A DNA stretch of 64,000 nt from Pseudooceanicola sp. (GTDB lineage: Bacteria; Pseudomonadota; Alphaproteobacteria; Rhodobacterales; Rhodobacteraceae): contig NZ_JARGNH010000002.1 in assembly GCF_029213205.1 (NCBI RefSeq), forward strand, positions 160,505 to 224,504. The letters run 5' to 3'. The notes under the pieces were generated by a model. That model searched no databases. It worked only from the letters and a program-made list of their open reading frames with translations, and was not told where the DNA came from. This document shows positions 1-64,000 of the stretch, piece by piece. The position numbers and the translations under genes are program-made. The stretch's first letter is position 1; each line of letters opens with the position of its first letter.

Positions 1-34
1 GCAAACGCGCGGGGCTCCGGCCGCGCGCTTTTTC
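1..34. terminator. GC-rich hairpin with T run at window edge
   Basis: Inverted repeat CGCGCGG / CCGCGCG (positions 6-12 and 21-27) followed by TTTTT. It looks like an intrinsic terminator for a plus-strand gene that ends before the window. It also sits just past the 3' end of the minus-strand DUF2161 gene, but the T run is weaker in that direction. Confidence 0.6.
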
Positions 35-43
35 ATTTGCGCC

Positions 44-739
44 CTATTCTTTGTCCGGCAACGCGTCGCCCCAGTCCTTCAGGCCCTGACGCCCGGCGAT
101 TGTCAGCCGGTAAACCCCACGCTCCACGCGTTCGAACCAGCCATAGTGATCATCCGCCATAATCCGCGTCGCGGTCGGCACCCCGGCGGATTTTGCAACG
201 ATGCTGCCCCGCTCGGCCCCGGCAACCGCCAGATACTGGGCGCAGCGCAGCGCATCCTGGCGATAGCTGGTGACGATTCCATGCCGGGTGGCGCCACCGT
301 CATTGGGATCCCCGGCCCGGCGCGCCCATTCGCGCAACAGACGCTGCTTGCGCGGCTTGGATTTGCGCGGGCTGTAGGGGCCGGGATCGCAGAGCACCTC
401 AACCTGACCATCGCCGGGGCGGACATGGATCAGCCCCAGCCCCAGGCGTCGGCAGAGCGCCACCTCGGCGGCCAGCGCCTTGCGCCCCTTCTTTGGCTTT
501 GGTACCGCCAGATAGACCAGATCGCTGATTGATTGCCGCGCCACGCCCTGATGCAGCAGCGACAGGGTGAACCCGGTCTTCAACTCGATCAGCAACGGTT
601 CATCCGGCGTATCGGGGGCCAGCGCCATCACGTCTGCGGCGCCGACCTCGCCCTTGACGACATAGCCGCGCGCCTCAAGCCAGGCTTTCACCGGCGCGTA
701 GAGATCGGTTTCTTTCTGCGTGATCCTGTGCTTGGCCAT
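44..739 (-). CDS. DUF2161 family PD-(D/E)XK-type putative phosphodiesterase
   Basis: A 231-residue protein resembling the DUF2161 (COG5482) family, predicted nuclease-like proteins of unknown substrate. The N-terminal half carries a plausible PD-(D/E)XK core: an Asp in GAAD (about residue 36), then the E-L-K triad in LIELKTG (residues 52-54). The C-terminal 60 residues look like a winged-helix segment (GSIVAKSAGVPTATRIM, then YRLTIAGRQGL). A GTG codon lies directly before the chosen ATG; I prefer the ATG. It is divergent from the pyrophosphatase gene. The family assignment is from memory of the motif pattern; the biological role is unknown. Confidence 0.8.
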   Translation of the reverse strand: MAKHRITQKETDLYAPVKAWLEARGYVVKGEVGAADVMALAPDTPDEPLLIELKTGFTLSLLHQGVARQSISDLVYLAVPKPKKGRKALAAEVALCRRLGLGLIHVRPGDGQVEVLCDPGPYSPRKSKPRKQRLLREWARRAGDPNDGGATRHGIVTSYRQDALRCAQYLAVAGAERGSIVAKSAGVPTATRIMADDHYGWFERVERGVYRLTIAGRQGLKDWGDALPDKE

Positions 740-877
740 CACCCACCCTGCCCTTGCCCCGGCCTAACCGAGGCGGCGTTCAGAATCCACCATGCAACCG
801 CAGCATTCGGGCGGGTGACAAGACGCAATACCGCCGCTATACCGCGCGCAATCGCGCAATTGAATGGATCCCGCAAC

Positions 878-1798
878 ATGACGATCAAGGTTTTCGGCCA
901 CAAATCCCCCGACACTGATTCCATCGGCTCGCCGCTGATCTGGGCCTGGTATCTGAGCGAGATACGCGGCACCAAGGCCGAGGCCAAGCTGCTGGGCGAA
1001 CCCAACACCGAAGCCGCCTTCGTGCTGAAGAAATGGGGCTATCCGCAGCCCGAAATCATCGCCGATGTCGGCGCGGGCGACACCTGCGTGATCGTCGACA
1101 CCAACAACCCCGCCGAATTGCCCGCCGGGATCAATACCGCCGATGTGATCCAGGTCATCGACCATCACAAGCTGGCAGGCGGGCTGGAAACCAAGGGCCC
1201 GATCGACATCACCATCAAGCCGCTGGCCTGTACCGCCACCGTGATGCACGAACTGATGGGGGCCAATGCCGCCAAGATGCCCGACAGCATTAAGGGGCTG
1301 ATGCTGTCCTGCATCCTGTCGGACACGCTGGAATTCCGCTCGCCCACCACCACCGATCAGGACCGGGCGCTGGCCACAAGGCTGGCCGATGACCTGGGCA
1401 TCGACATCGCCGCCTACGCGACCGAGATGTTTGAAGCGAAATCCGACATTTCAGCGTTTTCGGATGCCGAATTGCTGCGCATGGACAGCAAGGAATACGT
1501 GGTCGATGGCACCAAGTTCCGGGTGTCGGTGCTGGAAACCACCGCGCCCAAGATCGTGCTCGACCGCAAGGCGTCGCTGATCGAGAGCATGGCCAAGGTT
1601 GCCGCCGAGGACGGCGTCGATCAGGTGCTGCTGTTCGTGATCGATATCCTGCAAGAACAGGCGACGCTGCTGGTGCCCAACGCTCTGGTGAAATCCCTGG
1701 CCGAGAACAGCTTTGGCGTGCCGGTCACCGGTGACAGCGTGATCCTGCCCGGGGTGATGAGCCGCAAGAAACAGATCATCCCGTCGCTGAAGCTCTGA
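878..1798 (+). CDS. ppaC: manganese-dependent inorganic pyrophosphatase (family II)
   Basis: A 306-residue cytoplasmic enzyme hydrolysing pyrophosphate to two phosphates. DHH-family signatures are clear: GHKSPDTDS (His8, Asp12, Asp14), Asp74 in IVDTNN, and the DHH motif IDHHK (Asp95-His96-His97). The C-terminal DHHA2 part ends with the substrate-binding SRKKQ segment. Length fits family II (about 300-310 residues). The frame stays open upstream to 533, but ATG 878 starts exactly at the conserved MTIKVFGHKSPDTDS, so the upstream extension is rejected. A perfect hairpin terminator follows the stop. Confidence 0.93.
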   Translation: MTIKVFGHKSPDTDSIGSPLIWAWYLSEIRGTKAEAKLLGEPNTEAAFVLKKWGYPQPEIIADVGAGDTCVIVDTNNPAELPAGINTADVIQVIDHHKLAGGLETKGPIDITIKPLACTATVMHELMGANAAKMPDSIKGLMLSCILSDTLEFRSPTTTDQDRALATRLADDLGIDIAAYATEMFEAKSDISAFSDAELLRMDSKEYVVDGTKFRVSVLETTAPKIVLDRKASLIESMAKVAAEDGVDQVLLFVIDILQEQATLLVPNALVKSLAENSFGVPVTGDSVILPGVMSRKKQIIPSLKL

Positions 1799-1815
1799 TT
1801 GCCTTACCGGCTTGC

Positions 1816-1855
1816 GATGAAGAAAAGGCGCCCAATCGGGCGCCTTTTCTTCATC
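1816..1855. terminator. bidirectional intrinsic terminator
   Basis: A perfect 18-bp inverted repeat (1816-1833 and 1838-1855) around a 4-base AATC loop, with A-rich and T-rich arms (GAAGAAAAGG / CCTTTTCTTC). It lies between the convergent pyrophosphatase and SDR genes and can serve both strands. Confidence 0.85.
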
Positions 1856-1901
1856 CGCGACCTGGCGACTTCGCAAGGCCCGCCCCGCCGGTGATTTCAA
1901 C

Positions 1902-2702
1902 TCAATACGAAATCATCCCCGGTCGCCCGCCGGTCGCGGTGATCACCTCGCCGTTGATCGCCGAGGACAGCGGCGAGGCGAGGAAAGCGACGATATTCGC
2001 CATATCCTCGGCCGAGGGCACCGTGCCGTTGAGGGTGTTCGCCGCCATATCCGCCAGCACCGCGTCAAAGCTGCGGCCCTGCTCCTGCGCGCGCGCCGCC
2101 AGCATCGCGTCGACATTTTCCGTGCGCGTCATCCCCGGATGCAGCACCGAGGTTGTCACCCCGGTCCCGGCCAGATCGGCGGCGAGGTTTTTCGACATCG
2201 CCACCACCCCGGCGTTGCGGATCGCGCCGACCATGTCGCCGGGGCGATACATGCCGGTGCCGGAGATCGAGATGATCCGCCCCCAGCCCTGCGCCACCAT
2301 CCCCGGCATGACCGCCTGGGCGGCGCGCAGATAGCCCATCACCTTGACGTTCATATGCGCCTCGAGATGGGCCTGGGTGACCTCGCCCGAGCGGGGCGGG
2401 CGTTTCTGCCCGGCGGGGGCTGCGGCGGAATTGACCAGAATGTCGATGCCGCCCAGATCGGCGATCACCGCCGCCGCCATCACTGGCACTGCGGTATCCG
2501 AGCCGGTGTCGCAGGGCGCGGCGATGGCCTGCGTGCCAAATTCCGCCGTGACCGCTGCAGCCGCCGCCTTGGCCGCCGCGACATCGCGCCCGACCAGTGC
2601 GACCGCCACGCCCTCAGCCGCCAGCGTTCGCGCAACGGCAAGCCCGATGCCACGGCTGCCGCCGGTGATCAGCGCGCGTTTGCCCTTCAACTGCAGTTCC
2701 AT
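1902..2702 (-). CDS. SDR family protein with degenerate catalytic motif
   Basis: A 266-residue protein with short-chain dehydrogenase/reductase fold signatures: the Rossmann motif TGGSRGIG (residues 13-20), NSAA (91-94) in place of NNAG, the structural Asn in MNVKV (118), HPG (188-190), and a C-terminal GEVITATGGR. When the segment after IISISG is aligned on the conserved SK(N/S)LA, the catalytic YxxxK becomes GAIRN: Gly159 replaces Tyr and Asn163 replaces Lys. It probably binds a nucleotide cofactor, but standard SDR catalysis is doubtful. It is divergent from an MFS transporter gene. The substrate is unknown. Confidence 0.85.
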   Translation of the reverse strand: MELQLKGKRALITGGSRGIGLAVARTLAAEGVAVALVGRDVAAAKAAAAAVTAEFGTQAIAAPCDTGSDTAVPVMAAAVIADLGGIDILVNSAAAPAGQKRPPRSGEVTQAHLEAHMNVKVMGYLRAAQAVMPGMVAQGWGRIISISGTGMYRPGDMVGAIRNAGVVAMSKNLAADLAGTGVTTSVLHPGMTRTENVDAMLAARAQEQGRSFDAVLADMAANTLNGTVPSAEDMANIVAFLASPLSSAINGEVITATGGRPGMISY

Positions 2703-2826
2703 AGCCTGTCTCCCTCACGTTACCCGGCAAGGATGACGTGCGCCGGGCAAAGCGCAACCCCGCGCGGCACAGCCGGCGCCTGCTGCGCCCCTTGACCTTG
2801 GTCCGGCGCGCAAGGTCTATGACGCC

Positions 2827-4023
2827 ATGACGACCACATCCCCCATTGCAGAGCGCAGCAATTTTGTCCTGGTGCTGGCGCTCTACGGCGCCGGGCTGGG
2901 CGCGGCGGCGCAATATGGCAAGGCCAGCGTGCTGTTCCCGCTGCTGCGCGACGCCTATCCGCAGGCCGGTGCCGGGCTGGGGCTGGTGGTGTCGGGCATC
3001 GGCATGCTGGGCATCGTCTTTGGCCTGACCGCCGGGCTGGTGGTGGCGCGGCTGGGGTTTCGACGGTTGCTGCTGGGGGCCCTTGTGTTCGGTGCGGCGA
3101 TGTCGGCGCTGCAATCCGGCCTGCCGCCGCTGCCACTGATGATCGCCGCCCGGATTGCCGAAGGCCTGTCGCATCTGGTCATCGTGGTCGCCGCACCAAC
3201 CCTGATCGCGCAGGTCTCGGCGCCGCGCCACCGGGCGATGACCCTGACCCTGTGGAGCACGTTTTTCGGGGTGTCTTTCGCGGTACTGGCCTGGGTCGGA
3301 CAACCTTTTGCCCTGCGCCATGGCCCCGGCGCGCTGTTCTTGGCCCATGCCGGTTACCTGCTGGCGATGGCGGTGATCCTGGCGATCGGCCTGCCGCGCC
3401 AGCGCCACCTGCCCGCCGGTCCGCGCCTGACCCCCGCCGCCCTGATGCGCCAGCATCTGCGCATCTATCGCTCGCCCCGGATTGCGGCACCGGCGCTGGG
3501 CTGGCTGTTCTACACGCTGGGCTATGTGGCATTGGTCACGGTGCTGCCGGATTTCGTCGCGCCAGATCAGCGCAGCCTGGTCACCGGCGCGATGCCGCTG
3601 GCCGGAATGGTGGTGTCGATGACCCTCGGCGTGGTGCTGGTCAATCGCTTTGGCCCGGTGCCGGTGGTTCTGAGCGGGTTTTTTCTGGCGGTACCGGTGG
3701 CCCTGGCGCTGGGGTTCAGCGGGGTCAACCCGATGTTGGCCATCGCCCTGATCGCCTGCCTCGGGCTGGTGCAGGGCGCCAGCTTTGCCGCAGTGCCGCA
3801 GTTGAACCGGGGCGCCGAGGCGCAGGCCGAAGCGAATGGCGCCATGGCGCAGATGGGCAATCTGGGCAACTCGCTGGGCACCCCAATCCTGCTGGCCGCA
3901 ACCAGCGCCTTTGGTCTGGCCGGGCTGACCGGATTTGCCATGCTCTGTTTCGCCGCCGGCGGCGCGGTGCATCTGGTGTTGGCCGCCGCGCGCCGCGTTG
4001 CCCCCGATACGGCAGAGGGTTAG
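2827..4023 (+). CDS. MFS transporter
   Basis: A 398-residue, very hydrophobic protein with about 12 membrane segments and the usual two six-helix halves around a central basic loop (GLPRQRHLPAGPRLTPAALMRQHLRIYRSPR). An MFS-like glycine-rich helix with a following VVARLGFRR loop (about residues 70-85) fits motif A. It starts at ATG 2827, is followed after 31 bp by the VOC protein gene, and is divergent from the degenerate SDR. A drug or metabolite exporter is likely; the substrate cannot be read from the sequence. Confidence 0.85.
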   Translation: MTTTSPIAERSNFVLVLALYGAGLGAAAQYGKASVLFPLLRDAYPQAGAGLGLVVSGIGMLGIVFGLTAGLVVARLGFRRLLLGALVFGAAMSALQSGLPPLPLMIAARIAEGLSHLVIVVAAPTLIAQVSAPRHRAMTLTLWSTFFGVSFAVLAWVGQPFALRHGPGALFLAHAGYLLAMAVILAIGLPRQRHLPAGPRLTPAALMRQHLRIYRSPRIAAPALGWLFYTLGYVALVTVLPDFVAPDQRSLVTGAMPLAGMVVSMTLGVVLVNRFGPVPVVLSGFFLAVPVALALGFSGVNPMLAIALIACLGLVQGASFAAVPQLNRGAEAQAEANGAMAQMGNLGNSLGTPILLAATSAFGLAGLTGFAMLCFAAGGAVHLVLAAARRVAPDTAEG

Positions 4024-4054
4024 GATCGCGGCGCCCCCAAGGAGAGCCAATCCG

Positions 4055-4432
4055 ATGATCACGCATATCGACCATATCATTCTGGTCACCCCGGATATCG
4101 AGGGCATCGTCGCCTTTTACGCCCGGGTGTTGAAGATGGCGCCGCAAACCCTGGCCAGCGGCCAGCGCGCCCTCGACTTTGGCCAACAACGAATCGCCCT
4201 GCGCACCCCCGACGAGGTGCTGCACGATCACGCCGCCGTCGGTGCCTGCAACCTCTGCCTGATCAGCGACTGGCCGATGGATGAGGTGGTCGCGCATCTG
4301 CGCGCCGAAGATGTACACATCGATATCGGCCCGGTCGCGCGTGACGGCGCAATGGGCCCGCTGTTGTCGGTCTATTTCTCCGATCCCGATGGCAATCTGA
4401 TTGAAGTTTCGCAGCCACTGCCCCGCCGATAA
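4055..4432 (+). CDS. VOC family (glyoxalase/dioxygenase fold) protein
   Basis: A 125-residue single-domain vicinal-oxygen-chelate protein. The first strand MITHIDHIILVTPDIE carries the usual metal-ligand His (HIDH), and the C-terminal SVYFSDPDGNLIEVSQ carries the family's DPDGN and terminal Glu. The frame is open from 3935, but ATG 4055 follows an AAGGAG ribosome site and begins at the conserved domain edge. It probably shares a transcript with the upstream MFS gene. It could be a lyase, an isomerase or a resistance protein; the substrate is not deducible. Confidence 0.85.
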   Translation: MITHIDHIILVTPDIEGIVAFYARVLKMAPQTLASGQRALDFGQQRIALRTPDEVLHDHAAVGACNLCLISDWPMDEVVAHLRAEDVHIDIGPVARDGAMGPLLSVYFSDPDGNLIEVSQPLPRR

Positions 4433-4462
4433 CCCGCCCTTACCCGCCCTTGAAGGATCAGC

Positions 4463-5335
4463 ATGACCCGTATCATCTCTGCCCTCGATGAAGTTTCCGA
4501 CCGCTACGAGGCCCTGTTTGTCGATCTCTGGGGCTGTGTGCATGACGGGATAAAGGCCCTGCCCGAAGCGGTCGCCGCGTTGCAGGCCTATCGCCGCACT
4601 GGCGGGGCAGTGGTGCTGGTCACCAATTCACCGCGCCCGCGCGCCTCGGTCGAACAACAACTGGACCAGTTCGGCGTCGCCCGCGACGCCTGGGACGTGA
4701 TGGCCACCAGCGGCGACAGCGCCCGTGCCGCAATGTTTCGCGGGGTGGTCGGCACCCAGGTCTATTACATGGGCGATAAGGACGATGCCGGGTTCTTTGA
4801 GCCGCTGAAGATCCTCACCGACCCGGCGCCGATCGCCAAGGTGCCGCTGGAGCAGGCCACGGGCATCGTTTGCCTTGGTCCGTTCGATCCGATGGCCGAT
4901 CCGGCCGCCGCGCGTCCCGATCTGCTCTATGCCAAGCAGAAGGGGCTGAAACTGCTCTGCGCCAATCCCGATATTGTGGTGGACCGGGGCAGCCGCCGCG
5001 AGTGGTGTGCAGGGGCGATTGCCCAGCTTTATACCGAGATGGGCGGCGAGAGCCTGTATTTCGGCAAGCCGCATCCGCCGATCTATGATCTGGCGCGGCT
5101 GCGACTGGCCGGATTGGGCCGCGACGTGCCGCCCGACTCGGTGCTTTGCATCGGCGATGGCATCGGCACCGACATCCGTGGCGCCCTGGGTGAGGATTAC
5201 GATTCGCTGTTCATCACCGGCGGCCTCGCCGCCGAAGAGACCGGCACCGAGGCTCATCCCACCTCGGATTCCCTGCAAGCCTTTATGAAAAAAGAAGAAG
5301 TGAGCCCAACCTATGCAATTGGCAAACTCCGCTGA
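4463..5335 (+). CDS. TIGR01459-type HAD superfamily hydrolase (class IIA)
   Basis: A 290-residue protein of the HAD-IIA type. Motif I is ALFVDLWGCVHDG (nucleophile Asp21), motif II is LVTNSPRPRAS, and the acidic motif IV is CIGDGIGTDIRGA near residue 230. This is the NagD/4-nitrophenylphosphatase-like architecture typical of the TIGR01459 family in alphaproteobacteria. The ribosome site GAAGGA precedes ATG. It lies 30 bp after the VOC gene on the same strand. A phosphatase is the expected activity; the in vivo substrate is unknown. Confidence 0.88.
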   Translation: MTRIISALDEVSDRYEALFVDLWGCVHDGIKALPEAVAALQAYRRTGGAVVLVTNSPRPRASVEQQLDQFGVARDAWDVMATSGDSARAAMFRGVVGTQVYYMGDKDDAGFFEPLKILTDPAPIAKVPLEQATGIVCLGPFDPMADPAAARPDLLYAKQKGLKLLCANPDIVVDRGSRREWCAGAIAQLYTEMGGESLYFGKPHPPIYDLARLRLAGLGRDVPPDSVLCIGDGIGTDIRGALGEDYDSLFITGGLAAEETGTEAHPTSDSLQAFMKKEEVSPTYAIGKLR

Positions 5336-5399
5336 GATCAGATTAGGGGTTGATTTTCTGCGTCTGCAAAGTAATTAAGTTGCTCTAACGGTCGCGCAG

Positions 5400-5422
5400 G
5401 CGTCCGATAATTACCCGGACGC
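5400..5422. promoter_or_regulatory. hairpin in the leader of the MaoC gene
   Basis: GCGTCCG (5400-5406) pairs with CGGACGC (5416-5422) about 20 bases before the start of the MaoC-family gene and just upstream of its GGAGGG ribosome site. It may influence translation or be the foot of an operator. There is no T run, so it is not a clear terminator. The 13-base string GCGCAGGCGTCCG recurs at 38645-38657. Confidence 0.35.
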
Positions 5423-5441
5423 GCAACCCTGGAGGGCCCGA

Positions 5442-5885
5442 ATGTTGGACAACTTGCCCCGCGGCACGATCTGCATCGAAGATATCGAGATGGGGATGAC
5501 CCGCCATCTGCGCAAAGCCGTGACCGACCGCGATATCGAAATGTTTGCCGAAGTCTCGACCGACCATAACCCGGTGCATCTGGACGACGCTTACGCCCAG
5601 GATACGATTTTCGAGGGTCGCATTGCCCATGGCATGCTGACCGCCGGGCTGATTTCGGCGGTGATCGGCGAACAACTTCCTGGTCATGGCACTGTCTATA
5701 TGGGCCAGACCCTGAAATTCCTCGGCCCGGTGCGCCCCGGCGATACAGTTCTGGCCGAGGTCGAGGTGGTGGGCATCGATCACGCCAAACGCCGGGTGCA
5801 GCTGAACACCCGCTGCCTGGTGAATGGCAAGAAGGTCCTGATCGGCGAAGCCACGGTGCTGGCGCCGTCGCGCAAATTCGACTGA
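5442..5885 (+). CDS. MaoC family dehydratase ((R)-specific enoyl-CoA hydratase-like)
   Basis: A 147-residue single-hotdog protein. The hydratase-2 catalytic signature is visible as STDHNPVHLDDAYA (Asp41, His46), followed by GRIAHGMLTAGLIS, the hallmark of PhaJ/MaoC enoyl-CoA hydratases. Expected reaction: hydration of trans-2-enoyl-CoA to (R)-3-hydroxyacyl-CoA, linking beta-oxidation to polyhydroxyalkanoate or other acyl-CoA pathways. The GGAGGG ribosome site is well placed. It stands alone between the HAD hydrolase and ribF. Confidence 0.88.
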   Translation: MLDNLPRGTICIEDIEMGMTRHLRKAVTDRDIEMFAEVSTDHNPVHLDDAYAQDTIFEGRIAHGMLTAGLISAVIGEQLPGHGTVYMGQTLKFLGPVRPGDTVLAEVEVVGIDHAKRRVQLNTRCLVNGKKVLIGEATVLAPSRKFD

Positions 5886-5983
5886 GTCGGCGCAGATGAC
5901 TGCGACGGTTTCGGTTTATAACCCCTGATTCGCCCCCGATACCGGCTTGCGCCGCCCTGCGGCTGCGGCTACCCCTTCGCCCC

Positions 5984-6922
5984 ATGCGGATCGTGCGCGA
6001 CTATACCTTTGTCTCATCAGCTGATCGCGGCGCCAGCGCCGCCATTGGCAATTTCGATGGTGTTCACCTCGGCCATCAGGCGGTGATCGACCTGGCCCGC
6101 AAGGCCGGGGACGAGATCGGCGCGCCGCTGGCGGTGATGACGTTTGAGCCGCATCCCCGGCAGGTCTTTGCCCCGGATGCGCCGCCCTTCCGGCTGACCG
6201 GTGCCGCCGCACGGGCGCATCGGCTGGAAAAGCTGGGCGTCGATCTGCTCTATGAGTTGAATTTCAACCGCACCCTGGCGGGTTTCTCGCCGCAGGATTT
6301 TGCCCGCAAGGTGATCGTCGACGGGCTTGGCCTGCGGCATGTGGTGGTCGGCGCCGATTTCCATTTCGGCAAGGCACGGGCTGGCGATGCCGATGCGCTG
6401 CAAGCCTTCGGTGCCGAAATGGGTTTTGGGGTCACTGTGGCCAAGTTGCTGGAAGGGAACGGGATCCGGGTGTCCTCGACCGCGATCCGCACCGCTCTCA
6501 GCGACGGGCGGCCACGCGACGCCGCCGCGATGCTGGGTCATTGGCACCGGGTCGAAGGCCCGGTGGTGCGCGGCGACCAACGCGGTCGCGACCTCGGTTT
6601 TCCGACCGCGAACATGTCGATCGACGGGCTGCACCAGCCAAAATTCGGCGTCTATGCGGTGTTCGTCGACGTGCTCGACGGGCCCCATCGGGGCAGCTAT
6701 CGCGGCGCCGCCTCTCTGGGGCTGCGGCCGCAATTCGATGGCGCGGCGCCCAATCTGGAAACCTATATCTTTGACTTCAAGGGCGACCTCTATGGCACGC
6801 CGATCTCGGTGGCGCTGGTCGAGTTTCTGCGCCCGGAACTGAAATTCGACTCTCTGGACGGGCTGATTGCCCAGATGGACAGCGATTGCGCCCGGGCCCG
6901 GGCGATCCTGGCCGCCGAATGA
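5984..6922 (+). CDS. ribF: bifunctional riboflavin kinase / FAD synthetase
   Basis: A 312-residue cytoplasmic enzyme making FMN and then FAD from riboflavin. The N-terminal nucleotidyltransferase domain shows GNFDGVHLGHQ (His28, His31) and later SSTAIR. The C-terminal riboflavin kinase domain begins near residue 185 with VEGPVVRGDQRGRDLGFPTANM and continues through the Y-G-A-S-L-G-x-R-P segment. Length is normal. Its stop overlaps the start of the next gene as ATGA, indicating translational coupling. Confidence 0.95.
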   Translation: MRIVRDYTFVSSADRGASAAIGNFDGVHLGHQAVIDLARKAGDEIGAPLAVMTFEPHPRQVFAPDAPPFRLTGAAARAHRLEKLGVDLLYELNFNRTLAGFSPQDFARKVIVDGLGLRHVVVGADFHFGKARAGDADALQAFGAEMGFGVTVAKLLEGNGIRVSSTAIRTALSDGRPRDAAAMLGHWHRVEGPVVRGDQRGRDLGFPTANMSIDGLHQPKFGVYAVFVDVLDGPHRGSYRGAASLGLRPQFDGAAPNLETYIFDFKGDLYGTPISVALVEFLRPELKFDSLDGLIAQMDSDCARARAILAAE

Positions 6923-7395
6923 GCCGGGATGATCCGATCGACCGCAGCGGACTCAGGGATCGTTATTGGGAAACCACACCGCTCGACCGGATGACCCAGC
7001 GGGAATGGGAAGCGCTCTGTGACGGCTGCGGCAAATGCTGCCTGAACAAACTGGAGGACGAAGAAACCGGCGAGGTGGCGCTGACCCGGGTCGCCTGCCG
7101 CCTGTTTGATGACACCACCTGCAAATGCGCCCAATACCCGATCCGCCAGCAATTCGTGCCCGAATGCATCACCCTGCGCCCGCAGGAAATTGATCGCCAT
7201 CTCTACTGGCTGCCGCAGACCTGCGCCTATCGGCTGCGCCACGAGGGCCGCCCGCTCTATGACTGGCATCCGCTGATATCGGGCAATGCCGACAGCGTGC
7301 ATGACGCCGGGGTGTCGATGCTCAGCCGCACCGTCCCGGAATATGAAATCGACGAAGACGATTGGGAAGATCACATCATCGAGGAGCCGCTCTGA
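6919..7395 (+). CDS. YcgN family cysteine-cluster protein
   Basis: A 158-residue protein of the UPF0260/YcgN family (CxxCxxCC zinc/iron-chelating type). The cluster CDGCGKCC (Cys34, 37, 40, 41) is followed by Cys60, Cys68, Cys70 (TTCKC), Cys83 and Cys102, enough for one or more metal sites. The start ATG at 6919 overlaps the ribF stop, and the stop shares one base with the following threonine aldolase gene, so ribF-ycgN-ltaE are read as one coupled operon. The molecular function of the family is unknown. Confidence 0.9.
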   Translation: MSRDDPIDRSGLRDRYWETTPLDRMTQREWEALCDGCGKCCLNKLEDEETGEVALTRVACRLFDDTTCKCAQYPIRQQFVPECITLRPQEIDRHLYWLPQTCAYRLRHEGRPLYDWHPLISGNADSVHDAGVSMLSRTVPEYEIDEDDWEDHIIEEPL

Positions 7396-8444
7396 TGCAG
7401 TTCAGATCCGACAATTACGGCCCCGCCCATCCCGAGGTGATGCAGGCGGTGATGGACGCCAATCAGGGCTATGACGTGTCTTACGGCGATGACGCCCCGA
7501 TGCAGCAGGTGCGCGCCCAGATCCGCGAGATTTTCGAGGCGCCGGAAGCGGCGGTCTATCTGGTTGCCACCGGCACCGCCGCGAATGCACTGGCACTGGC
7601 GACGCTGGCCCGCCCCTGGCAGAGCCTGTTCTGCACCCCCGAGGCGCATATCGCCACCGACGAATGCAACGCGCCGGAATTCTACAGCGGTGGTGCCAAG
7701 CTGACCCTGGTCGGCGCCGGTGACAAGATGGACGCCGAGACCCTTCGGGCGGTGATCGCCCCCTTTGAGGCCCGCGGCGTGCATGGCGCCCAGCGTGGCC
7801 CGGTCAGCCTCACCCAGACCACCGAGCTGGGGCGCTGCTACACCCAGGCCGAGGTTGCCGCGATTGCCGATGTGGCGCATGACTTCGGCCAGCCGCTCTA
7901 TATGGATGGCGCGCGGCTGGCCAATGCGATTGCGGCGCTGGGCTGTAGCCCCGCCGACCTGACCCATCGCGCCGGGGTTGACGCGCTGAGCCTTGGCGGC
8001 ACCAAGAACGGCTGCCTCGGGGTCGAAGCGGTGGTGTTTTTTAACCCCGCCCGGGCCTGGGAATTCGAACTGCGCCGCAAACGCGGTGGGCATCTGTTTT
8101 CCAAGAACCGGTTCCTGGCGGCACAGATGCAGGCCTATCTCAGTGACGGGCTCTGGCTGCGCAGCGCCGCCGCCGCCAATGCCAATTGCGCCCGGCTGGC
8201 CGAGGGGCTGCGCCCGGTGCCAGGGGTGACGTTCCTGCATGAGCCCGATGCGAATGCGCTGTTCGTGCGGATGCCCCGGGCGATGCACCGGCGGCTGCGG
8301 GCGGCGGGTGGCCACTATTACCTCTGGGATGCGGAAGAGGCGGATCTGGCCCGCGAAGGTGGTCCGGTCCTGGCCCGGATGGTGTGCGATTGGTCGCTGC
8401 CGGTGGCAGAGATCGACCGGTTTGTGGCGCTGGCGGCAGCGTAA
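7395..8444 (+). CDS. ltaE: low-specificity L-threonine aldolase
   Basis: A 349-residue PLP enzyme of the beta-eliminating lyase/fold-type I class that cleaves L-threonine or L-allo-threonine to glycine and acetaldehyde. Visible features: RSDNYGPAHPEVM at the N terminus, a VATGTAANALAL cofactor-phosphate loop, the MDGARLANA segment (Asp171, Arg174), and the Schiff-base Lys204 in LSLGGTKNG. The start overlaps the ycgN stop as TGATG, so the longer frame beginning at 7362 is rejected. Confidence 0.9.
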   Translation: MQFRSDNYGPAHPEVMQAVMDANQGYDVSYGDDAPMQQVRAQIREIFEAPEAAVYLVATGTAANALALATLARPWQSLFCTPEAHIATDECNAPEFYSGGAKLTLVGAGDKMDAETLRAVIAPFEARGVHGAQRGPVSLTQTTELGRCYTQAEVAAIADVAHDFGQPLYMDGARLANAIAALGCSPADLTHRAGVDALSLGGTKNGCLGVEAVVFFNPARAWEFELRRKRGGHLFSKNRFLAAQMQAYLSDGLWLRSAAAANANCARLAEGLRPVPGVTFLHEPDANALFVRMPRAMHRRLRAAGGHYYLWDAEEADLAREGGPVLARMVCDWSLPVAEIDRFVALAAA

Positions 8445-8560
8445 ACGGACGGCGCAATCGGGCAGCGCAATCGGGTCGTCTGCGCCGAGCCGGAACCGGC
8501 GGCTCGGCTGGGCGATGTGATTGGGGGGCGGTCTGCCCCCGCCGCGGCTGCGCCGCGACT

Positions 8561-8589
8561 CCCCCGAGGATATTTCAGACCAGAGGAAG
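8561..8589 (+). repeat. intergenic motif CCCCCGAGGATATTTCAGAC...
   Basis: A short motif of the type CCCCGAGGATATTT followed by an AGA/GAAG-rich tail, between the convergent threonine aldolase and hydrolase genes. Related copies are at 42812-42840 (minus), 48761-48783 (plus) and 48932-48954 (minus). I recognise it as resembling a widespread intergenic element of Rhodobacterales genomes; its function is unknown to me. Confidence 0.5.
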
Positions 8590-9417
8590 CGAGGCGGGGA
8601 CGCTGGCGTTTGTGATGAGGAAGTCACGGATTGCCTTGGCGACCGGGGCCGGATGGGTGATCGGTGCCATATGGGCGGCGCCGGGGATGCTGACCCGGGT
8701 CACCTGCGGCAGACGCCGGGCCAGCCCGGCATGGATCATGTCGATATTCGGCGGGCTTTTCGCGCCTTCGATCAGCAGGGTCGGCACCTTGAGCCGCTCA
8801 AGCCTGGCTTCGGCCAGCATGTTGAGCGGATCGCCGTTGTTGGTTTCATTGACCGCCGCGATCAGCGGCATCCGGCGGATCAGCCCGTCGCGCTGGCGAT
8901 CGCTCATCGCGTTCCAATCGCGCCCGTCGCCCCAGGTGCCGTGAAAGCTGCGCGCCGCTTCGGTGTAATCGCCGCGCGCCATCAACTGGACGAAAGGCCC
9001 GTTCAAGCGTTCGGTGACGCTGGGATGGTCGGGATGATCCCGGCGCACCACCCCGAAGAACACGCATTCGATCAAGGTCAGCGAAGCGATGCGCTCAGGC
9101 TGCTCGACCGCCAGCCGCAGAGCGACGGTGGCGCCAAAGCTGTGGCCGATCAGATGCACTGGCGCCTCGGGCAGCAGCGCCCGGCCCTGGGCACAGGCGC
9201 TTTCCTGATAGGGGCGGGACTGATCCCAATCCGCCGAGCCGCCATGCCCAGGCAGATCGTAGGCGGTGAGAGTCAGAAGATCCGACAATTCCGCCCCGAG
9301 CCCCTCGAAAGCGCCGGAATGGGCCAGCGAGCAATGCACCGCCAGCCCCGGCAGAGGCCCCTGCCCGATCACCCGCCAAAACGTGTCGATGCCGTCCAGT
9401 TTCGCTTGCGGCATCAA
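8575..9417 (-). CDS. alpha/beta hydrolase
   Basis: A 280-residue alpha/beta-hydrolase-fold protein. The nucleophile elbow is GHSFG (Ser93), preceded by an oxyanion region around VHCSLAHSG and YDLPGHGGS; the catalytic His is in GAAHMAPITHP near residue 263. The acid is less obvious, because the usual G-x-x-D after strand 6 reads LLIEGAKSPPNID. The start overlaps the stop of the upstream HCCA-isomerase-like gene by 4 bases, so they are co-translated. An esterase or C-C hydrolase of small acids is plausible. Confidence 0.85.
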   Translation of the reverse strand: MMPQAKLDGIDTFWRVIGQGPLPGLAVHCSLAHSGAFEGLGAELSDLLTLTAYDLPGHGGSADWDQSRPYQESACAQGRALLPEAPVHLIGHSFGATVALRLAVEQPERIASLTLIECVFFGVVRRDHPDHPSVTERLNGPFVQLMARGDYTEAARSFHGTWGDGRDWNAMSDRQRDGLIRRMPLIAAVNETNNGDPLNMLAEARLERLKVPTLLIEGAKSPPNIDMIHAGLARRLPQVTRVSIPGAAHMAPITHPAPVAKAIRDFLITNASVPASLPLV

Positions 9418-10013
9418 AGCCTCCCGGCCAGATGCGCCGCGAGATCGTCGAGCCGGTCCTGACCCCAGAACCGCTGACCGCTGTCTGTAATGTAGAAGGG
9501 CGAACCAAAGACGCCAGCCTCGATCGCCGCCTCAGTGTTGGATTCATAGGCCATGGCGCCAGTGAGCAGGCCGGAATCGGCCAGATCGGGGTCAAACCCC
9601 GCCGCTTTCAGGCAATCGCGGATCACCGCCTCATCGGCGATGTTCTTCTCTTCGGCCCAGCAGGCGCTCAGCACATTCTGCACCAGCGCGCCGATATCGC
9701 CGCCGCCCGCCGCCTGGGCGGCAATGATTGCATAGGCCGAAGGCGCCGGGTTGGTGGGGAAGAACGCCGGTTTGAGGGTCAGCGGCAGCCCGGTCTTGAT
9801 CTGGGCGCGCTCCAGCTCTTGCCAGCGATAGGCCTGCCGCGCTGCCGGACGTTCGTTCAGCGGCTTGCCGCCTCCGGCGGCAAAGACCCGCGTCGACTCC
9901 ACCGGCTTGTAGGCGATGCTGTAACCATGCGTCGCTGCCATCTCCTCAAGCCGGTTGCCCGCGAGATAGGCCCAGGGTGATAAAGTGAAGAAGTAATAGT
10001 CAATGTGCGCCAT
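9414..10013 (-). CDS. 2-hydroxychromene-2-carboxylate isomerase family (DsbA-like) protein
   Basis: A 199-residue thioredoxin-fold protein of the HCCA isomerase/kappa-GST type. The active-site position after strand 1 reads FFTLSPWAYL, with Ser12 where DsbA proteins have CxxC, as expected for glutathione-using isomerases. The C terminus contains the FGSPFYI cis-Pro motif. Pairing with an alpha/beta hydrolase recalls aromatic or aldehyde catabolism modules, but no other pathway gene is nearby, so the substrate is open. Confidence 0.85.
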   Translation of the reverse strand: MAHIDYYFFTLSPWAYLAGNRLEEMAATHGYSIAYKPVESTRVFAAGGGKPLNERPAARQAYRWQELERAQIKTGLPLTLKPAFFPTNPAPSAYAIIAAQAAGGGDIGALVQNVLSACWAEEKNIADEAVIRDCLKAAGFDPDLADSGLLTGAMAYESNTEAAIEAGVFGSPFYITDSGQRFWGQDRLDDLAAHLAGRL

Positions 10014-10109
10014 CTGGTCCCTTCCCGGCCCGGCAATGTTTGCAACACGGTATCTGGGTGATAAGCGGTGTCAACGTCACGATTCCGTCACCCCCGGGAA
10101 ACCACACAT

Positions 10110-11126
10110 ATGGCCAATATTGTCGAACCGAAACTGATCGCTGGGAATTCCAACCTGCCCCTGGCCACCTCGATTGCGCGGCGGATGTCGATCCACCGAG
10201 GAATGACGGTCGGGTTGGTCAACACCCGGGTCGAGCGTTTCAACGACGGCGAAATCTTTGTCGAAGTGTTCGAGAATGTCCGTGGCGAGGACATGTATGT
10301 CATTCAAAGCACCTCGAACCCGGCCAATGACAACCTGATGGAACTGCTGATCATCGCCGACGCGCTGCGCCGCTCTTCGGCGCAGCGGGTGACGGCGGTG
10401 ATCCCCTATTTCGGCTATGCAAGGCAGGATCGGCGCACCAAGGCGCGCACCCCGATCACCGCCAAGCTGGTGGCGAATATGCTGGTCGAAGCCGGCATCG
10501 CCCGGGTGTTGACGATGGATCTGCACGCCGCACAGATTCAGGGCTTTTTCGATATTCCGGTCGACAACCTCTATGCCAGCCCGATCTTTGCCCTGGATAT
10601 CATGCATCAGTTCCGCGACCGGATGGACGATCTGATGATCGTGTCGCCCGATGTCGGCGGCGTGGCCCGGGCGCGGGAATTGGCCAAACGCATCGACGCG
10701 CCGCTGGCAATCGTCGACAAGCGTCGCGAAAAGGCCGGTGAGATCGCCGAGATGACGGTGATCGGCGATGTCACCGGCAAGACCTGCATTATCGTCGACG
10801 ATATGGTCGACACCGCAGGCACCCTGTGCAAAGCGGCGGAATTGCTCTCCAACAGCGGCGCCACCGAGGTGCATGCCTATATCACCCACGGGGTGCTCTC
10901 TGGCCCGGCGGTCGAGCGGGTGGCGAATTCGGTGATGAAATCGCTGGTGATCACCGATAGCATCGCAGCCCCCGCCGCAGTGGACAAGGCGCCGAATATC
11001 CGGGTGCTGCCGACCGCGCCGATGTTTGGCCAGGCAATCCTGAACATCTGGAATGGTACATCGGTCAGTTCATTGTTTGAGCATGACACGCTGGAACCGA
11101 TCTATGAAGGCTTTTTCAAAAGCTGA
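10110..11126 (+). CDS. prs: ribose-phosphate pyrophosphokinase (PRPP synthetase)
   Basis: A 338-residue cytoplasmic enzyme converting ribose 5-phosphate and ATP into PRPP for nucleotide, histidine and tryptophan synthesis. Signatures are complete: FNDGEIFVE, the flexible-loop region [10 protein letters not shown] (about 100-109), the cation site [15 protein letters not shown], and the PRPP loop [10 protein letters not shown] (229-238). An upstream in-frame start at 10068 is rejected because homologues begin near MANIVEPKL. Nothing else shares its transcript unit here. Confidence 0.95.
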
Positions 11127-11364
11127 ATAGGTAATGTAGCATTAGCAGAATTTCCGCAGATCGGCATGTCGTGCGCGTCGAACTGACGCGATTGCGAAGC
11201 TGGCGCGTGACCGGCATTTGTCATCGGCTCTTGGGGCGGGATCTCATCGCACGCTTGAATCCAGAAGCCGATGGCGGCCTGATCCTCGACGTCTCAAACC
11301 ACCCGCATTTGATCGAATTGCGTCTGATTGATCGGCTCTGCGGCGCGATGACCCATGGCGGTGA

Positions 11365-11715
11365 TCAATAGAGATCCCATTCGTCCTGGTGGCGCAATTC
11401 ACCGATCGCCATCCAGCGGACCCGGGCGCGGGCAATGCGGGTGTCGCTCCAGGTGCGAAACACCAGGGTAAAATCTTCGGCGGTAATCGACTCGGCCGAG
11501 ATTTCGCCGCGGATATTGGTGGAACTGTCCAGATCCCACATCGACAGGGAGCAATGCACCGCCGGAGACTTGCGGAAACTTTCCGAGAATTTCACTTTAT
11601 TGCGGATTTCGCGGGCCCCGTTTCCGGTCCACATGGCGCCGCCGTCCTCATAGTCCGAGAACAGGATGTTCTCGCCCTGGTCGATGCCAATCCAGTGATT
11701 TCTTAGCCGCTTCAT
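11365..11715 (-). CDS. H-type lectin domain protein
   Basis: A 116-residue protein. The body from KVKFSESF to RVRWMAIGE matches the H-type lectin pattern: F-x-x-x-F at the start, P-x-V-x-C-S-L-S (about 51-58), an S-x-x-x-I-T-A-E-D-F-T-L strand, T-W-S-D-T, then a W-x-A-x-G-like end. These small six-stranded domains bind carbohydrates in animals and protists and occur sporadically in bacteria. There is no signal peptide, so it should be cytoplasmic unless exported otherwise. Start ATG 11715 is chosen over an upstream start at 11847. It is divergent from the first dctP gene, and its first codons were copied in the duplication at 13319. Confidence 0.75.
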   Translation of the reverse strand: MKRLRNHWIGIDQGENILFSDYEDGGAMWTGNGAREIRNKVKFSESFRKSPAVHCSLSMWDLDSSTNIRGEISAESITAEDFTLVFRTWSDTRIARARVRWMAIGELRHQDEWDLY

Positions 11716-11850
11716 AGATCTGTGTCCTGTTTCAGAACCCCGACCTAAACCGCAAATCCGGCCAGATTGTGGACCAATCAAGGAAAATCCGGTGCCACGA
11801 TTGCCGCGCAAGGTCCAATCCCTGGTCTGTCCTTGTGAAATTCCCAAAGG

Positions 11851-11875
11851 ATTCGCTTGCTTGCTGGTCTGCCAA
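11851..11875 (+). promoter_or_regulatory. shared motif TTGCTTGCTGGTCTGCC upstream of dctP1
   Basis: A TTGCTTGCYGGTC-like motif lies about 115 bases before the dctP1 start. It recurs at equivalent distances before dctP2 (13470) and, slightly altered, before dctP3 (15455), where the flanking DNA has otherwise diverged. It may be a promoter -35 region or an activator site. Confidence 0.4.
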
Positions 11876-11975
11876 AGCCCTAGTCTCGTCCGACGGGGTG
11901 GCAGTAAAAGGCGCCCTGTCAGGCGTCACGCAGGACGGGAGACCTCTGCGTCGCCTATGAAATGGGAGAGAGAAA

Positions 11976-13079
11976 ATGAAAAGCACCACTTTCGCGTGCG
12001 CGGCGGCTGCTGCGTTCGCGCTTGGCCTGACTGCAATGCCTGCATCGGCCCTCGACATGACCTTCGGCACCTATGTGTCGCCGACCTCAACCACCTTCCG
12101 CGCGGGCTCTGAGCCGATGCTTCGGCGCCTCGAAGAGCAATCCAACGGCGAAATGAAATGGGAAACCTTCACCGGTGGCGCCATGGGCGGCCCGAAAGAG
12201 CTGCTCGGCAACGCAGGGGCCGGCATTCTTGACGCCTCCGGCGTTGTCGATATTTACGTCAAAGCATCGCTGCCGCATTCCACGCTGGTTTCGGGGATGT
12301 TGATCGTTGGCGAAGACCCGGCGGCGATGGCCGGCGCGATGAATGAATTCCAGCTGCTGCATTGCCCGGATTGCCTGAAAGACCACGAGAAGAACAACGT
12401 CAAGGCCATGGGCTTTTCAGCGACCGGGACCTATCACCTGATCTGCAAGGACGAAGTCCACACCGCGGAACAGCTGCGTGGCAAGAAAGTCCGCGCCGTG
12501 GGCGGCATGGGCCGGGCGATCCAATCGCTGGGCGGCACGCCGGTGTCGATCACCACCGCCGAGATGTATGAAGCCATGCAGCGCGGCCAGATGGATTGTG
12601 CCACCGCGTCCGCCGCTTGGCTTGACACCTACAACCTGCGGGATTTCTCGAAATCCATCGTCATCGACAGCCTTGGCTCCTATTTCGGGATCATGAGCTT
12701 TGTGATCAACAAGGACGTCTGGGACGATCTTTCGGAAGCCAACCAAAAGATCATCAAGGCCAACATGGCACGCGTGTCCGCAGACGTCGTGTTTGCCTAT
12801 GCGCCCGAAGGTGCCGAAGCGATCAAGAACTTCGAAGCTAAAGGCGGCAAGGCCTATACGTTTGACGACGAGATGCAGGCCAGATTGGCCAAGGCGCGCG
12901 CCGACGAATATGCGTACACGATCGCATTCGGCAAAAAGAACGGCATCGAAAACGCCGAGGAACTGGTGACCACATTTGAGAAGCTGGTCGACAAATGGAA
13001 CGGCATCATGAAAGAAGTCGGCACCGACAAAGAGGCCTATATTCAGCGCCTTCAGGAAGAAGTCTACGACAAGATCTGA
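11976..13079 (+). CDS. TRAP transporter substrate-binding protein, DctP family (copy 1)
   Basis: A 367-residue periplasmic solute receptor. A signal peptide is clear (MKSTTF, a hydrophobic Ala-rich stretch, cut near PASA-LDM about residue 26). DctP features: FTGGAMGGPKELLGNAG, the ligand-binding Arg173 in GKKVRAVGG, and SITTAEMYEAMQRGQMDCA. Unusually, Cys130, Cys133 (LLHCPDC), Cys157 and Cys208 are conserved in all three paralogues here. It is the first of three intact receptor genes ahead of a single dctQM pair, and about 300 bp of its 3' half looks identical to copy 2. The ligand is unknown; an organic acid is the family norm. Confidence 0.9.
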   Translation: MKSTTFACAAAAAFALGLTAMPASALDMTFGTYVSPTSTTFRAGSEPMLRRLEEQSNGEMKWETFTGGAMGGPKELLGNAGAGILDASGVVDIYVKASLPHSTLVSGMLIVGEDPAAMAGAMNEFQLLHCPDCLKDHEKNNVKAMGFSATGTYHLICKDEVHTAEQLRGKKVRAVGGMGRAIQSLGGTPVSITTAEMYEAMQRGQMDCATASAAWLDTYNLRDFSKSIVIDSLGSYFGIMSFVINKDVWDDLSEANQKIIKANMARVSADVVFAYAPEGAEAIKNFEAKGGKAYTFDDEMQARLAKARADEYAYTIAFGKKNGIENAEELVTTFEKLVDKWNGIMKEVGTDKEAYIQRLQEEVYDKI

Positions 13080-13112
13080 TCACTTCACGACCCCAAACGA
13101 CCACGGCCGACC

Positions 13113-13144
13113 ACGGCCGACGATGTCACAGCATCGTTGGCCGT
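13113..13144 (+). terminator. hairpin after dctP1
   Basis: ACGGCCGACGATG (13113-13125) pairs with CATCGTTGGCCGT (13132-13144), with one G-T pair, followed by TCTCGTTT. It may be a partial terminator that makes the first receptor more abundant than downstream genes. The related hairpin after dctP2 (14715-14746) confirms the extent of the duplication. Confidence 0.55.
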
Positions 13145-13463
13145 TCTCGTTTCCAGAGTACTTACCTGAATTATCGGTTACATAGTATGTGAGATAGTCA
13201 CGAGATGTGACTCTTGAATCCATATTTATTTCGGATTTCAGGCAGTAAAAATGGAATACTGGTTTTGGAAAGGTATTACTTGCTTTTCAGAATCAACATA
13301 ACCTGTCCGGTAGGGGTAGCCGTTTCATAGATCTGTGTCCTGTTTCAGAACCCCGACCTAAACCGCGAATCCGGCCAGATTCTGGACCAGTCAAGGAAAA
13401 TCCGGCGTCGCAATTGTCGCATCAGGTTCAATCCCTGACCTGTCCTTGTGAAATTCTCACAGG

Positions 13464-13489
13464 AGTCATTTGCTTGCCGGTCAGCCAGT
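13464..13489 (+). promoter_or_regulatory. shared motif TTTGCTTGCCGGTCAGCC upstream of dctP2
   Basis: The counterpart of the 11851 motif, about 116 bases before the dctP2 start. Its core TTGCTTGCCGGTC is intact, whereas neighbouring bases differ between the two duplication units, which suggests selection on the motif. Confidence 0.4.
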
Positions 13490-13587
13490 GTCATAGGTTT
13501 GCCCGACAGGGTGCCAATAGAAGGCACGCTGTCGGGTGTCACACAGATCGGGAGAGATCTGTGGCGCCTGTGAAATGGGAGAAAGAA

Positions 13588-14691
13588 ATGAAGAGCACTA
13601 CTTTCGCGTGCGCGGCGGCTGCTGCGTTCGCATTTGGCCTGACCGCAATGCCTGCATCGGCCCGCGACATGACCTACGGCAGCTATACGTCGCCGACCTC
13701 GACCACGATGCGCACAGGAATTGCGCCATTGCTGAAGCGGCTCGAAGATCAATCCAACGGCGAAATGAAATGGGAAACCTTCACCGGTGGCGCCATGGGC
13801 GGCGCGAAAGAGCTGCTCGGCAACGCAGGGTCCGGTATCCTTGACGCCTCCTTGGTTGTGGACATCTATGTCAAAGCGTCGCTGCCGCATGCCTCGTTGA
13901 TTTCGGGGATGATGGTCGTTGGCGAAAACCCGCTGGCGATGGCCGGCGCGATGAATGAATTCCAGTTGCTGCATTGCCCGGGTTGCCTGAAAGACCACGA
14001 AAAGAACAACGTCAAGGCCATGGGCTTTACCGCGACCGGGACCTATCACCTGATCTGCAAGGACGAAATCCACACCGCGGAACAGCTGCGCGGCAAGAAA
14101 GTCCGCGCCGTGGCCAGCGTGGGCCGGGCGATCCAGGCACTGGGCGGCACGCCGGTGTCGATCACCCTCCCCGAGATGTATGAAGCCATGCAGCGCGGTC
14201 AGATAGATTGTGCCACCGGATCCGCCGCTTGGCTTGACACCTACAACCTGCAGGATTTCTCGAAATCCATCGTCACCGACAGCCTTGGTTCCTATTTCGG
14301 AAGCATGAACTTTGTGATCAACAAGGACGTCTGGGACGATCTTTCGGAAGCCAACCAAAAGATCATCAAGGCCAACATGGCACGCGTGTCCGCAGACGTC
14401 GTGTTTGCCTATGCGCCCGAAGGTGCCGAAGCGATCAAGAACTTCGAAGCTAAAGGCGGCAAGGCCTATACGTTTGACGACGAGATGCAGGCCAGATTGG
14501 CCAAGGCGCGCGCCGACGAATATGCGTACACGATCGCATTCGGCAAAAAGAACGGCATCGAAAACGCCGAGGAACTGGTGACCACATTTGAGAAGCTGGT
14601 CGACAAATGGACCGGCATCGTGAAAGAAATCGGCAACGACAAAGAGGCCTATATTCAGCGCCTTCAGACCGAGGTCTACGACAAGATCTGA
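13588..14691 (+). CDS. TRAP transporter substrate-binding protein, DctP family (copy 2)
   Basis: A 367-residue paralogue of copy 1 with the same length and signal peptide (cleavage near PASA-RDM). Cys130/133 (LLHCPGC), Cys157, Cys208 and Arg173 are retained. Differences cluster in the N-terminal and central ligand-binding part (SYTSPTSTTMRTGIAPLLKRLEDQ; VASVGRAIQALG; SITLPEMYEAMQRGQIDCATGS), whereas residues from about 241 to 341 are the same as in copy 1. This pattern suggests duplication, divergence of the ligand site and recent gene conversion of the C-terminal lobe. A longer frame from 13414 is rejected because ATG 13588 starts the signal peptide. Confidence 0.9.
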   Translation: MKSTTFACAAAAAFAFGLTAMPASARDMTYGSYTSPTSTTMRTGIAPLLKRLEDQSNGEMKWETFTGGAMGGAKELLGNAGSGILDASLVVDIYVKASLPHASLISGMMVVGENPLAMAGAMNEFQLLHCPGCLKDHEKNNVKAMGFTATGTYHLICKDEIHTAEQLRGKKVRAVASVGRAIQALGGTPVSITLPEMYEAMQRGQIDCATGSAAWLDTYNLQDFSKSIVTDSLGSYFGSMNFVINKDVWDDLSEANQKIIKANMARVSADVVFAYAPEGAEAIKNFEAKGGKAYTFDDEMQARLAKARADEYAYTIAFGKKNGIENAEELVTTFEKLVDKWTGIVKEIGNDKEAYIQRLQTEVYDKI

Positions 14692-14714
14692 TCACTTCAC
14701 GACCCCAAACAGCG

Positions 14715-14746
14715 ACGGCCGGCGATGTCACAGCATCGTCGACCGT
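14715..14746 (+). terminator. hairpin after dctP2
   Basis: ACGGCCGGCGATG and CATCGTCGACCGT form a stem with two mismatched or G-T positions around TCACAG, followed by TCTCGG. It is the diverged duplicate of the hairpin after dctP1. Confidence 0.45.
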
Positions 14747-14933
14747 TCTCGGTTCCAGCGCACTTACCTGAATTATTGGTATACATGTGACCTGCCACGG
14801 TTTTTTTCTTCCACCGTCGATTAGAGTCCGGCCCAACCTTGAACACGGAAAATGAAGCGCGCGGAACCCGCCGCCAGCCAGGCCAACCAAACCTGTGCTC
14901 ACCATCGTCAGGCTGAAAACATGGGAAGAAACC

Positions 14934-15339
14934 ATGACACTGTCCAAGCTTTCGCAGGTCATCGCATCATCGAACAGACAAACGGCGAAATCACTTGAGA
15001 AGCCTTTACCGGCGGCGCCAAGGATCTGCCCGTCCAACGCGGGCAATGGCATTCTGGACGCCTCGAGCGTTGGGGATATCTACGTCAAGGCGTGAAGGAC
15101 ATGGGCGGTCAAATGCTCGATGTCGATGCGGCCTTCAAGCAGGCATTCGAAGGGACTTGGACTCACGAAGTCGAGCTGGCGATCGCCACCGATAAAAAAA
15201 CTATATCGAACATGCCGAGGAGATGGTCAAAGCCTTCACCGATTCGATCGAAAAATGGATCAAGATCGTTGCCGAAGCCGACGGCGACAAGGAGGCCAGG
15301 AAAGACGCGATTGATCGAGAATTTTTAATTAAAATCTGA
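14934..15339 (+). pseudogene. decayed dctP paralogue with internal deletion
   Basis: Remnant of a fourth TRAP receptor gene. One part reads as ...EQTNGEIT-stop-EAFTGGAKDL..., then in another frame NAGNGILDASSVGDIYVKA-stop, corresponding to residues about 50-93 of the intact copies. Directly after this the text jumps to the C-terminal region (DAAFKQAFEGTW ... AIATDKK), then after a further shift EHAEEMVKAFTDSIEKW ... DKEARKDAIDREFLIKI-stop. Most of the middle of the gene is missing, and there are several stops and frameshifts. It is closest in layout to copy 3. The ATG 14934 is only a nominal start. Confidence 0.8.
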
Positions 15340-15451
15340 ATATTAGCCGATATCCGGGTGACAGATTCGCCGTCCGGATTCGCCGGTCAAGTAACCAGTG
15401 ACCGAACACCAAAGTTTATATGCATGAAGGTTGTTACAGCCTCGACAGAAT

Positions 15452-15480
15452 AACTTGCTTACTTGCCGGTCAATTAATAG
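15452..15480 (+). promoter_or_regulatory. shared motif TTGCTTACTTGCCGGTCAATTAATAG upstream of dctP3
   Basis: The third occurrence of the TTGC...TTGCCGGTC motif, about 107 bases before the dctP3 start, although the rest of this intergenic region is not obviously alignable with units A and B. The downstream TTAATAGAC could be the -10 region. Confidence 0.4.
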
Positions 15481-15569
15481 ACTCTTTGCCGAAGCGTCAC
15501 CTAAAACGACGCCTACCGGGAGGATGGAGCCGACCCCGGACTACGATACGGGTTCCTTGGGAGAAAAAA

Positions 15570-16664
15570 ATGAACATTAAAAATACAACTCTAGCTGCTG
15601 CAGCACTGGCCATGGTGGCCGGTACCGGCTGGGCGAAAGAACTGACCTACGGCACCTACACCTCGCCGACCCATACGGCGATCGTCTATGGCGTCGGCCC
15701 CGCGCAGGAACGGATCACCGCCGCCACCAATGGCGAAATCACCTTTGAGAACTTCACCGGTGGCTCGATGGGCGGTCCGAAAGACCTGCTCGGCAATGCT
15801 GGCAGTGGCATTCTGGACGCGGCTTCGGTGGTCGACATCTACGTGAAATCCTCGCTGCCGACTGCCGTGATGGTGTCCTCGATGATGGCCATCGGCCACA
15901 ACCCCAAGGTGATGGCTGCCGCGATGAACGAGTTCCAGCTTCTGCATTGCCCGCAGTGTGTTGAAGAGCGCGCCCGCAACAACGTGATCGGCCTGTCCTG
16001 GTCGTCAACTGCAGCCTATCATGTGTTGTGCAAGGAGCCGATCAAGACCCTTGCCGATCTGCAAGGTAAAAAGATCAGGGCGACGTCGGGAATCGGTATC
16101 GCTATGAAGGCAATCGGCGCATCACCGGTTTCGATCACCACCTCCGAAATGTACGAGGCCATGCAGCGTGGTCAGATCGATTGCGCTGTCGGTTCCGCCG
16201 CCTGGCTGAACACTTACAACCTCAAGGATGTCACCAAAGGTGCCTGGTCGAATCCGGTTGGCTCTTACTTCGGCAGCATGAACTGGGCGATCAACCTCGA
16301 CACCTGGAATGACCTGACCGCTGACCAGCAGCAAGCATTCAAAGACGGGTTGGCACAAAGCACGGCCGACATCATGTGGGCCTATGTCAGTGACAACGAA
16401 AAGGCGCTGGAATGGCTGGCCGCGAATGGCGGGACTGTCGAAGAATCCGACCAGGCCTTCAAGGATGCTTGGAAGGTCCAAGAAGACAACGCCTATGCCA
16501 CCGCCTTGGCCAATGCCGAGAAAGACGGCATCGAGAACGCGGCGGAACTGCTTGAGACCTACCGAGAGCTGGTCGCCAAATGGACCGCGAAAATGGAAGT
16601 CATCGGCGACGACAAAGACGCCTATCGTGATGCCCTCCAAGCCGAGGTCTTCTCCAAGATCTGA
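15570..16664 (+). CDS. TRAP transporter substrate-binding protein, DctP family (copy 3)
   Basis: A 364-residue periplasmic receptor with a signal peptide (MNIKNTTLAAAALAMVAGTGWA, cut before KEL). It is more diverged from copies 1 and 2 but shares the whole plan: FTGGSMGGPKDLLGNAGSG, LLHCPQC (Cys127, Cys130), Cys154, Arg170 in GKKIRATSG, SITTSEMYEAMQRGQIDCA (Cys205). It lies 72 bp before dctQ and so is the receptor most closely linked to the permease genes. A long upstream extension to 15420 is rejected; the purine-rich GGGAGAAAAAA before ATG is the ribosome site. Confidence 0.9.
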   Translation: MNIKNTTLAAAALAMVAGTGWAKELTYGTYTSPTHTAIVYGVGPAQERITAATNGEITFENFTGGSMGGPKDLLGNAGSGILDAASVVDIYVKSSLPTAVMVSSMMAIGHNPKVMAAAMNEFQLLHCPQCVEERARNNVIGLSWSSTAAYHVLCKEPIKTLADLQGKKIRATSGIGIAMKAIGASPVSITTSEMYEAMQRGQIDCAVGSAAWLNTYNLKDVTKGAWSNPVGSYFGSMNWAINLDTWNDLTADQQQAFKDGLAQSTADIMWAYVSDNEKALEWLAANGGTVEESDQAFKDAWKVQEDNAYATALANAEKDGIENAAELLETYRELVAKWTAKMEVIGDDKDAYRDALQAEVFSKI

Positions 16665-16736
16665 TTTGCCACTTCACCGGGATCGGGTCGTGCTCTGCCG
16701 AGCATTGGCCTGATCCCCTGAACAACGGACACACAC

Positions 16737-17357
16737 ATGCTACGCGCGATCGAACAAGTCGCCTCCCGCATTTCCGGCCTTGTGGCCATGATCGGCGGCA
16801 TCATCCTTGCCCTGATGATGGTCCAGGTTTCCCTGGATGTGGCAGCGAAATACATCTTTCACACACCGATCCCATCAACCCTTGAAATCGTCTCGGCCTA
16901 CTACATGGTCGCCTTGGTGTTTCTGCCGCTTGGTGTGGTCACCCGAGACCATGAGCACCTCGAAGTTGAGCTGTTCACCCAGCATCTGTCGCTTCGTAAG
17001 GTTGCGTTCTTCAAGATGCTGGGCTGCGTGATCGGCGCGATCTATTGCGGCTTTCTGTTCATCGAAGGCCTGGAACACGCGATTCACCAGACTAAAATCG
17101 GCGAGGTTTGGGAAACCGCGACCTTCGACATTCCAGTCTATGGGGCCCGTTGGTTCTTTCCGGCCGGTATCTTTCTCACCTTGGTTTATCTGATCCTCTA
17201 CGCGATCAACAACTTTGCCTTCATGACACGTGGTGAACATGTGCTTCCGGACCGGAGCATCAAGTCAGCGGTCGAAGCGGCGGTTGAAGAGGCCAATAAA
17301 CTTGCAGGCGACGATGGCAACCTTGGCGTTGGCCACGACGGTGCCGCAGCGGACTAA
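16737..17357 (+). CDS. TRAP transporter small permease subunit (DctQ)
   Basis: A 206-residue membrane protein with four predicted helices, the hallmark of DctQ: residues about 14-35, 50-70, 90-112 and 130-152. LDVAAKYIFHTPIPSTLEIVSAYYMV is typical of the first loop and second helix. The C-terminal tail (RSIKSAVEAAVEEANKLAGDDGN...) is unusually long, charged and soluble. It works with DctM in the inner membrane for sodium-coupled uptake of ligand delivered by the DctP receptors. Confidence 0.88.
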   Translation: MLRAIEQVASRISGLVAMIGGIILALMMVQVSLDVAAKYIFHTPIPSTLEIVSAYYMVALVFLPLGVVTRDHEHLEVELFTQHLSLRKVAFFKMLGCVIGAIYCGFLFIEGLEHAIHQTKIGEVWETATFDIPVYGARWFFPAGIFLTLVYLILYAINNFAFMTRGEHVLPDRSIKSAVEAAVEEANKLAGDDGNLGVGHDGAAAD

Positions 17358-17420
17358 CGGACATACCCGCAACGCGGCGCAAGGTTACGCGCCCGTTTTC
17401 CGGGAACAGGGAACAGAATA

Positions 17421-18731
17421 ATGGAATCACTTACTATCGGTTTTATTGGCGTTGGCGCGATCCTCGTGCTTCTTGCCGCACGCGTGCCGATCGCGTTCGC
17501 GCTCGGCTCGGTGTCGATGGTCGGGATCATGATCGTGCGCAACACCAAAGCAGCCTTCGCGATGATCGGGAGCCTGCCGCATGAATTCGCCTCGAGTTGG
17601 GAATTGTCGGCCATTCCGATGTTCCTGCTGATGGGTGCGGTGGCCTACAAGACTGGCCTGACCTCCAGCCTCTATGGGGCGGCACGGGTCTGGCTGAACA
17701 GCCTGCCGGGCGGCCTGGCGGTGGCGACAAACTTCACCGCTGCCGGCTTTGCCGCCGCTTCGGGATCCTCGGTGGCCACCTCGGCCGCGGTTGGCCGCTT
17801 GGCCATCCCCGAGATGCTGAAATACGGCTATGACAAGTCACTGGCGACCGGGACCGTTGCTGCTTCGGGTACCCTCGGCGCGTTGATCCCGCCGTCGATT
17901 GCCTTTGTGGTCTACGGCTTCTTCACCGAGCAATCGGTGGGTCGCCTGTTGATGGCTGGTCTGGTCCCCGGTCTGATGACCGCTGGCGCCTATACGATCA
18001 TGATCGTTGGTCGCTGCACCATCTGGCCGAAACTGGCGCCCAGAGCGGCCATTAATGTGACTTGGGGCGAACGTTGGCGCAGCCTGCGCGACGTCTGGCC
18101 GCTGCCGCTGCTGGTGCTTGGTGTGATCGGGTCGATCTACGCCGGTGTCGCGACCCCGACCGAAGCCGGTGCTCTTGGTGCCACCTTCGCGATCCTGATC
18201 GGGCTGGTGCAGGGACGTGCCAGTTTCGAAGTGCTGAAGGATGCGGTGATGGATGCCCTGCGCACCACCTCGTCGCTGTTCTTCCTCGCCATCGGCGCGG
18301 TGCTGCTGACCCGGTTCCTGGCTCTGGCCGGGGTGCCGACCTTCATCGCCAATCTGGTGTCGGATATGCAACTGAGCGAAATCGAATTGGTGATCGCGCT
18401 GGCCATCATCTATCTGATCCTCGGGATGTTCCTCGATCCGCTGGGCGTGATGCTGCTGACCCTGCCGGTGTTCCTGCCGGCCTTTGATGCGCTGAACGTC
18501 AACCTGATCTGGATCGGTGTGATTGTGGTCAAGATGATCGAGATCGGTCTGTTAACACCACCAGTTGGGCTCAACGTCTATATCGTGAAGAATGTCGTCG
18601 GCGATGCCGTGCCGTTGGCCACGATCTTTAAGGGTGTTGGCTGGTTCCTGCTCTGTGAATTCTTCATCATGTGGGCGCTGATCTGGAATCCCCAGCTGTC
18701 GCTCTGGCTGCCGAACCTGATGATGGATTGA
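17421..18731 (+). CDS. TRAP transporter large permease subunit (DctM)
   Basis: A 436-residue protein with about 12 membrane segments, the transport channel of the TRAP system. Family features include the SAIPMFLLMGAVAYKTG segment, the ASGSSVATSAAVGRLAIPEM repeat half and its GTLGALIPPSIAFVVYG continuation, and near the end LDPLGVMLLTLPVFLPA and LLTPPVGLNVYIVK. It starts 63 bp after dctQ and is followed by a strong terminator. Only one dctQM pair serves three receptors, so the permease is probably shared. Confidence 0.93.
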   Translation: MESLTIGFIGVGAILVLLAARVPIAFALGSVSMVGIMIVRNTKAAFAMIGSLPHEFASSWELSAIPMFLLMGAVAYKTGLTSSLYGAARVWLNSLPGGLAVATNFTAAGFAAASGSSVATSAAVGRLAIPEMLKYGYDKSLATGTVAASGTLGALIPPSIAFVVYGFFTEQSVGRLLMAGLVPGLMTAGAYTIMIVGRCTIWPKLAPRAAINVTWGERWRSLRDVWPLPLLVLGVIGSIYAGVATPTEAGALGATFAILIGLVQGRASFEVLKDAVMDALRTTSSLFFLAIGAVLLTRFLALAGVPTFIANLVSDMQLSEIELVIALAIIYLILGMFLDPLGVMLLTLPVFLPAFDALNVNLIWIGVIVVKMIEIGLLTPPVGLNVYIVKNVVGDAVPLATIFKGVGWFLLCEFFIMWALIWNPQLSLWLPNLMMD

Positions 18732-18753
18732 TCCACCACCAAGCAAAGTAACG

Positions 18754-18786
18754 AAAGCCCCGGAGCCGTGCTCCGGGGCTTTTTTC
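18754..18786 (+). terminator. intrinsic terminator of the TRAP locus
   Basis: AAAGCCCCGGAG / CTCCGGGGCTTT around a CCGTG loop followed by TTTTT, 23 bp after the dctM stop. Textbook rho-independent terminator. Confidence 0.9.
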
Positions 18787-19135
18787 GTTTGGGGAAGTAT
18801 GGCCAAAGCGGTGGCTGTATCGCCCTACCCTGCCTTTACTCAACCAGACCGGAACCTTGGTCTTCTGGTCTGATCCGCAGAGATCACACGATGAACGTCG
18901 TCATCGCGACAGCGTAGTAACGCCACACATGGGAATGGAGCTGATGACGGCGCTGCGGGATTTCGGTGGCGGGTGACCTGCGCGACAGTCAATTGGTGAC
19001 GCTTGCCCCGAAATGGCGTCCGGCGCCCGTCAATTTTCATGCGCTGTGGCCCGACAATGTGCCGAACGACGGGGCCCGCCCTTCATTTCCACACGGTTCC
19101 TGGCAACCCGCATGCTGCCTGTCTGTTCCCGAAAT
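18787..19135. other. non-coding stretch between TRAP and ATP synthase loci
   Basis: About 350 bp with no ORF I can support. Short open frames on both strands lack ribosome sites and recognisable protein character. A weak CAGACC...GGTCTG inverted repeat lies near 18846-18872. It may be degraded sequence. Confidence 0.5.
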
Positions 19136-19168
19136 GCAAAAGACCCCGGACAATGCCGGGGCCTTTCT
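19136..19168 (-). terminator. intrinsic terminator of the atp operon
   Basis: On the minus strand GGCCCCGG-CATTGT-CCGGGGTC is followed by TTTTGC, starting 19 bp past the atpC stop. The hairpin could also act on plus-strand transcripts. Confidence 0.8.
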
Positions 19169-19186
19169 TCTGAATGCAGGTGTCGA

Positions 19187-19606
19187 TCAAAGGTTGGCTT
19201 GGTTCGGGTCCAAACCGATATGGCCACCCATGGCCACCATATCCGCCAGCAGCTTTGCCGCGCCATCCACCGCGTCGCCCGCCGCATTGGCATGTGCCGC
19301 CTTCGCTTCGGCGACCCAGTCATTATACAAATCCTGGGTCATTTCCTTTTGGTGCAGCGCGCGTTCGGCCAACACCGTCACCCCATCGGCGTTGATTTCG
19401 GCAAAGCCGCCCGAGACGACATAGGAATCGTCACCAGCGGGCCCGGAAATCGACAGCAGGCCGGGGCGCAGCGTGGTGATCAGCGCCGCATGCCCCTGCA
19501 TCGCCGTCAGATCGCCATCGGCGCCGGGAATCTGCACCGAGGAAACCTCGCCAGAGACCAGGCTACGCTCAGGCGAAACCAGATCGAACTTCATGTTATC
19601 GGCCAT
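19187..19606 (-). CDS. atpC: F0F1 ATP synthase subunit epsilon
   Basis: A 139-residue subunit of the F1 central stalk. The N-terminal beta-sandwich domain is clear: [45 protein letters not shown], then [20 protein letters not shown]. The C-terminal part is short and Ala-rich ([22 protein letters not shown]), not the long two-helix inhibitory domain of E. coli, as in other alphaproteobacteria. It is the last gene of atpHAGDC and is followed by a terminator. Confidence 0.95.
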
Positions 19607-19617
19607 ATCTCAGCCCC

Positions 19618-21937
<2,320 letters not shown>

Positions 21938-21949
21938 GTCCCGCCCCTC

Positions 21950-23488
21950 TTATGCGAAGTCGGCGGCGAATTCGTCGATCACTGCCTTCAGCTTGTCAGC
22001 CGCGTCGCCCTTGATCTTCGGATCATCGTTGGTGATCCAGTCAAGCACGTCGGACTTCTGGTTGCGCAAGAAGTTCAGCAGGTCGCGTTCGAACCGAGAG
22101 ACATCGGCCAGCGGCAACTTGTCGAGATAGCCATTGGTGCCTGCAAAGATCACGCAGACGATTTCAGCATTCGACAGCGGCGAATATTGCGCCTGTTTCA
22201 TCAGCTCGGTCAGCCGCGCGCCACGGTTCAGCAGGCGCTGGGTCGAGGCGTCGAGGTCGGAACCGAACTGGGCAAAGGCCGCCATCTCACGGTATTGCGC
22301 CAACGACAGTTTCACCGGACCGGCGACCGAGGACATCGCGGAGGTCTGGGCCGAAGAGCCAACCCGGCTCACCGACAGACCGGTGTTCACCGCCGGGCGG
22401 ATACCCTGGTAGAACAGTTCCGTCTCAAGGAAGATCTGGCCATCGGTGATCGAGATCACGTTGGTCGGGATAAACGCCGACACGTCGCCACCTTGGGTTT
22501 CGATGATCGGCAGCGCGGTCAGCGAGCCCGAGCCGAAATCTTCGTTCAGCTTGGCCGAGCGTTCCAGCAGGCGGGAGTGCAGATAGAACACGTCGCCGGG
22601 ATAGGCTTCACGCCCCGGCGGGCGACGCAGCAGCAGCGACATCTGGCGATAGGCGACGGCCTGTTTGGACAAATCATCATAAATGATCAGCGCGTGGCGG
22701 CCATTGTCGCGGAAATGCTCCGCCATTGCGGTCGCGGTATAGGGCGCCAGGTATTGCATCGGTGCCGGTTCCGACGCGGTTGCAGCAACCACGATCGAAT
22801 AGGCCATGGCCCCGGTTTCTTCGAGCTTTTTCACCAGCTGCGCCACGGTCGAGCGTTTCTGGCCGATCGCGACATAGACGCAATAGAGCTTTTTGCTCTC
22901 ATCGTCGCCCGCCGCTTTGTTATAGCTTTGCTGGTTCAGGATCGAGTCCAGCGCCACGGCGGTCTTGCCGGTTTGCCGGTCGCCGATGATCAATTCGCGC
23001 TGACCACGGCCAATCGGGATCATTGCGTCGATGGATTTGAGGCCGGTCGCCATCGGTTCGTGCACCGATTTACGCGGGATGATGCCCGGCGCCTTGACGT
23101 CGGCCAGACCACGTTTGGAGGTCTTGATCGGGCCCTTGCCGTCCAGCGGGTTGCCGAGGCCATCAACGACCCGGCCCAGCATTTCGTCGCCAACCGGCAC
23201 GTCGACGATGGCGTTGGTCCGCTTGACCACATCGCCTTCCTTGATGTCGCGGTCGGTGCCGAAGATCACGACGCCGACGTTGTCGCTTTCGAGGTTCAGC
23301 GCCATCCCCTGGATGCCGCCCGGAAACTCGACCATCTCGCCGGCCTGCACATTGTCCAACCCGTGGACCCGCGCGATACCGTCACCGACGCTGAGCACCC
23401 GGCCAACTTCGGCCACCTCGGCCTCCTGGCCAAAGCTTTCTATCTGCGCCTTGAGGATCGCAGAAATTTCAGCTGCTTGGATACCCAT
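21950..23488 (-). CDS. atpA: F0F1 ATP synthase subunit alpha
   Basis: A 512-residue non-catalytic nucleotide-binding subunit of F1. The P-loop is GDRQTGKT (169-176). The arginine-finger region reads [10 protein letters not shown] near residue 373, and the N-terminal [19 protein letters not shown] is the usual delta-contacting helix. Its start overlaps the atpH stop by one base (TAATG), a sign of translational coupling. Confidence 0.98.
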
Positions 23489-24048
23489 TATCCGACCTCT
23501 TTCATTACATTCTGGAGGGCTGCGAGCTTCGCCCGGATCGACGTATCGATCATCCGGGAGCCCACTTTGACAACAAGACCGCCGATGAGGCTCTCATCGA
23601 CGGTCGCTTTGATCTTCACATCCTTGCCAACCGTGGCCGCAAGGGTTTTCGACAGTTTTTCCGCCTGGGCCTTGGTCAGCGACTTGGCGCTGACAACCTC
23701 GGCCATGACCTCGCCCTTATGCTCGGCAATGGCGGCGCGCAGGGCAGCGACCAGCTGCGGCAGCACGAACAGGCGCCGTTTGGTCGCCATCAGGCCCAGG
23801 GTGTTCTTGACAGTGGCCGACAGGCCCATCGCATCGGCCAGCGCGGCAACCGCCTGCGCCTGCTCGTCACGCGTATAGATCGGCGAAGACAGCAGATCGC
23901 GGAAGTCCGCGCTCTCGCCCATCGCCGCATCCAGCGTGTCAATGTCAGTTTCCAGGGCGGCAAGCCCTTTGTCATCTTTGGCTATGTCAAACACGGCTGT
24001 CGCATAGCGCGCCGCGATGCCGGATGAGATCGAAGCTGGTTCGGACAC
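23488..24048 (-). CDS. atpH: F0F1 ATP synthase subunit delta
   Basis: A 186-residue peripheral-stalk subunit linking F1 to the membrane sector. The N-terminal helical domain ([22 protein letters not shown]) and the C-terminal [38 protein letters not shown] are typical. The frame is open to 24360, but the GTG at 24048, preceded by GGAAGG at 6-base spacing, gives the normal length. It is therefore read as a GTG start, and as the first gene of the operon. The F0 genes (a, b, c) are not in this window, as usual in alphaproteobacteria. Confidence 0.92.
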
Positions 24049-24465
24049 GTCCACCCTTCCGCGTTCTGGCTCCGGCCTCCGCGCAAGCGAACGCGGCCCC
24101 GGAGCAGTGGGAGCCTTGATAGGTCTCAAAGCATCAAAATCGGCGTGGGTGTAGCAGAGCGCTTTGGCGCGGGCAACCTGTGAAACCCGCTTTTGTCGGG
24201 AGGTTGGGCCCTTGTTTTGCGGGGTTAGCGGCAGATCGCAGAAATCTGTTGCGCTTTGCCCCAGACCGTTAGCGCTCGCGCTTTCGGGCGCCTGGCGCCG
24301 GGGGACGAATCTGGCGGCCGCGCCCGGCTCGACTCCCGCGCCAAAACCGCTTGGAAACACTGAGTTTCACAGGTTTTCACCCACCTTGTCGCGAAATCGC
24401 CTAACAACAGGCAACGCCACCCGGGCCGCAATGCCCGGCGCCTGGCGTTAATTGGGGGCAAATAG
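24049..24465. promoter_or_regulatory. upstream region of the atp operon
   Basis: About 417 bp between the divergent atpH gene and a small plus-strand ORF, expected to hold the atp promoter. I could not fix a convincing -35/-10 pair. A 10-bp inverted repeat CCTGTGAAAC (24177-24186) / GTTTCACAGG (24364-24373) brackets the central GC-rich part. Otherwise nothing is recognised. Confidence 0.4.
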
Positions 24466-24621
24466 ATGTTGGAACTGATCCTGGTGCTGGCCGCGGCCTT
24501 TTCTGCGGGCTTTTTTATCGACATGGGCGATGATGAGGCCGAAGCCATGGCCGCCAAGGACGCCGATGCTAAAGCGCGCGACGATCTCCTCGCCGCCCTA
24601 TCGGGTCGCGCCCGGCTCTGA
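24466..24621 (+). CDS. small membrane peptide (51 residues), hypothetical
   Basis: A short ORF starting MLELILVLAAAFSAGFFIDMGDDEAEA: one hydrophobic helix (about residues 2-18) directly followed by an acidic stretch and an Ala/Asp/Arg-rich helix. GGGGGCAAATAG upstream of ATG gives a fair ribosome site. The N-terminal hydrophobic-then-acidic layout resembles the start of some large Rhodobacterales calcium-binding repeat proteins, so it might be the stub of a lost gene. An independent small protein is equally possible. I do not recognise a family. Confidence 0.4.
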   Translation: MLELILVLAAAFSAGFFIDMGDDEAEAMAAKDADAKARDDLLAALSGRARL

Positions 24622-24667
24622 CCGGGCCGCAAAACCTGCGGCAACCGCCGCATTCAGCGCGCCTGTG

Positions 24668-25426
24668 TCAGTCGCCCAGCCGCGCGGTTTCCGGTTTCGC
24701 CGCGCCCAGCCCTTCCAGCACTTTCAACCGGCTTGGTGCCTTGGCATGGACACCGGGACCGGCGGGCATCTGCACCCGTTTCGTCGCCTCGACCATCAGC
24801 ACCCCGCCCGCCATCACCATCGAGAACCGCCGCCCCAGCTTTTCCCAGCTGGTTCCGGTCTTCAGCCAGAAGCGTCGGGTCGAGGGCGGTTGGAACAGGG
24901 TGTTCACATGGGCTTCGGGCAGGAAGGCATGGCGTTTCAGCTGCGCCTCCAACTGACCTTGGCTATAGGGTCGGCCATGGCCAAAGGGGGTGCGGTCGCT
25001 GCGCGCCCAGAGGCCGGATCGGTTCGGCACCACAAAGATCACCCGCCCGCCCGGCCCCAGCACCCGAAAGCATTCCTCAAGCAGCTCCGAGGGCTGTTCG
25101 CTGACCTCAAGCCCGTGCATCACCACCAGCTTGTCGACATGACCGGTCTCGATCGGCCATTCGGTTTCCTCGCTCAGCACGCTGACATTGGGCTGCCCGG
25201 CGGGCCAGGGCATCACCCCCTGTGGCGCGGGCATCAGCGCGATCACCCGCCGCGCCTGCGCCAGGTAAGGGCGCAGCAAAGGCGCGGCAAAGCCGAACCC
25301 GACCACGGTCTGGCCCTTGGCCTCGGGCCACATGCGGATCAGATTGTTGCGAATGTGCTGCTGGGCCGCTCGACCGAGGGTCGAACGATAGTAGAAATTC
25401 CGCAGATCGGTCACGTCTTGATGCAT
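24668..25426 (-). CDS. class I SAM-dependent methyltransferase-like protein
   Basis: A 252-residue protein with a Rossmann-type methyltransferase outline: motif I region [16 protein letters not shown] (a degenerate G-x-G), and a post-strand-4 segment [46 protein letters not shown], which is typical of the Methyltransf_11 group. The ATG at 25426 with GGAGGTGCA just upstream is preferred over the start at 25468. It is divergent from gloB, a pairing that is common in Rhodobacterales. The methyl acceptor is unknown. Confidence 0.8.
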
Positions 25427-25485
25427 TGCACCTCCGCCGCACATGCGGTTCGATAGGGAACATAGCAACGACGAGGTGAAAAGCC

Positions 25486-26247
25486 ATGCCCCTGGACATC
25501 GTGACGGTCCCCTGCCGGTCTGACAATTACGCCTATCTTGTCAAAGGCCCGGACGGGGTTTGCATCATCGACGCCCCGGACGCCGCGCCAATCATCGCCG
25601 CGGCCGAGGCGCGCGGCTGGACCCCCGGCGCGTTGTTGATCACCCATCATCATGGCGACCACACAGTTGGTACCGAAGAATTGCGGGCGAAATACGGGCT
25701 CAAGGTGATGGGCCCCAAGGCCGAAGCGGACAAGCTGCCGCCGCTCGACGTGGCGTTGAGCGAGGGAATGAACAGCGGCACCGGCGAAAGCTATACCGTT
25801 CCGCTGGATGTGCCCGGCCATACCTTGGGCCATATGGCGTATTATTTCCCCAATGCCGGGGTGGTGTTCACCGCCGACAGCCTGATGAGCTGGGGCTGTG
25901 GCCGGGTGTTCGAGGGCACCATGGAGATGCAGCACGCCACGCTCAGCAAACTGGCGGCGCTGCCGCCCGAGACGCTGATTTATTCCGGCCATGAATATAC
26001 TCTTTCCAACGGAAAATTTGCGCTGAGCATTGAACCGGACCATCCTGACTATATCTCTCGTATGAAAGCGGTCGAAGCGGCACGCGCCGAAGGGCGCCCG
26101 ACAGTGCCGGTGCCGCTTTCGCTTGAACTGGCCACCAACCCGTTCCTCAGGGTCGATACGCCCGAGGTGCGCAAGGCGGTCAATATGCCAAATGTCACCG
26201 CCGCCGAGGTTTTCGCCGAGGTGCGCCGGCGCAAAGACAGCTTTTGA
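25486..26247 (+). CDS. gloB: hydroxyacylglutathione hydrolase (glyoxalase II)
   Basis: A 253-residue metallo-beta-lactamase-fold enzyme that hydrolyses S-D-lactoylglutathione to D-lactate and glutathione in methylglyoxal detoxification. The metal motif is THHHGDH (53-59), with further ligands in [11 protein letters not shown] and [17 protein letters not shown], and the C-terminal GHEYTLSN and glutathione-contacting RRRKDSF end. Length is normal. It is monocistronic and divergent from the methyltransferase gene. Confidence 0.95.
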
Positions 26248-26412
26248 TGCCGCAAAGTAACGCGCCTGTGCATCGGTTTGGGGAAATGTGAACACCTGCA
26301 CGCAAATAAACCTTGAAGCCCCGCCGCAATCGACCAAACTTTAAGATTATGAGGCCAAGGTCGCACCGGGGCACTCGACCCCGCTCCGGCCCAGATACCA
26401 AGGAGCAGCCAA

Positions 26413-28743
26413 TTGCCATCTTTTTCCACAACGCTGGAACAGGCAATTCATGCCGCGCTGGCACTTGCCAATGCACGTCGGCATGAATTTGCAACGCTTG
26501 AACATCTGCTTCTGGCGCTGATCGACGAACCCGATGCCGCCAAGGTGATGAAAGCCTGTTCGGTGGACACTGAGGATCTGCGCAAGACCCTGGTCGAATT
26601 CATCGAGGATGACCTGTCCAACCTGGTCACCGATGTCGACGGGTCCGAAGCGGTGCCCACCGCCGCGTTTCAGCGCGTCATCCAGCGTGCCGCGATCCAT
26701 GTCCAAAGCTCGGGCCGCACCGAGGTGACTGGCGCCAATGTGCTGGTCGCGATCTTTGCCGAACGTGAATCAAATGCCGCCTATTTCCTGCAAGAGCAGG
26801 AAATGACTCGCTATGACGCGGTGAATTTCATCGCCCATGGCGTTGCCAAGAACCCCGCCTTTGGCGAGGCGCGGCCGCTGTCCGGCGCCTCTGAAATCGA
26901 AGATGAATCCGCCAGCTCGACCCCCGTCGACGCGCCCGACGCCAAGGAAAGCGCGCTCGACAAATATTGCGTCGATCTGAATGAAAAGGCCCGCCATGGG
27001 GATGTCGATCCGCTGATCGGACGCGAGTCCGAGGTCGAGCGCTGCATTCAGGTTCTGTGCCGACGCCGCAAGAACAACCCGCTGCTGGTCGGTGACCCCG
27101 GTGTCGGCAAGACCGCCATTGCCGAAGGTCTAGCCCGCAAGATCGTCAATGGCCAAACGCCTGAGGTGCTCTCGGAAACCACCATCTATTCGCTCGACAT
27201 GGGGGCGCTGCTGGCCGGCACCCGCTATCGCGGCGATTTCGAGGAACGGCTGAAAGCGGTGATGACCGAGCTTGAGGATCATCCCGACGCGGTGTTGTTC
27301 ATCGACGAAATCCACACGGTGATCGGTGCCGGGGCCACCTCCGGCGGCGCGATGGACGCCTCCAACCTGCTGAAACCGGCCCTGCAGGGCGGCAAGCTGC
27401 GTTGCATGGGATCGACCACCTACAAGGAATTCCGCCAGCATTTCGAAAAGGACCGCGCCCTGTCGCGCCGGTTCCAGAAAATCGACGTCAATGAACCGAC
27501 GGTCGAGGACACGGTGAAAATCCTCAAGGGGCTGAAACCCTATTTCGAGGAACATCACAGCGTCCGCTACACCGCTGACGCGATCCGCACTGCGGTCGAG
27601 CTTTCGGCGCGCTACATCAATGACCGGAAATTGCCGGACAAGGCGATCGACGTGATCGACGAGGCCGGAGCGGCACAGCATCTGGTTGCCGAAAGCAAAC
27701 GTCGCAAGACCATCGGCGCCAAGGAGATCGAGGATGTCGTGGCGAAAATCGCCCGGATCCCGCCGAAATCCGTATCCAAGGACGATGCCGAGGTTCTGAA
27801 AGACCTCGAAGCCTCGCTGAAACGGGTGGTCTTTGGTCAGGACGCCGCCATCGACGCCCTGTCGAGCGCGATCAAACTGTCCCGCGCCGGGCTGCGCGAG
27901 CCGGAAAAACCGATTGGCAATTACCTGTTCGCGGGCCCCACCGGGGTCGGCAAGACCGAGGTGGCCAAACAGCTGGCCGATACGCTCGGGGTCGAATTGC
28001 TGCGCTTTGACATGTCGGAATACATGGAGAAACACGCGGTTTCGCGGCTGATCGGCGCACCGCCGGGCTATGTCGGCTTTGATCAGGGTGGCTTGCTCAC
28101 CGATGGTGTCGACCAGCATCCGCATTGCGTGCTGTTGCTCGATGAAATCGAAAAGGCGCATCCGGATGTCTACAACATCCTGTTGCAGGTGATGGACCAT
28201 GGCCAGCTGACCGACCACAATGGCCGGACGGTGAATTTCCGCAATGTGATCCTGATCATGACCTCGAACGCCGGGGCAACCGAACAGGCCAAATCCGCCA
28301 TCGGCTTTGGCCGCGACCGCCGCGAGGGTGAGGACACCGCCGCCATCGAGCGCACCTTCACCCCGGAATTCCGCAACCGTCTGGATGCGGTGATCTCCTT
28401 CGCGCAATTGCCGAAAGAGACGATCCTGCAGGTGGTTGAAAAGTTCGTGCTGCAACTCGAAGCGCAGCTGATGGACCGTGGCGTGACCATCGAATTGTCC
28501 CGCCCCGCCGCCGAATGGCTGGCCAACAAGGGCTATGACGACAAGATGGGCGCCCGGCCACTGGCACGGGTGATCCAGGAATACATCAAGAAGCCGCTGG
28601 CCGAGGAATTGCTGTTCGGCAAGCTGACCAAGGGCGGTGTGGTCAAGGTGACGGTCAAGGACGGCAAGATCAACTTGCAGCCGTCCGGACCGGACAGCCC
28701 TCGGCTGTCCAAGAACAAGCCGCCGCTGCTGACCGCGGAATGA
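26413..28743 (+). CDS. clpA: ATP-dependent Clp protease ATP-binding subunit ClpA
   Basis: A 776-residue AAA+ unfoldase that feeds substrates to ClpP. The start is TTG, with AGGAG seven bases upstream. Domains: Clp-N repeats (1-145), an acidic linker, AAA-1 with Walker A GDPGVGKT (227-234) and [13 protein letters not shown], and AAA-2 with Walker A GPTGVGKT (about 508-515) and [16 protein letters not shown], then the D2-small domain ending KDGKINLQP. There is no long ClpB middle domain. clpS is not adjacent in this window. The stop overlaps the M23 peptidase start (ATGA). Confidence 0.96.
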
Positions 28744-29714
28744 CCCTCAGGGGGATACTCCCCCTGCTCCTTGCCGCCGCCGCCGCGCCCGCTGCGGCGG
28801 CGGAGCCGTCTTTGGCGCTGCCCATCGACTGCCGCCTCGGCGAAACCTGCTATATCCAGAACTACGCCGATGCCGATCCAGGCGCGGGCGTCACGGATTT
28901 CACCTGTGGCGGTCTCAGCTATGACGGCCACAAGGGCACCGATTTCGCTCTGCCTTCGCTCGCGGCGATGCGCGCCGGGGTCCGGGTTCTGGCCGCCGCG
29001 CCCGGACAGGTGCGTGCCACCCGCGACGGCGAGCCTGACCGGCTGTTCACCGCTGAGGACGCGGCGCGGATCGACGGCAAGGAATGCGGCAATGGCGTGG
29101 TGATCGCGCATGGCGATGGCTGGGAAACCCAGTATTGCCATATGGCCCAGGGCTCGATCCGTGTCAGCCAGGGGGCGCTGGTCGACACCGGCACCCCCCT
29201 GGGACGGGTCGGGTTGTCCGGTCGCACCCAGTTTCCACATCTGCATCTGTCGCTGCGCCACAATGGCCAGGTCATCGACCCGTTTGCGCCGAATGCAGAG
29301 CCCGGGCAATGCGGCCTGCGCGATGGCGCAAGCCTTTGGCGCGACGCCCCCGCCTATCAGCCCGGCGGATTGCTGAGCGTCGGGTTTGCCGACGCCCTGC
29401 CCGACTACGACACCATCAAGGCCGGCACCGCCGGGCATCTGACCCTGCCCGCCGATGCCCCGGCGCTGGTGCTCTGGGCCTATGCCTATGGCGCGCAGGC
29501 GGGCGATGTGCTGCGGCTGAGCATCACCGCTCCGAACGGGCGCGGCTATCACCAGGCCGAGGTGCCGATCGAGGCGAAACAGGCGCAGTATTTCCGCGCC
29601 TCCGGCCGCCGCATCCGCAAGGCGCTGCGCCCCGGGCTCTATCAGGGTCAGGTGGTGCTGCGCCGCAACGGCAAGGATATCGACACAATGAGCGTCACGG
29701 TTCAGCTGCGCTGA
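28740..29714 (+). CDS. M23 family metallopeptidase
   Basis: A 324-residue exported peptidoglycan-type endopeptidase. Signal peptide [23 protein letters not shown]. The LytM zinc ligands are His64 and Asp68 (HKGTD), His134 (QYCHM) and His167/His169 (FPHLHLS), so the active site is complete. The C-terminal 120 residues form an extra beta-rich domain of unknown role. It is translationally coupled to clpA and convergent with the OmpA/coiled-coil gene, a setting that suggests envelope remodelling. Confidence 0.9.
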   Translation: MTLRGILPLLLAAAAAPAAAAEPSLALPIDCRLGETCYIQNYADADPGAGVTDFTCGGLSYDGHKGTDFALPSLAAMRAGVRVLAAAPGQVRATRDGEPDRLFTAEDAARIDGKECGNGVVIAHGDGWETQYCHMAQGSIRVSQGALVDTGTPLGRVGLSGRTQFPHLHLSLRHNGQVIDPFAPNAEPGQCGLRDGASLWRDAPAYQPGGLLSVGFADALPDYDTIKAGTAGHLTLPADAPALVLWAYAYGAQAGDVLRLSITAPNGRGYHQAEVPIEAKQAQYFRASGRRIRKALRPGLYQGQVVLRRNGKDIDTMSVTVQLR

Positions 29715-29732
29715 CCCCGGGCAAGCCCCGCC

Positions 29733-32630
29733 TCAGCGCTCGGTCAGCTTCAGCTCGATCCGCCGGTTCTGCGCCCGCGCCTCGGGTGAGGTGCCCGCCG
29801 CAATCGGTTGAAATTGCCCGAATCCATTGGCCGACAGCCGGTTCGGCGGCAGCCCCAGATTCTCGGTCATGAACCGCACGACCGACAGGGCACGGGCCTG
29901 GCTCAGATCCCAGTTGTCGGTGAAGTCGGCGTTGCCAACCACCGGCACGTCATCGGTGTGCCCGTCGACCCGCAGGATCCAGTCGATGCCCTCGGGGATC
30001 TCGGCGGCGATGTCGCGGATCAGCTCGGCAACCTTGGCAATCTCGCCTTGCCCCTCGGCGGACAGATCCGCCTTGCCCGGGGCGAACAGCACCTCGGAGG
30101 AGAACACAAAGCGGTCGCCGACGATCTGCACGCCCTCGCGATTGCTCAGCACCTCACGAATGCGGCCAAAGAATTCCGACCGGTATTTCTCAAGATCCTG
30201 CTTTTCCGCCTCCAGCCGCTTGCGCTCGGCCGCTTCCAGCTCCGCACGTTTCTTTTGCTCCGCTGCGGCGCGGGCCAGAGCGGCGTTCAGATCCTTGCCC
30301 AGCGCCGCCAGTTCGACCTTGGCGGCCTTGTCGCGGCTCTTGCTGTCATCCAGCAGCGCCTGAAGCGAGCCGAGTTGCGAGCGCAATGCTGCGACCTGCT
30401 GATTGAGCAGCGCCGCCCGGCGCTGGCTTTCCGCCGAGCGCGCCTCTTGATCGGCCAGCGAGTCCTGGGCCTGGCGCAGCAGCACCTCGCGCTGCTCGGC
30501 CTCGCTGAGGCGATCCTCGGCGGATTGTTCGGCCTTCAGTTTCGCCGCCAATGCCGCCGCCAATTGCTGTTGCACCGCGTTGCGATCCAACGCCGCCGCC
30601 TCGGCCGTTGCCTTGGCCGCCAGCGCCGCCGCCAATTGCCGTTCCAGACTGTTCAACGCCGCTGCGCGCCCGGATTCGGCCGCCTCAGCCGCATCACGGG
30701 CGCGAGTCAGCGCCGCCTCCAACGCGATCAGTTTTTGCTCCATCTCAGCGATCTTGCGGCCATTCTGCGCCGCCGTCGCCTCGGCTGTGGCCAGTTCGGA
30801 TTCCAGCGCCGCCTTGTCCTGTTGCAACGCCTCGGCGGTCGAACCCGCCGCCATCGCGGCCTCCAGCCGGTCCTCAAGCCCGGTTCGAGCCTCGGCGGCA
30901 CGGGCCAGGGCGGCCTCCATCGCGGCGATCCTTGCGGCCACGGCATCAAGTTCCGAGAGCCGGGTCTCGGTCTCGGCCCGCGCGTTTTGCACCTCGGCCT
31001 GCAGCGCGGTGATCCGCGCCTCGGCCCTGGTGGTGGCGGCCTGGGCCTGGGCCAGACGCTCGGCTGCGGCGTCGCGTTCATTGGCCAGCCGCGACTCCGC
31101 CGCCGCCGCCGCTGCGCGGGCATCGGACAGGTCGCGCTCCAGCGCGCCACGTTCCGCGGCAGCACCGTCACGGGCCTGGCTGGCCTCGGCCTGCAGGCTG
31201 GTCAGGCGCGATTGCAGCGCCGCGACATCGGCCTCGGCCTGGTTGCGGGCATCCTCGGCGGCGGCCAGCGCCCGGGCGGTTTTCTGACGGGCGGAATCGC
31301 GGGCATCGCGCAGCGCCACCACCTCGGCGTTCAGCCGCGCCTCTTCCGCCTCACGGGCGCGGGCGGCATTGGCCATCGCCTGTTCGATCACCCCCAGCCG
31401 CGCCTCAAGCTCGGCCAGTTTGGCATCGCGATCGTCAATATCGGCCAGCGCCCGGGCCAGCAAAGCCTCGGTCGAGCTGAGCTGGCTCAGGGTCGCGCCG
31501 CGACCGCTTTCGGCACGGGTCAGCTGCACCCTGGTGCGCTCCAATTCGCCTTCAAGCGCCGCAATCCGCTCGCCCGAGGCGCTGAGGGCCGCGTCGCGCC
31601 CGGCCAGATCGTCACGGGCTGCGGCCAGCGCCGCGCGGGTCTCGCCCAGCGCCGCCTCACGGGCTTCAAGCGCCGCGCGGCTGGTCTCGAGCGCGCTGAT
31701 CGTGGTGGTCAGATCGGCGCCCAGCCCGGTCAGTTCCATCCGGCTCTGATCCCGCGCCAGCAGCGCCGCCGCCAGCTGCGCGGTCAGATCGTCGCCTGCG
31801 TTTTCAGCCGCGGCCAGCAAGGTCAGCGTGTCCTCGGCCTTTTTGCGCTGCGCCTCCAGCGCCAGGGTCATCGCGGTCAATTCGCTGTCCGCCTGTTTCA
31901 GCTTTTCGCGCAGCGCCTCGGCGGCGGCGGCCTCGACGATGCGGGCCTTTTCCTCTTCGCTCAGCGTGGCTTGCAGGTCGCTGACCCGCGCCGTCAGATC
32001 GATATTGGCAGAGCGCGCCTCGGCGTTCTTGGCATTCAGATCAGCGATCATCGCCTCCAGCGCGTCCCGCTTCGCCGCCGCCAGCCGCGCCGCCTCGGCG
32101 CCCGCGTCGATTTCGCCGCGCGCCTGCGCCAGCGCCAGTTGCAGCGCCTCGCGGTCCGAGATCAGCCTGTCGCGGGCGGTTTGCAGATCGGCGACCTGGT
32201 TGCGGGCGTCATTGCGTTCAGAGAGGAGCGAGGCGACTTGCGCCTCGAAATCGGTGATCCGCGCCTCGGCGCTGCGCAGATCGGCACGGGTGCTATCGCG
32301 TTCCAACGTCAGCGACGCCAGCAAGGCCGCCTGCGCGGTGTTTTCCGCCTCGGATTTATCCAGCGTCGCGTTCAGCGTGCCCAGTTCGCCCTCAAGCGCC
32401 CGGCTCTTGTCGCGTTCCAACCCCAATGCCTGTGCCAATGCCGCCACTTCAGAGCTGAGCTGATCCAGTTCGCTTTCCTGACCGGTGATGGTTTCGCGCA
32501 GCACGAATTGCACCACCATCAGGATGGTCAGCACAAAGACCAGGACCATCAACAGGCCGGTCATCGCATCCACAAAGCCCGGCCATATCGACGCCTGGAA
32601 CCGGTTGCCAGATCGGCGCGACAGCGACAT
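29733..32630 (-). CDS. OmpA/MotB-like protein with very long coiled coil
   Basis: A 965-residue inner-membrane-anchored protein. A short cytoplasmic N terminus (SGNRFQASIWPGFVDAMTGLLM) leads into one helix (about 22-46), including the MotB/ExbD-like membrane Asp in FVDAMT. Residues about 50-810 are an Ala/Glu/Arg-rich coiled coil. The OmpA-like peptidoglycan-binding domain fills about 830-965 (RFVFSSEVLFAPGKADLS ... VDGHTDDVPV ... NRRIELKL). The gene lies 3 bp after an ExbB/MotA-like gene, so the two probably form an ion-driven or structural envelope complex. Typical MotB is about 300 residues, so the coiled coil is an exceptional insertion. Confidence 0.85.
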   Translation of the reverse strand: MSLSRRSGNRFQASIWPGFVDAMTGLLMVLVFVLTILMVVQFVLRETITGQESELDQLSSEVAALAQALGLERDKSRALEGELGTLNATLDKSEAENTAQAALLASLTLERDSTRADLRSAEARITDFEAQVASLLSERNDARNQVADLQTARDRLISDREALQLALAQARGEIDAGAEAARLAAAKRDALEAMIADLNAKNAEARSANIDLTARVSDLQATLSEEEKARIVEAAAAEALREKLKQADSELTAMTLALEAQRKKAEDTLTLLAAAENAGDDLTAQLAAALLARDQSRMELTGLGADLTTTISALETSRAALEAREAALGETRAALAAARDDLAGRDAALSASGERIAALEGELERTRVQLTRAESGRGATLSQLSSTEALLARALADIDDRDAKLAELEARLGVIEQAMANAARAREAEEARLNAEVVALRDARDSARQKTARALAAAEDARNQAEADVAALQSRLTSLQAEASQARDGAAAERGALERDLSDARAAAAAAESRLANERDAAAERLAQAQAATTRAEARITALQAEVQNARAETETRLSELDAVAARIAAMEAALARAAEARTGLEDRLEAAMAAGSTAEALQQDKAALESELATAEATAAQNGRKIAEMEQKLIALEAALTRARDAAEAAESGRAAALNSLERQLAAALAAKATAEAAALDRNAVQQQLAAALAAKLKAEQSAEDRLSEAEQREVLLRQAQDSLADQEARSAESQRRAALLNQQVAALRSQLGSLQALLDDSKSRDKAAKVELAALGKDLNAALARAAAEQKKRAELEAAERKRLEAEKQDLEKYRSEFFGRIREVLSNREGVQIVGDRFVFSSEVLFAPGKADLSAEGQGEIAKVAELIRDIAAEIPEGIDWILRVDGHTDDVPVVGNADFTDNWDLSQARALSVVRFMTENLGLPPNRLSANGFGQFQPIAAGTSPEARAQNRRIELKLTER

Positions 32631-32633
32631 CGC

Positions 32634-33878
32634 CTAGCCCTCCTGGCCCCCGCCCGCCTGCTTGACCGGCGCGGGGCGCATAGCGGCGGTGGCCAGCCCG
32701 GGACGCCGGGACGAGGCCTGAACCGCCTTGGCCAAAGCCGCGAGGTCGGTGCGCAGCTCGGTCATGGTTTCCTGTCGACCCGCGGAAATCTCTTCCAGAA
32801 TGCGCAGCATCTGCACGTCGATCGAGCGCAGCCGCATCCGGCTTTCCGCGTCCAGACCTTCGCCGGTGCCTTGCCGGGTCAGATGATCCAATAGCCTTTC
32901 CTGGCCCTCTGCCACCCTCTGAAGTGACTCCATCACAGGGTTTTGTTCCAGCTGTGCGCCAATCTCACCGGCCAAGGCCGTCACCGCATCGGTCAGCCCA
33001 CCGATCCGCTCATCCAGCATCGAGCGGTTGATATCGGATTGGGTGAACATGGTTTGCAGGCTTTCCATCTGCTCGGCCATCTGTTCGGCCATCTGGTCGA
33101 ACGCCCCGGCCATGCCGCTGGAGTCTCCGCTTTCCGCGTCGCCGGAGGCAAAGCTGACCCGGGTGATGGTCGAAAGCCATTCCTCAAGCTCGCGGTAAAA
33201 CCGGTTCTGGCCATGGCTGGCAAAGAGTTCGAGCAAACCGGTGACCAGCGATCCCGACAGACCCAGCAGCGACGAGGCAAAGGCGACGCCCATGCCGCCC
33301 AACTGACTGTCCAGACCCTCCATCAGCCGACCAAACACCTCGACCCCGCCTTCGCCGTCTTTCGGGGCCAGGTTGCGGATGGTGTCGACCAGCGCCGGCA
33401 CGGTGGTGGCCAGCCCGTAAAAAGTGCCAAGAAGTCCTAGGAAAATCAGCAGGTTGACGATGTAACGCGTGATTTCCCGGGCTTCATCTATCCGGGTGGC
33501 GACGGAATCGAGGATCGATGTCGCCGAGGTCGAAGAAATCTGCATCCGCCGCGACCGCGACCGCAGCAGGGTGGCCAACGGCGCCAACAGGCGCGGCGCG
33601 CGCACCCCTTCGGATTCAATCCGGTCGGCGGCAAAGGCCTCGATCCAGCGCACCGAAGAGATCAGCTGCACCACCTGCCAGAAACAGGCGATAACCCCGA
33701 TCCCGAACACAAAAGCGATAAAGCCGTTCAGATAGGGGTTGGCTTCGAACACCGGCAGCACGCTGGGCGCGGCAAAGACGGCGCCGACTCCGGTCAGAGT
33801 CAATGCCATGAGCATCAACATGATCTGACGAACGGGTTGCGAAAACTGCGTTTGAGCCTCGCGGTCCGGCTGGTCCAT
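32634..33878 (-). CDS. ExbB/MotA/TolQ-like membrane protein
   Basis: A 414-residue inner-membrane protein. Predicted helices: about 20-40, 50-75, 138-162 and 200-226. The last two (NLLIFLGLLGTFYGLATTVPALV and GMGVAFASSLLGLSGSLVTGLLELFA) match the TolQ/ExbB/MotA proton-channel core. A soluble C-terminal tail with coiled-coil character follows. ATG 33878 is preferred over an in-frame GTG at 33896, which overlaps the AGGA ribosome site. Expected partner: the downstream coiled-coil OmpA-like protein. This pair is distinct from flagellar MotAB and from Tol-Pal. Confidence 0.85.
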   Translation of the reverse strand: MDQPDREAQTQFSQPVRQIMLMLMALTLTGVGAVFAAPSVLPVFEANPYLNGFIAFVFGIGVIACFWQVVQLISSVRWIEAFAADRIESEGVRAPRLLAPLATLLRSRSRRMQISSTSATSILDSVATRIDEAREITRYIVNLLIFLGLLGTFYGLATTVPALVDTIRNLAPKDGEGGVEVFGRLMEGLDSQLGGMGVAFASSLLGLSGSLVTGLLELFASHGQNRFYRELEEWLSTITRVSFASGDAESGDSSGMAGAFDQMAEQMAEQMESLQTMFTQSDINRSMLDERIGGLTDAVTALAGEIGAQLEQNPVMESLQRVAEGQERLLDHLTRQGTGEGLDAESRMRLRSIDVQMLRILEEISAGRQETMTELRTDLAALAKAVQASSRRPGLATAAMRPAPVKQAGGGQEG

Positions 33879-33931
33879 AAGGACGTTTCCTGACACTGTT
33901 ATCTTGCCGGGAGTTTACGGGTTTGGCCCCG

Positions 33932-34477
33932 CTAAGCCAAGGATTTATCGACCAGACGCCGCACCATATCGCTGAGATCGCCCAACTCGCCATCAGCGAT
34001 ACCCAGCTGTGCCAGATGCGTCTGGGTGGCAAAGAGGTAATCGCGGTTCGGCCCGCGTCGGCCAGTGGCCCGGGCAATGATCCGCGCCTGTTCGGCCAGC
34101 GGCAGGTCACCGCAATATTGGCCGTGATCGGGATCGACGACATAGGCCAGCGCCGTCACCTCGCGGCCATCCTTCAGCCAGATCGGGAGATGCATCTCGA
34201 CATAGGCCGAGGACACCAGTTCGCGCTCGCGCAGCGTCGTCAGGATCGTGTCGCGCCCTGCGGACGGCAGCCGCATCGCCAGCCCCAGGCACTGTGCCCC
34301 CGGCGCGTGGTCCAGCGCCAGCACCAGCCCCGGCGCCGCCTCACTGCCGCGATGGTGGATCGAACGCATGCAGAAGCTGCGGGCGTAATTCGGCAGGGTG
34401 GCGATTGCTGTTTCCGCCGGATCGAATTCCGGGTTCCAGATCAGCGACCCATAGCCAAAGACCCAAATGCTCATCAT
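33932..34477 (-). CDS. ChaC-like gamma-glutamylcyclotransferase
   Basis: A 181-residue protein starting MSIWVFGYGSLIWNPEFDPAE, the hallmark of the ChaC family, which degrades glutathione to 5-oxoproline and Cys-Gly in the cytoplasm. The family's RSIHHRGSEAAPGLVLAL and CLGLAMRL segments are present, and the C terminus has the GPNRDYLFATQTHL motif. Two consecutive ATG codons start the gene; the second may be the real one because GGAAGGG sits very close to the first. It is divergent from the DUF2125 gene, whose long upstream frame overlaps it spuriously. Confidence 0.88.
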   Translation of the reverse strand: MMSIWVFGYGSLIWNPEFDPAETAIATLPNYARSFCMRSIHHRGSEAAPGLVLALDHAPGAQCLGLAMRLPSAGRDTILTTLRERELVSSAYVEMHLPIWLKDGREVTALAYVVDPDHGQYCGDLPLAEQARIIARATGRRGPNRDYLFATQTHLAQLGIADGELGDLSDMVRRLVDKSLA

Positions 34478-34598
34478 TGCCCTTCCCGGCGCCGTCAGTC
34501 ATTTCGCTGGCTCCCATCGGCGTGCCCTTGTATCTGGCCCTTGGCGAACCGCCTCCGCCTGGTTACCACCAAGTCGCCCCGTCAAGAAAGGTCTGCCG

Positions 34599-35594
34599 TT
34601 GAAACGCCTGCTGTTTGTTATCCTCGCCGCGGCGCTGTTCTGGTCCGGCTATTGGCTGATCGGGTCGCGCGGCGCCGAGGCCGGCTTTGCCACCTGGTTC
34701 GAGGCCCGTCGCACCGAGGGCTGGCAGGCCGATTACAGCAATCTGAGGGTCGCGGGGTTTCCCAACCGGTTCGATACCACCTTCACCGATCTGGCGCTGG
34801 CCGATCCCACCACCGGCTGGGCCTGGCGGGCCCCGTTCTTTCAACTGTTGGCGCTGTCCTACAAGCCAACCCAGGTGATCGCGGTGTTCCCGCCGCAAAG
34901 CCAATTGTCGACGCCGCTCGACCGATTCACCCTGGCCAGCGCCGATATGCGCGCCAGCCTGGCGCTGGATCCAGCGCCGAGGTTGCCGCTGAACCGGGCG
35001 ACATTGATCGGAACCCAGATCCGGATCACCGGCACCGAGGTCACCGAGCTGGACAGCCTGACTCTGGCCACCGAACGCCTGCCCGGCACCGACCACGGCT
35101 ATCGTTACGGCGCGCTGGCGCATGGGGTGCGCCTGCCGACACCGCTGGTCGCCCGGCTGGCGCGTGGCATCGCCCTGCCCGACCAGATCGCCACGCTGCA
35201 GCTCGACTTTGACGGCGATTTCGATCGACCCTGGGATCTGGACGCGTTGGAACACGCCCGCCCGCAGGTCGAGCGGTTGAAGCTGCGGCTGCTCAAGGCC
35301 GAATGGGGCAGTCTGAAACTGGCAGCGACAGGTGAACTCACGGTGGACGGTGCTGGCACCCCGACCGGTGAAATCGCCATCAAGGCCGAGAATTGGCGCG
35401 ACATGCTGCGGGTGGCGGTGGCGGCCGGGGCGCTGCCCGAAAGCCTGGCCAGCAGCGTCGAGACCGCGCTGGAACTGGCGGCGAACCTGTCGGGGCGCCC
35501 GGACACGTTGAATGTCACCCTCGGGTTCAGCGGCGGGCGCATCCACCTGGGGCCGGTGCCTCTGGGCCCGGCGCCGGTCCTGCGGCTGCGCTGA
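34599..35594 (+). CDS. DUF2125 domain-containing protein
   Basis: A 331-residue protein beginning with an uncleaved signal or anchor helix (LKRLLFVILAAALFWSGYWLIG), followed by the DUF2125 pattern: F-E-x-R-R-x-E-G-W, then GFPNRFDTTFTDLALADP and LLALSYKPTQVIAVFPPQ. The family is typical of Rhodobacterales and close relatives and appears to be periplasmic; its function is unknown. The start is taken as TTG 34599 with AAAGG upstream, because the longer frame runs back into the ChaC gene. It is convergent with the extensin-like gene. Confidence 0.82.
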   Translation: MKRLLFVILAAALFWSGYWLIGSRGAEAGFATWFEARRTEGWQADYSNLRVAGFPNRFDTTFTDLALADPTTGWAWRAPFFQLLALSYKPTQVIAVFPPQSQLSTPLDRFTLASADMRASLALDPAPRLPLNRATLIGTQIRITGTEVTELDSLTLATERLPGTDHGYRYGALAHGVRLPTPLVARLARGIALPDQIATLQLDFDGDFDRPWDLDALEHARPQVERLKLRLLKAEWGSLKLAATGELTVDGAGTPTGEIAIKAENWRDMLRVAVAAGALPESLASSVETALELAANLSGRPDTLNVTLGFSGGRIHLGPVPLGPAPVLRLR

Positions 35595-35606
35595 CCGCCA
35601 GGCATC

Positions 35607-36533
35607 TCATTCGCAATAGGGCCCGCCGCGATAGCTGGCGGTATCGAAATGGAAATGATCGCGATGGAACCGGTTGGCATCGGGGCCGAGGACGGTGCCG
35701 AAGGGCCCACAGGCCGCGGCATGCGCCTTGTGCAGAACCTTGCGGGTCTTGCGTTCGTTCCAGCCGGTCAGAACAGTGATCTCGCTGCCGTCCCTGAGTT
35801 TGATCCCGGCGATGTCGATGGCCTTGCCCTTGGCATGTTCGGAAAGCTTCGCGCCCTTCTGACTGTTGCGGGTGCGGCAGGAATAATGCGCCACCACGCG
35901 CAGCCCGGCGATACCGCCGCCACGCTGCCCCACGGCTGGGCGCAATCCGCGATCCACCCAATTCTTCAGGGCCTTGGCGGTCTGGCAATCCATCACCGCA
36001 TGGGTCGAAAGATCAACACCCGCAACCGATTGCACCCGCACCGCATCGATTACCAAACAGCCCTTGAGGGTGCCTGAGACTCGGCCAACCTCCACCCCCT
36101 GGATATCGGGATCGCCGCAGATCATGTTCTGGCGCCGCGCTGCGCCACTGCGGCGGGCCCGATCCTCGACCGCCGGGCTGCGCTGCTTGGGGCGGAACAG
36201 CGACAGCAGCCCGCGCCGTTCCTTTTTCGGCGCCGCAGCCGGTGCGCGGACGCTGGCCGGCGGATCTGCCGGGCCGACCATGGCCTGTGTCCTTGGCTGC
36301 GGGCGTGGCTGAGATTGCACCCGCGCCCGCGCCGCCGCCTCGCCCTGTTCGGCGATCGCATCGACGAAGACCTCTGAGGGGATCACCTGCCCGGCCACCA
36401 CCTGCCCCCGCGCCACCGGACGCAGGGATCGCGATGGGGCATCCGCCAGCGCCAGATTGCCCAGGGCGAGCAGGCCAACACTCAGGCTGACACACCGGCA
36501 GACCCGGTTGCAGACCTGAGCGACCGGCCTCAT
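35607..36533 (-). CDS. extensin-like C-terminal domain protein
   Basis: A 308-residue exported protein. N-terminal signal peptide (RVCRCVSLSVGLLALGNLALA), a low-complexity Pro/Ala/Arg linker (residues about 35-140), then the extensin-like C-terminal domain: a conserved Cys pair region (MICGDPDIQGVEVG), SEHAKGKAIDIAG and a final NRFHRDHFHFD, which recall the metal ligands of M15 D,D-peptidases. A cell-wall role is inferred. ATG 36533 overlaps the tyrC stop by four bases, so the much longer frame to 36746 is rejected. Confidence 0.85.
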   Translation of the reverse strand: MRPVAQVCNRVCRCVSLSVGLLALGNLALADAPSRSLRPVARGQVVAGQVIPSEVFVDAIAEQGEAAARARVQSQPRPQPRTQAMVGPADPPASVRAPAAAPKKERRGLLSLFRPKQRSPAVEDRARRSGAARRQNMICGDPDIQGVEVGRVSGTLKGCLVIDAVRVQSVAGVDLSTHAVMDCQTAKALKNWVDRGLRPAVGQRGGGIAGLRVVAHYSCRTRNSQKGAKLSEHAKGKAIDIAGIKLRDGSEITVLTGWNERKTRKVLHKAHAAACGPFGTVLGPDANRFHRDHFHFDTASYRGGPYCE

Positions 36534-37450
36534 TTTTTGGGGCCGATCCGGCCGAAATCCGGCGCATCGGTGTCCTGCCCGGCCTCGATGATGCTGCGCC
36601 GGATCGCCCGGGTGCGGGTGAAATAATCGAACAATTTCTCTCCATCCCCGATGCGGATCGCCCGTTGCAGGGCAAAAAGCTCTTCGGTGAAGCGGCCAAG
36701 AATTTCCAATGTCGCGTCCTTGTTGGTCAGGAACACATCGCGCCACATGGTCGGATCCGACGCGGCAATCCGGGTGAAGTCTCGAAACCCGGCGGCCGAA
36801 TATTTGATCACTTCGCTGTCGGTCACCCGACGCAGGTCATCGGCCACACCAACCATTGTATACGCGATCAGGTGCGGTGTGTGAGAGGTGACCGCCAACA
36901 CAAGGTCGTGATGGGCGGGATCCATCTCATCGACATTGGCGCCCAAGCCTTCCCAGAAGGTGCGCAGCCGGGCCAACGGTTCCGCTGCGGTGTCGGGCAC
37001 CGGCACCAGCAGGCACCAGCGGTTGTCGAACAACTCGGCAAAGCCGCTTTCGGGCCCGGAATGTTCGGTCCCCGCCAGCGGGTGGGCGGGAATGAAATGC
37101 ACGCCTGCGGGCAGATGCGGCGCGACCGCCTCGATGACCGCCTGCTTCACCGAACCGACATCCGACAATGTGGCCCCCGGTTTCAGTTGCGGCGCGATTT
37201 CGGCGGCAACCGCGCCCATCGCCCCGACCGGCACGCAGAGCACCACCAGATCGGCATCCTTCACCGCCTCGGCGGCACTGTCGCAGACCCGGTCACACAG
37301 CCCGATGCGCCGCGCGCTGTCGCGGGTGGCCTGGCTGCGGGCATAGCCGGTGACCTCGCCCGCCAGCCCGGCGCGTTTGACCGCCCAGAACATCGACGAG
37401 GCGATCAGCCCCAGCCCGATCAGAGCGACCCGATCATAGACCTGTGCCAT
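36530..37450 (-). CDS. tyrC: prephenate/arogenate dehydrogenase family protein
   Basis: A 306-residue NAD(P)-dependent dehydrogenase of tyrosine biosynthesis. The nucleotide-binding N terminus is VALIGLGLIASSMFWAVKRAG. Downstream come the catalytic-His segment IPAHPLAGTEHSGPESG (about residues 123-139) and a C-terminal helical dimerisation domain. No chorismate mutase or ACT domain is attached, as in cyclohexadienyl dehydrogenases. The start shares one base with the hisC stop (TGATG), and the stop overlaps the extensin-like gene, so hisC-tyrC-extensin form one coupled unit. Confidence 0.92.
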   Translation of the reverse strand: MAQVYDRVALIGLGLIASSMFWAVKRAGLAGEVTGYARSQATRDSARRIGLCDRVCDSAAEAVKDADLVVLCVPVGAMGAVAAEIAPQLKPGATLSDVGSVKQAVIEAVAPHLPAGVHFIPAHPLAGTEHSGPESGFAELFDNRWCLLVPVPDTAAEPLARLRTFWEGLGANVDEMDPAHHDLVLAVTSHTPHLIAYTMVGVADDLRRVTDSEVIKYSAAGFRDFTRIAASDPTMWRDVFLTNKDATLEILGRFTEELFALQRAIRIGDGEKLFDYFTRTRAIRRSIIEAGQDTDAPDFGRIGPKK

Positions 37451-38535
37451 CAGCGCACCCCCTTGAACTGACCGAGGGCATGGATGACGCGCCGACAAGC
37501 GGCCTCATCCCCGACGGTGATCCGCAACCCCTCGGGAAAGCCATAGCCGGTCACCCGGCGCACCAGAATGCCGCTGTCCTTCAGCGCCTTGTCCGCCGCC
37601 TCGGCCTCATCGGCATCGGCGAAGCGGGCGAGGATGAAATTGGCGTGGCTGGGGTCGCAGGCAATCCCCATCTGCACCAGCGCATTGCGCAACCAGTCGC
37701 GCCAGCGGATATTGTCTTCGCGGCAGCGGCGGGCGAATTCGGTGTCGCGCATCGCCGCCTCGGCCGCAGCCATCTGCGCCTCGGAGAGGTTAAAGGGCTG
37801 GCGGATCCGGTTCAGCACATCGATCACCGGGCGCGCCGCATAGCCCCAGCCAATGCGCAGCCCGCCGAGGCCGTGGATCTTCGAAAACGTCCGGGTCATC
37901 ACCACATTGGCATGGTCATCGACCTGGCTGGCGCCGCCGTCAAAGCCCTCAACAAATTCCGCATAGGCGCCGTCATGGACCAGCAGCGCCCGTCCGGCCA
38001 GGCCCTTGGCCAGCCGGGCGATCTCATCTGCGGCGACCATGGTGCCGGTGGGATTGGCCGGATTGGCCAGAAACACGATCCGGGTCTTGTCAGTCACCGC
38101 CGCGAGGATGGCATCGACATCGATACAGCGATCGACCTCGGCCACGGTGATCGGGGTGGCGCCGACCGCATGCGCCAGGATCGGATAGAGCGAAAAGCCG
38201 TGTTCGGTGGTGATCACCTCATCCCCCGGCCCGGCATAGGCCTGGGTGATGAATTGCAGCACCTCGTCAGAGCCGACACCACAGATGATCCGGTCAGGAT
38301 CCAGCCCATGCACCTCGCCGATGGCGCGGCGCAGCGGACCATGATCGGTGTTCGGATAGCGGTTCAGCGCCTGGGCGGCACGCAGGAATGCCTCGCGTGC
38401 CTTGTCCGAGCAGCCATAATGGTTCTCGTTCGACGACAGTTTGAGCACCTCGGCCCGGCCTTCAATCGTGCTCTCGCCACTGACGTAGAGCGCGATATCC
38501 ATGATGCCCGGTTGCGGCTGAATCTGGTCCGACAT
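37450..38535 (-). CDS. hisC: histidinol-phosphate aminotransferase
   Basis: A 361-residue fold-type I PLP enzyme. Lys219 in [18 protein letters not shown] forms the Schiff base; ANPANPTG (158-165), HDGAYAEF and [10 protein letters not shown] are also diagnostic. It can transaminate histidinol phosphate and probably prephenate or phenylpyruvate, fitting its coupling to tyrC. The ATG at 38535 is chosen because a GTG 9 bases upstream overlaps the GAGG ribosome site. Confidence 0.92.
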
Positions 38536-38642
38536 GATGAACACCTCGTTAAATCTAGCCCCTCATAGCGAAGCGCCGGGGCCAAAGCCATAGGCCCCGG
38601 CCCTCTGCCGCCTGTCCGGTAAGGGCCGGTTTTCGTCAGAGC

Positions 38643-38682
38643 GGCGCAGGCGTCCGCCGGACGGCCTGTGTCATCCTGCGCC
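38643..38682. repeat. nested inverted repeat upstream of hisC
   Basis: GGCGCAGG (38643-38650) pairs with CCTGCGCC (38675-38682), and inside it CGTCC-GCC-GGACG (38651-38663) forms a second small hairpin. It lies between the divergent hisC and the weak plus-strand ORF at 38703. It could be an operator or RNA structure; there is no T run. Confidence 0.35.
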
Positions 38683-38702
38683 GATCGGCAAGGGACCCCA
38701 AC

Positions 38703-38882
38703 ATGCCTATCGCAATCATCGATTTCCCGATCCTCGAACAGAACCGACCGCTGACCGAGGTGGCGCTGGCGCCAGGCGGTCAGAGACGCTCCAGCACGTT
38801 GCGAAAGGCCCAGGGATTGTCCTCGTCCAGATCCTCGGGGAATTGCGTCTGCCGGTCGGTCAGCGGTGTCCAGTCGGTGTAA
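38703..38882 (+). pseudogene. possible truncated CDS facing the hss 3' end
   Basis: An ATG with a good AAGGGA ribosome site opens MPIAIIDFPILEQNRPLTEVALAP, which reads like the start of an ordinary protein. After about 25 codons the frame runs antisense into the 3' end of the homospermidine synthase gene and stops at 38882. I do not recognise the N terminus. It may be a gene start left behind by a rearrangement, or chance. Confidence 0.25.
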
Positions 38883-40198
38883 TGCGCCTCGACCGGGCCG
38901 AGATAGGGGCGTTGCACCGCCAGGCAGCGGGCATGGTCCATCTCATCCGCTTCGACGATCCCGGACTGTGGATTTTCCAGCGCCCAGACCATCCCGGCCA
39001 GCACCGCGCTGGTCACCTGCAACCCGGTGGCGTTCTGATCCGGCGCCAACGTCTTGGCCTCGGCATTGGACAGGCGCGAGCCATACCAGAGCGCGTTTTT
39101 CGCGTGCCCGAACAGCAGCACCCCGAGCTCGTCAATGCCATCGACGATCTCGTCGGCCTCAAGGATGTGATGCACCTCCTGGATCTGGTTGGAGCCAAAC
39201 ATCTCATGCAGCGACAGCACCGCGTCATCGCAGGGATGATAGGCATAATGGCAGGTGGGCCGGAAGTCCGGTGCTTCGGGGCGCCCCACCGTATAGTAAT
39301 CGGCGATCGAGACCGCCTCGTTATGAGTCACCAGGAATCCGAATTGCGGGCCCGGCGTCGGGCACCAGGTCTTGACGCGGGTACTGGCGCCGGGTTGTTC
39401 CAGCCAGATCGCCGCCCGACAGCCGCTGTCGAAAGACTGCGCATTCTCCGGCATCCAGGTCTCGGCGGTGCCCCAGCCCAGTTCCGCCGGTTGAAACCCC
39501 TCGGCGATAAAGCCCTCGACCGACCAGGTGTTGACGAAATGTCCCGGCGCGCGCGGGGCCAGCCGCACCTGGGTGTCGCGTTCGGCGATATGCACGCCCT
39601 TGACGCCAAGGCTTTGCATCAAGCTGGCCCATCCCGCGCGGTCGGCGGGCGCGGGAACGTCATCGCCAAGATCGGCAGCCAGAGTCAGCAAGCCCTCTTT
39701 CACCAGCCAGGACACCATGCCCGGATTGGCGCCGCAACAGCTGACCGCCGTGCTGCCGCCGGGATTGGCCGCCTTTTCGTCGCGCATGGTCTGGCGCAGC
39801 GCGTAATTGGTCCGTTCGGCATTGTCCTCGGTGCCAAAATAATAGCCCGCCCAGGGTTCGACCACCGTGTCGATGTAAAGCACCCCGTTTTCACGGCAGA
39901 ACCGCATCAGGTCGAGCGAGGAGGTGTCGACGCTGAGATTGACGACAAAGCCTTTGCCCGGCTCGATCAGGCGACCGAGGATGTCGCGGTAATTCGCCTC
40001 GGTCAGCGCCTCGGTCACCAGATTGGGCACCTTTGCGCGCAGCTCATCATGCAGCGCCGGGTTCGGTTCGATCACCACCAGCCTGTCGCGATCAAATTCG
40101 AAATGCCGTTCGATCAGCGGCAGGGTGCCGCGCCCGATCGAGCCAAAGCCGATCAGGATCACCGGGCCGTCGATGCGCGCGTAAACCGGATGTTGCAT
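38780..40198 (-). CDS. hss: homospermidine synthase
   Basis: A 472-residue NAD-dependent enzyme of the saccharopine-dehydrogenase-like fold that makes sym-homospermidine from putrescine (and spermidine). The Rossmann start is PVILIGFGSIGRGTLPLI; further family segments are LVTEALTEANYRDIL, YIDTVVEPWAGYYF, STAVSCCGANPGMVSWLVKEGL and PTCHYAYHPCDDAVLSLHE. Start ATG 40198 with GAGGAG upstream; the longer frame to 40288 would run over the rpsD terminator and is rejected. Homospermidine is a common polyamine in alphaproteobacteria. Confidence 0.92.
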   Translation of the reverse strand: MQHPVYARIDGPVILIGFGSIGRGTLPLIERHFEFDRDRLVVIEPNPALHDELRAKVPNLVTEALTEANYRDILGRLIEPGKGFVVNLSVDTSSLDLMRFCRENGVLYIDTVVEPWAGYYFGTEDNAERTNYALRQTMRDEKAANPGGSTAVSCCGANPGMVSWLVKEGLLTLAADLGDDVPAPADRAGWASLMQSLGVKGVHIAERDTQVRLAPRAPGHFVNTWSVEGFIAEGFQPAELGWGTAETWMPENAQSFDSGCRAAIWLEQPGASTRVKTWCPTPGPQFGFLVTHNEAVSIADYYTVGRPEAPDFRPTCHYAYHPCDDAVLSLHEMFGSNQIQEVHHILEADEIVDGIDELGVLLFGHAKNALWYGSRLSNAEAKTLAPDQNATGLQVTSAVLAGMVWALENPQSGIVEADEMDHARCLAVQRPYLGPVEAHYTDWTPLTDRQTQFPEDLDEDNPWAFRNVLERL

Positions 40199-40252
40199 GG
40201 GGTTTCTCCTCTGGCCGCCGGGCAAATCCTGCGCCCTGGCATCGGGGCAAAC

Positions 40253-40284
40253 GAAAGGGCCGCGCCCTGCGGCGCGGCCCTTGG
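40253..40284 (-). terminator. intrinsic terminator of rpsD
   Basis: AAGGGCCGCGCC / GGCGCGGCCCTT (40255-40266 and 40271-40282), a 12-bp perfect stem around CTGC. On the minus strand it begins about 20 bp after the rpsD stop and is followed by TTTCGTTT. Confidence 0.8.
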
Positions 40285-40304
40285 ACAATCAAGCTGCGGA
40301 ACGG

Positions 40305-40925
40305 TTAGTTCTGCGCGTAATATTCGATCACGAGGTTCGGTTCCATCATCACCGGGTAAGGCACATCGCCCAGCGCCGGGGTGCGCACGAAGGTCGCGGT
40401 CATCTTGGAATGATCGGCGTCAATGTAATCGGGCACATCGCGTTCGGCCAAGGCAACGGCCTCAAGCACGGTGGCGTTCTGCTTGGTCTTTTCGCGGACC
40501 TCGATCACGTCGCCTTCTTTCACCCGGTAGGAGGGGATGTTGACGCGCTGACCGTTGACCGTGACATGGCCGTGGTTCACGAACTGACGCGCGGCAAACA
40601 CCGTGGCGACGAATTTGGCGCGGTAGACAACCGCGTCCAGGCGGCGTTCCAGCAGACCGATCAGGTTTTCACCGGTATCGCCCTTGACCCGCTCGGCCTC
40701 GCCAAAGATGCGGCGGAATTGTTTTTCGGTCAGGTCGCCGTAATAGCCTTTAAGCTTTTGCTTGGCGCGCAGCTGCAGGCCGAAGTCGGAAATCTTCTGC
40801 TTGCGGCGCTGACCGTGCTGGCCGGGGCCATATTCGCGACGATTGACCGGGGATTTCGGACGGCCCCAGATGTTTTCGCCCATCCGGCGGTCGAGTTTGT
40901 ATTTGGCAGAGGTGCGTTTGGTCAC
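40305..40925 (-). CDS. rpsD: 30S ribosomal protein S4
   Basis: A 206-residue primary 16S rRNA-binding protein. It starts [27 protein letters not shown], and the S4 RNA-binding domain is evident in [56 protein letters not shown]. The zinc Cys residues of some S4 proteins are absent, as is usual in alphaproteobacteria. The gene is monocistronic with its own promoter and terminator. The start has AAGGAGAT upstream. Confidence 0.97.
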
Positions 40926-41043
40926 CGTCTGATCTCCTTCAAATGTGGTGCGGCCGGGGCCGCGGATGAAGGGCGTTGTCCTTTGGGCCGAAACCCCGAC
41001 AGGCTTCCCCTTGCGGGGGCCACCAACACCAATAGAAGGCGCG

Positions 41044-41071
41044 CTTATACGGGCGCGGGCGTGGAAGTCAA
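41044..41071 (-). promoter_or_regulatory. sigma-70-type promoter of rpsD
   Basis: On the minus strand TTGACT (41071-41066), 16 bases, then TATAAG (41049-41044). The predicted start of transcription lies near 41036-41038, giving an untranslated leader of about 110 bases. The spacer overlaps the arm of a 12-bp inverted repeat at 41054-41087. Confidence 0.65.
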
Positions 41072-41087
41072 CACCTCCACGCCCGCG
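41054..41087. repeat. 12-bp inverted repeat overlapping the rpsD promoter
   Basis: CGCGGGCGTGGA and TCCACGCCCGCG separated by ten bases. It lies between the ends of rpsD (5') and the Hint gene (3'). There is no T run on either side. It may stop the Hint transcript weakly, or it may be an operator, since it covers the -35 element and spacer of the rpsD promoter. Confidence 0.5.
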
Positions 41088-41127
41088 TCATCAGTTGCTT
41101 TGCCTGGTCGATTTCCAGCCGCGCGCC

Positions 41128-42198
41128 TCAGGCCGCCTCATGCAACAGGATCGCCGCCTCGGGTGAGGTCAGATTGCGCCGGGCAAAGCCGCCATAGGCA
41201 AAGGCATCGGCACGGATTTCCGGCATCCCCTCAAGCAGCCGCTGGCGGTCGCCCTCGGTCAGGGCGTCAAGCGAGGCATTGGCGGGATGGAAGCTTTCGG
41301 TTTCCACACCATTGGCCCAGACGATCTGATGCTCAGGCAGCAGCATATGCACATAGGTGATATCGCGCACCTTGGTATCCTGCACGATCGAACTGCCATG
41401 CACCAGATCCCGCGCCGCAACCAGAACCTCGCTGGTGTTGAACAGCGCTCGCGCCACCGGGCCACGGATCAGCATCCGATGCTCTGGCGAGACCAGGAAT
41501 TCCGCATCCGGCTGGGCAATGCCGAAGACACCGGCGCGAATTCGGATCGGACGCAGCCAGGGCATGGTATAGAGCCTTGCGCCGGTCATCCGCCGGGCAC
41601 CGGTCCAGAGCACCGGCTGCGCGCCATTGTCCTTGGTCTGCACCAGGTCGCCCTCGCGCAGATCCTCAACAAAGGCCAGACCGTTCGGGGTGCGGATCCG
41701 GGTGCCGGGGGTAAAGCAGATAAAGCCGCTTTTCTCGTCCACCACACCCGCCGCAGTTTCGCGCCGATCGCCGGGCATCACATGCACGACCCAGAGATCG
41801 GCCCCCCGCGGCGGCATCTCACCGACGAACATCAACAGCGGCGGCGTCGACGGGCCGGTCTCGATCATCGTCACGGTGTAGCTGCGTGCGCCATTGGTGA
41901 CGACAAAGCCGGTGTCGGACAAAGGTTCGTCCACCTCGACGTCTTCCAGTCGGTTGGTGTCGGTCACCGCCGCGCCAACCAGACGGCGCACGCTTCGCGC
42001 CGCGCGTCGCCGAATATCAATCTGTTCGCCTGCCATCTGAAGCTGTAATACTTCAGTCGGTCCGTCTACCCTTACCGCATCACCGTGCCAGGCCCATGAA
42101 GCCCCCACAGCGAGCGCGCGCACCGGAGCGGCCGGTAAGCCGTCAACCTCTGATTGCGCCCAGGATATGACGAACGTGCCAAAATAGCCCGTTCCCAT
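41128..42198 (-). CDS. Hint domain-containing protein
   Basis: A 356-residue protein. Residues about 1-155 form a beta-rich N-terminal region (GTGYFGTFVISWAQSEVDG...). The Hint (hedgehog/intein) domain starts at Cys161 in FICFTPGTRIRTPNG, followed by EDLREGDLVQTKDNGAQPVLWTG and PEHRMLIRG, as in the many Rhodobacterales Hint proteins with the Cys-Phe-Thr-x-Gly-Thr start. Cys161 could act in an N-S acyl shift and self-cleavage, releasing the N-terminal part. No signal peptide is evident; such proteins are often secreted by type I systems. Start ATG 42198 is chosen over a start at 42222. Confidence 0.8.
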   Translation of the reverse strand: MGTGYFGTFVISWAQSEVDGLPAAPVRALAVGASWAWHGDAVRVDGPTEVLQLQMAGEQIDIRRRAARSVRRLVGAAVTDTNRLEDVEVDEPLSDTGFVVTNGARSYTVTMIETGPSTPPLLMFVGEMPPRGADLWVVHVMPGDRRETAAGVVDEKSGFICFTPGTRIRTPNGLAFVEDLREGDLVQTKDNGAQPVLWTGARRMTGARLYTMPWLRPIRIRAGVFGIAQPDAEFLVSPEHRMLIRGPVARALFNTSEVLVAARDLVHGSSIVQDTKVRDITYVHMLLPEHQIVWANGVETESFHPANASLDALTEGDRQRLLEGMPEIRADAFAYGGFARRNLTSPEAAILLHEAA

Positions 42199-42317
42199 GC
42201 CTGCTGCCCCTTGACTGCTCAAAACACAAATTCTTTTTCGGCCTATTTTCTGGCCTTGTTATTGCTCATATATTTAGCAGAACGTCGGAATCTTGGGAAG
42301 ATTTTGTTTCTGTGCAT

Positions 42318-42890
42318 TCAGAATTCGTAATCGCGTCGCAACGCTCCGATACATTGGCCTTCGGGCTGCCCGGCGAATTCTTTACCGGGCCAGGTGATGC
42401 CGTAATACGCCCGGCCACGTTTCCCCTGCCAATCCAGCCCGGCGGCGCAAACGGGCCCGGTTCAACGGGTCAAACGCCGGTTGCGGCAGAGAGAGACTGC
42501 CGCGCACCAGGGCGTAATCGGCACCGATCACCTGGGGCCCAGCGCCTGATACCGGTGGGAAATTCATCGCGCCCGCCTCACCCGCAGACATAGCTGACGG
42601 CGACCGTTCCGATCCGCCAACGATCCTGGCGTTCGCCCAAGGCGCCGTTGGTGATGATCCGGCCCCGCAGAAACGACAAGCCTGGGGTCTGATCCGCCGC
42701 CTCGGCGGCGGCGGCGAGTATACGACGCCTGAACAGTTCCGGTTTTGAGGCCCCCCAGCCAGAGGCTTGTTTAGCCAAGGGTACAGTCCCGGCCGGACCC
42801 GGGGCACTTCTGCCCCCCGGGCCTGTTGCCAAAATACCGCGATTTCGGATCGGAATTTGGCCGCCAAGGGTCACTTGCCTCACCTAAAGG
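42318..42890 (-). pseudogene. probable decayed CDS of unknown family
   Basis: On the minus strand a coding-like end reads GPVCAAGLDWQGKRGRAYYG, then ITWPGKEFAGQPEGQCIGAL and RRDYEF-stop (stop at 42318-42320). It is entered from a stop codon, while the preceding frame carries SLPQPAFDPL, so a single frameshift near 42470 would join them. Further upstream, GLSFLRGRIITNGALGE and DRWRIGTVAVSYVCG-stop also look protein-like in a third frame. I interpret this as a gene broken by several frameshifts; the family is not recognised. Confidence 0.35.
42812..42840 (-). repeat. intergenic motif GCGGTATTTTGGCAACAGG + C/G tract
   Basis: The minus-strand sequence GCGGTATTTTGGCAACAGG followed by CCCGGGGGGC resembles the motif at 48761 (GGAATATTTTTGGCAAGATG). 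It belongs to the same recurrent intergenic family. Confidence 0.4.
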
Positions 42891-43056
42891 CCGGCGCGCG
42901 CAGGTTCAGGTGCCCGACGATCGCGGCGCGGCGGCGGCGCGGTATCGTTCGGATCCGGCGTGATCGTTGTCGGCGCGCGCGTTTCCACAGCGCAACCCTA
43001 GGCTGATCACGACATTCGCGAACCTGTGTGATCCTGACCCCGCCCCACGCCCGAAA

Positions 43057-44412
43057 TCAGCCCGCATCGGCGCGGCGTGGGGCATCGGCGGCGGCTTCAA
43101 GCGCCGGGTAGCGCGCCAACAGCGTCAGCCCGCGCAGCAGGAACGAGACGTGAAAGGCGATCCACAGCCCGTGGTTGCCCCAGATCGGGATCAACAGAAA
43201 TGCGGCGGCGAAATAGGCCGACGCCGAGATCAGCATCATGTTGCGCATGTCGCGCGACCGCGTGGCGCCGACGAATATCCCGTCCAGCATCCAGGCCATG
43301 CAGCCGGTGAGCGGCGCGATCACCATCCAGGGCAGAAACTCGCGCGCGGCAATGCGGACTTCGGGCGCGGTGGTCATCAGGTCGATCATCGGCCCGCCGG
43401 CCATCGCAAAGGTCAGCGCCATCGCCAGGCAGGACAGCCCCCCCCAGCCCGAGGTCAGCAGCGCCGCCCGGCGCAGCGCCGGACGCGCCCGCGCGCCCAG
43501 CGCCTGCCCGACCAGCGTCTCGGCGGCATAGGCGAACCCGTCCAGCGCATAGGCGGTGATATGCAGGAATTGCAGCAGCACCTGGTTCGCCGCCAGCTGC
43601 ACATCGCCGAATTGGGCGCCAAAGAACATGAACGAGGTAAAGATCGACAGCAGCAGCATCGAACGGATCATGATGTCGGTGTTGACCACCGCCATATGTT
43701 TCAGCCGCACCCGGTCGAACACCCGCGGCCAATCGCGCCAGGCCGGATCGCGAAACGCCGCCCGGCACAACCAGAGCCCCAGCGCCGCGCCCGAGGCCTC
43801 AGATATCAAGGTGGCCACCGCAACCCCGCTGACCCCCCAGCCGAGCCCCAGCACGAACCACAGATCGAGCAGGATATTCACCCCGTTCATCACCACCTGA
43901 ATCGCCAGCATCCCGGCGGTGCGCTCTTGGGCAATCAGCCAGCCGGTCAGAACATAGACCGAAATCGCGAAAGGCGCTGAATAGATCCGAATCCGCAGAT
44001 ACCCCGCCGCCAGCGATTCAACCTCGGCCGAGGCCGGGGACAGCGAAAACGCGGCGGCGAAAATCGGCAACTGCAACAGTATCAGCAGCAGCCCGCCAGC
44101 CCAGGCCAGCATCAGCCCCCGGGTCAGCAGCGCCGCCACCTCGGACCTGTCACCCTCTCCATGCGCCTGGCTGACCAGCCCGGTGGTGCCCATCCTGAGG
44201 AACCCGAAGGCCCAGTAGATCGAGGTGATGGTCACCGCGCCGATGCCGACCGCACCGATTGGTCCGGCCTCGCCCAACTGGCCGACAACCCCGGTGTCGA
44301 CCGCGCCCAGGATCGGCACCGTGGCATTCGACAGCACAATCGGAAAGGCGATCCGCAACACCCGTCGATTGGACAGGATCGGGCGCGCGGCGGCACTGGA
44401 ATCGGTGCTCAT
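43057..44412 (-). CDS. MATE family efflux transporter
   Basis: A 451-residue protein with about 12 membrane helices in the two-bundle MATE layout. The N-terminal IAFPIVLSNATVPILGAVDTGVVGQLG and the later GVNILLDLWFVLGLGWGVSGVAVATLISE are characteristic of the DinF-like MATE branch. It exports cationic compounds or metabolites in exchange for Na+ or H+. Its start overlaps the stop of the upstream thioesterase gene (ATGA), so it is the last of a coupled three-gene unit. Confidence 0.9.
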   Translation of the reverse strand: MSTDSSAAARPILSNRRVLRIAFPIVLSNATVPILGAVDTGVVGQLGEAGPIGAVGIGAVTITSIYWAFGFLRMGTTGLVSQAHGEGDRSEVAALLTRGLMLAWAGGLLLILLQLPIFAAAFSLSPASAEVESLAAGYLRIRIYSAPFAISVYVLTGWLIAQERTAGMLAIQVVMNGVNILLDLWFVLGLGWGVSGVAVATLISEASGAALGLWLCRAAFRDPAWRDWPRVFDRVRLKHMAVVNTDIMIRSMLLLSIFTSFMFFGAQFGDVQLAANQVLLQFLHITAYALDGFAYAAETLVGQALGARARPALRRAALLTSGWGGLSCLAMALTFAMAGGPMIDLMTTAPEVRIAAREFLPWMVIAPLTGCMAWMLDGIFVGATRSRDMRNMMLISASAYFAAAFLLIPIWGNHGLWIAFHVSFLLRGLTLLARYPALEAAADAPRRADAG

Positions 44413-44939
44413 CCCGCCTCGCCCCGCTGCGGCATCACGAAATGGCCCAGGCCATGGGCAAAGGGCCGGGCGCGGTTGTCCTGCCAGGCCTCGACCAGCA
44501 CGCTGGCATAGCGGCGGCCAGAGCGGGTGACCTCGGCCCGTGCATAAGCGTCGCGTGGCAGGCCCGAGCGCAGGTAATCGACTGTGAAATCAATGGTGCG
44601 GGGCAGCCGGGGCAAGGTCGCGCCCGCCGCTTTGCCGGTGGCAAGGGCCGCCGCATCAACTGCGCCGCTTTCAATTTCATCCCAAAGCGAGGCCCAGCCG
44701 AGGCCGACAATCGCCGTCACCTCCAGAAATGCCGCCGTCACCCCGCCATGCAGCGCCGGCAGCACCGGATTGCCGATCAGCATATCGCGAAACGGCAGCA
44801 GCGCCGTCAGCTCGTCCCCTCGCCGCTCAAAGCTGATGCCGAGAAACTGGATATAGGGCACCCCGACCGCCAGCGCCTCCAGGGCGGCGTCACGGCGCTG
44901 CTTGATCTGCTGCAAGCTGTCTTTCGGCGGGCGGTTCAT
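44409..44939 (-). CDS. PaaI family (hotdog) thioesterase, paralogue 1
   Basis: A 176-residue hotdog-fold protein. The segment LPALHGGVTAAFLEVTAIVG (HGG motif about residues 79-81) and the later TIDFTVDYLRSGLPRDAYARAEV match the PaaI/YbgC-type acyl-CoA thioesterase family. The N terminus (SLQQIKQRRDAALEALAVGVPYIQFLGISFERRGDELTALL) is a helix followed by the first strand. It overlaps by four bases with both neighbours, a MATE exporter and another thioesterase. Substrate unknown. Confidence 0.85.
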   Translation of the reverse strand: MNRPPKDSLQQIKQRRDAALEALAVGVPYIQFLGISFERRGDELTALLPFRDMLIGNPVLPALHGGVTAAFLEVTAIVGLGWASLWDEIESGAVDAAALATGKAAGATLPRLPRTIDFTVDYLRSGLPRDAYARAEVTRSGRRYASVLVEAWQDNRARPFAHGLGHFVMPQRGEAG

Positions 44940-45367
44940 ACGCCGCCCCCGCCCACGGAAAAGGCACCGCTGGCGGTGGCCACCGGGCGGTCGTCGTCGC
45001 CATCACTGGCAATTGCGCGCACAAAGGCGACTGAGCGGGTGATGTGATGACAGGTGGCACACGCGGTGATCGCCCGCCCGGCCAGCGCCGGGCGCATGTA
45101 TTCGATGCGCAGGTCAATGGTGGCGGTTACCCCGGGCGCATCCGGATGCGTCATCACCGCCGCACCGCAACAGGTGTCCATCAGGGTCGAGACCGCACCG
45201 CCATGCAACACTCCGGTGCTCGGATCGCCAACCAGGCGGGCGTCATAGGGCAAGGTCATCGTCACTTCGCCCGCGCCAGTCGACTCCAGCTGGATCGACA
45301 GGGCTCGGGCGTGCGGCAACCCTTCCATGAATTGCTGCGCGATTCGGCGTTTTCTATCGTCGTCCAT
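44936..45367 (-). CDS. PaaI family (hotdog) thioesterase, paralogue 2
   Basis: A 143-residue hotdog thioesterase. GVLHGGAVSTLMDTCCGAAV carries the HGG motif and the helix Asp used for catalysis; ATIDLRIEYMRPALAGRAITACATC is the matching strand pair. It is the first gene of the thioesterase-thioesterase-MATE chain, and ATG 45367 replaces the longer frame to 45403. Two adjacent paralogues suggest a heteromeric hotdog enzyme or different acyl specificities. Confidence 0.88.
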   Translation of the reverse strand: MDDDRKRRIAQQFMEGLPHARALSIQLESTGAGEVTMTLPYDARLVGDPSTGVLHGGAVSTLMDTCCGAAVMTHPDAPGVTATIDLRIEYMRPALAGRAITACATCHHITRSVAFVRAIASDGDDDRPVATASGAFSVGGGGV

Positions 45368-45427
45368 GTCCGGCCTGTGGTTCTGCGGTTGCCGACATAC
45401 CACCCGCTATTCCCGCCAAGGGCAAGG

Positions 45428-45447
45428 TGCGCCATCGGCATGGCGCA
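45428..45447. promoter_or_regulatory. 20-bp palindrome between thioesterase and MerR genes
   Basis: TGCGCCAT-CGGC-ATGGCGCA, eight-base perfect arms, 63 bp upstream of the first MerR gene and 61 bp upstream of the divergent thioesterase gene. It is a candidate operator for autoregulation. Confidence 0.4.
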
Positions 45448-45509
45448 AAGGTTGCTCCGCAGGCGTGAAATGCCTAATCTGCATCAGACTCTGATCCCGG
45501 AACCGTTCG

Positions 45510-45890
45510 ATGCCTGACGAGCGCTTGAATTTCAAAGATATGTGTGCGCGGTTCGATGTGACTCCGCGAACCCTGCGCTATTATGAATATATAGAATTGC
45601 TGCAACCCGACCGAGAAGGTCGGGCGCGGTTCTATGGCAAGCGTGAAATCGCCCGGATGAAGCTGATTCTGCGCGGCCGAAAATTCGGCTTTCCGCTGGA
45701 GGACATTCGCCAGTGGCTCGATATCTACGACAACCAAGGCGGTGACGTGCAGCTGCACGAATGGATCGACCATGCCGACCGGCAACTGGCCGAGCTTCAC
45801 GAGCAGAAGCGCCAGGTCGACGAGGCCATCGAAGAGCTGCGCGGCATTCGCAACGACACCGCGCAATCCCTCGGACTGCCGCTCGTCTGA
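45510..45890 (+). CDS. MerR family transcriptional regulator 1
   Basis: A 126-residue DNA-binding protein. The MerR helix-turn-helix is FKDMCARFDVTPRTLRYYEYIELLQPDREGRARFYGKREIARMKLILRGRKFGFPLEDIRQWLDIYD (residues about 6-72), followed by a coiled-coil dimerisation helix (WIDHADRQLAELHEQKRQVDEAIEELR). No C-terminal metal cysteines are present, so it senses something other than metal ions, or acts without a ligand. It and the next regulator are paralogues, and they precede a beta-oxidation cluster, suggesting control of fatty-acid catabolism as in LiuR-type regulators. Confidence 0.9.
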   Translation: MPDERLNFKDMCARFDVTPRTLRYYEYIELLQPDREGRARFYGKREIARMKLILRGRKFGFPLEDIRQWLDIYDNQGGDVQLHEWIDHADRQLAELHEQKRQVDEAIEELRGIRNDTAQSLGLPLV

Positions 45891-46004
45891 CGTCGACACC
45901 CGCCGAATATCAATAAAACAAGCGCCAGAGGCGCCGTGCCGTCGTTGCCGCAGGGTAAGGAAATTGCCGGTGACGCGAGGTCAGATTTATTGATCTTGCA
46001 CGCG

Positions 46005-46017
46005 CGTCAAAGTGACG
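46005..46017. promoter_or_regulatory. palindrome CGTCA-AAG-TGACG upstream of the second MerR gene
   Basis: A short perfect palindrome in the 236-bp gap between the two MerR genes, followed by GTAGCGTAGTGGTTAGGTAAAC. MerR-type regulators of acyl-CoA catabolism bind similar dyads, so it may be an autoregulatory site. Weak evidence. Confidence 0.35.
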
Positions 46018-46126
46018 TAGCGTAGTGGTTAGGTAAACTTGAATAAGCGTTGAAACGGAATCCGGACTGCCGCATTTCCCGGCTGCAGATCAATATTTGA
46101 CCAAACAGTCAGAAACTGGAGGCCGT

Positions 46127-46531
46127 ATGATACCCGAAGCGACCATGACGATCCGCGAGATGTGTGACACCTTTGAAGTGACCCCGCGCACCCTGCGGTT
46201 CTACGAAGCCAAAGAGCTTTTGTTTCCGATCCGGATCGGACAAAAGCGTTTGTTCACCCGGCGCGACCGCGCCCGTCTGAAACTGATCCTGCGCGGCAAA
46301 CGCTTTGGGTTCAGCCTGGAGGAGATTCGCCAATTGCTCGATCTCTACTACATTGGCGATCAGCAAAAGACGCAGATCGAATCCACCTATGCGATCGCAA
46401 GCGAACGATTGGCCGACATGAAAGCCCAACGCGCGACGCTGGACGGTTCCATCGCCGAGCTGGAAGAACAGATGAGCTGGGGCGCCCGGATGCTGGCCTC
46501 GTTCAACGAAAAGCAACGGGCCACCGGGTAG
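46127..46531 (+). CDS. MerR family transcriptional regulator 2
   Basis: A 134-residue paralogue of the preceding regulator. TIREMCDTFEVTPRTLRFYEAKELLFPIRIGQKRLFTRRDRARLKLILRGKRFGFSLEEIRQLLDLYY is the MerR DNA-binding domain, followed by a coiled coil (ASERLADMKAQRATLDGSIAELEEQM). ATG 46127 sits five bases after GGAGG, so the longer frame from 46097 is rejected. It lies 54 bp before the acyl-CoA dehydrogenase gene and is the best candidate for its direct regulator. Confidence 0.9.
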   Translation: MIPEATMTIREMCDTFEVTPRTLRFYEAKELLFPIRIGQKRLFTRRDRARLKLILRGKRFGFSLEEIRQLLDLYYIGDQQKTQIESTYAIASERLADMKAQRATLDGSIAELEEQMSWGARMLASFNEKQRATG

Positions 46532-46585
46532 GCTTCTGCTCCCCGGCCCATTTCAAGACACGTCAAGACCCGTCAGGAGAAATCA

Positions 46586-48364
46586 ATGCCAAGCTACACC
46601 GCCCCGGTTAAGGATATGCAGTTCATCCTGCATGATGTTCTGAATGTCTCGCAAAGCGACGTTCGCGGATATGACGAGCTCGACCGCGATTTCACCGCCG
46701 CAATCCTGGACGAGGCCGGCAAGATCGCCTCAGAGGTCCTGGCGCCGCTGAACCTGGTCGGCGACCGCGAGGGCTGTCGGCTGGAAAACGGCATGGTCCA
46801 TACCCCCACCGGGTTCAAGGCGGCCTTCGATCAGATGCGCGCGGGCGGCTGGACCGGTCTCGATTGCAATCCTGACTACGGCGGCCAGGGCATGCCGCAT
46901 ATCATGGCGCTTGCAGCCAACGAAATGTTCACCGGCGCCAATATGGCCTTTACCATGTACCAGGGCCTGACCCATGGCGCCTATTCGGCGATCCATGCGC
47001 ATGGCTCCGAGGCCCAAAAGGCGAAATGGCTGCCGAAGATGGTCAGCTGCGACTGGACCGGCACGATGAACCTGACCGAGCCGCAATGTGGCACCGATCT
47101 GGGGCTGATGCGCACAAAGGCCGAGCCGCAGAGCGACGGCAGCTATCTGGTGAGCGGGCAGAAAATCTTTATCTCGGCGGGCGATCACGACCTGTCAGAG
47201 AATGTCATCCATCTGGTGCTGGCCAAGATTCCCGGCGGCCCCGAGGGGATCAAGGGCGTGTCGCTGTTCATCGTGCCGAAATTCCTGGTCGATGACGACG
47301 GCCAGATCGGCGCCCGCAACAGCCTGTCGGTCGGCAATCTCGAAGAGAAGATGGGCATTCACGGCAATGCCACCTGCGTGATGAATTACGACGGCGCCAC
47401 CGGCTATCTGCTGGGCGAGGAACACAAGGGCATGCGCGCCATGTTCACGATGATGAACGAGGCGCGTCTCGGCGTCGGCATGCAGGGGCTGGCGGTGGCT
47501 GAAGCCGCCTATCAGAATGCGCTGATCTACGCCAAGGACCGTCTGCAAGGCCGGGCCGTCACCGGGGCGGAAAACCCCGATGGCCCCGCCGATCCGCTGA
47601 TTGTGCATCCCGACATTCGCCGCGGGCTGATGGATCAAAAAAGCTTTGTCGAAGCGGGCCGCGCCTTTGCCCTCTGGGGCGCCCAGATGATCGACAGCTC
47701 CATGCGCAAGGATGACGCCGCGGCGGAATCTCTGGTGTCGTTGCTGACCCCGGTGCTCAAGGGCTTCCTGACCGATCAGGGCTTTGAAATGGCGGTTCTG
47801 GCCCAGCAGATCTATGGCGGTCACGGCTATATCGAAGAACAGGGCATGTCGCAATTCGCCCGCGACGCGCGGATCGCGATGATCTATGAGGGCGCCAACG
47901 GGGTGCAGGCGCTGGACCTGGTCGGGCGCAAGCTGGCCTCGGACGGTGGCAAACCCGCGATGGCCTTCTTTGATCTGGTCAAGGGCTTCTGCAAGGACAA
48001 TGCCGATGACGACGAGATCGCCCGCGACTTTGTCGAGCCGCTGAAAACCGCCTCCAAACACCTGCAGGAAGCGGCGATGTACTTCATGCAGAACGGCATG
48101 AAGAACCCCAACCATGCGTTGGCCGGATCCTATGATTTCATGCATCTCTTCGGCCATGTCTGCCTCGGCCTGATGTGGGCCAAGATGGCGATCGCGGCCA
48201 AGGCCAAGCTGGCCGAAGGCGCCGACGATGCGGCGTTTTACGAAACCAAGATCGCGACGGGTCGCTATTACATGGCCCGACGTCTGCCTGCGACAGCGAT
48301 GCACCTGGTCCGGATCAGCTCCGGCGCAGATACGGTGATGGCGCTGGATGTGGCCAATTTCTGA
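46586..48364 (+). CDS. acyl-CoA dehydrogenase, DmdC-type with C-terminal domain
   Basis: A 592-residue FAD enzyme of the long acyl-CoA dehydrogenase branch that includes 3-methylmercaptopropionyl-CoA dehydrogenase (DmdC). N-terminal extension [22 protein letters not shown]-contacting [21 protein letters not shown] and [13 protein letters not shown], the catalytic Glu435 in [19 protein letters not shown], and an extra C-terminal domain with [26 protein letters not shown]. It introduces the 2,3 double bond in acyl-CoA. Cluster context (thiolase, FadB) points to general beta-oxidation; no other DMSP genes are nearby. Confidence 0.9.
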
Positions 48365-48483
48365 GCCGGGGATCAACCCCGCGCCCTGAATGACAGGGGG
48401 GCCTTCGGCCCCACTCACGGGAAGCGGTCGCCCGGCTCCGGGACTGGAGTCCGGGCGGTCGCAGCGCCGAGGAGGACTAAGGT

Positions 48484-48696
48484 TTGCCAAAACGGTTCCG
48501 CCTGACCCGCCGGTTGCCGGTGGCCATGACTGAAGACGCCTACCGGCGGCTGAAGCGCTTTGCCCAGGAAGCCGAGCTTGACGAAGGCGAGGCGCTTTCG
48601 TTTCTCTTCGAAAACTTCGACAGTGTGACCCATGACAACAACCTGCCGCACCGGCTGCGGTTGTTCAAAGCGGAACTGGGAGAGCGCAAACGCTGA
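48484..48696 (+). CDS. small ribbon-helix-helix-like protein
   Basis: A 70-residue basic protein with a TTG start eight bases after GGAGG. FRLTRRLPVAMTEDAYRRLKRFAQEAELDEGEALSFLFENFDSV has the strand-helix-helix rhythm of a ribbon-helix-helix DNA-binding domain. The tail PHRLRLFKAELGERKR is highly basic. It lies inside the beta-oxidation cluster after a GGGGCC-TTC-GGCCCC hairpin (48397-48412), so it could be a local regulator. Family not recognised with certainty. Confidence 0.6.
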   Translation: MPKRFRLTRRLPVAMTEDAYRRLKRFAQEAELDEGEALSFLFENFDSVTHDNNLPHRLRLFKAELGERKR

Positions 48697-49011
48697 TGGC
48701 ACTGTCAACGCCCACAAGCCCCAATGCCGCGCCGCTGGCGCCGTTCCAACGCCTCCGGCGGGAATATTTTTGGCAAGATGAAGCGGAAACGGGGTCCACC
48801 CCGCCCGGCCTTGCCGGATTGGCGACCGGATTGATCCGGGCGGGGCTTCACCTTGCACGTCCATCGGCTTTCCAGCCTGTAACGCAGCGGCATCGAACCA
48901 CGGGCGCGGTTAACCAAGTGTTACGTCGCCCCTTCATCTTGCCAAAAATATTCCACGGGGGTCCGGGGGTGTGAAACCCCCGGTCCGCCATCACCCACCG
49001 GGAGGACCAAA
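48697..49011. other. 315-bp spacer with a long inverted repeat
   Basis: Between the 70-residue protein and the GST-like gene. It contains the two arms of a 23-bp perfect inverted repeat (48761-48783 and 48932-48954). An ORF of 92 codons starting at the preceding stop spans it, but its product is Pro/Arg-rich and crosses the repeat, so I do not call it a gene. Confidence 0.55.
48761..48954. repeat. paired inverted copies of the GGAATATTTTTGGCAAGATG element
   Basis: The 23-base sequence at 48761-48783 (GGAATATTTTTGGCAAGATG plus AAG) is exactly complementary to 48932-48954. The 148-bp interior is GC-rich. Single related motifs lie at 8561 and 42812. The paired arrangement could form a large hairpin in RNA, or mark a miniature element. 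Confidence 0.7.
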
Positions 49012-49650
49012 ATGACGATCAAGCTCCACTGCTTTGGCGAAAGCGGCAATTCCTATAAGGCGGCGCTGCCGCTGGAACTCTCCGGCCTCGACTGGGAACC
49101 GGTCGCGATCGATTTCTTCAATGGCGGCACCAAGACTCCCGATTACCTCGGCAAGAACCTGATGGGCGAGGCGCCGGTGCTGGAAGACGGCGATGTGGTG
49201 CTGTCGCAATCCGGGGTCATCCAGCTCTATATCAGCGAAAAATCCGGCAAGTTCGGCGGCGCCACCCCCGAAGAGCACCGCGAGGTGTTGCGCTGGATGT
49301 TCTTTGACAATCACAAGATGTCATCGCAATGCGGCACCCAGCGGTTCCTGATGAACTTCCTGCCCGAAGACAAGCGCCCGCTTGAGGTGATCGGCTTTTT
49401 CGGTGGCCGCCTGAAAGCCGCGTTCAAGGTGCTCGATGCCGGACTGCAGGGCCGCGACTGGCTGGTCGGAAACGGCCCGACCCAGGCGGATTTCGCCAAT
49501 TGCGGCTATCTTTTTTATCCCGAGCCGTTCGGCTTTGAGCGCAAGGATTGGCCCAATATCGACCGCTGGCTGGGCAATATCGAATCCCTGCCCGGCTGGA
49601 AACACCCCTATGACCTGATGCCCGGCCGACCTTCCGACCGCGGCCTCTGA
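49012..49650 (+). CDS. glutathione S-transferase family protein
   Basis: A 212-residue thioredoxin-fold/helical protein. N-terminal domain: KLHCFGESGNSYKAALPLELSGLDWEPVAIDFFNGGTKTPDYLGKNLMGEAPVLEDGDVVLSQSGVIQLYI, with Ser12 as the likely glutathione contact and the cis-Pro in EAPVLEDGD, then QSG for the gamma-glutamyl group. The C-terminal all-helical domain contains LVGNGPTQADFANCGYLF. It lies 14 bp before the thiolase gene; its role in a beta-oxidation cluster is unclear, perhaps detoxifying reactive acyl intermediates. Confidence 0.88.
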   Translation: MTIKLHCFGESGNSYKAALPLELSGLDWEPVAIDFFNGGTKTPDYLGKNLMGEAPVLEDGDVVLSQSGVIQLYISEKSGKFGGATPEEHREVLRWMFFDNHKMSSQCGTQRFLMNFLPEDKRPLEVIGFFGGRLKAAFKVLDAGLQGRDWLVGNGPTQADFANCGYLFYPEPFGFERKDWPNIDRWLGNIESLPGWKHPYDLMPGRPSDRGL

Positions 49651-49664
49651 AGCAAGGAGCAGAC

Positions 49665-50876
<1,212 letters not shown>

Positions 50877-50894
50877 CCCCGCTGGCCGCCCGCG

Positions 50895-50938
50895 CCCTCC
50901 CTCTCCCCCGCGGGGGAGAGGGGCGGGGTGAGGGGGCG
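50895..50938. repeat. REP-like palindromic element between fadA and fadB
   Basis: CTCTCCCCCG-CGGGGGAGAG (50901-50920) is a perfect 20-base palindrome followed by GGGCGGGGTGAGGGGGC. I recognise this as the common CCCTCTCCCC...GGGGAGAGGGnnGGGGTGAGGG type of intergenic repeat seen in many proteobacteria. In RNA it forms a stable hairpin that could protect or attenuate the fadA-fadB transcript. Confidence 0.7.
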
Positions 50939-50972
50939 GCGCGGATTATCACCCTGAGGAAAGGGAAGAGAA

Positions 50973-53156
50973 ATGACTGATTTCACGATGGAAATAGGCG
51001 CCGACGGCGTCGCGCTGATCACCTGGGACCTGCCGGGGAAAAGCATGAATGTGTTGACCATGGCCGGCGCCGCCGAGCTGGAAGCGGCGGTTGACGCGGC
51101 ACTGGCCGACGGTGCGGTCAAGGGCATCGTCATCACCTCCGGCAAAGAGACGATGGCCGGGGGCATGGATCTGAACGTGCTGGCCGATATGAAAACCGAA
51201 GGCGCCCAGGGCGTCTTTGACGGGATCATGTCGCTGCATGGCCTGCTGCGCAAGATCGAGCGCGCCGGGATGGATCCGAAAACCAACAAGGGCGGCAAGC
51301 CGATTGCCGCCGCCGTGCCCGGCACCGCGATGGGCATCGGGCTGGAATTGCCGCTGGCCTGCCACCGGTTCTTTGTCGCCGACAATCCCAAGGCGAAACT
51401 CGGCTTGCCGGAAATCCAGGTCGGGATTTTCCCCGGCGCCGGTGGCACCACCCGCCTCGTGCGCAAGCTTGGCGTGATGATGGCGGCCCCGTTCCTGCTG
51501 CAGGCCAAGATGAGCGATCCGCAGGGCGCGGTGAAAGCCGGGATCGCGGATGAGGTGGTGGCCGATCCGGTCGCCGCCGCCCGGGCCTGGGTGCTCTCCA
51601 ACCCGGAGATCGTCAAACCCTGGGATGCCAAGGGCTACAAGATGCCCGGTGGCGCGCCCTATCATCCGGCGGGCTTCCAGACCTTTGTCGGCGCCAACGC
51701 GATGATCAACGGCCAGACCTGGGGCGCCTACCCGGCCCCCAAGGCGCTGCTCTCGGCGGTCTATGAGGGCGCGATGGTGCCCTTTGACACCGCCCTCAGG
51801 ATCGAGGCGCGCTGGTTCACCAGCGTCATCATGAACCCATCATCCTCTGCGATGATCCGCTCGCTGTTCCTGAACAAGGAAGCGCTGGAAAAAGGTGCCA
51901 ACCGGCCCGAGGCCCCCGATCAACGGGTCAAGAAAATGGGTGTCATGGGTGCCGGCATGATGGGCGCCGGGATCGCGCTGGTCTCGGCCCAGGCCGGGAT
52001 CGAGGTGGTGCTGATCGACCAGAAACAGGAAGCGGCGGACAAGGGCAAAGCCTATGCCGAGGCCTATTTCGACAAGGGCATCAAGCGCGGCAAATCCACC
52101 GAAGCGAAAAAGGCCGAGGTGCTGGGGCGGATCAATGCCACCACCGATTACAATGCCCTGGCGGACGCCGATCTGATCATCGAAGCGGTGTTTGAGGATG
52201 TCGGCGTCAAGGCCGAGGTGACCAAGAACGTCGAGGCGGTGATCCCCGCGACCTGCATCTATGCCTCCAACACCTCGACCCTGCCGATCACCGGGCTGGC
52301 CAAGGCCTCAACCCGCCCGGATCAGTTCATCGGCATCCACTTCTTTTCGCCGGTCGAAAAGATGGCGCTGGTCGAGATCATCAAGGGCAAGAAGACCGGG
52401 GATCGCGCGGTGGCCAAGGCGCTGGATTATGTCCGCCAGATCCGCAAGACCCCGATCGTGGTCAATGACGCGCGGTTCTTTTTCGCCAACCGCTGCATCA
52501 TCCCCTATCTCAACGAAGGTGCGCGGATGGTCAGCGAAGGCGTGACGCCGGTGCTGGTCGACAATGCCGCACGGATGCTGGGGATGCCGGTCGGGCCGCT
52601 GCAATTGATCGACGAAACCTCGATCGATCTGGCGGTGAAGATCGCCAAGGCGACGAAAGAGGCGATGGGCGCGGACTATCCCGCGGATGCCGAGGGTGTC
52701 GATGGGCTGATGTTCTGGCTGTATGACCAGGGGCGGTTGGGACGCAAATCCAACGCCGGGTTCTACAGCTATGATGACAAGGGCAAGCGCCTGGGCATCT
52801 GGGACGGGCTGACCGAGAAATACACCTCGAACAGCGACCGCCCCGAGGTTGACGAGGTGCAGGACCGGCTGATGTTCGCGCAGGTGCTGGAGGCGGTGCG
52901 CGCGCTTGAGGAAGGCGTGCTCGAGGATATCCGCGAGGGCGATGTCGGCGCGATCCTCGGCTGGGGCTTTGCGCCCTGGTCCGGCGGGCCGTTCTCCTGG
53001 CTCGATATCATCGGCGCAGCCGAGGCGGTGAAACGCTGTGACCGGCTGACCAAGGCGCATGGCGTGCGGTTCACCGCGCCCAAGCTGCTGCGTGAAATGG
53101 CCGACAAGGGAGAGACCTTCTATGGCCGCTTCGGCGCCGGTGCCAAGGCTGCCTGA
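50973..53156 (+). CDS. fadB: bifunctional enoyl-CoA hydratase / 3-hydroxyacyl-CoA dehydrogenase
   Basis: A 727-residue FadB/FadJ-type enzyme. The N-terminal crotonase domain (1-190) includes ITSGKETMAGGMDLNVLADM and ELPLACHRFFVADNPKAKLGLPEIQVGIFPGAGGT, with the catalytic Glu in GLPEIQVG. The NAD-binding domain starts at VKKMGVMGAGMMGAGIALVSAQAG (about residue 325). Next come NTSTLPITGLAKASTRPDQFIGIHFFSPVEKM with the catalytic His, and two C-terminal 3HCDH domains to the end. It performs hydration and then NAD-dependent oxidation of acyl-CoA chains; FadA is its partner. A terminator follows. Confidence 0.95.
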   Translation: MTDFTMEIGADGVALITWDLPGKSMNVLTMAGAAELEAAVDAALADGAVKGIVITSGKETMAGGMDLNVLADMKTEGAQGVFDGIMSLHGLLRKIERAGMDPKTNKGGKPIAAAVPGTAMGIGLELPLACHRFFVADNPKAKLGLPEIQVGIFPGAGGTTRLVRKLGVMMAAPFLLQAKMSDPQGAVKAGIADEVVADPVAAARAWVLSNPEIVKPWDAKGYKMPGGAPYHPAGFQTFVGANAMINGQTWGAYPAPKALLSAVYEGAMVPFDTALRIEARWFTSVIMNPSSSAMIRSLFLNKEALEKGANRPEAPDQRVKKMGVMGAGMMGAGIALVSAQAGIEVVLIDQKQEAADKGKAYAEAYFDKGIKRGKSTEAKKAEVLGRINATTDYNALADADLIIEAVFEDVGVKAEVTKNVEAVIPATCIYASNTSTLPITGLAKASTRPDQFIGIHFFSPVEKMALVEIIKGKKTGDRAVAKALDYVRQIRKTPIVVNDARFFFANRCIIPYLNEGARMVSEGVTPVLVDNAARMLGMPVGPLQLIDETSIDLAVKIAKATKEAMGADYPADAEGVDGLMFWLYDQGRLGRKSNAGFYSYDDKGKRLGIWDGLTEKYTSNSDRPEVDEVQDRLMFAQVLEAVRALEEGVLEDIREGDVGAILGWGFAPWSGGPFSWLDIIGAAEAVKRCDRLTKAHGVRFTAPKLLREMADKGETFYGRFGAGAKAA

Positions 53157-53176
53157 TAGCGCCACCAGTTGATCGA

Positions 53177-53216
53177 GAGGACCGCGCGCTATTCCGGCAC
53201 GCGGTCCTTTTCTTTT
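53177..53216 (+). terminator. intrinsic terminator of the fad cluster
   Basis: AGGACCGCG (53178-53186) pairs with CGCGGTCCT (53200-53208), followed by TTTTCTTTT, 20 bp after the fadB stop. Confidence 0.85.
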
Positions 53217-53438
53217 GGCGGCAACGGCCGGACCCGCGCCTTCGCTGAGTCCCGCCCGAACATTACATGACAATTAATTTCATTCGGTGCCGCGCCCGGA
53301 CGGTGGTATATCCATTGCGCGACGTTTCACCCGACTGACGGTGGCGCATTGTCAATTGCCGCCAGGTCGCAGCCAAATCCCTATTTGGCGCCGCCCCTCG
53401 CACGGCCCCGGTGCCACCAAATTTTTTTGGAGGATATC

Positions 53439-53726
53439 ATGAAACGACTTTCCATGACTTTTGCCGCCACAATGTTGATCAGCGGCCCCGCCGCCGCCGA
53501 TTGCGCCTATATGGGCGGCTATTACCCGGTCGGCAGCGTCATCTGCGCCGCCGGTGGCTGGCTCGAACAATGCACCGTGGCGGATTACTGGTCGGCGATC
53601 GGCCAATGCAATGCGTCGGACGATCCAACCGGCGGCATCAAGAAAGACGGGACCGAGACGTTTTCGACCGATACCGAGGTCAAGCGCGAGGACAGCGGAA
53701 CCGCGACGAGCACGGCAACGGATTGA
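53439..53726 (+). CDS. small secreted cysteine-containing protein, hypothetical
   Basis: A 95-residue exported protein. Signal peptide MKRLSMTFAATMLISGPAAA is cut before DCAYMG. The mature part has four cysteines (DCAYMG, VICAAGGW, EQCTVAD, GQCNAS), consistent with two disulfides, then a polar, Thr/Ser-rich disordered tail (GTETFSTDTEVKREDSGTATSTATD). TTTGGAGGATATC is a strong ribosome site, which excludes the longer frame from 53349. No family recognised. It stands alone between two terminators. Confidence 0.7.
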   Translation: MKRLSMTFAATMLISGPAAADCAYMGGYYPVGSVICAAGGWLEQCTVADYWSAIGQCNASDDPTGGIKKDGTETFSTDTEVKREDSGTATSTATD

Positions 53727-53795
53727 GCCAGGGGATTGATCCAAGCGATTGATCTGGCAGTAGCCGCGACCCGCCGTCAGACACGCGGCGCAAAG

Positions 53796-53835
53796 AAAAA
53801 CCGCGTCCCCGTCTGGCAGGAACGCGGTTTGATTT
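53796..53835. terminator. bidirectional terminator
   Basis: AAACCGCGT (53798-53806) and ACGCGGTTT (53822-53830) with A-rich and T-rich flanks, located between the convergent small secreted protein gene and the Hint-type gene. Confidence 0.75.
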
Positions 53836-53887
53836 ACTCAGATCTGGCCGCCGGGAAACGGCGCAAATCAACAGGACAGGTCGGCGA

Positions 53888-54589
53888 TCAGGCGACGCGG
53901 GGCATGTCGTAGACGATTTCCGCATCTTCGCAGCGGTCCTCGCCGTCAAGCCAGGCTTCGATGATCTCGCAACGGATGTCGGCGATCACACCGGCGTCGA
54001 AATCCGAGGACAGCAGCCGGTAATCCTGGCCGCCATTGGTTTCGAACAGCTGGCTGATCAGGTCACCCGCCGCAGCGCAGACGCAGAGCGCGCCATGGGC
54101 GGTGAACACGATCTCGTTTTCGTCGAACTGGATCACAAAGACCTCGACCGAGGCCAGGTGCGACACCCGTTCGATACCGCAGACACCTTCCAGCTCTTCG
54201 GCGCGGACCATGGCAAAGGGATCGCCCAGGGCGGCCTCGGCGGCGTCGCTTTCCACAACCAGACCCTGGTGCGGCAGAACGATCATCGCTTCGCGGTTGC
54301 CGAGCACCCCGGCCGGGACATGCAACGGACGGAATTGGCCCGGGCATTTGCCGATGCCGTTCCACAGCGGCTGACGGCGGATGGCGCGCACCGGGCGCAG
54401 GCCATTGTCAAAGGTCAGCACGGCATCGCCGACTTTGATGTCTTCGACGCGCTGCCAGCCGTGAATGGTGGCGACCTTGGTGCCGGCAACGATCCCGGAC
54501 ATGACGCCGGAATTGGCGCCGCCAAGGGCGGATTGGAGGGCCTCGTCTTCGTGGTGGCTCTGAAAGTCGTTGGTGATGAAGTCCAGCAT
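53888..54589 (-). CDS. Hint-like domain protein lacking the nucleophilic cysteine
   Basis: A 233-residue protein. SGIVAGTKVATIHGWQRVEDIKVGDAVLTFDNGLRPVRAIRRQPLW (about 31-77) matches the start of Rhodobacterales Hint domains, and VLPHQGLVVES corresponds to their P-x-H-x-x-L segment. Where Hint proteins have Cys-Phe-Thr-x-Gly-Thr, this protein has Gly32-Ile-Val-Ala-Gly-Thr, so the self-cleavage nucleophile is missing. The N-terminal region before it is only about 30 residues, with no signal peptide. ATG 54589 is preferred over a much longer frame to 54808. It follows a sulfotransferase gene on the same strand. Confidence 0.75.
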   Translation of the reverse strand: MLDFITNDFQSHHEDEALQSALGGANSGVMSGIVAGTKVATIHGWQRVEDIKVGDAVLTFDNGLRPVRAIRRQPLWNGIGKCPGQFRPLHVPAGVLGNREAMIVLPHQGLVVESDAAEAALGDPFAMVRAEELEGVCGIERVSHLASVEVFVIQFDENEIVFTAHGALCVCAAAGDLISQLFETNGGQDYRLLSSDFDAGVIADIRCEIIEAWLDGEDRCEDAEIVYDMPRVA

Positions 54590-54768
54590 AGTTTTGTTCC
54601 CGTGTCCTTCGGCTTTGTGCCGTTTGTTTTGATGACACCAATAAGCACCGACTTCGGGTCCGCCGTTTGCCGCCAAAAGGACAAAATTGGGGCATCGTTC
54701 TGCCATCGCGAACAATTGGGCGAAAAGAGGCAAATTGAAGCTAATTTTGGGCAGTTTTTCGGAGAGGT

Positions 54769-55419
54769 TTAGTAGCTGTAGCCGAATCTCGCGATATCGA
54801 CGGCGCAATCAGCCGCGATCAGGGCCTGAGAGCGCGAATCATAGTAATCCCGGTAGTTCCTGCCCCGATCCGAGGCATTGGCCAGCGGCAGGGCCAGGCG
54901 GAACCCCAGGTGATCCCACAGCGGCTCGGCATCGGTTTCGACATGTTCCAGCCTTATATAGAGGTCACACATCTCGGCCCCGTCCGGCGCGCTGACATAG
55001 CTTTGCGCCGGATTGGCGCGAAATGCGGCACGGGTCTGTGGATGGGCGAGGAAGGCGGCGAAGCTCAGCTCGCGGGCCAGATGCACCGCCGGGTGTTCAA
55101 ATCCCTGGCCGCGCAGCCAGTGATAATAGCTGACCGCCCGGTCCCAGGGATTGCGCACCAGGGTAAAGACAAACAGCGCCTGCATCTCGTCCCGGCTGAG
55201 CAGCCCGTCCAGATCGCCCAGGGTCGAATGTTTCCACAGCCGCCCTCTGCTCTGCACCCCGGCCAACCGCTTGCGCCGGTTCTGCGCCTTGGGGGTGTCG
55301 CCCAACATCAGGTCGTCTTTCATCGCCCGGGCTTCCAGCGCCAGCGCCATCGCGGTGCCGCCGGTTTTCGGGATATGGATGAATATATAGCGGCGACCGC
55401 GTGACAGGATCATCCGCAC
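54769..55419 (-). CDS. sulfotransferase family protein
   Basis: A 216-residue PAPS-dependent sulfotransferase of the type 2 (carbohydrate/membrane-like) family. The 5'-phosphosulfate loop is FIHIPKTGGTAMAL (about residues 13-26), and the 3'-phosphate site is LVRNPWDRAVSYYHWL (87-102). The C-terminal NYRDYYDSRSQALIAADCAVDIARFGYSY is the usual ending of this group. It probably modifies a surface glycan. It lies 179 bp upstream of the Hint-like gene, probably with a separate promoter for each. Confidence 0.88.
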   Translation of the reverse strand: MRMILSRGRRYIFIHIPKTGGTAMALALEARAMKDDLMLGDTPKAQNRRKRLAGVQSRGRLWKHSTLGDLDGLLSRDEMQALFVFTLVRNPWDRAVSYYHWLRGQGFEHPAVHLARELSFAAFLAHPQTRAAFRANPAQSYVSAPDGAEMCDLYIRLEHVETDAEPLWDHLGFRLALPLANASDRGRNYRDYYDSRSQALIAADCAVDIARFGYSY

Positions 55420-55517
55420 ATGATTACCTGCCCGCCCGGCCCCGGCAATGCATCAGCTTGCGCCAAACTGCGGGGGACGGCAAAAAGGACACCTGTATTA
55501 TGTAGGGGAGGACCAGT

Positions 55518-57149
55518 ATGGGCTGGCTGAGTGACGAGACCGGGCTGGAAAAGACGCCCGCCAACCATGTGCCGCTGACGCCGCTGTCCAACCTGACCCG
55601 CGCCGCGCGGATCTGGCCAGAGCGGCTGGCGGTGGTCTATGGCCCGCATCGCAAGACCTACGGCGAGTATAAGGAGCGGGTAACGCGGCTGGCCTCGGCC
55701 CTCTCCGGACTCGGGGTTGAGCCGGGCGAAGTCGTCGCCACGATGATCCCGAACCTGCCCGCCCAGGTCGAGGCGCATTTCGGCGTGCCCGCCTGCGGCG
55801 CGGTGCTGAACGCGATCAACGTGCGGCTGGATGCGGATACCGTCGCCTATATCCTGGATCACGGCGGCGCCAAGGTGGTGCTGGTCGATCCGCAATTCCT
55901 GCCGACCCTGGCCGAAGCGATCGATCGGATGCAGGGCCCGGCACCGGTGGTTATCGAAGTGCCCGACGATCATGGCGGTGTCCATGCCAGCGGCCATTAC
56001 ATGACGTATGAGGACCTTTTGGCGCGCGGCAATCCGGCGTTTGACTGGATCATGCCGCAGGATGAATGGGAAAGCATCGCGCTGAACTACACCTCGGGCA
56101 CCACCGGGCGTCCCAAGGGGGTGGTCTATCACCACCGCGGCGCACATCTGAACGCGATGGGCCAGATCCTGAGCTGGCGAATGGTGCTCTATCCCCGTTA
56201 CCTGACCATCGTGCCGCTGTTTCACTGCAATGCCTGGTGTCATCCCTGGATGATCCCGCTGCTCGGCGGCACCATGGTCTGCCTGCGCGACATCGCCGCC
56301 GGACCGATGTTCGATGCTTTCGCCGATGAGGGCGTCACCCATTTCGGCGGCGCGCCAATTGTGCTGAACATGCTGGTCAACGCGCCCGAGGCCGAGAAGC
56401 GCCGGTTCGATCAGATCGTCGAGGTATTCACCGCCGGCGCGCCGCCTGCCCCGGCCACCCTCGCGGCGATCGAACCGATGGGCTTCAATGTCACCCAGGT
56501 CTATGGGCTGACGGAAACCTATGGCCCGGCCACCGAATGCACCTGGGACGACGACCTCTGGGGCGACTTGCAGGGCGATGACCGTGCCGCGATCAAGGCG
56601 CGCCAGGGTGTCGCGATGCCCGCCTATGAACATGTCACCGTGCTCGACAGCGACAACATGGATCAGGTGCCGATGGACGGCGCCACCCAGGGCGAGATCA
56701 TGTTTCGCGGCAATGGGGTGATGAAGGGCTATTACAAGAACCCCGAGGCCACGGCAGAGGCGTTTCGCGGCGGCTATTTTCATTCCGGCGATCTCGCCAT
56801 GCAGCATCCCGACGGCTATATGCAGATCCAGGACCGGGCCAAGGACATCATCATCTCGGGCGGCGAAAACATCTCGTCGGTCGAAGTCGAGGGGGTGCTG
56901 ATGGGTCATCCCGATGTGCTGCTCTGCGCGGTGGTCGCCAAGCCGGACGAGAAATGGGGCGAGGTGCCCTGCGCCTTTGTCGAGCTCAAGGATGGGCGCA
57001 ATGGCGATGCCGAGGCGCTGATCAGCTTTGCCCGCAACAAGCTGGCCGGATTCAAGACGCCGAAATCGGTGGTGTTTGGCGAATTGCCGAAAACCTCGAC
57101 CGGCAAGATCCAGAAATTCGAACTGCGCGCGCGGGCGCGACAGCCCTGA
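55518..57149 (+). CDS. acyl-CoA synthetase (AMP-forming)
   Basis: A 543-residue ANL-superfamily ligase. The P-loop YTSGTTGRPKG (191-201), the adenine motif YGLTETYGP, the hinge region SGDLAMQHPDGYMQIQDRAKDIIISGGENISS and the terminal catalytic Lys in KTSTGKIQKFELR are all intact. It activates a carboxylic acid to acyl-CoA via an acyl-AMP intermediate. The medium-chain or DmdB-like branch is plausible; the substrate is not deducible. GGGGAGGACC provides the ribosome site. It may supply the beta-oxidation cluster 2 kb upstream. Confidence 0.9.
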   Translation: MGWLSDETGLEKTPANHVPLTPLSNLTRAARIWPERLAVVYGPHRKTYGEYKERVTRLASALSGLGVEPGEVVATMIPNLPAQVEAHFGVPACGAVLNAINVRLDADTVAYILDHGGAKVVLVDPQFLPTLAEAIDRMQGPAPVVIEVPDDHGGVHASGHYMTYEDLLARGNPAFDWIMPQDEWESIALNYTSGTTGRPKGVVYHHRGAHLNAMGQILSWRMVLYPRYLTIVPLFHCNAWCHPWMIPLLGGTMVCLRDIAAGPMFDAFADEGVTHFGGAPIVLNMLVNAPEAEKRRFDQIVEVFTAGAPPAPATLAAIEPMGFNVTQVYGLTETYGPATECTWDDDLWGDLQGDDRAAIKARQGVAMPAYEHVTVLDSDNMDQVPMDGATQGEIMFRGNGVMKGYYKNPEATAEAFRGGYFHSGDLAMQHPDGYMQIQDRAKDIIISGGENISSVEVEGVLMGHPDVLLCAVVAKPDEKWGEVPCAFVELKDGRNGDAEALISFARNKLAGFKTPKSVVFGELPKTSTGKIQKFELRARARQP

Positions 57150-57246
57150 CCCGCCGGTCACACCCTGCGCCAGAGGCGAATTGCCCGAGACTGCATCGCG
57201 GTGTAGTCTTGCCCGAAGTGGCAGAGCAGAACGGCACGAACCGGCA

Positions 57247-58269
57247 ATGACGGCCCTCAGCGAATATCAGCGTCTTGAGGCGCGCGGCCTGTGGCGCGAA
57301 CGGGCAGAAGACCAGCGCCGTGAGGTGGTGGCCTCACTGGGCGACGCCACTCTGGTACTGACCGACACCAATGACCGGGCTCTGGCGCATTGGTCGCTGG
57401 CCGCGGTGATCCGCCTCAATCCCGGCGAACTCCCCGCGATCTACAGCCCCGACGGGCTGGATCAGGAAACCCTGGAACTGCCCGCCGATGAAACCGTGAT
57501 GGTCGCCGCCATCGAAAAAGTGCGCCGGGCGATCGAGAACCGCCGCCCGCATCCTGGCCGCCTGCGGATCGGGGTCCTTGGCGCCACCGCCGTCGGCCTG
57601 GCGCTGCTAGCGGTGTTCTGGCTGCCCGGCGCCCTGGAAAACCACGCCCTGTCGGTGGTGCCCGAGGTCAAGCGGGTGGCGATCGGCGAGGCGCTGCTTG
57701 AGCGCATCCGCCATGTCGCGGGCGCCCCCTGCGATGACATCGACGGGCGCGCGGCACTGGCCCGGCTGGCCGCCCGGCTGCCCGGCCCGAACGGTTCGTT
57801 CCGCATCCATGTGATGCGCGACGGGGTGCGCGGCGCGATCCTGCTACCCGGCGACCTGGTGCTGTTGAACCGGACGGTGGTCGAGGACACCAGCGATCCC
57901 GATGTGGTCGCCGGCTATGTCATCGTCGCGGATCGCCGCGCCCGTGAGCGTGATCCGCTGGGCCGCTTGCTGGCGGCGGCGGGGCCACTGGCGACGTTGC
58001 GGCTGCTGACCACCGGGGTGCTGAGCGACGAGGTCATCGAGTCCTATGCCCGCAGCCTGCTGACCACCCCGCAAGAGCCGCTGTCGAATGAGGATATCCT
58101 GAGCGGGTTTCGCGATCACGGGGTCCGCGCCACCCCCTATGCCTATGCGCTGGATATCACCGGTGAAAGCACCATCGGCCTGATCGAGGCCGACCCCTAC
58201 CCCACCGGCGCGCCGGTCCCGGTGCTGGTGGATGCCGATTGGCTGCGCCTGCAGGCGATCTGCGAATAA
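57247..58269 (+). CDS. membrane-anchored M48-like protein without zinc motif
   Basis: A 340-residue protein with an N-terminal soluble region (1-105), one membrane helix (IGVLGATAVGLALLAVFWLPGAL, about 108-130) and a C-terminal domain resembling M48 metallopeptidases: AILLPGDLVLLNRTVVEDTSDPDVVAGYVIVADRRARERDPLGRLL. In true M48 enzymes the middle reads as HExxH; here the three key residues align with Val227, Ala228 and Arg231, so zinc binding and proteolysis should be lost. The frame from 57028 is trimmed to ATG 57247. It lies 97 bp after the acyl-CoA synthetase gene. Confidence 0.7.
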   Translation: MTALSEYQRLEARGLWRERAEDQRREVVASLGDATLVLTDTNDRALAHWSLAAVIRLNPGELPAIYSPDGLDQETLELPADETVMVAAIEKVRRAIENRRPHPGRLRIGVLGATAVGLALLAVFWLPGALENHALSVVPEVKRVAIGEALLERIRHVAGAPCDDIDGRAALARLAARLPGPNGSFRIHVMRDGVRGAILLPGDLVLLNRTVVEDTSDPDVVAGYVIVADRRARERDPLGRLLAAAGPLATLRLLTTGVLSDEVIESYARSLLTTPQEPLSNEDILSGFRDHGVRATPYAYALDITGESTIGLIEADPYPTGAPVPVLVDADWLRLQAICE

Positions 58270-58301
58270 CCCCGGGTCGATCAATCCGCGCGGCCAAAGC
58301 A

Positions 58302-58330
58302 AAAGGGGCGCAGAAACCGCGCCCCTCTCT
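58302..58330. terminator. bidirectional terminator
   Basis: AGGGGCGC (58304-58311) / GCGCCCCT (58319-58326) around AGAAACC, with AAAA on one side and TCTCTCT on the other, between the convergent M48-like and SPOR genes. Confidence 0.75.
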
Positions 58331-58354
58331 CTATACATAGTCCGAATTCAGGCT

Positions 58355-59818
58355 TCAGCGCCGGGTAAAGGCATCCCGGAAACCGGACCGCTGGGCGATC
58401 TGCAGGGCCCGCGCCAGCGAGGTGCCATCGGCAAACGGGCCGGTCATCACCAGGCTGAATTCCTTTGAACCGCGCCGATACTTGCCCATCCGCACCGGCA
58501 GGCCCGCCGATTTGAGACGCTGCGCGGCCCGGTTGGCATTGCCGATTTCGCCAAAGGCCCCGACCTGCACAAAGCGATGCCCCGAAGGTGTCGCGCGCGG
58601 GGCCGAGCGGGTCGAGACCACAGCGGTGGCTTTCGGGGCCGGTGCTGCGGCGGGCGCCGATGCGGTTTCAAAGCCAAAGACCTGCGCCAAGGTCTTGGGC
58701 TTGGCCCGGGTCTTTACCTGGGTCCGAGGCTCGGCCACGGCCACTTTGGCACGCGGCGCTGGCTTGGCCCGGCCGCTGGTCGACACCACTGGCGCCCGGT
58801 AATTCGGGAACAGCCTGGTGACATCACGGCCCGTGCGGCGGTCGATCAAGCGACGCGGCACCGTGCTGGTCCAGATCAGATCGGTCTGGCGAATGCCTTC
58901 ACCGGTCATTTCGGCGCGCCGTGTGTTCAGCCGGTCATCCTCGAACGCCGGCCGGTATCCCGGTGGCGTGACCATCAGCGACGCGGCCTTGCGGTGATCT
59001 TCATAGACGGCGCGGGGCACCACGCGCACCCCCGGCGGAATCTCGGATTTCTTCAGCACGGTGCCCGGAGCCAGCCTGCGACCGGCATAGGCCGCGCGGC
59101 CATGGGAGGACGCGCCACCATAGCCATTGGGCGACGCCGCCTGCGGACCGCAGCGCACCTCGACCCGACCGCCATTGGTGCTGACATAGCGCCGACCGAC
59201 GGGAGACAGATTGGGGCAGGCAATTTCACCCGGCGACAGATCGCGGGCCGGTGCCACCGGGCGCGCCTGGGAATAGACCCGCGGCTTTTGCACCGGTTTC
59301 GGCGCAGGCGCTGTTGCGACCGTGGGCATCACACGCACCACCCGTCGGGTGGTCCGCAACGGCGCCGGAGTCGGCGCCGCGACGGGCCGGGGTGCGGGCA
59401 CGGCGACCGGACGCGCAGCGGCAACGACGCGCGGCACCGGTTTCGGCTGCGGCGCGGCGGCGACACGCGGGGCCGGTTTCGGCGCGGTTTGTTGTTCGGG
59501 CTTGGCAGCCTGGATCACCGCCACCTTGTCGGTCGATTGGGTGGGCTGGGCCGTGGCCTGGCTGCGATCGGCAAGGCTCGGCTTGTAGCCACAGACAACC
59601 TGCCGGTTGCGCGCCACGCGCGGCACCCAGGTCACCTGACCGCCGACACCCGCCCGAATATAGACGCAGCCCTTGCTGTCGACATATTGATTGGCCTTGT
59701 AGGAGGATGGCGGATATTCTGCCGGTCCGGCATCAGACTTCAAGCTCTGGGCTTGTGCCGCTGACACGGAAACCCCCAAGATAATGGTTGCTACCCAAAT
59801 TGCTCTGCTCAACATCAT
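58355..59818 (-). CDS. SPOR domain-containing exported protein
   Basis: A 487-residue exported protein. A signal peptide (MMLSRAIWVATIILGVSVSAAQA) is followed by a small Cys-containing domain (DSKGCVYIRAGVGGQVTWVPRVARNRQVVCGY) and a long Pro/Ala/Arg-rich disordered linker (about 75-190). A middle region with another CPNLSPVGRRYV...VRCGP pair comes next, and then a C-terminal SPOR domain (about 410-487: HRFVQVGAFGEIGNANRAAQRLKSAG ... SLVMTGPFADGTSLARALQIAQRSGF). SPOR domains bind glycan strands lacking stem peptides at division sites, so a septal role is inferred. GGGGGCAT precedes the start. Confidence 0.85.
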   Translation of the reverse strand: MMLSRAIWVATIILGVSVSAAQAQSLKSDAGPAEYPPSSYKANQYVDSKGCVYIRAGVGGQVTWVPRVARNRQVVCGYKPSLADRSQATAQPTQSTDKVAVIQAAKPEQQTAPKPAPRVAAAPQPKPVPRVVAAARPVAVPAPRPVAAPTPAPLRTTRRVVRVMPTVATAPAPKPVQKPRVYSQARPVAPARDLSPGEIACPNLSPVGRRYVSTNGGRVEVRCGPQAASPNGYGGASSHGRAAYAGRRLAPGTVLKKSEIPPGVRVVPRAVYEDHRKAASLMVTPPGYRPAFEDDRLNTRRAEMTGEGIRQTDLIWTSTVPRRLIDRRTGRDVTRLFPNYRAPVVSTSGRAKPAPRAKVAVAEPRTQVKTRAKPKTLAQVFGFETASAPAAAPAPKATAVVSTRSAPRATPSGHRFVQVGAFGEIGNANRAAQRLKSAGLPVRMGKYRRGSKEFSLVMTGPFADGTSLARALQIAQRSGFRDAFTRR

Positions 59819-59882
59819 TATGCCCCCATAATGTAGATGGCATTCTGCCTGAGCACAGGCAGTGAGTAAACCGGTAAATCGC

Positions 59883-60515
59883 TTATTTAGTGCCGAACAT
59901 GCGGTCGCCCGCATCCCCTACCCCTGGCACAATATACCCATGTTCGTTCAGGCGTTGGTCCACAGCCGCCGTCACGATGGGCACGTCGGGATGCGCCTCC
60001 TTCATCCGCTGAATGCCCTCGGGCGCGGCCAAAAGGCACATGAAACGGATGTTGGTGGCCCCCGCCTCTTTCAGCAGATCAATCGCCGCTACCGAGGAAT
60101 TGCCGGTGGCCAGCATCGGGTCGAGGGCGATCACCAGACGATCCTCCAGCGCTTCGGGCACCTTGAAATAGTACTGGATCGGCTGCAGCGTCCGCTCGTC
60201 GCGATACAGCCCGACAAACCCGACCCGTGCCGCCGGGATCAGCTCCAGCACCCCGTCGAGCAGCCCATTCCCGGCCCGCAGGATCGAAATCAGCGCCAGT
60301 TTCTTGCCGTCCAGCGTCGGCGCGTCCATCGGCTCTATCGGGGTTTCGATGCGATCAATCGTCATCGGCAATTCGCGGGTGACCTCATAGGCCAGCAGCA
60401 GGCTGATCTCGCGCAGCAGCTGGCGGAACGACTTGGTCGAAGTCGACTTGTCGCGCATGATCGACAGCTTGTGCTGCACCAGCGGGTGATCAACGATGGT
60501 CAGGTGTTTGCTCAT
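59883..60515 (-). CDS. upp: uracil phosphoribosyltransferase
   Basis: A 210-residue enzyme making UMP from uracil and [42 protein letters not shown] is the standard start; the PRPP loop [12 protein letters not shown] and the uracil-binding [18 protein letters not shown] end are intact. It is the last gene of the deoA-deoB-add-upp operon, overlapping add by four bases, and salvages uracil released by the upstream enzymes. Confidence 0.97.
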
Positions 60516-61501
60516 CCAGGTGTCTCCAGTCGTTTTTCGATGCGTGCCTTGGTGTCCTCGTCGCAGAAGGCGGCATCAAGGGCGGTGCGGGTGATCTCGG
60601 CGAAATCTTCGGCCTGCCAGCCAAAGGCGCGCGCCAATTCGTCGAATTCGCGGGTCATATCGGTGTGAAAGAACGGCGGGTCGTCGGTCGATACCGTGAC
60701 CTTCACCCCGCGCGCACGCAGCTTTTCAATCGGGTGATCCTGCCAGGACGGATAAAGCCCCAGCGCCACGTTCGATCCCGGACAGCATTCCAGCACCACG
60801 CCGCGCTCGGCCAGCTCATCGACCAGCGCCAGATCCTCGATCGCGCGGACGCCGTGGCCGATCCGCTCGACCCTGAGATCGCTCAGCGCCTCGCGCACCG
60901 ATTGCGGCCCGCCCCATTCCCCGGCATGGGCGGTCAGCCGCAGCCCGGCCTCGCGGGCGCAATCGAATGACCAGAGGAAATCGCGCGGGCGGCCCTTGCC
61001 CTCGTCCCCGGCAATGCCGAAACCGGTGATGAAATCCCCCACCGTATCCGCCGCGCAGAGCGCCGCTGTCCGGGCCTGCTCGGGTCCGAAATGGCGGATG
61101 CAGGTGATGATGCCGCGCAGGGTGATGCCGTCCTTGGCCTCAGCCTGGGTCGCAACCTCTTGCATCGCGCTCAGATACTCGCGCCAGGCCGCAACATCGC
61201 CACCGCCGCAGAAATCTGGCGACAGGAAGGTTTCGCAATAGATCACCCCGTTTTCGGCGCTCTGTTCCAGCACCGCGCGGGTCAGCCGGGCGTAATCCTC
61301 AGGGCTTTGCAGCACCGAGGTCGCGACCTCATAAACCTGAAGGAAATGCACGAAATCGCGGAAGGCGTAATTGCCGTCCTGATCAAAGACCTTGTGAATA
61401 TCGACATGCTTTTCCGCGGCCAGCCCGCGAATGAACGCCGACGGCGCCGCACCCTCAAGATGCAGGTGCAATTCGACCTTGGGAAAGGCTTGCCATCTCA
61501 T
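60512..61501 (-). CDS. add: adenosine deaminase
   Basis: A 329-residue zinc hydrolase converting adenosine or deoxyadenosine to inosine or deoxyinosine. Zinc ligands His12 and His14 are in [22 protein letters not shown] with the catalytic region, RIGHG, and [13 protein letters not shown] with the catalytic Asp pair are all present. It overlaps deoB and upp by four bases each. The adenine deaminase branch of the family is a lesser alternative; the nucleoside-operon context favours adenosine. Confidence 0.92.
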
Positions 61502-62709
61502 AGGAAACTCCGCCCCGGCCCGGCGGCGGGCACGCCAAGGTGATCGGCGATGCTGGCGGCGACATCGCTGAAGGCGATCAGCCCGGGTGATCCGGCGCCC
61601 TTGCCCGCCACCAGCACCGGCACCCGTTCGCGGGTGTGATCGGTGCCGGTCCAGGTCGGATCGTTACCGTGATCGGCGCTGACCACCAGCATGTCACCAG
61701 TGCGCAATCGCGGCAGCAGTCTACCCAGCTCGGCGTCAAACCACTCCAGCGCCCGTGCATAACCTGCGACGTCGCGGCGGTGACCGTAAAGGCTGTCGAA
61801 TTCGACGAAATTGGCGAATGTCAGGCTGCCGTCCTCGGCGGTGCCGATCAGTTCGGACAGGGCCAGCATCAGATCGGCATCGCTGCCCTTGACCACATCA
61901 TCAATGCCGCGCATCGAAAAGATATCGCCGATCTTGCCGACGCCGTGCACCTTGCGCCCGGCCGATTGCACCCAGTCACACAGGGTCGGCGCGGGCGGGG
62001 CGATGGCGAAATCCTTGCGGTTGATGGTGCGGGTAAAGCCCTGCTCCGCGTCACCGGTGAACGGGCGGGCGATGACCCGGCCAACCCGCATGCCATGCAG
62101 CACCGGCGCCACCGCCTTGCAAAGGTCATAGAGCCGTTGCAGGCCGAACGCCTCTTCATGCGCCGCGATCTGGAACACGCTGTCGGCAGAGGTGTAGCAG
62201 ATCGGCCAGCCGCTGCGGATGTGCTCGGCCCCCATTTTGGTAACGATATCGGTCCCCGAGGCATGACAATTGCCGAGGATGCCATCGGTCCCGGCCGCCG
62301 CGCAGACCGCCGCGATCACCTCGGGGGGGAAGGACTCCTCCAGCTTGGTGAAATAGGCCCAGTCCCAGGGCACCGGCACCCCTGCCAGATCCCAATGGCC
62401 TGATGGCGTGTCCTTGCCCTGGCTCGCCTCGGTGGCCGCGGCGTAGAGCCCCACCGGTTCCGCCGAGAGCCCCGGCGTCGCCTCGCCCGAAGCCAGCCGC
62501 ACCGCCGCACCCAGCCCCAGCGCATCCATCACCGGCAGGTGCAGCGGCCCGCTGCGGCCCTGATCGGCGCGCCCGGCGGCACAGGCCTGGGCGATATGGG
62601 CCAGGGTGTTGGCGCCGGTGTCCGGCACATCGCCGTTGAAATAGCGCCCGGCATCCGGGGCACCGCCACAACCAACACTGTCGATGACAATCAGAAAGGC
62701 ACGCGACAT
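61498..62709 (-). CDS. deoB: phosphopentomutase
   Basis: A 403-residue alkaline-phosphatase-superfamily enzyme interconverting (deoxy)ribose 1- and 5-phosphate. Metal-site segments: LIVIDSVGCGGAPDA at the N terminus and VVSADHGNDPTWTGTDHTRERVPVLV near the C terminus. The phosphorylated Thr region is EASQGKDTPSGHWDLAG. Its start shares one base with the deoA stop (TGATG), and its stop overlaps add. Confidence 0.96.
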   Translation of the reverse strand: MSRAFLIVIDSVGCGGAPDAGRYFNGDVPDTGANTLAHIAQACAAGRADQGRSGPLHLPVMDALGLGAAVRLASGEATPGLSAEPVGLYAAATEASQGKDTPSGHWDLAGVPVPWDWAYFTKLEESFPPEVIAAVCAAAGTDGILGNCHASGTDIVTKMGAEHIRSGWPICYTSADSVFQIAAHEEAFGLQRLYDLCKAVAPVLHGMRVGRVIARPFTGDAEQGFTRTINRKDFAIAPPAPTLCDWVQSAGRKVHGVGKIGDIFSMRGIDDVVKGSDADLMLALSELIGTAEDGSLTFANFVEFDSLYGHRRDVAGYARALEWFDAELGRLLPRLRTGDMLVVSADHGNDPTWTGTDHTRERVPVLVAGKGAGSPGLIAFSDVAASIADHLGVPAAGPGRSFL

Positions 62710-64000
62710 CAGCTGATCCTTTCGTGGATCAAGGGCGGCACCACCGGCACCACCTCGCCCAGGGTCACCGCCGCCAGCACCGCCGCCACGGCCTGATCCG
62801 CCGCTTCGGTGCGCGCCGCATGGACCCGGGCCAGCGGCTGGCCCCTGGCAACCAAGGTGCCCAGCGGCAGCACATCCGACAGCCCGACCGAGGGGTCGAT
62901 CACATCGCCCTCGACCTGACGACCGCCGCCCAGATCGACCACCGCCAGGCCCAGCGCTTCACCGTCATAGGCGCTGATATAGCCATCGCGCGGCGCGACC
63001 ACCTCGCGGATCACCGTTGCCTCGGGCAGAAACCGCGCCCAATTGTCGACAAAGGCCACCGGCCCGCCCATCAGCGCCACCATCTGGCCAAAACGTTCCG
63101 CCGCCTGACCCGAGGCGATCGCAGTCGCAATCGCCTCCGCCCCCGCCGTCACATCGTGCGCCAAACCGGCCGAGGCCAACACCACCCCTCCCAGTGCGGC
63201 GGTGATCTCGGCCAGCGGGCCGGAGGCGGCACCGGTCAGCACCCGCATCGAGTCCGCCACTTCCAGTGCGTTGCCAAGGGTCGGGGCCAGCGGTTGGTTC
63301 ATATCGGTCAGCACCGCCGAGGTCGGGCAACCGGCCGCATTGGCGGTGCTGACCAGCGCCTTGGCCAGTGCCCGTGCATCGGCCTCGGATTTCATGAAGG
63401 CGCCAGAGCCGAGCTTGACGTCGAGCACCAGCGCATCCAGCCCCGCCGCCAGCTTCTTCGACAGGATCGAGGCGGTGATCAGATCGAGGCTCTCGACCGT
63501 CGCGGTCACATCGCGGATCGCATAGAGCCGCTTGTCCGCCGGGGCGATTTCGGCGCTGGCCGCAACGATCGCGCAGCCCGCCTTGGCCACCACCTGACGG
63601 AACTGCGCCTCGTCCATCTGGGTGGTCAGCCCGGGGATCGCTTCCATCTTGTCCAACGTGCCGCCGGTATGGCCCAACCCGCGCCCGGAAATCATCGGCA
63701 CATAGGCGCCGCAGGCGGCCAGCGCCGGGGCCAGGACCAGCGACACGCAATCGCCGATCCCCCCGGTCGAATGCTTGTCGATTGCCGGGCCAGGCAGATC
63801 CCATGCCAGGGTCTTGCCGCTGTCGCGCATCCCCAGGGTCAGCGCCACCCGGCCCTCCTCGCCCAGCCCGTTCAGCAGCGCGGCCATGGCAAAGGCCCCG
63901 GCCTGGGCATCGCTGACACTGCGGTCAGCCAGCCCGGCGGCGAACCAGCGCAGCTCGTCCCTGGTCGGGGTTTCGCCGTCGCGCAGCCGGGCGATGATGC
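62709..64000 (-). CDS. deoA: thymidine phosphorylase (5' end outside window)
   Basis: A partial gene; the frame continues through the right edge (...IIARLRDGETPTRDELRWFAAGLADRSVSDAQAGAFAMAALLNG). It cleaves thymidine and deoxyuridine with phosphate. The phosphate/nucleoside-binding KHSTGGIGD and the later VLDVKLGSGAFMK are diagnostic, and the C-terminal domain ends near PLIHERIS. About 40-50 N-terminal residues are missing. It is the first visible gene of the salvage operon; further members such as a cytidine deaminase may lie beyond the window. Confidence 0.94.
   Translation of the reverse strand, partial: IIARLRDGETPTRDELRWFAAGLADRSVSDAQAGAFAMAALLNGLGEEGRVALTLGMRDSGKTLAWDLPGPAIDKHSTGGIGDCVSLVLAPALAACGAYVPMISGRGLGHTGGTLDKMEAIPGLTTQMDEAQFRQVVAKAGCAIVAASAEIAPADKRLYAIRDVTATVESLDLITASILSKKLAAGLDALVLDVKLGSGAFMKSEADARALAKALVSTANAAGCPTSAVLTDMNQPLAPTLGNALEVADSMRVLTGAASGPLAEITAALGGVVLASAGLAHDVTAGAEAIATAIASGQAAERFGQMVALMGGPVAFVDNWARFLPEATVIREVVAPRDGYISAYDGEALGLAVVDLGGGRQVEGDVIDPSVGLSDVLPLGTLVARGQPLARVHAARTEAADQAVAAVLAAVTLGEVVPVVPPLIHERIS

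Follow-up and report, generated by a model that had tools for sequence, protein, structure and literature searches.

A TRAP receptor array preceding a single permease

We analysed a 64,000-nucleotide stretch (the window) of the draft genome of Pseudooceanicola sp., a marine bacterium whose assembly consists of 60 contigs. A TRAP (DctPQM) locus within it has the gene order dctP1, dctP2, dctP relic, dctP3, dctQ, dctM:

11365..11718, minus strand: H-type lectin domain gene (PF09458, E 1e-20), a conserved neighbour
11976..13079, plus strand: dctP1, receptor of clade A (PF03480, E 2.3e-24), most ancestral residues retained
13113..13144, plus strand: stem-loop 3' of dctP1 (z -3.8)
13588..14691, plus strand: dctP2, fast-evolving duplicate of dctP1 (PF03480, E 1.6e-25)
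14930..15340, ends approximate, plus strand: decayed dctP gene, N- and C-terminal pieces in different frames
15570..16664, plus strand: dctP3, receptor of clade B (PF03480, E 7.3e-26)
16679..16722, ends approximate, plus strand: stem-loop between dctP3 and dctQ (z -4.8)
16737..17357, plus strand: dctQ, small permease subunit (PF04290, E 1.7e-16)
17421..18731, plus strand: dctM, large permease subunit (PF06808, E 2e-84)
18753..18783, plus strand: predicted terminator-like stem-loop 3' of dctM

The three array receptors are intact, full-length open reading frames that score 86.7, 90.5 and 91.6 bits (dctP1, dctP2 and dctP3) against PF03480 (curated cut-off 23.4) and 93-101 bits against TRAP_S1 NF037995 (cut-off 50), and that reach 50-62 bits, below the cut-off of 175, with the narrower TIGR00787. 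Their N-termini, the putative export signal peptides, are hydrophobic by eye, residues 1-22 of the dctP1 model being of low confidence. The predicted structure of dctP1 (pLDDT 91.8) has the two-lobed TRAP receptor fold, and the best 50 of its 349 fold matches (E up to 0.001) are mostly TRAP receptors by title; 4n4u, among the matches listed, carries an ABC title. Both dctQ and dctM adjoin receptor genes, as for a complete TRAP transporter, with dctM 86-92% identical to its counterparts in five other genomes of the genus and a dctP3-type receptor adjoining the permease in each of the six genus genomes where this permease occurs. The H-type lectin gene lies between prs and the array in G006, G018 and G020, and beside the array in G008 and G014. 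The preliminary description of three intact receptor genes and one decayed, preceding one permease, is borne out by the open reading frames, the Pfam matches and the relic pieces.

The relic is broken by stops and frame changes, with most of its middle lost. Searched in pieces against 22 receptors, so that E values refer to that small database, it matches DctP at up to 84% over 19 residues in 15018-15092 (best E 1e-6) and, in another frame, at up to 48% over 44 residues in 15205-15336 (best E 3e-11), with weaker pieces at about 14963-14995 (best E 0.03) and 15071-15199 (best E 0.011), in correct order. For the short N-terminal piece, identity is 84% with dctP2 (19 residues) and 48-68% with ten other receptors (25 residues); for the C-terminal piece it is 48% with G014_B and with G020_A, 45% with dctP2, 43% with dctP1 and 32% with dctP3. 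These identities do not support a recent copy of dctP1 or dctP2, and the piecewise values do not clearly make the relic a lost neighbour copy, as the phrase "loss of one copy" had proposed.

Receptor number across genomes

The permease is present in 6 of 22 genomes of the genus, with 3 (here), 2, 2, 2, 1 and 1 receptors per array, and in one genome of another genus (G362) with 2. The copy-number variation anticipated at the outset does exist between congeners at the syntenic locus. Likewise, the premise that TRAP loci normally carry one receptor agrees with a survey of five genus genomes, where a receptor lies near 112 DctM loci, 105 of which have just one and only 7 two or more; three receptors at a single DctM are found, among those 112, at this locus only, so that the arrangement of one receptor per DctQM does not hold here. 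The idea that each receptor might have its own permease elsewhere fails on a count of the 20 DctP places in this genome, set against 16 permeases with a receptor: three places share this permease, two share another, 14 have one permease each and one has none within 20 kb. Elsewhere in this genome, another tandem receptor pair (the C54 pair) shows 2 differences in 1044 nt.

Tandem duplication and later homogenisation of dctP1 and dctP2

The genes dctP1 and dctP2, 89% identical as proteins, are tandem duplicates within a repeated unit roughly 1.47 kb long, whose left edge coincides with the first codons of the H-type lectin domain gene and whose second copy is offset by +1602 to +1613 from the first:

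11706..13180, ends approximate, plus strand: duplicated unit, copy 1 (upstream region, dctP1, downstream stem-loop), from repeat comparison
13317..14780, ends approximate, plus strand: duplicated unit, copy 2, from repeat comparison
12698..12999, plus strand: 302-nt identical tract, dctP1 side, exact match to 14310..14611
14310..14611, plus strand: 302-nt identical tract, dctP2 side, exact match to 12698..12999

The flanks of the two genes within the unit are 83% identical, both over 272 nt upstream and over 82 nt downstream, and the 302-nt tract reflects gene conversion or an equivalent homogenisation that is later than the duplication. An origin of dctP2 by import from another species is not supported, as it is sister to dctP1 even in a tree restricted to residues 26-241 (92/93) and its dS is 0.18 when compared with dctP1 and 0.78-1.10 when compared with orthologs. 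In the receptor tree, N-termini or signal peptides are shortened in G006_A, G362_x, G000_c53 and two 347-residue rows; residues 26 onward are unaffected by start-codon shortening in the receptors used for the dctP1/dctP2 tests.

What had been described as recent gene-family evolution holds for the dctP1/dctP2 split and not for the separation of dctP1 from dctP3: because clades A (dctP1) and B (dctP3) both occur in other species, only the former split is recent, and dctP3, at 48-50% protein identity to dctP1 and dctP2, is by this phylogenetic evidence an old paralogue.

Uneven evolution of dctP2

Since the duplication, dctP2 has accumulated 28 replacements and dctP1 6, with 8 ambiguous (28 vs 6: binomial p = 2e-4), and synonymous changes are even (10 in dctP2, 8 in dctP1, 8 ambiguous), the asymmetry between the two classes being borderline (Fisher p = 0.052). 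Over codons 26-241 the dN/dS of the pair is 0.51, and that of six ortholog pairs (dctP1 or dctP2 on one side in four) is 0.10-0.18. This excess in dctP2 may be explained either by a new ligand or by partly relaxed constraint, the latter also fitting a dN/dS below 1 in these codons together with the borderline Fisher test; strict positive selection is not claimed.

Taken further, relaxed constraint would make dctP2 a redundant copy on its way to becoming a second relic, in an array that is transient and has acquired no new ligand, an explanation that we regard as rather unlikely while giving it real weight. A decayed receptor does adjoin dctP2, and the near identity of the C54 pair suggests that new receptor copies in this genome need not diverge noticeably. 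Against redundancy, dctP2 is intact and has changed at only 2 of 67 sites invariant in 13 other receptors, where about 8 changes were expected (p = 0.003), which indicates that it is still constrained, and 18 of its 28 lineage changes are to a residue that one or more of ten other receptors also carry (a count with no null model). Its changes also fall near the pocket somewhat more often than ortholog changes do (p = 0.009-0.13) or than all sites would predict (p = 0.13, 0.11 and 0.05 at three widths chosen by the analyst), all nine tests being uncorrected for multiple testing; this enrichment is only suggestive and is not claimed as proof of a new ligand. The proposal of several ligands sharing the permease is accordingly no more than suggested, by the faster protein change of dctP2 and this weak enrichment.

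A dosage effect, in which more receptors per permease would serve one scarce ligand, seems improbable. Stem-loops are predicted 3' of each receptor gene (z -1.4 for dctP2, in addition to the two listed above), structures of this kind can stabilise receptor mRNA, and the C54 copies are almost identical; yet dctP3 is too divergent from dctP1 and dctP2, and clades A and B too old, to fit this scheme well, and dosage alone would not predict the imbalance in replacements. That the duplicate and its identical tract are assembly errors is very improbable, since, despite the draft state of the genome and an exact repeat inside diverged copies, a known trap in short-read assembly, the flanks of the tract are diverged on both sides, within the gene and outside, and the near-identical 1044-nt pair was kept separate in the same assembly.

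Ligand contacts, and an unlinked receptor beside CYP153

Ligand-contact positions were taken from sections of PMC11668362, with contact numbers as for IseP and STM3169, and were placed by alignment rather than coordinates. The carboxylate-binding Arg173 is present in 11 of 11 array receptors aligned, and the positions of the second Arg, Asn, acidic and aromatic contacts hold Y, G/A, P/A and T/L, respectively. Receptors of clades A and B, as aligned, appear to have kept one carboxylate-binding arginine and to have lost the other usual polar contacts. Among the matches listed, TarP and further TRAP receptors for aromatic acids are in the group of best folds for dctP1; fold matches share only 16-21% sequence identity with it, so that transfer of a ligand is weak.

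A fourth receptor, with no permease of its own, lies directly 3' of a CYP153-type P450 here and in two congeners. These unlinked receptors (n = 3) lack the carboxylate-binding arginine, with I or M at the Arg173 position. Wherever an aligned contact is charged, the unlinked receptor has an uncharged residue instead. The P450 has CYP153A7 (3rwl) as its closest solved relative (536 bits over 408 residues) and scores 569 bits, below the cut-off of 850, with NF041802 (SolI); by homology it is of CYP153 type, with putative alkane or fatty-acid hydroxylation. All 7 genomes that have this DctM carry CYP153, versus 3 of the 16 that lack it, in a test that ignores kinship. In G020, another species, genes for an M20 hydrolase and an AMP-binding ligase stand between dctM and CYP153, all on one strand. 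The ligase-CYP153 pair lies over 75 kb away from the array, or on a different contig, in five of the six genus genomes; four plasmid relatives (30-41% identity) have acyl-CoA-type genes nearby. Other unlinked TRAP receptors occur in congeners, so the unlinked one need not use this permease. The preliminary description had mentioned neither the homogenised tract, nor the fourth receptor, nor the CYP153 link.

Proposed model

We consider it somewhat probable that the locus encodes a TRAP system with an enlarged receptor set, in which receptors share one DctQM, dctP2 is drifting towards another ligand and the substrates are hydrophobic monocarboxylates. All three array receptors and the unlinked fourth would dock on the single DctQM; the homogenised C-terminal part would keep the hinge and docking surface common to dctP1 and dctP2, and the pocket-bearing part of dctP2 would move towards a different ligand. 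Candidate ligands would be bulky hydrophobic acids (monocarboxylates, fatty-acid-like) or alkane-derived substrates, bulky hydrophobic monocarboxylates being suggested by the single retained arginine without other polar contacts, together with CYP153 and genes of acyl-CoA type that some relatives have as neighbours. Sharing is disfavoured by the usual view of a TRAP receptor and its permease as a unique pair, as stated in part of PMC12599236.

A bolder version, that one permease serves four receptors and that the ligand of the unlinked one is not an acid but an uncharged alcohol or hydrocarbon, is in our estimate improbable; if true, alkane-type substrates would have a TRAP route of their own, whose range would be set by exchanging receptors. 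An alkane role is opposed by excerpts of a Marinobacter proteomics study in which TRAP proteins reached higher abundance with dispersant than with hexadecane (PMC7822026); a term search of two alkane proteomics papers (PMC6304351, PMC7318663) did not find the word TRAP in the text covered, and a literature search for TRAP, CYP153 and alkane found no papers.

For the shared-permease model, the locus provides a natural experiment that asks if one TRAP permease can serve several receptors. Its comparison set consists of a near-identical pair, alike in the C-terminal part but not in the pocket-bearing part, of an older paralogue, and of relatives that have one or two receptors. Should their binding prove different, these receptors would show TRAP range widening without duplication of the permease, and the CYP153 link provides a first substrate class for testing ligands of the receptors.

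Comparison with known systems

The literature sampled on multi-receptor permeases, alkanes and binding-protein duplication, with subscription journals mostly outside the search, yielded no comparable TRAP locus. The array shares all three subunits (PF03480, PF04290, PF06808) and the carboxylate-binding arginine with DctPQM-type transporters, and differs from them in its three intact receptors and a relic per permease. TarP and the marine metagenome aromatic-acid TRAP receptors (7nte, 7nra, 5i5p) have, among the matches listed, TM-scores of 0.82-0.88 on the target, but share 18-21% sequence identity with dctP1, and their ligand is not transferable. ABC transporters likewise may have several receptors for one permease, but are ATP-driven, whereas TRAP systems are secondary transporters. 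Several or unlinked substrate-binding proteins are reportedly the subject of "Homes for the orphans", on ABC transporters. Receptor-only duplication is known for ABC transporters according to a portion of PMC12599236, which also describes, for IctPQM of Pseudomonas aeruginosa, a lineage-specific duplication of a TRAP system, after which receptor specificity shifted; there the whole transporter was duplicated, whereas here it was the receptor alone.

Receptor number at the locus varies among close relatives

The source draft genome comprises 3.69 Mb in 60 contigs at 95.6% completeness, with the window lying within contig C42. All three dctP genes of the array, as well as dctQ and dctM, have family matches and intact open reading frames, and the dctP2-dctP3 interval holds a relic made up of N-terminal and C-terminal dctP pieces in different frames. 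This dctM is present (E up to 1e-185) in 6 of 22 genus genomes, the other five copies being 86-92% identical to that of the window, and the locus carries three receptors in the source genome (G000), two in each of the congeners G006, G018 and G020, and one in each of G008 and G014. In the stretches fetched from these genomes, the array is flanked by prs and the lectin gene in G006, G018 and G020 and followed downstream by atp genes in G006, G018 and G008; in G014 the lectin gene is the sole one of these neighbours seen beside it. In the window this gene (11365-11718) encodes an H-type lectin domain, and its position beside the TRAP array is conserved in congeners. A close receptor is also present in Pseudooceanicola nanhaiensis DSM 18065.

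Outside the genus we relied on samples of genomes. Apart from the source itself, the family draw (394 genomes including the source) contained a single genome with this dctM at an E threshold of 1e-185, and the same genome alone had a receptor passing a threshold of 1e-90. This is G362, of another genus, whose dctM is 76% identical and whose two receptors group with each other in the tree (97/96). In a class draw of 385 genomes, two others had a receptor match with E no higher than 1e-70.

Several receptors per permease are infrequent in five surveyed genomes (G000, G006, G018, G008 and G014; 126 DctP places): at least two receptors were found at 7 of the 112 DctM places with a receptor within the distance limit of 6.5 kb. 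Three of these seven are the window's locus and its counterparts, and one, on contig C20 of G006, is doubtful, its second receptor lying 5.6 kb from DctM on the opposite strand with an internal stop. Six receptors have no DctM within that limit: two each in G006 and G018 and one each in G000 and G014. Half of these six are linked to CYP153. The source genome has 20 DctP places versus 16 permeases with a receptor, and its second multi-receptor locus, on contig C54, holds two receptors differing at 2 of 1044 nt:

L104 2736-3779 and 4513-5556 (source genome), tandem receptors, then dctQ and dctM

Two more two-receptor TRAP loci were seen in G018 (C1:1540255-1544352 and C2:12115-16119). Receptors 33% identical to dctP1 also occur at L042 (G006 C20:89522) and L041 (G018 C1:567152), each separated from the nearest DctM place by over 14 kb.

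A recent tandem duplicate evolves fast under retained constraint

The tree separates clade A (dctP1, dctP2 and orthologs) from clade B (dctP3 and orthologs), with which the unlinked receptors group; clade A including the clade-A receptor of G020 is supported at 91/86 with whole proteins and 100/99 with residues 26-241. dctP1 and dctP2 originated by tandem duplication: the similarity of the unit extends from the first codons of the lectin gene to near 13180/14780, and a 302-nt stretch is identical between the two copies. Over codons 26-241 they show 43 replacement and 26 synonymous differences, with a dN/dS of 0.51 versus 0.10-0.18 for six ortholog pairs. Taking as ancestral any state present in the clade-A receptor of G006 or G018, amino-acid sites changed number 28 in dctP2, 6 in dctP1 and 8 ambiguous (asymmetry p = 2e-4), and synonymous sites 10, 8 and 8, respectively (replacement versus synonymous asymmetry, p = 0.052).

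Ligand-contact positions were taken from descriptions of IseP, 4P47 and STM3169 and transferred by eye via profile alignments, and are hence approximate. Residues 26-241 contain 26 changes assigned to the dctP2 lineage, of which 4, 8 and 11 fall within 0, 1 and 2 residues of a contact, against backgrounds of 17, 43 and 58 of 216 sites. The corresponding one-sided nominal p values are 0.131, 0.114 and 0.052 against all sites, 0.132, 0.046 and 0.016 against clade-A ortholog changes, and 0.017, 0.020 and 0.009 against ortholog changes of both clades, a trend that holds throughout but is not decisive. Only 2 (73 and 194) of 67 sites invariant in the 13 other receptors are changed in dctP2 versus about 8 expected (p = 0.003), and dctP2 is therefore still under constraint. 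Separately, dctP1 (window 11976-13079) has cysteines at residues 130, 133, 157 and 208 that are invariant across 14 aligned receptors, two of them forming a CPxC motif; disulfides between them are possible.

Ligand class and a permease-less receptor beside CYP153

Arg173, which aligns with the carboxylate-binding arginine of TRAP receptors, is kept in all 11 array receptors aligned. Among the contacts described in PMC11668362 (carboxylate Arg, second Arg, Asn, acidic, aromatic), the last four are missing from these 11 at the aligned positions. In the three unlinked receptors, position 173 is I or M and position 153 is V. Aromatic-acid TRAP receptors are among the best fold matches of both the dctP1 model and the unlinked receptor.

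The unlinked receptor of G000, G006 and G018 sits about 90 nt behind a P450 whose closest solved relative is CYP153A7, with a divergent TetR-type gene (profile match confirmed in G000). In G020 another CYP153 lies behind dctM at the array itself. The loci concerned are:

L053 8193-10732, L052 7541-10047 and L051 3731-6240, permease-less TRAP receptor missing the carboxylate arginine, in conserved pairing with a CYP153-type P450
L048 282-8494, same strand, G020 dctQ-dctM, then M20 hydrolase, AMP-binding ligase and another CYP153

Each of the six genus genomes that carry this dctM also has the ligase-CYP153 pair; in the five other than G020, the pair is either separated from the array by more than 75 kb or located on a different contig. 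A CYP153-type P450 (E up to 1e-100) occurs in 7/7 genomes with this dctM and 3/16 others searched (Fisher 4.9e-4, kinship ignored). No further unlinked receptor of the same clade, judged by identity, was found in 22 other genomes at E up to 1e-45, where matches outside arrays are 27-34% identical.

Sixteen plasmid records matched, and neighbourhoods were inspected in four. In the three annotated relatives (30-35% identical) the neighbourhood includes genes for acyl-CoA dehydrogenase and CoA-transferase, joined by thiolase genes in two of them, and the Sagittula plasmid has other catabolic genes interspersed; the fourth, unannotated (41%), has an AMP-binding ligase, an Lcp-type oxygenase domain and a thiolase on the opposite strand. 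For the two class-level relatives the neighbours scanned, one apiece, are an aminotransferase and a BCCT transporter, and these lend no support to an acyl-CoA theme.

A proposed model for receptor sharing

The homogenised tract (codons 242-341) comprises the last long strand and most C-terminal helices of the dctP1 model, and the pocket loops sit outside it, in the diverging part. dctP1 and dctP2 may accordingly be pictured as keeping a common hinge and docking part while their pockets evolve separately. A stem-loop is predicted after each of the three receptor genes (z -3.8, -1.4 and -4.8), and five post-receptor stretches from three relatives fold as well (z -0.5 to -3.1); such elements would suit separate control of receptor amounts. 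A promoter scan found no sigma-70-like site.

Judging from sequence, we infer that different receptors would bind different ligands and that a single permease would be common to all of them. Overall, receptor expansion at this TRAP locus is real, uncommon and lineage-specific, and includes one recent, fast-evolving receptor duplicate, within a transporter type that is already known.
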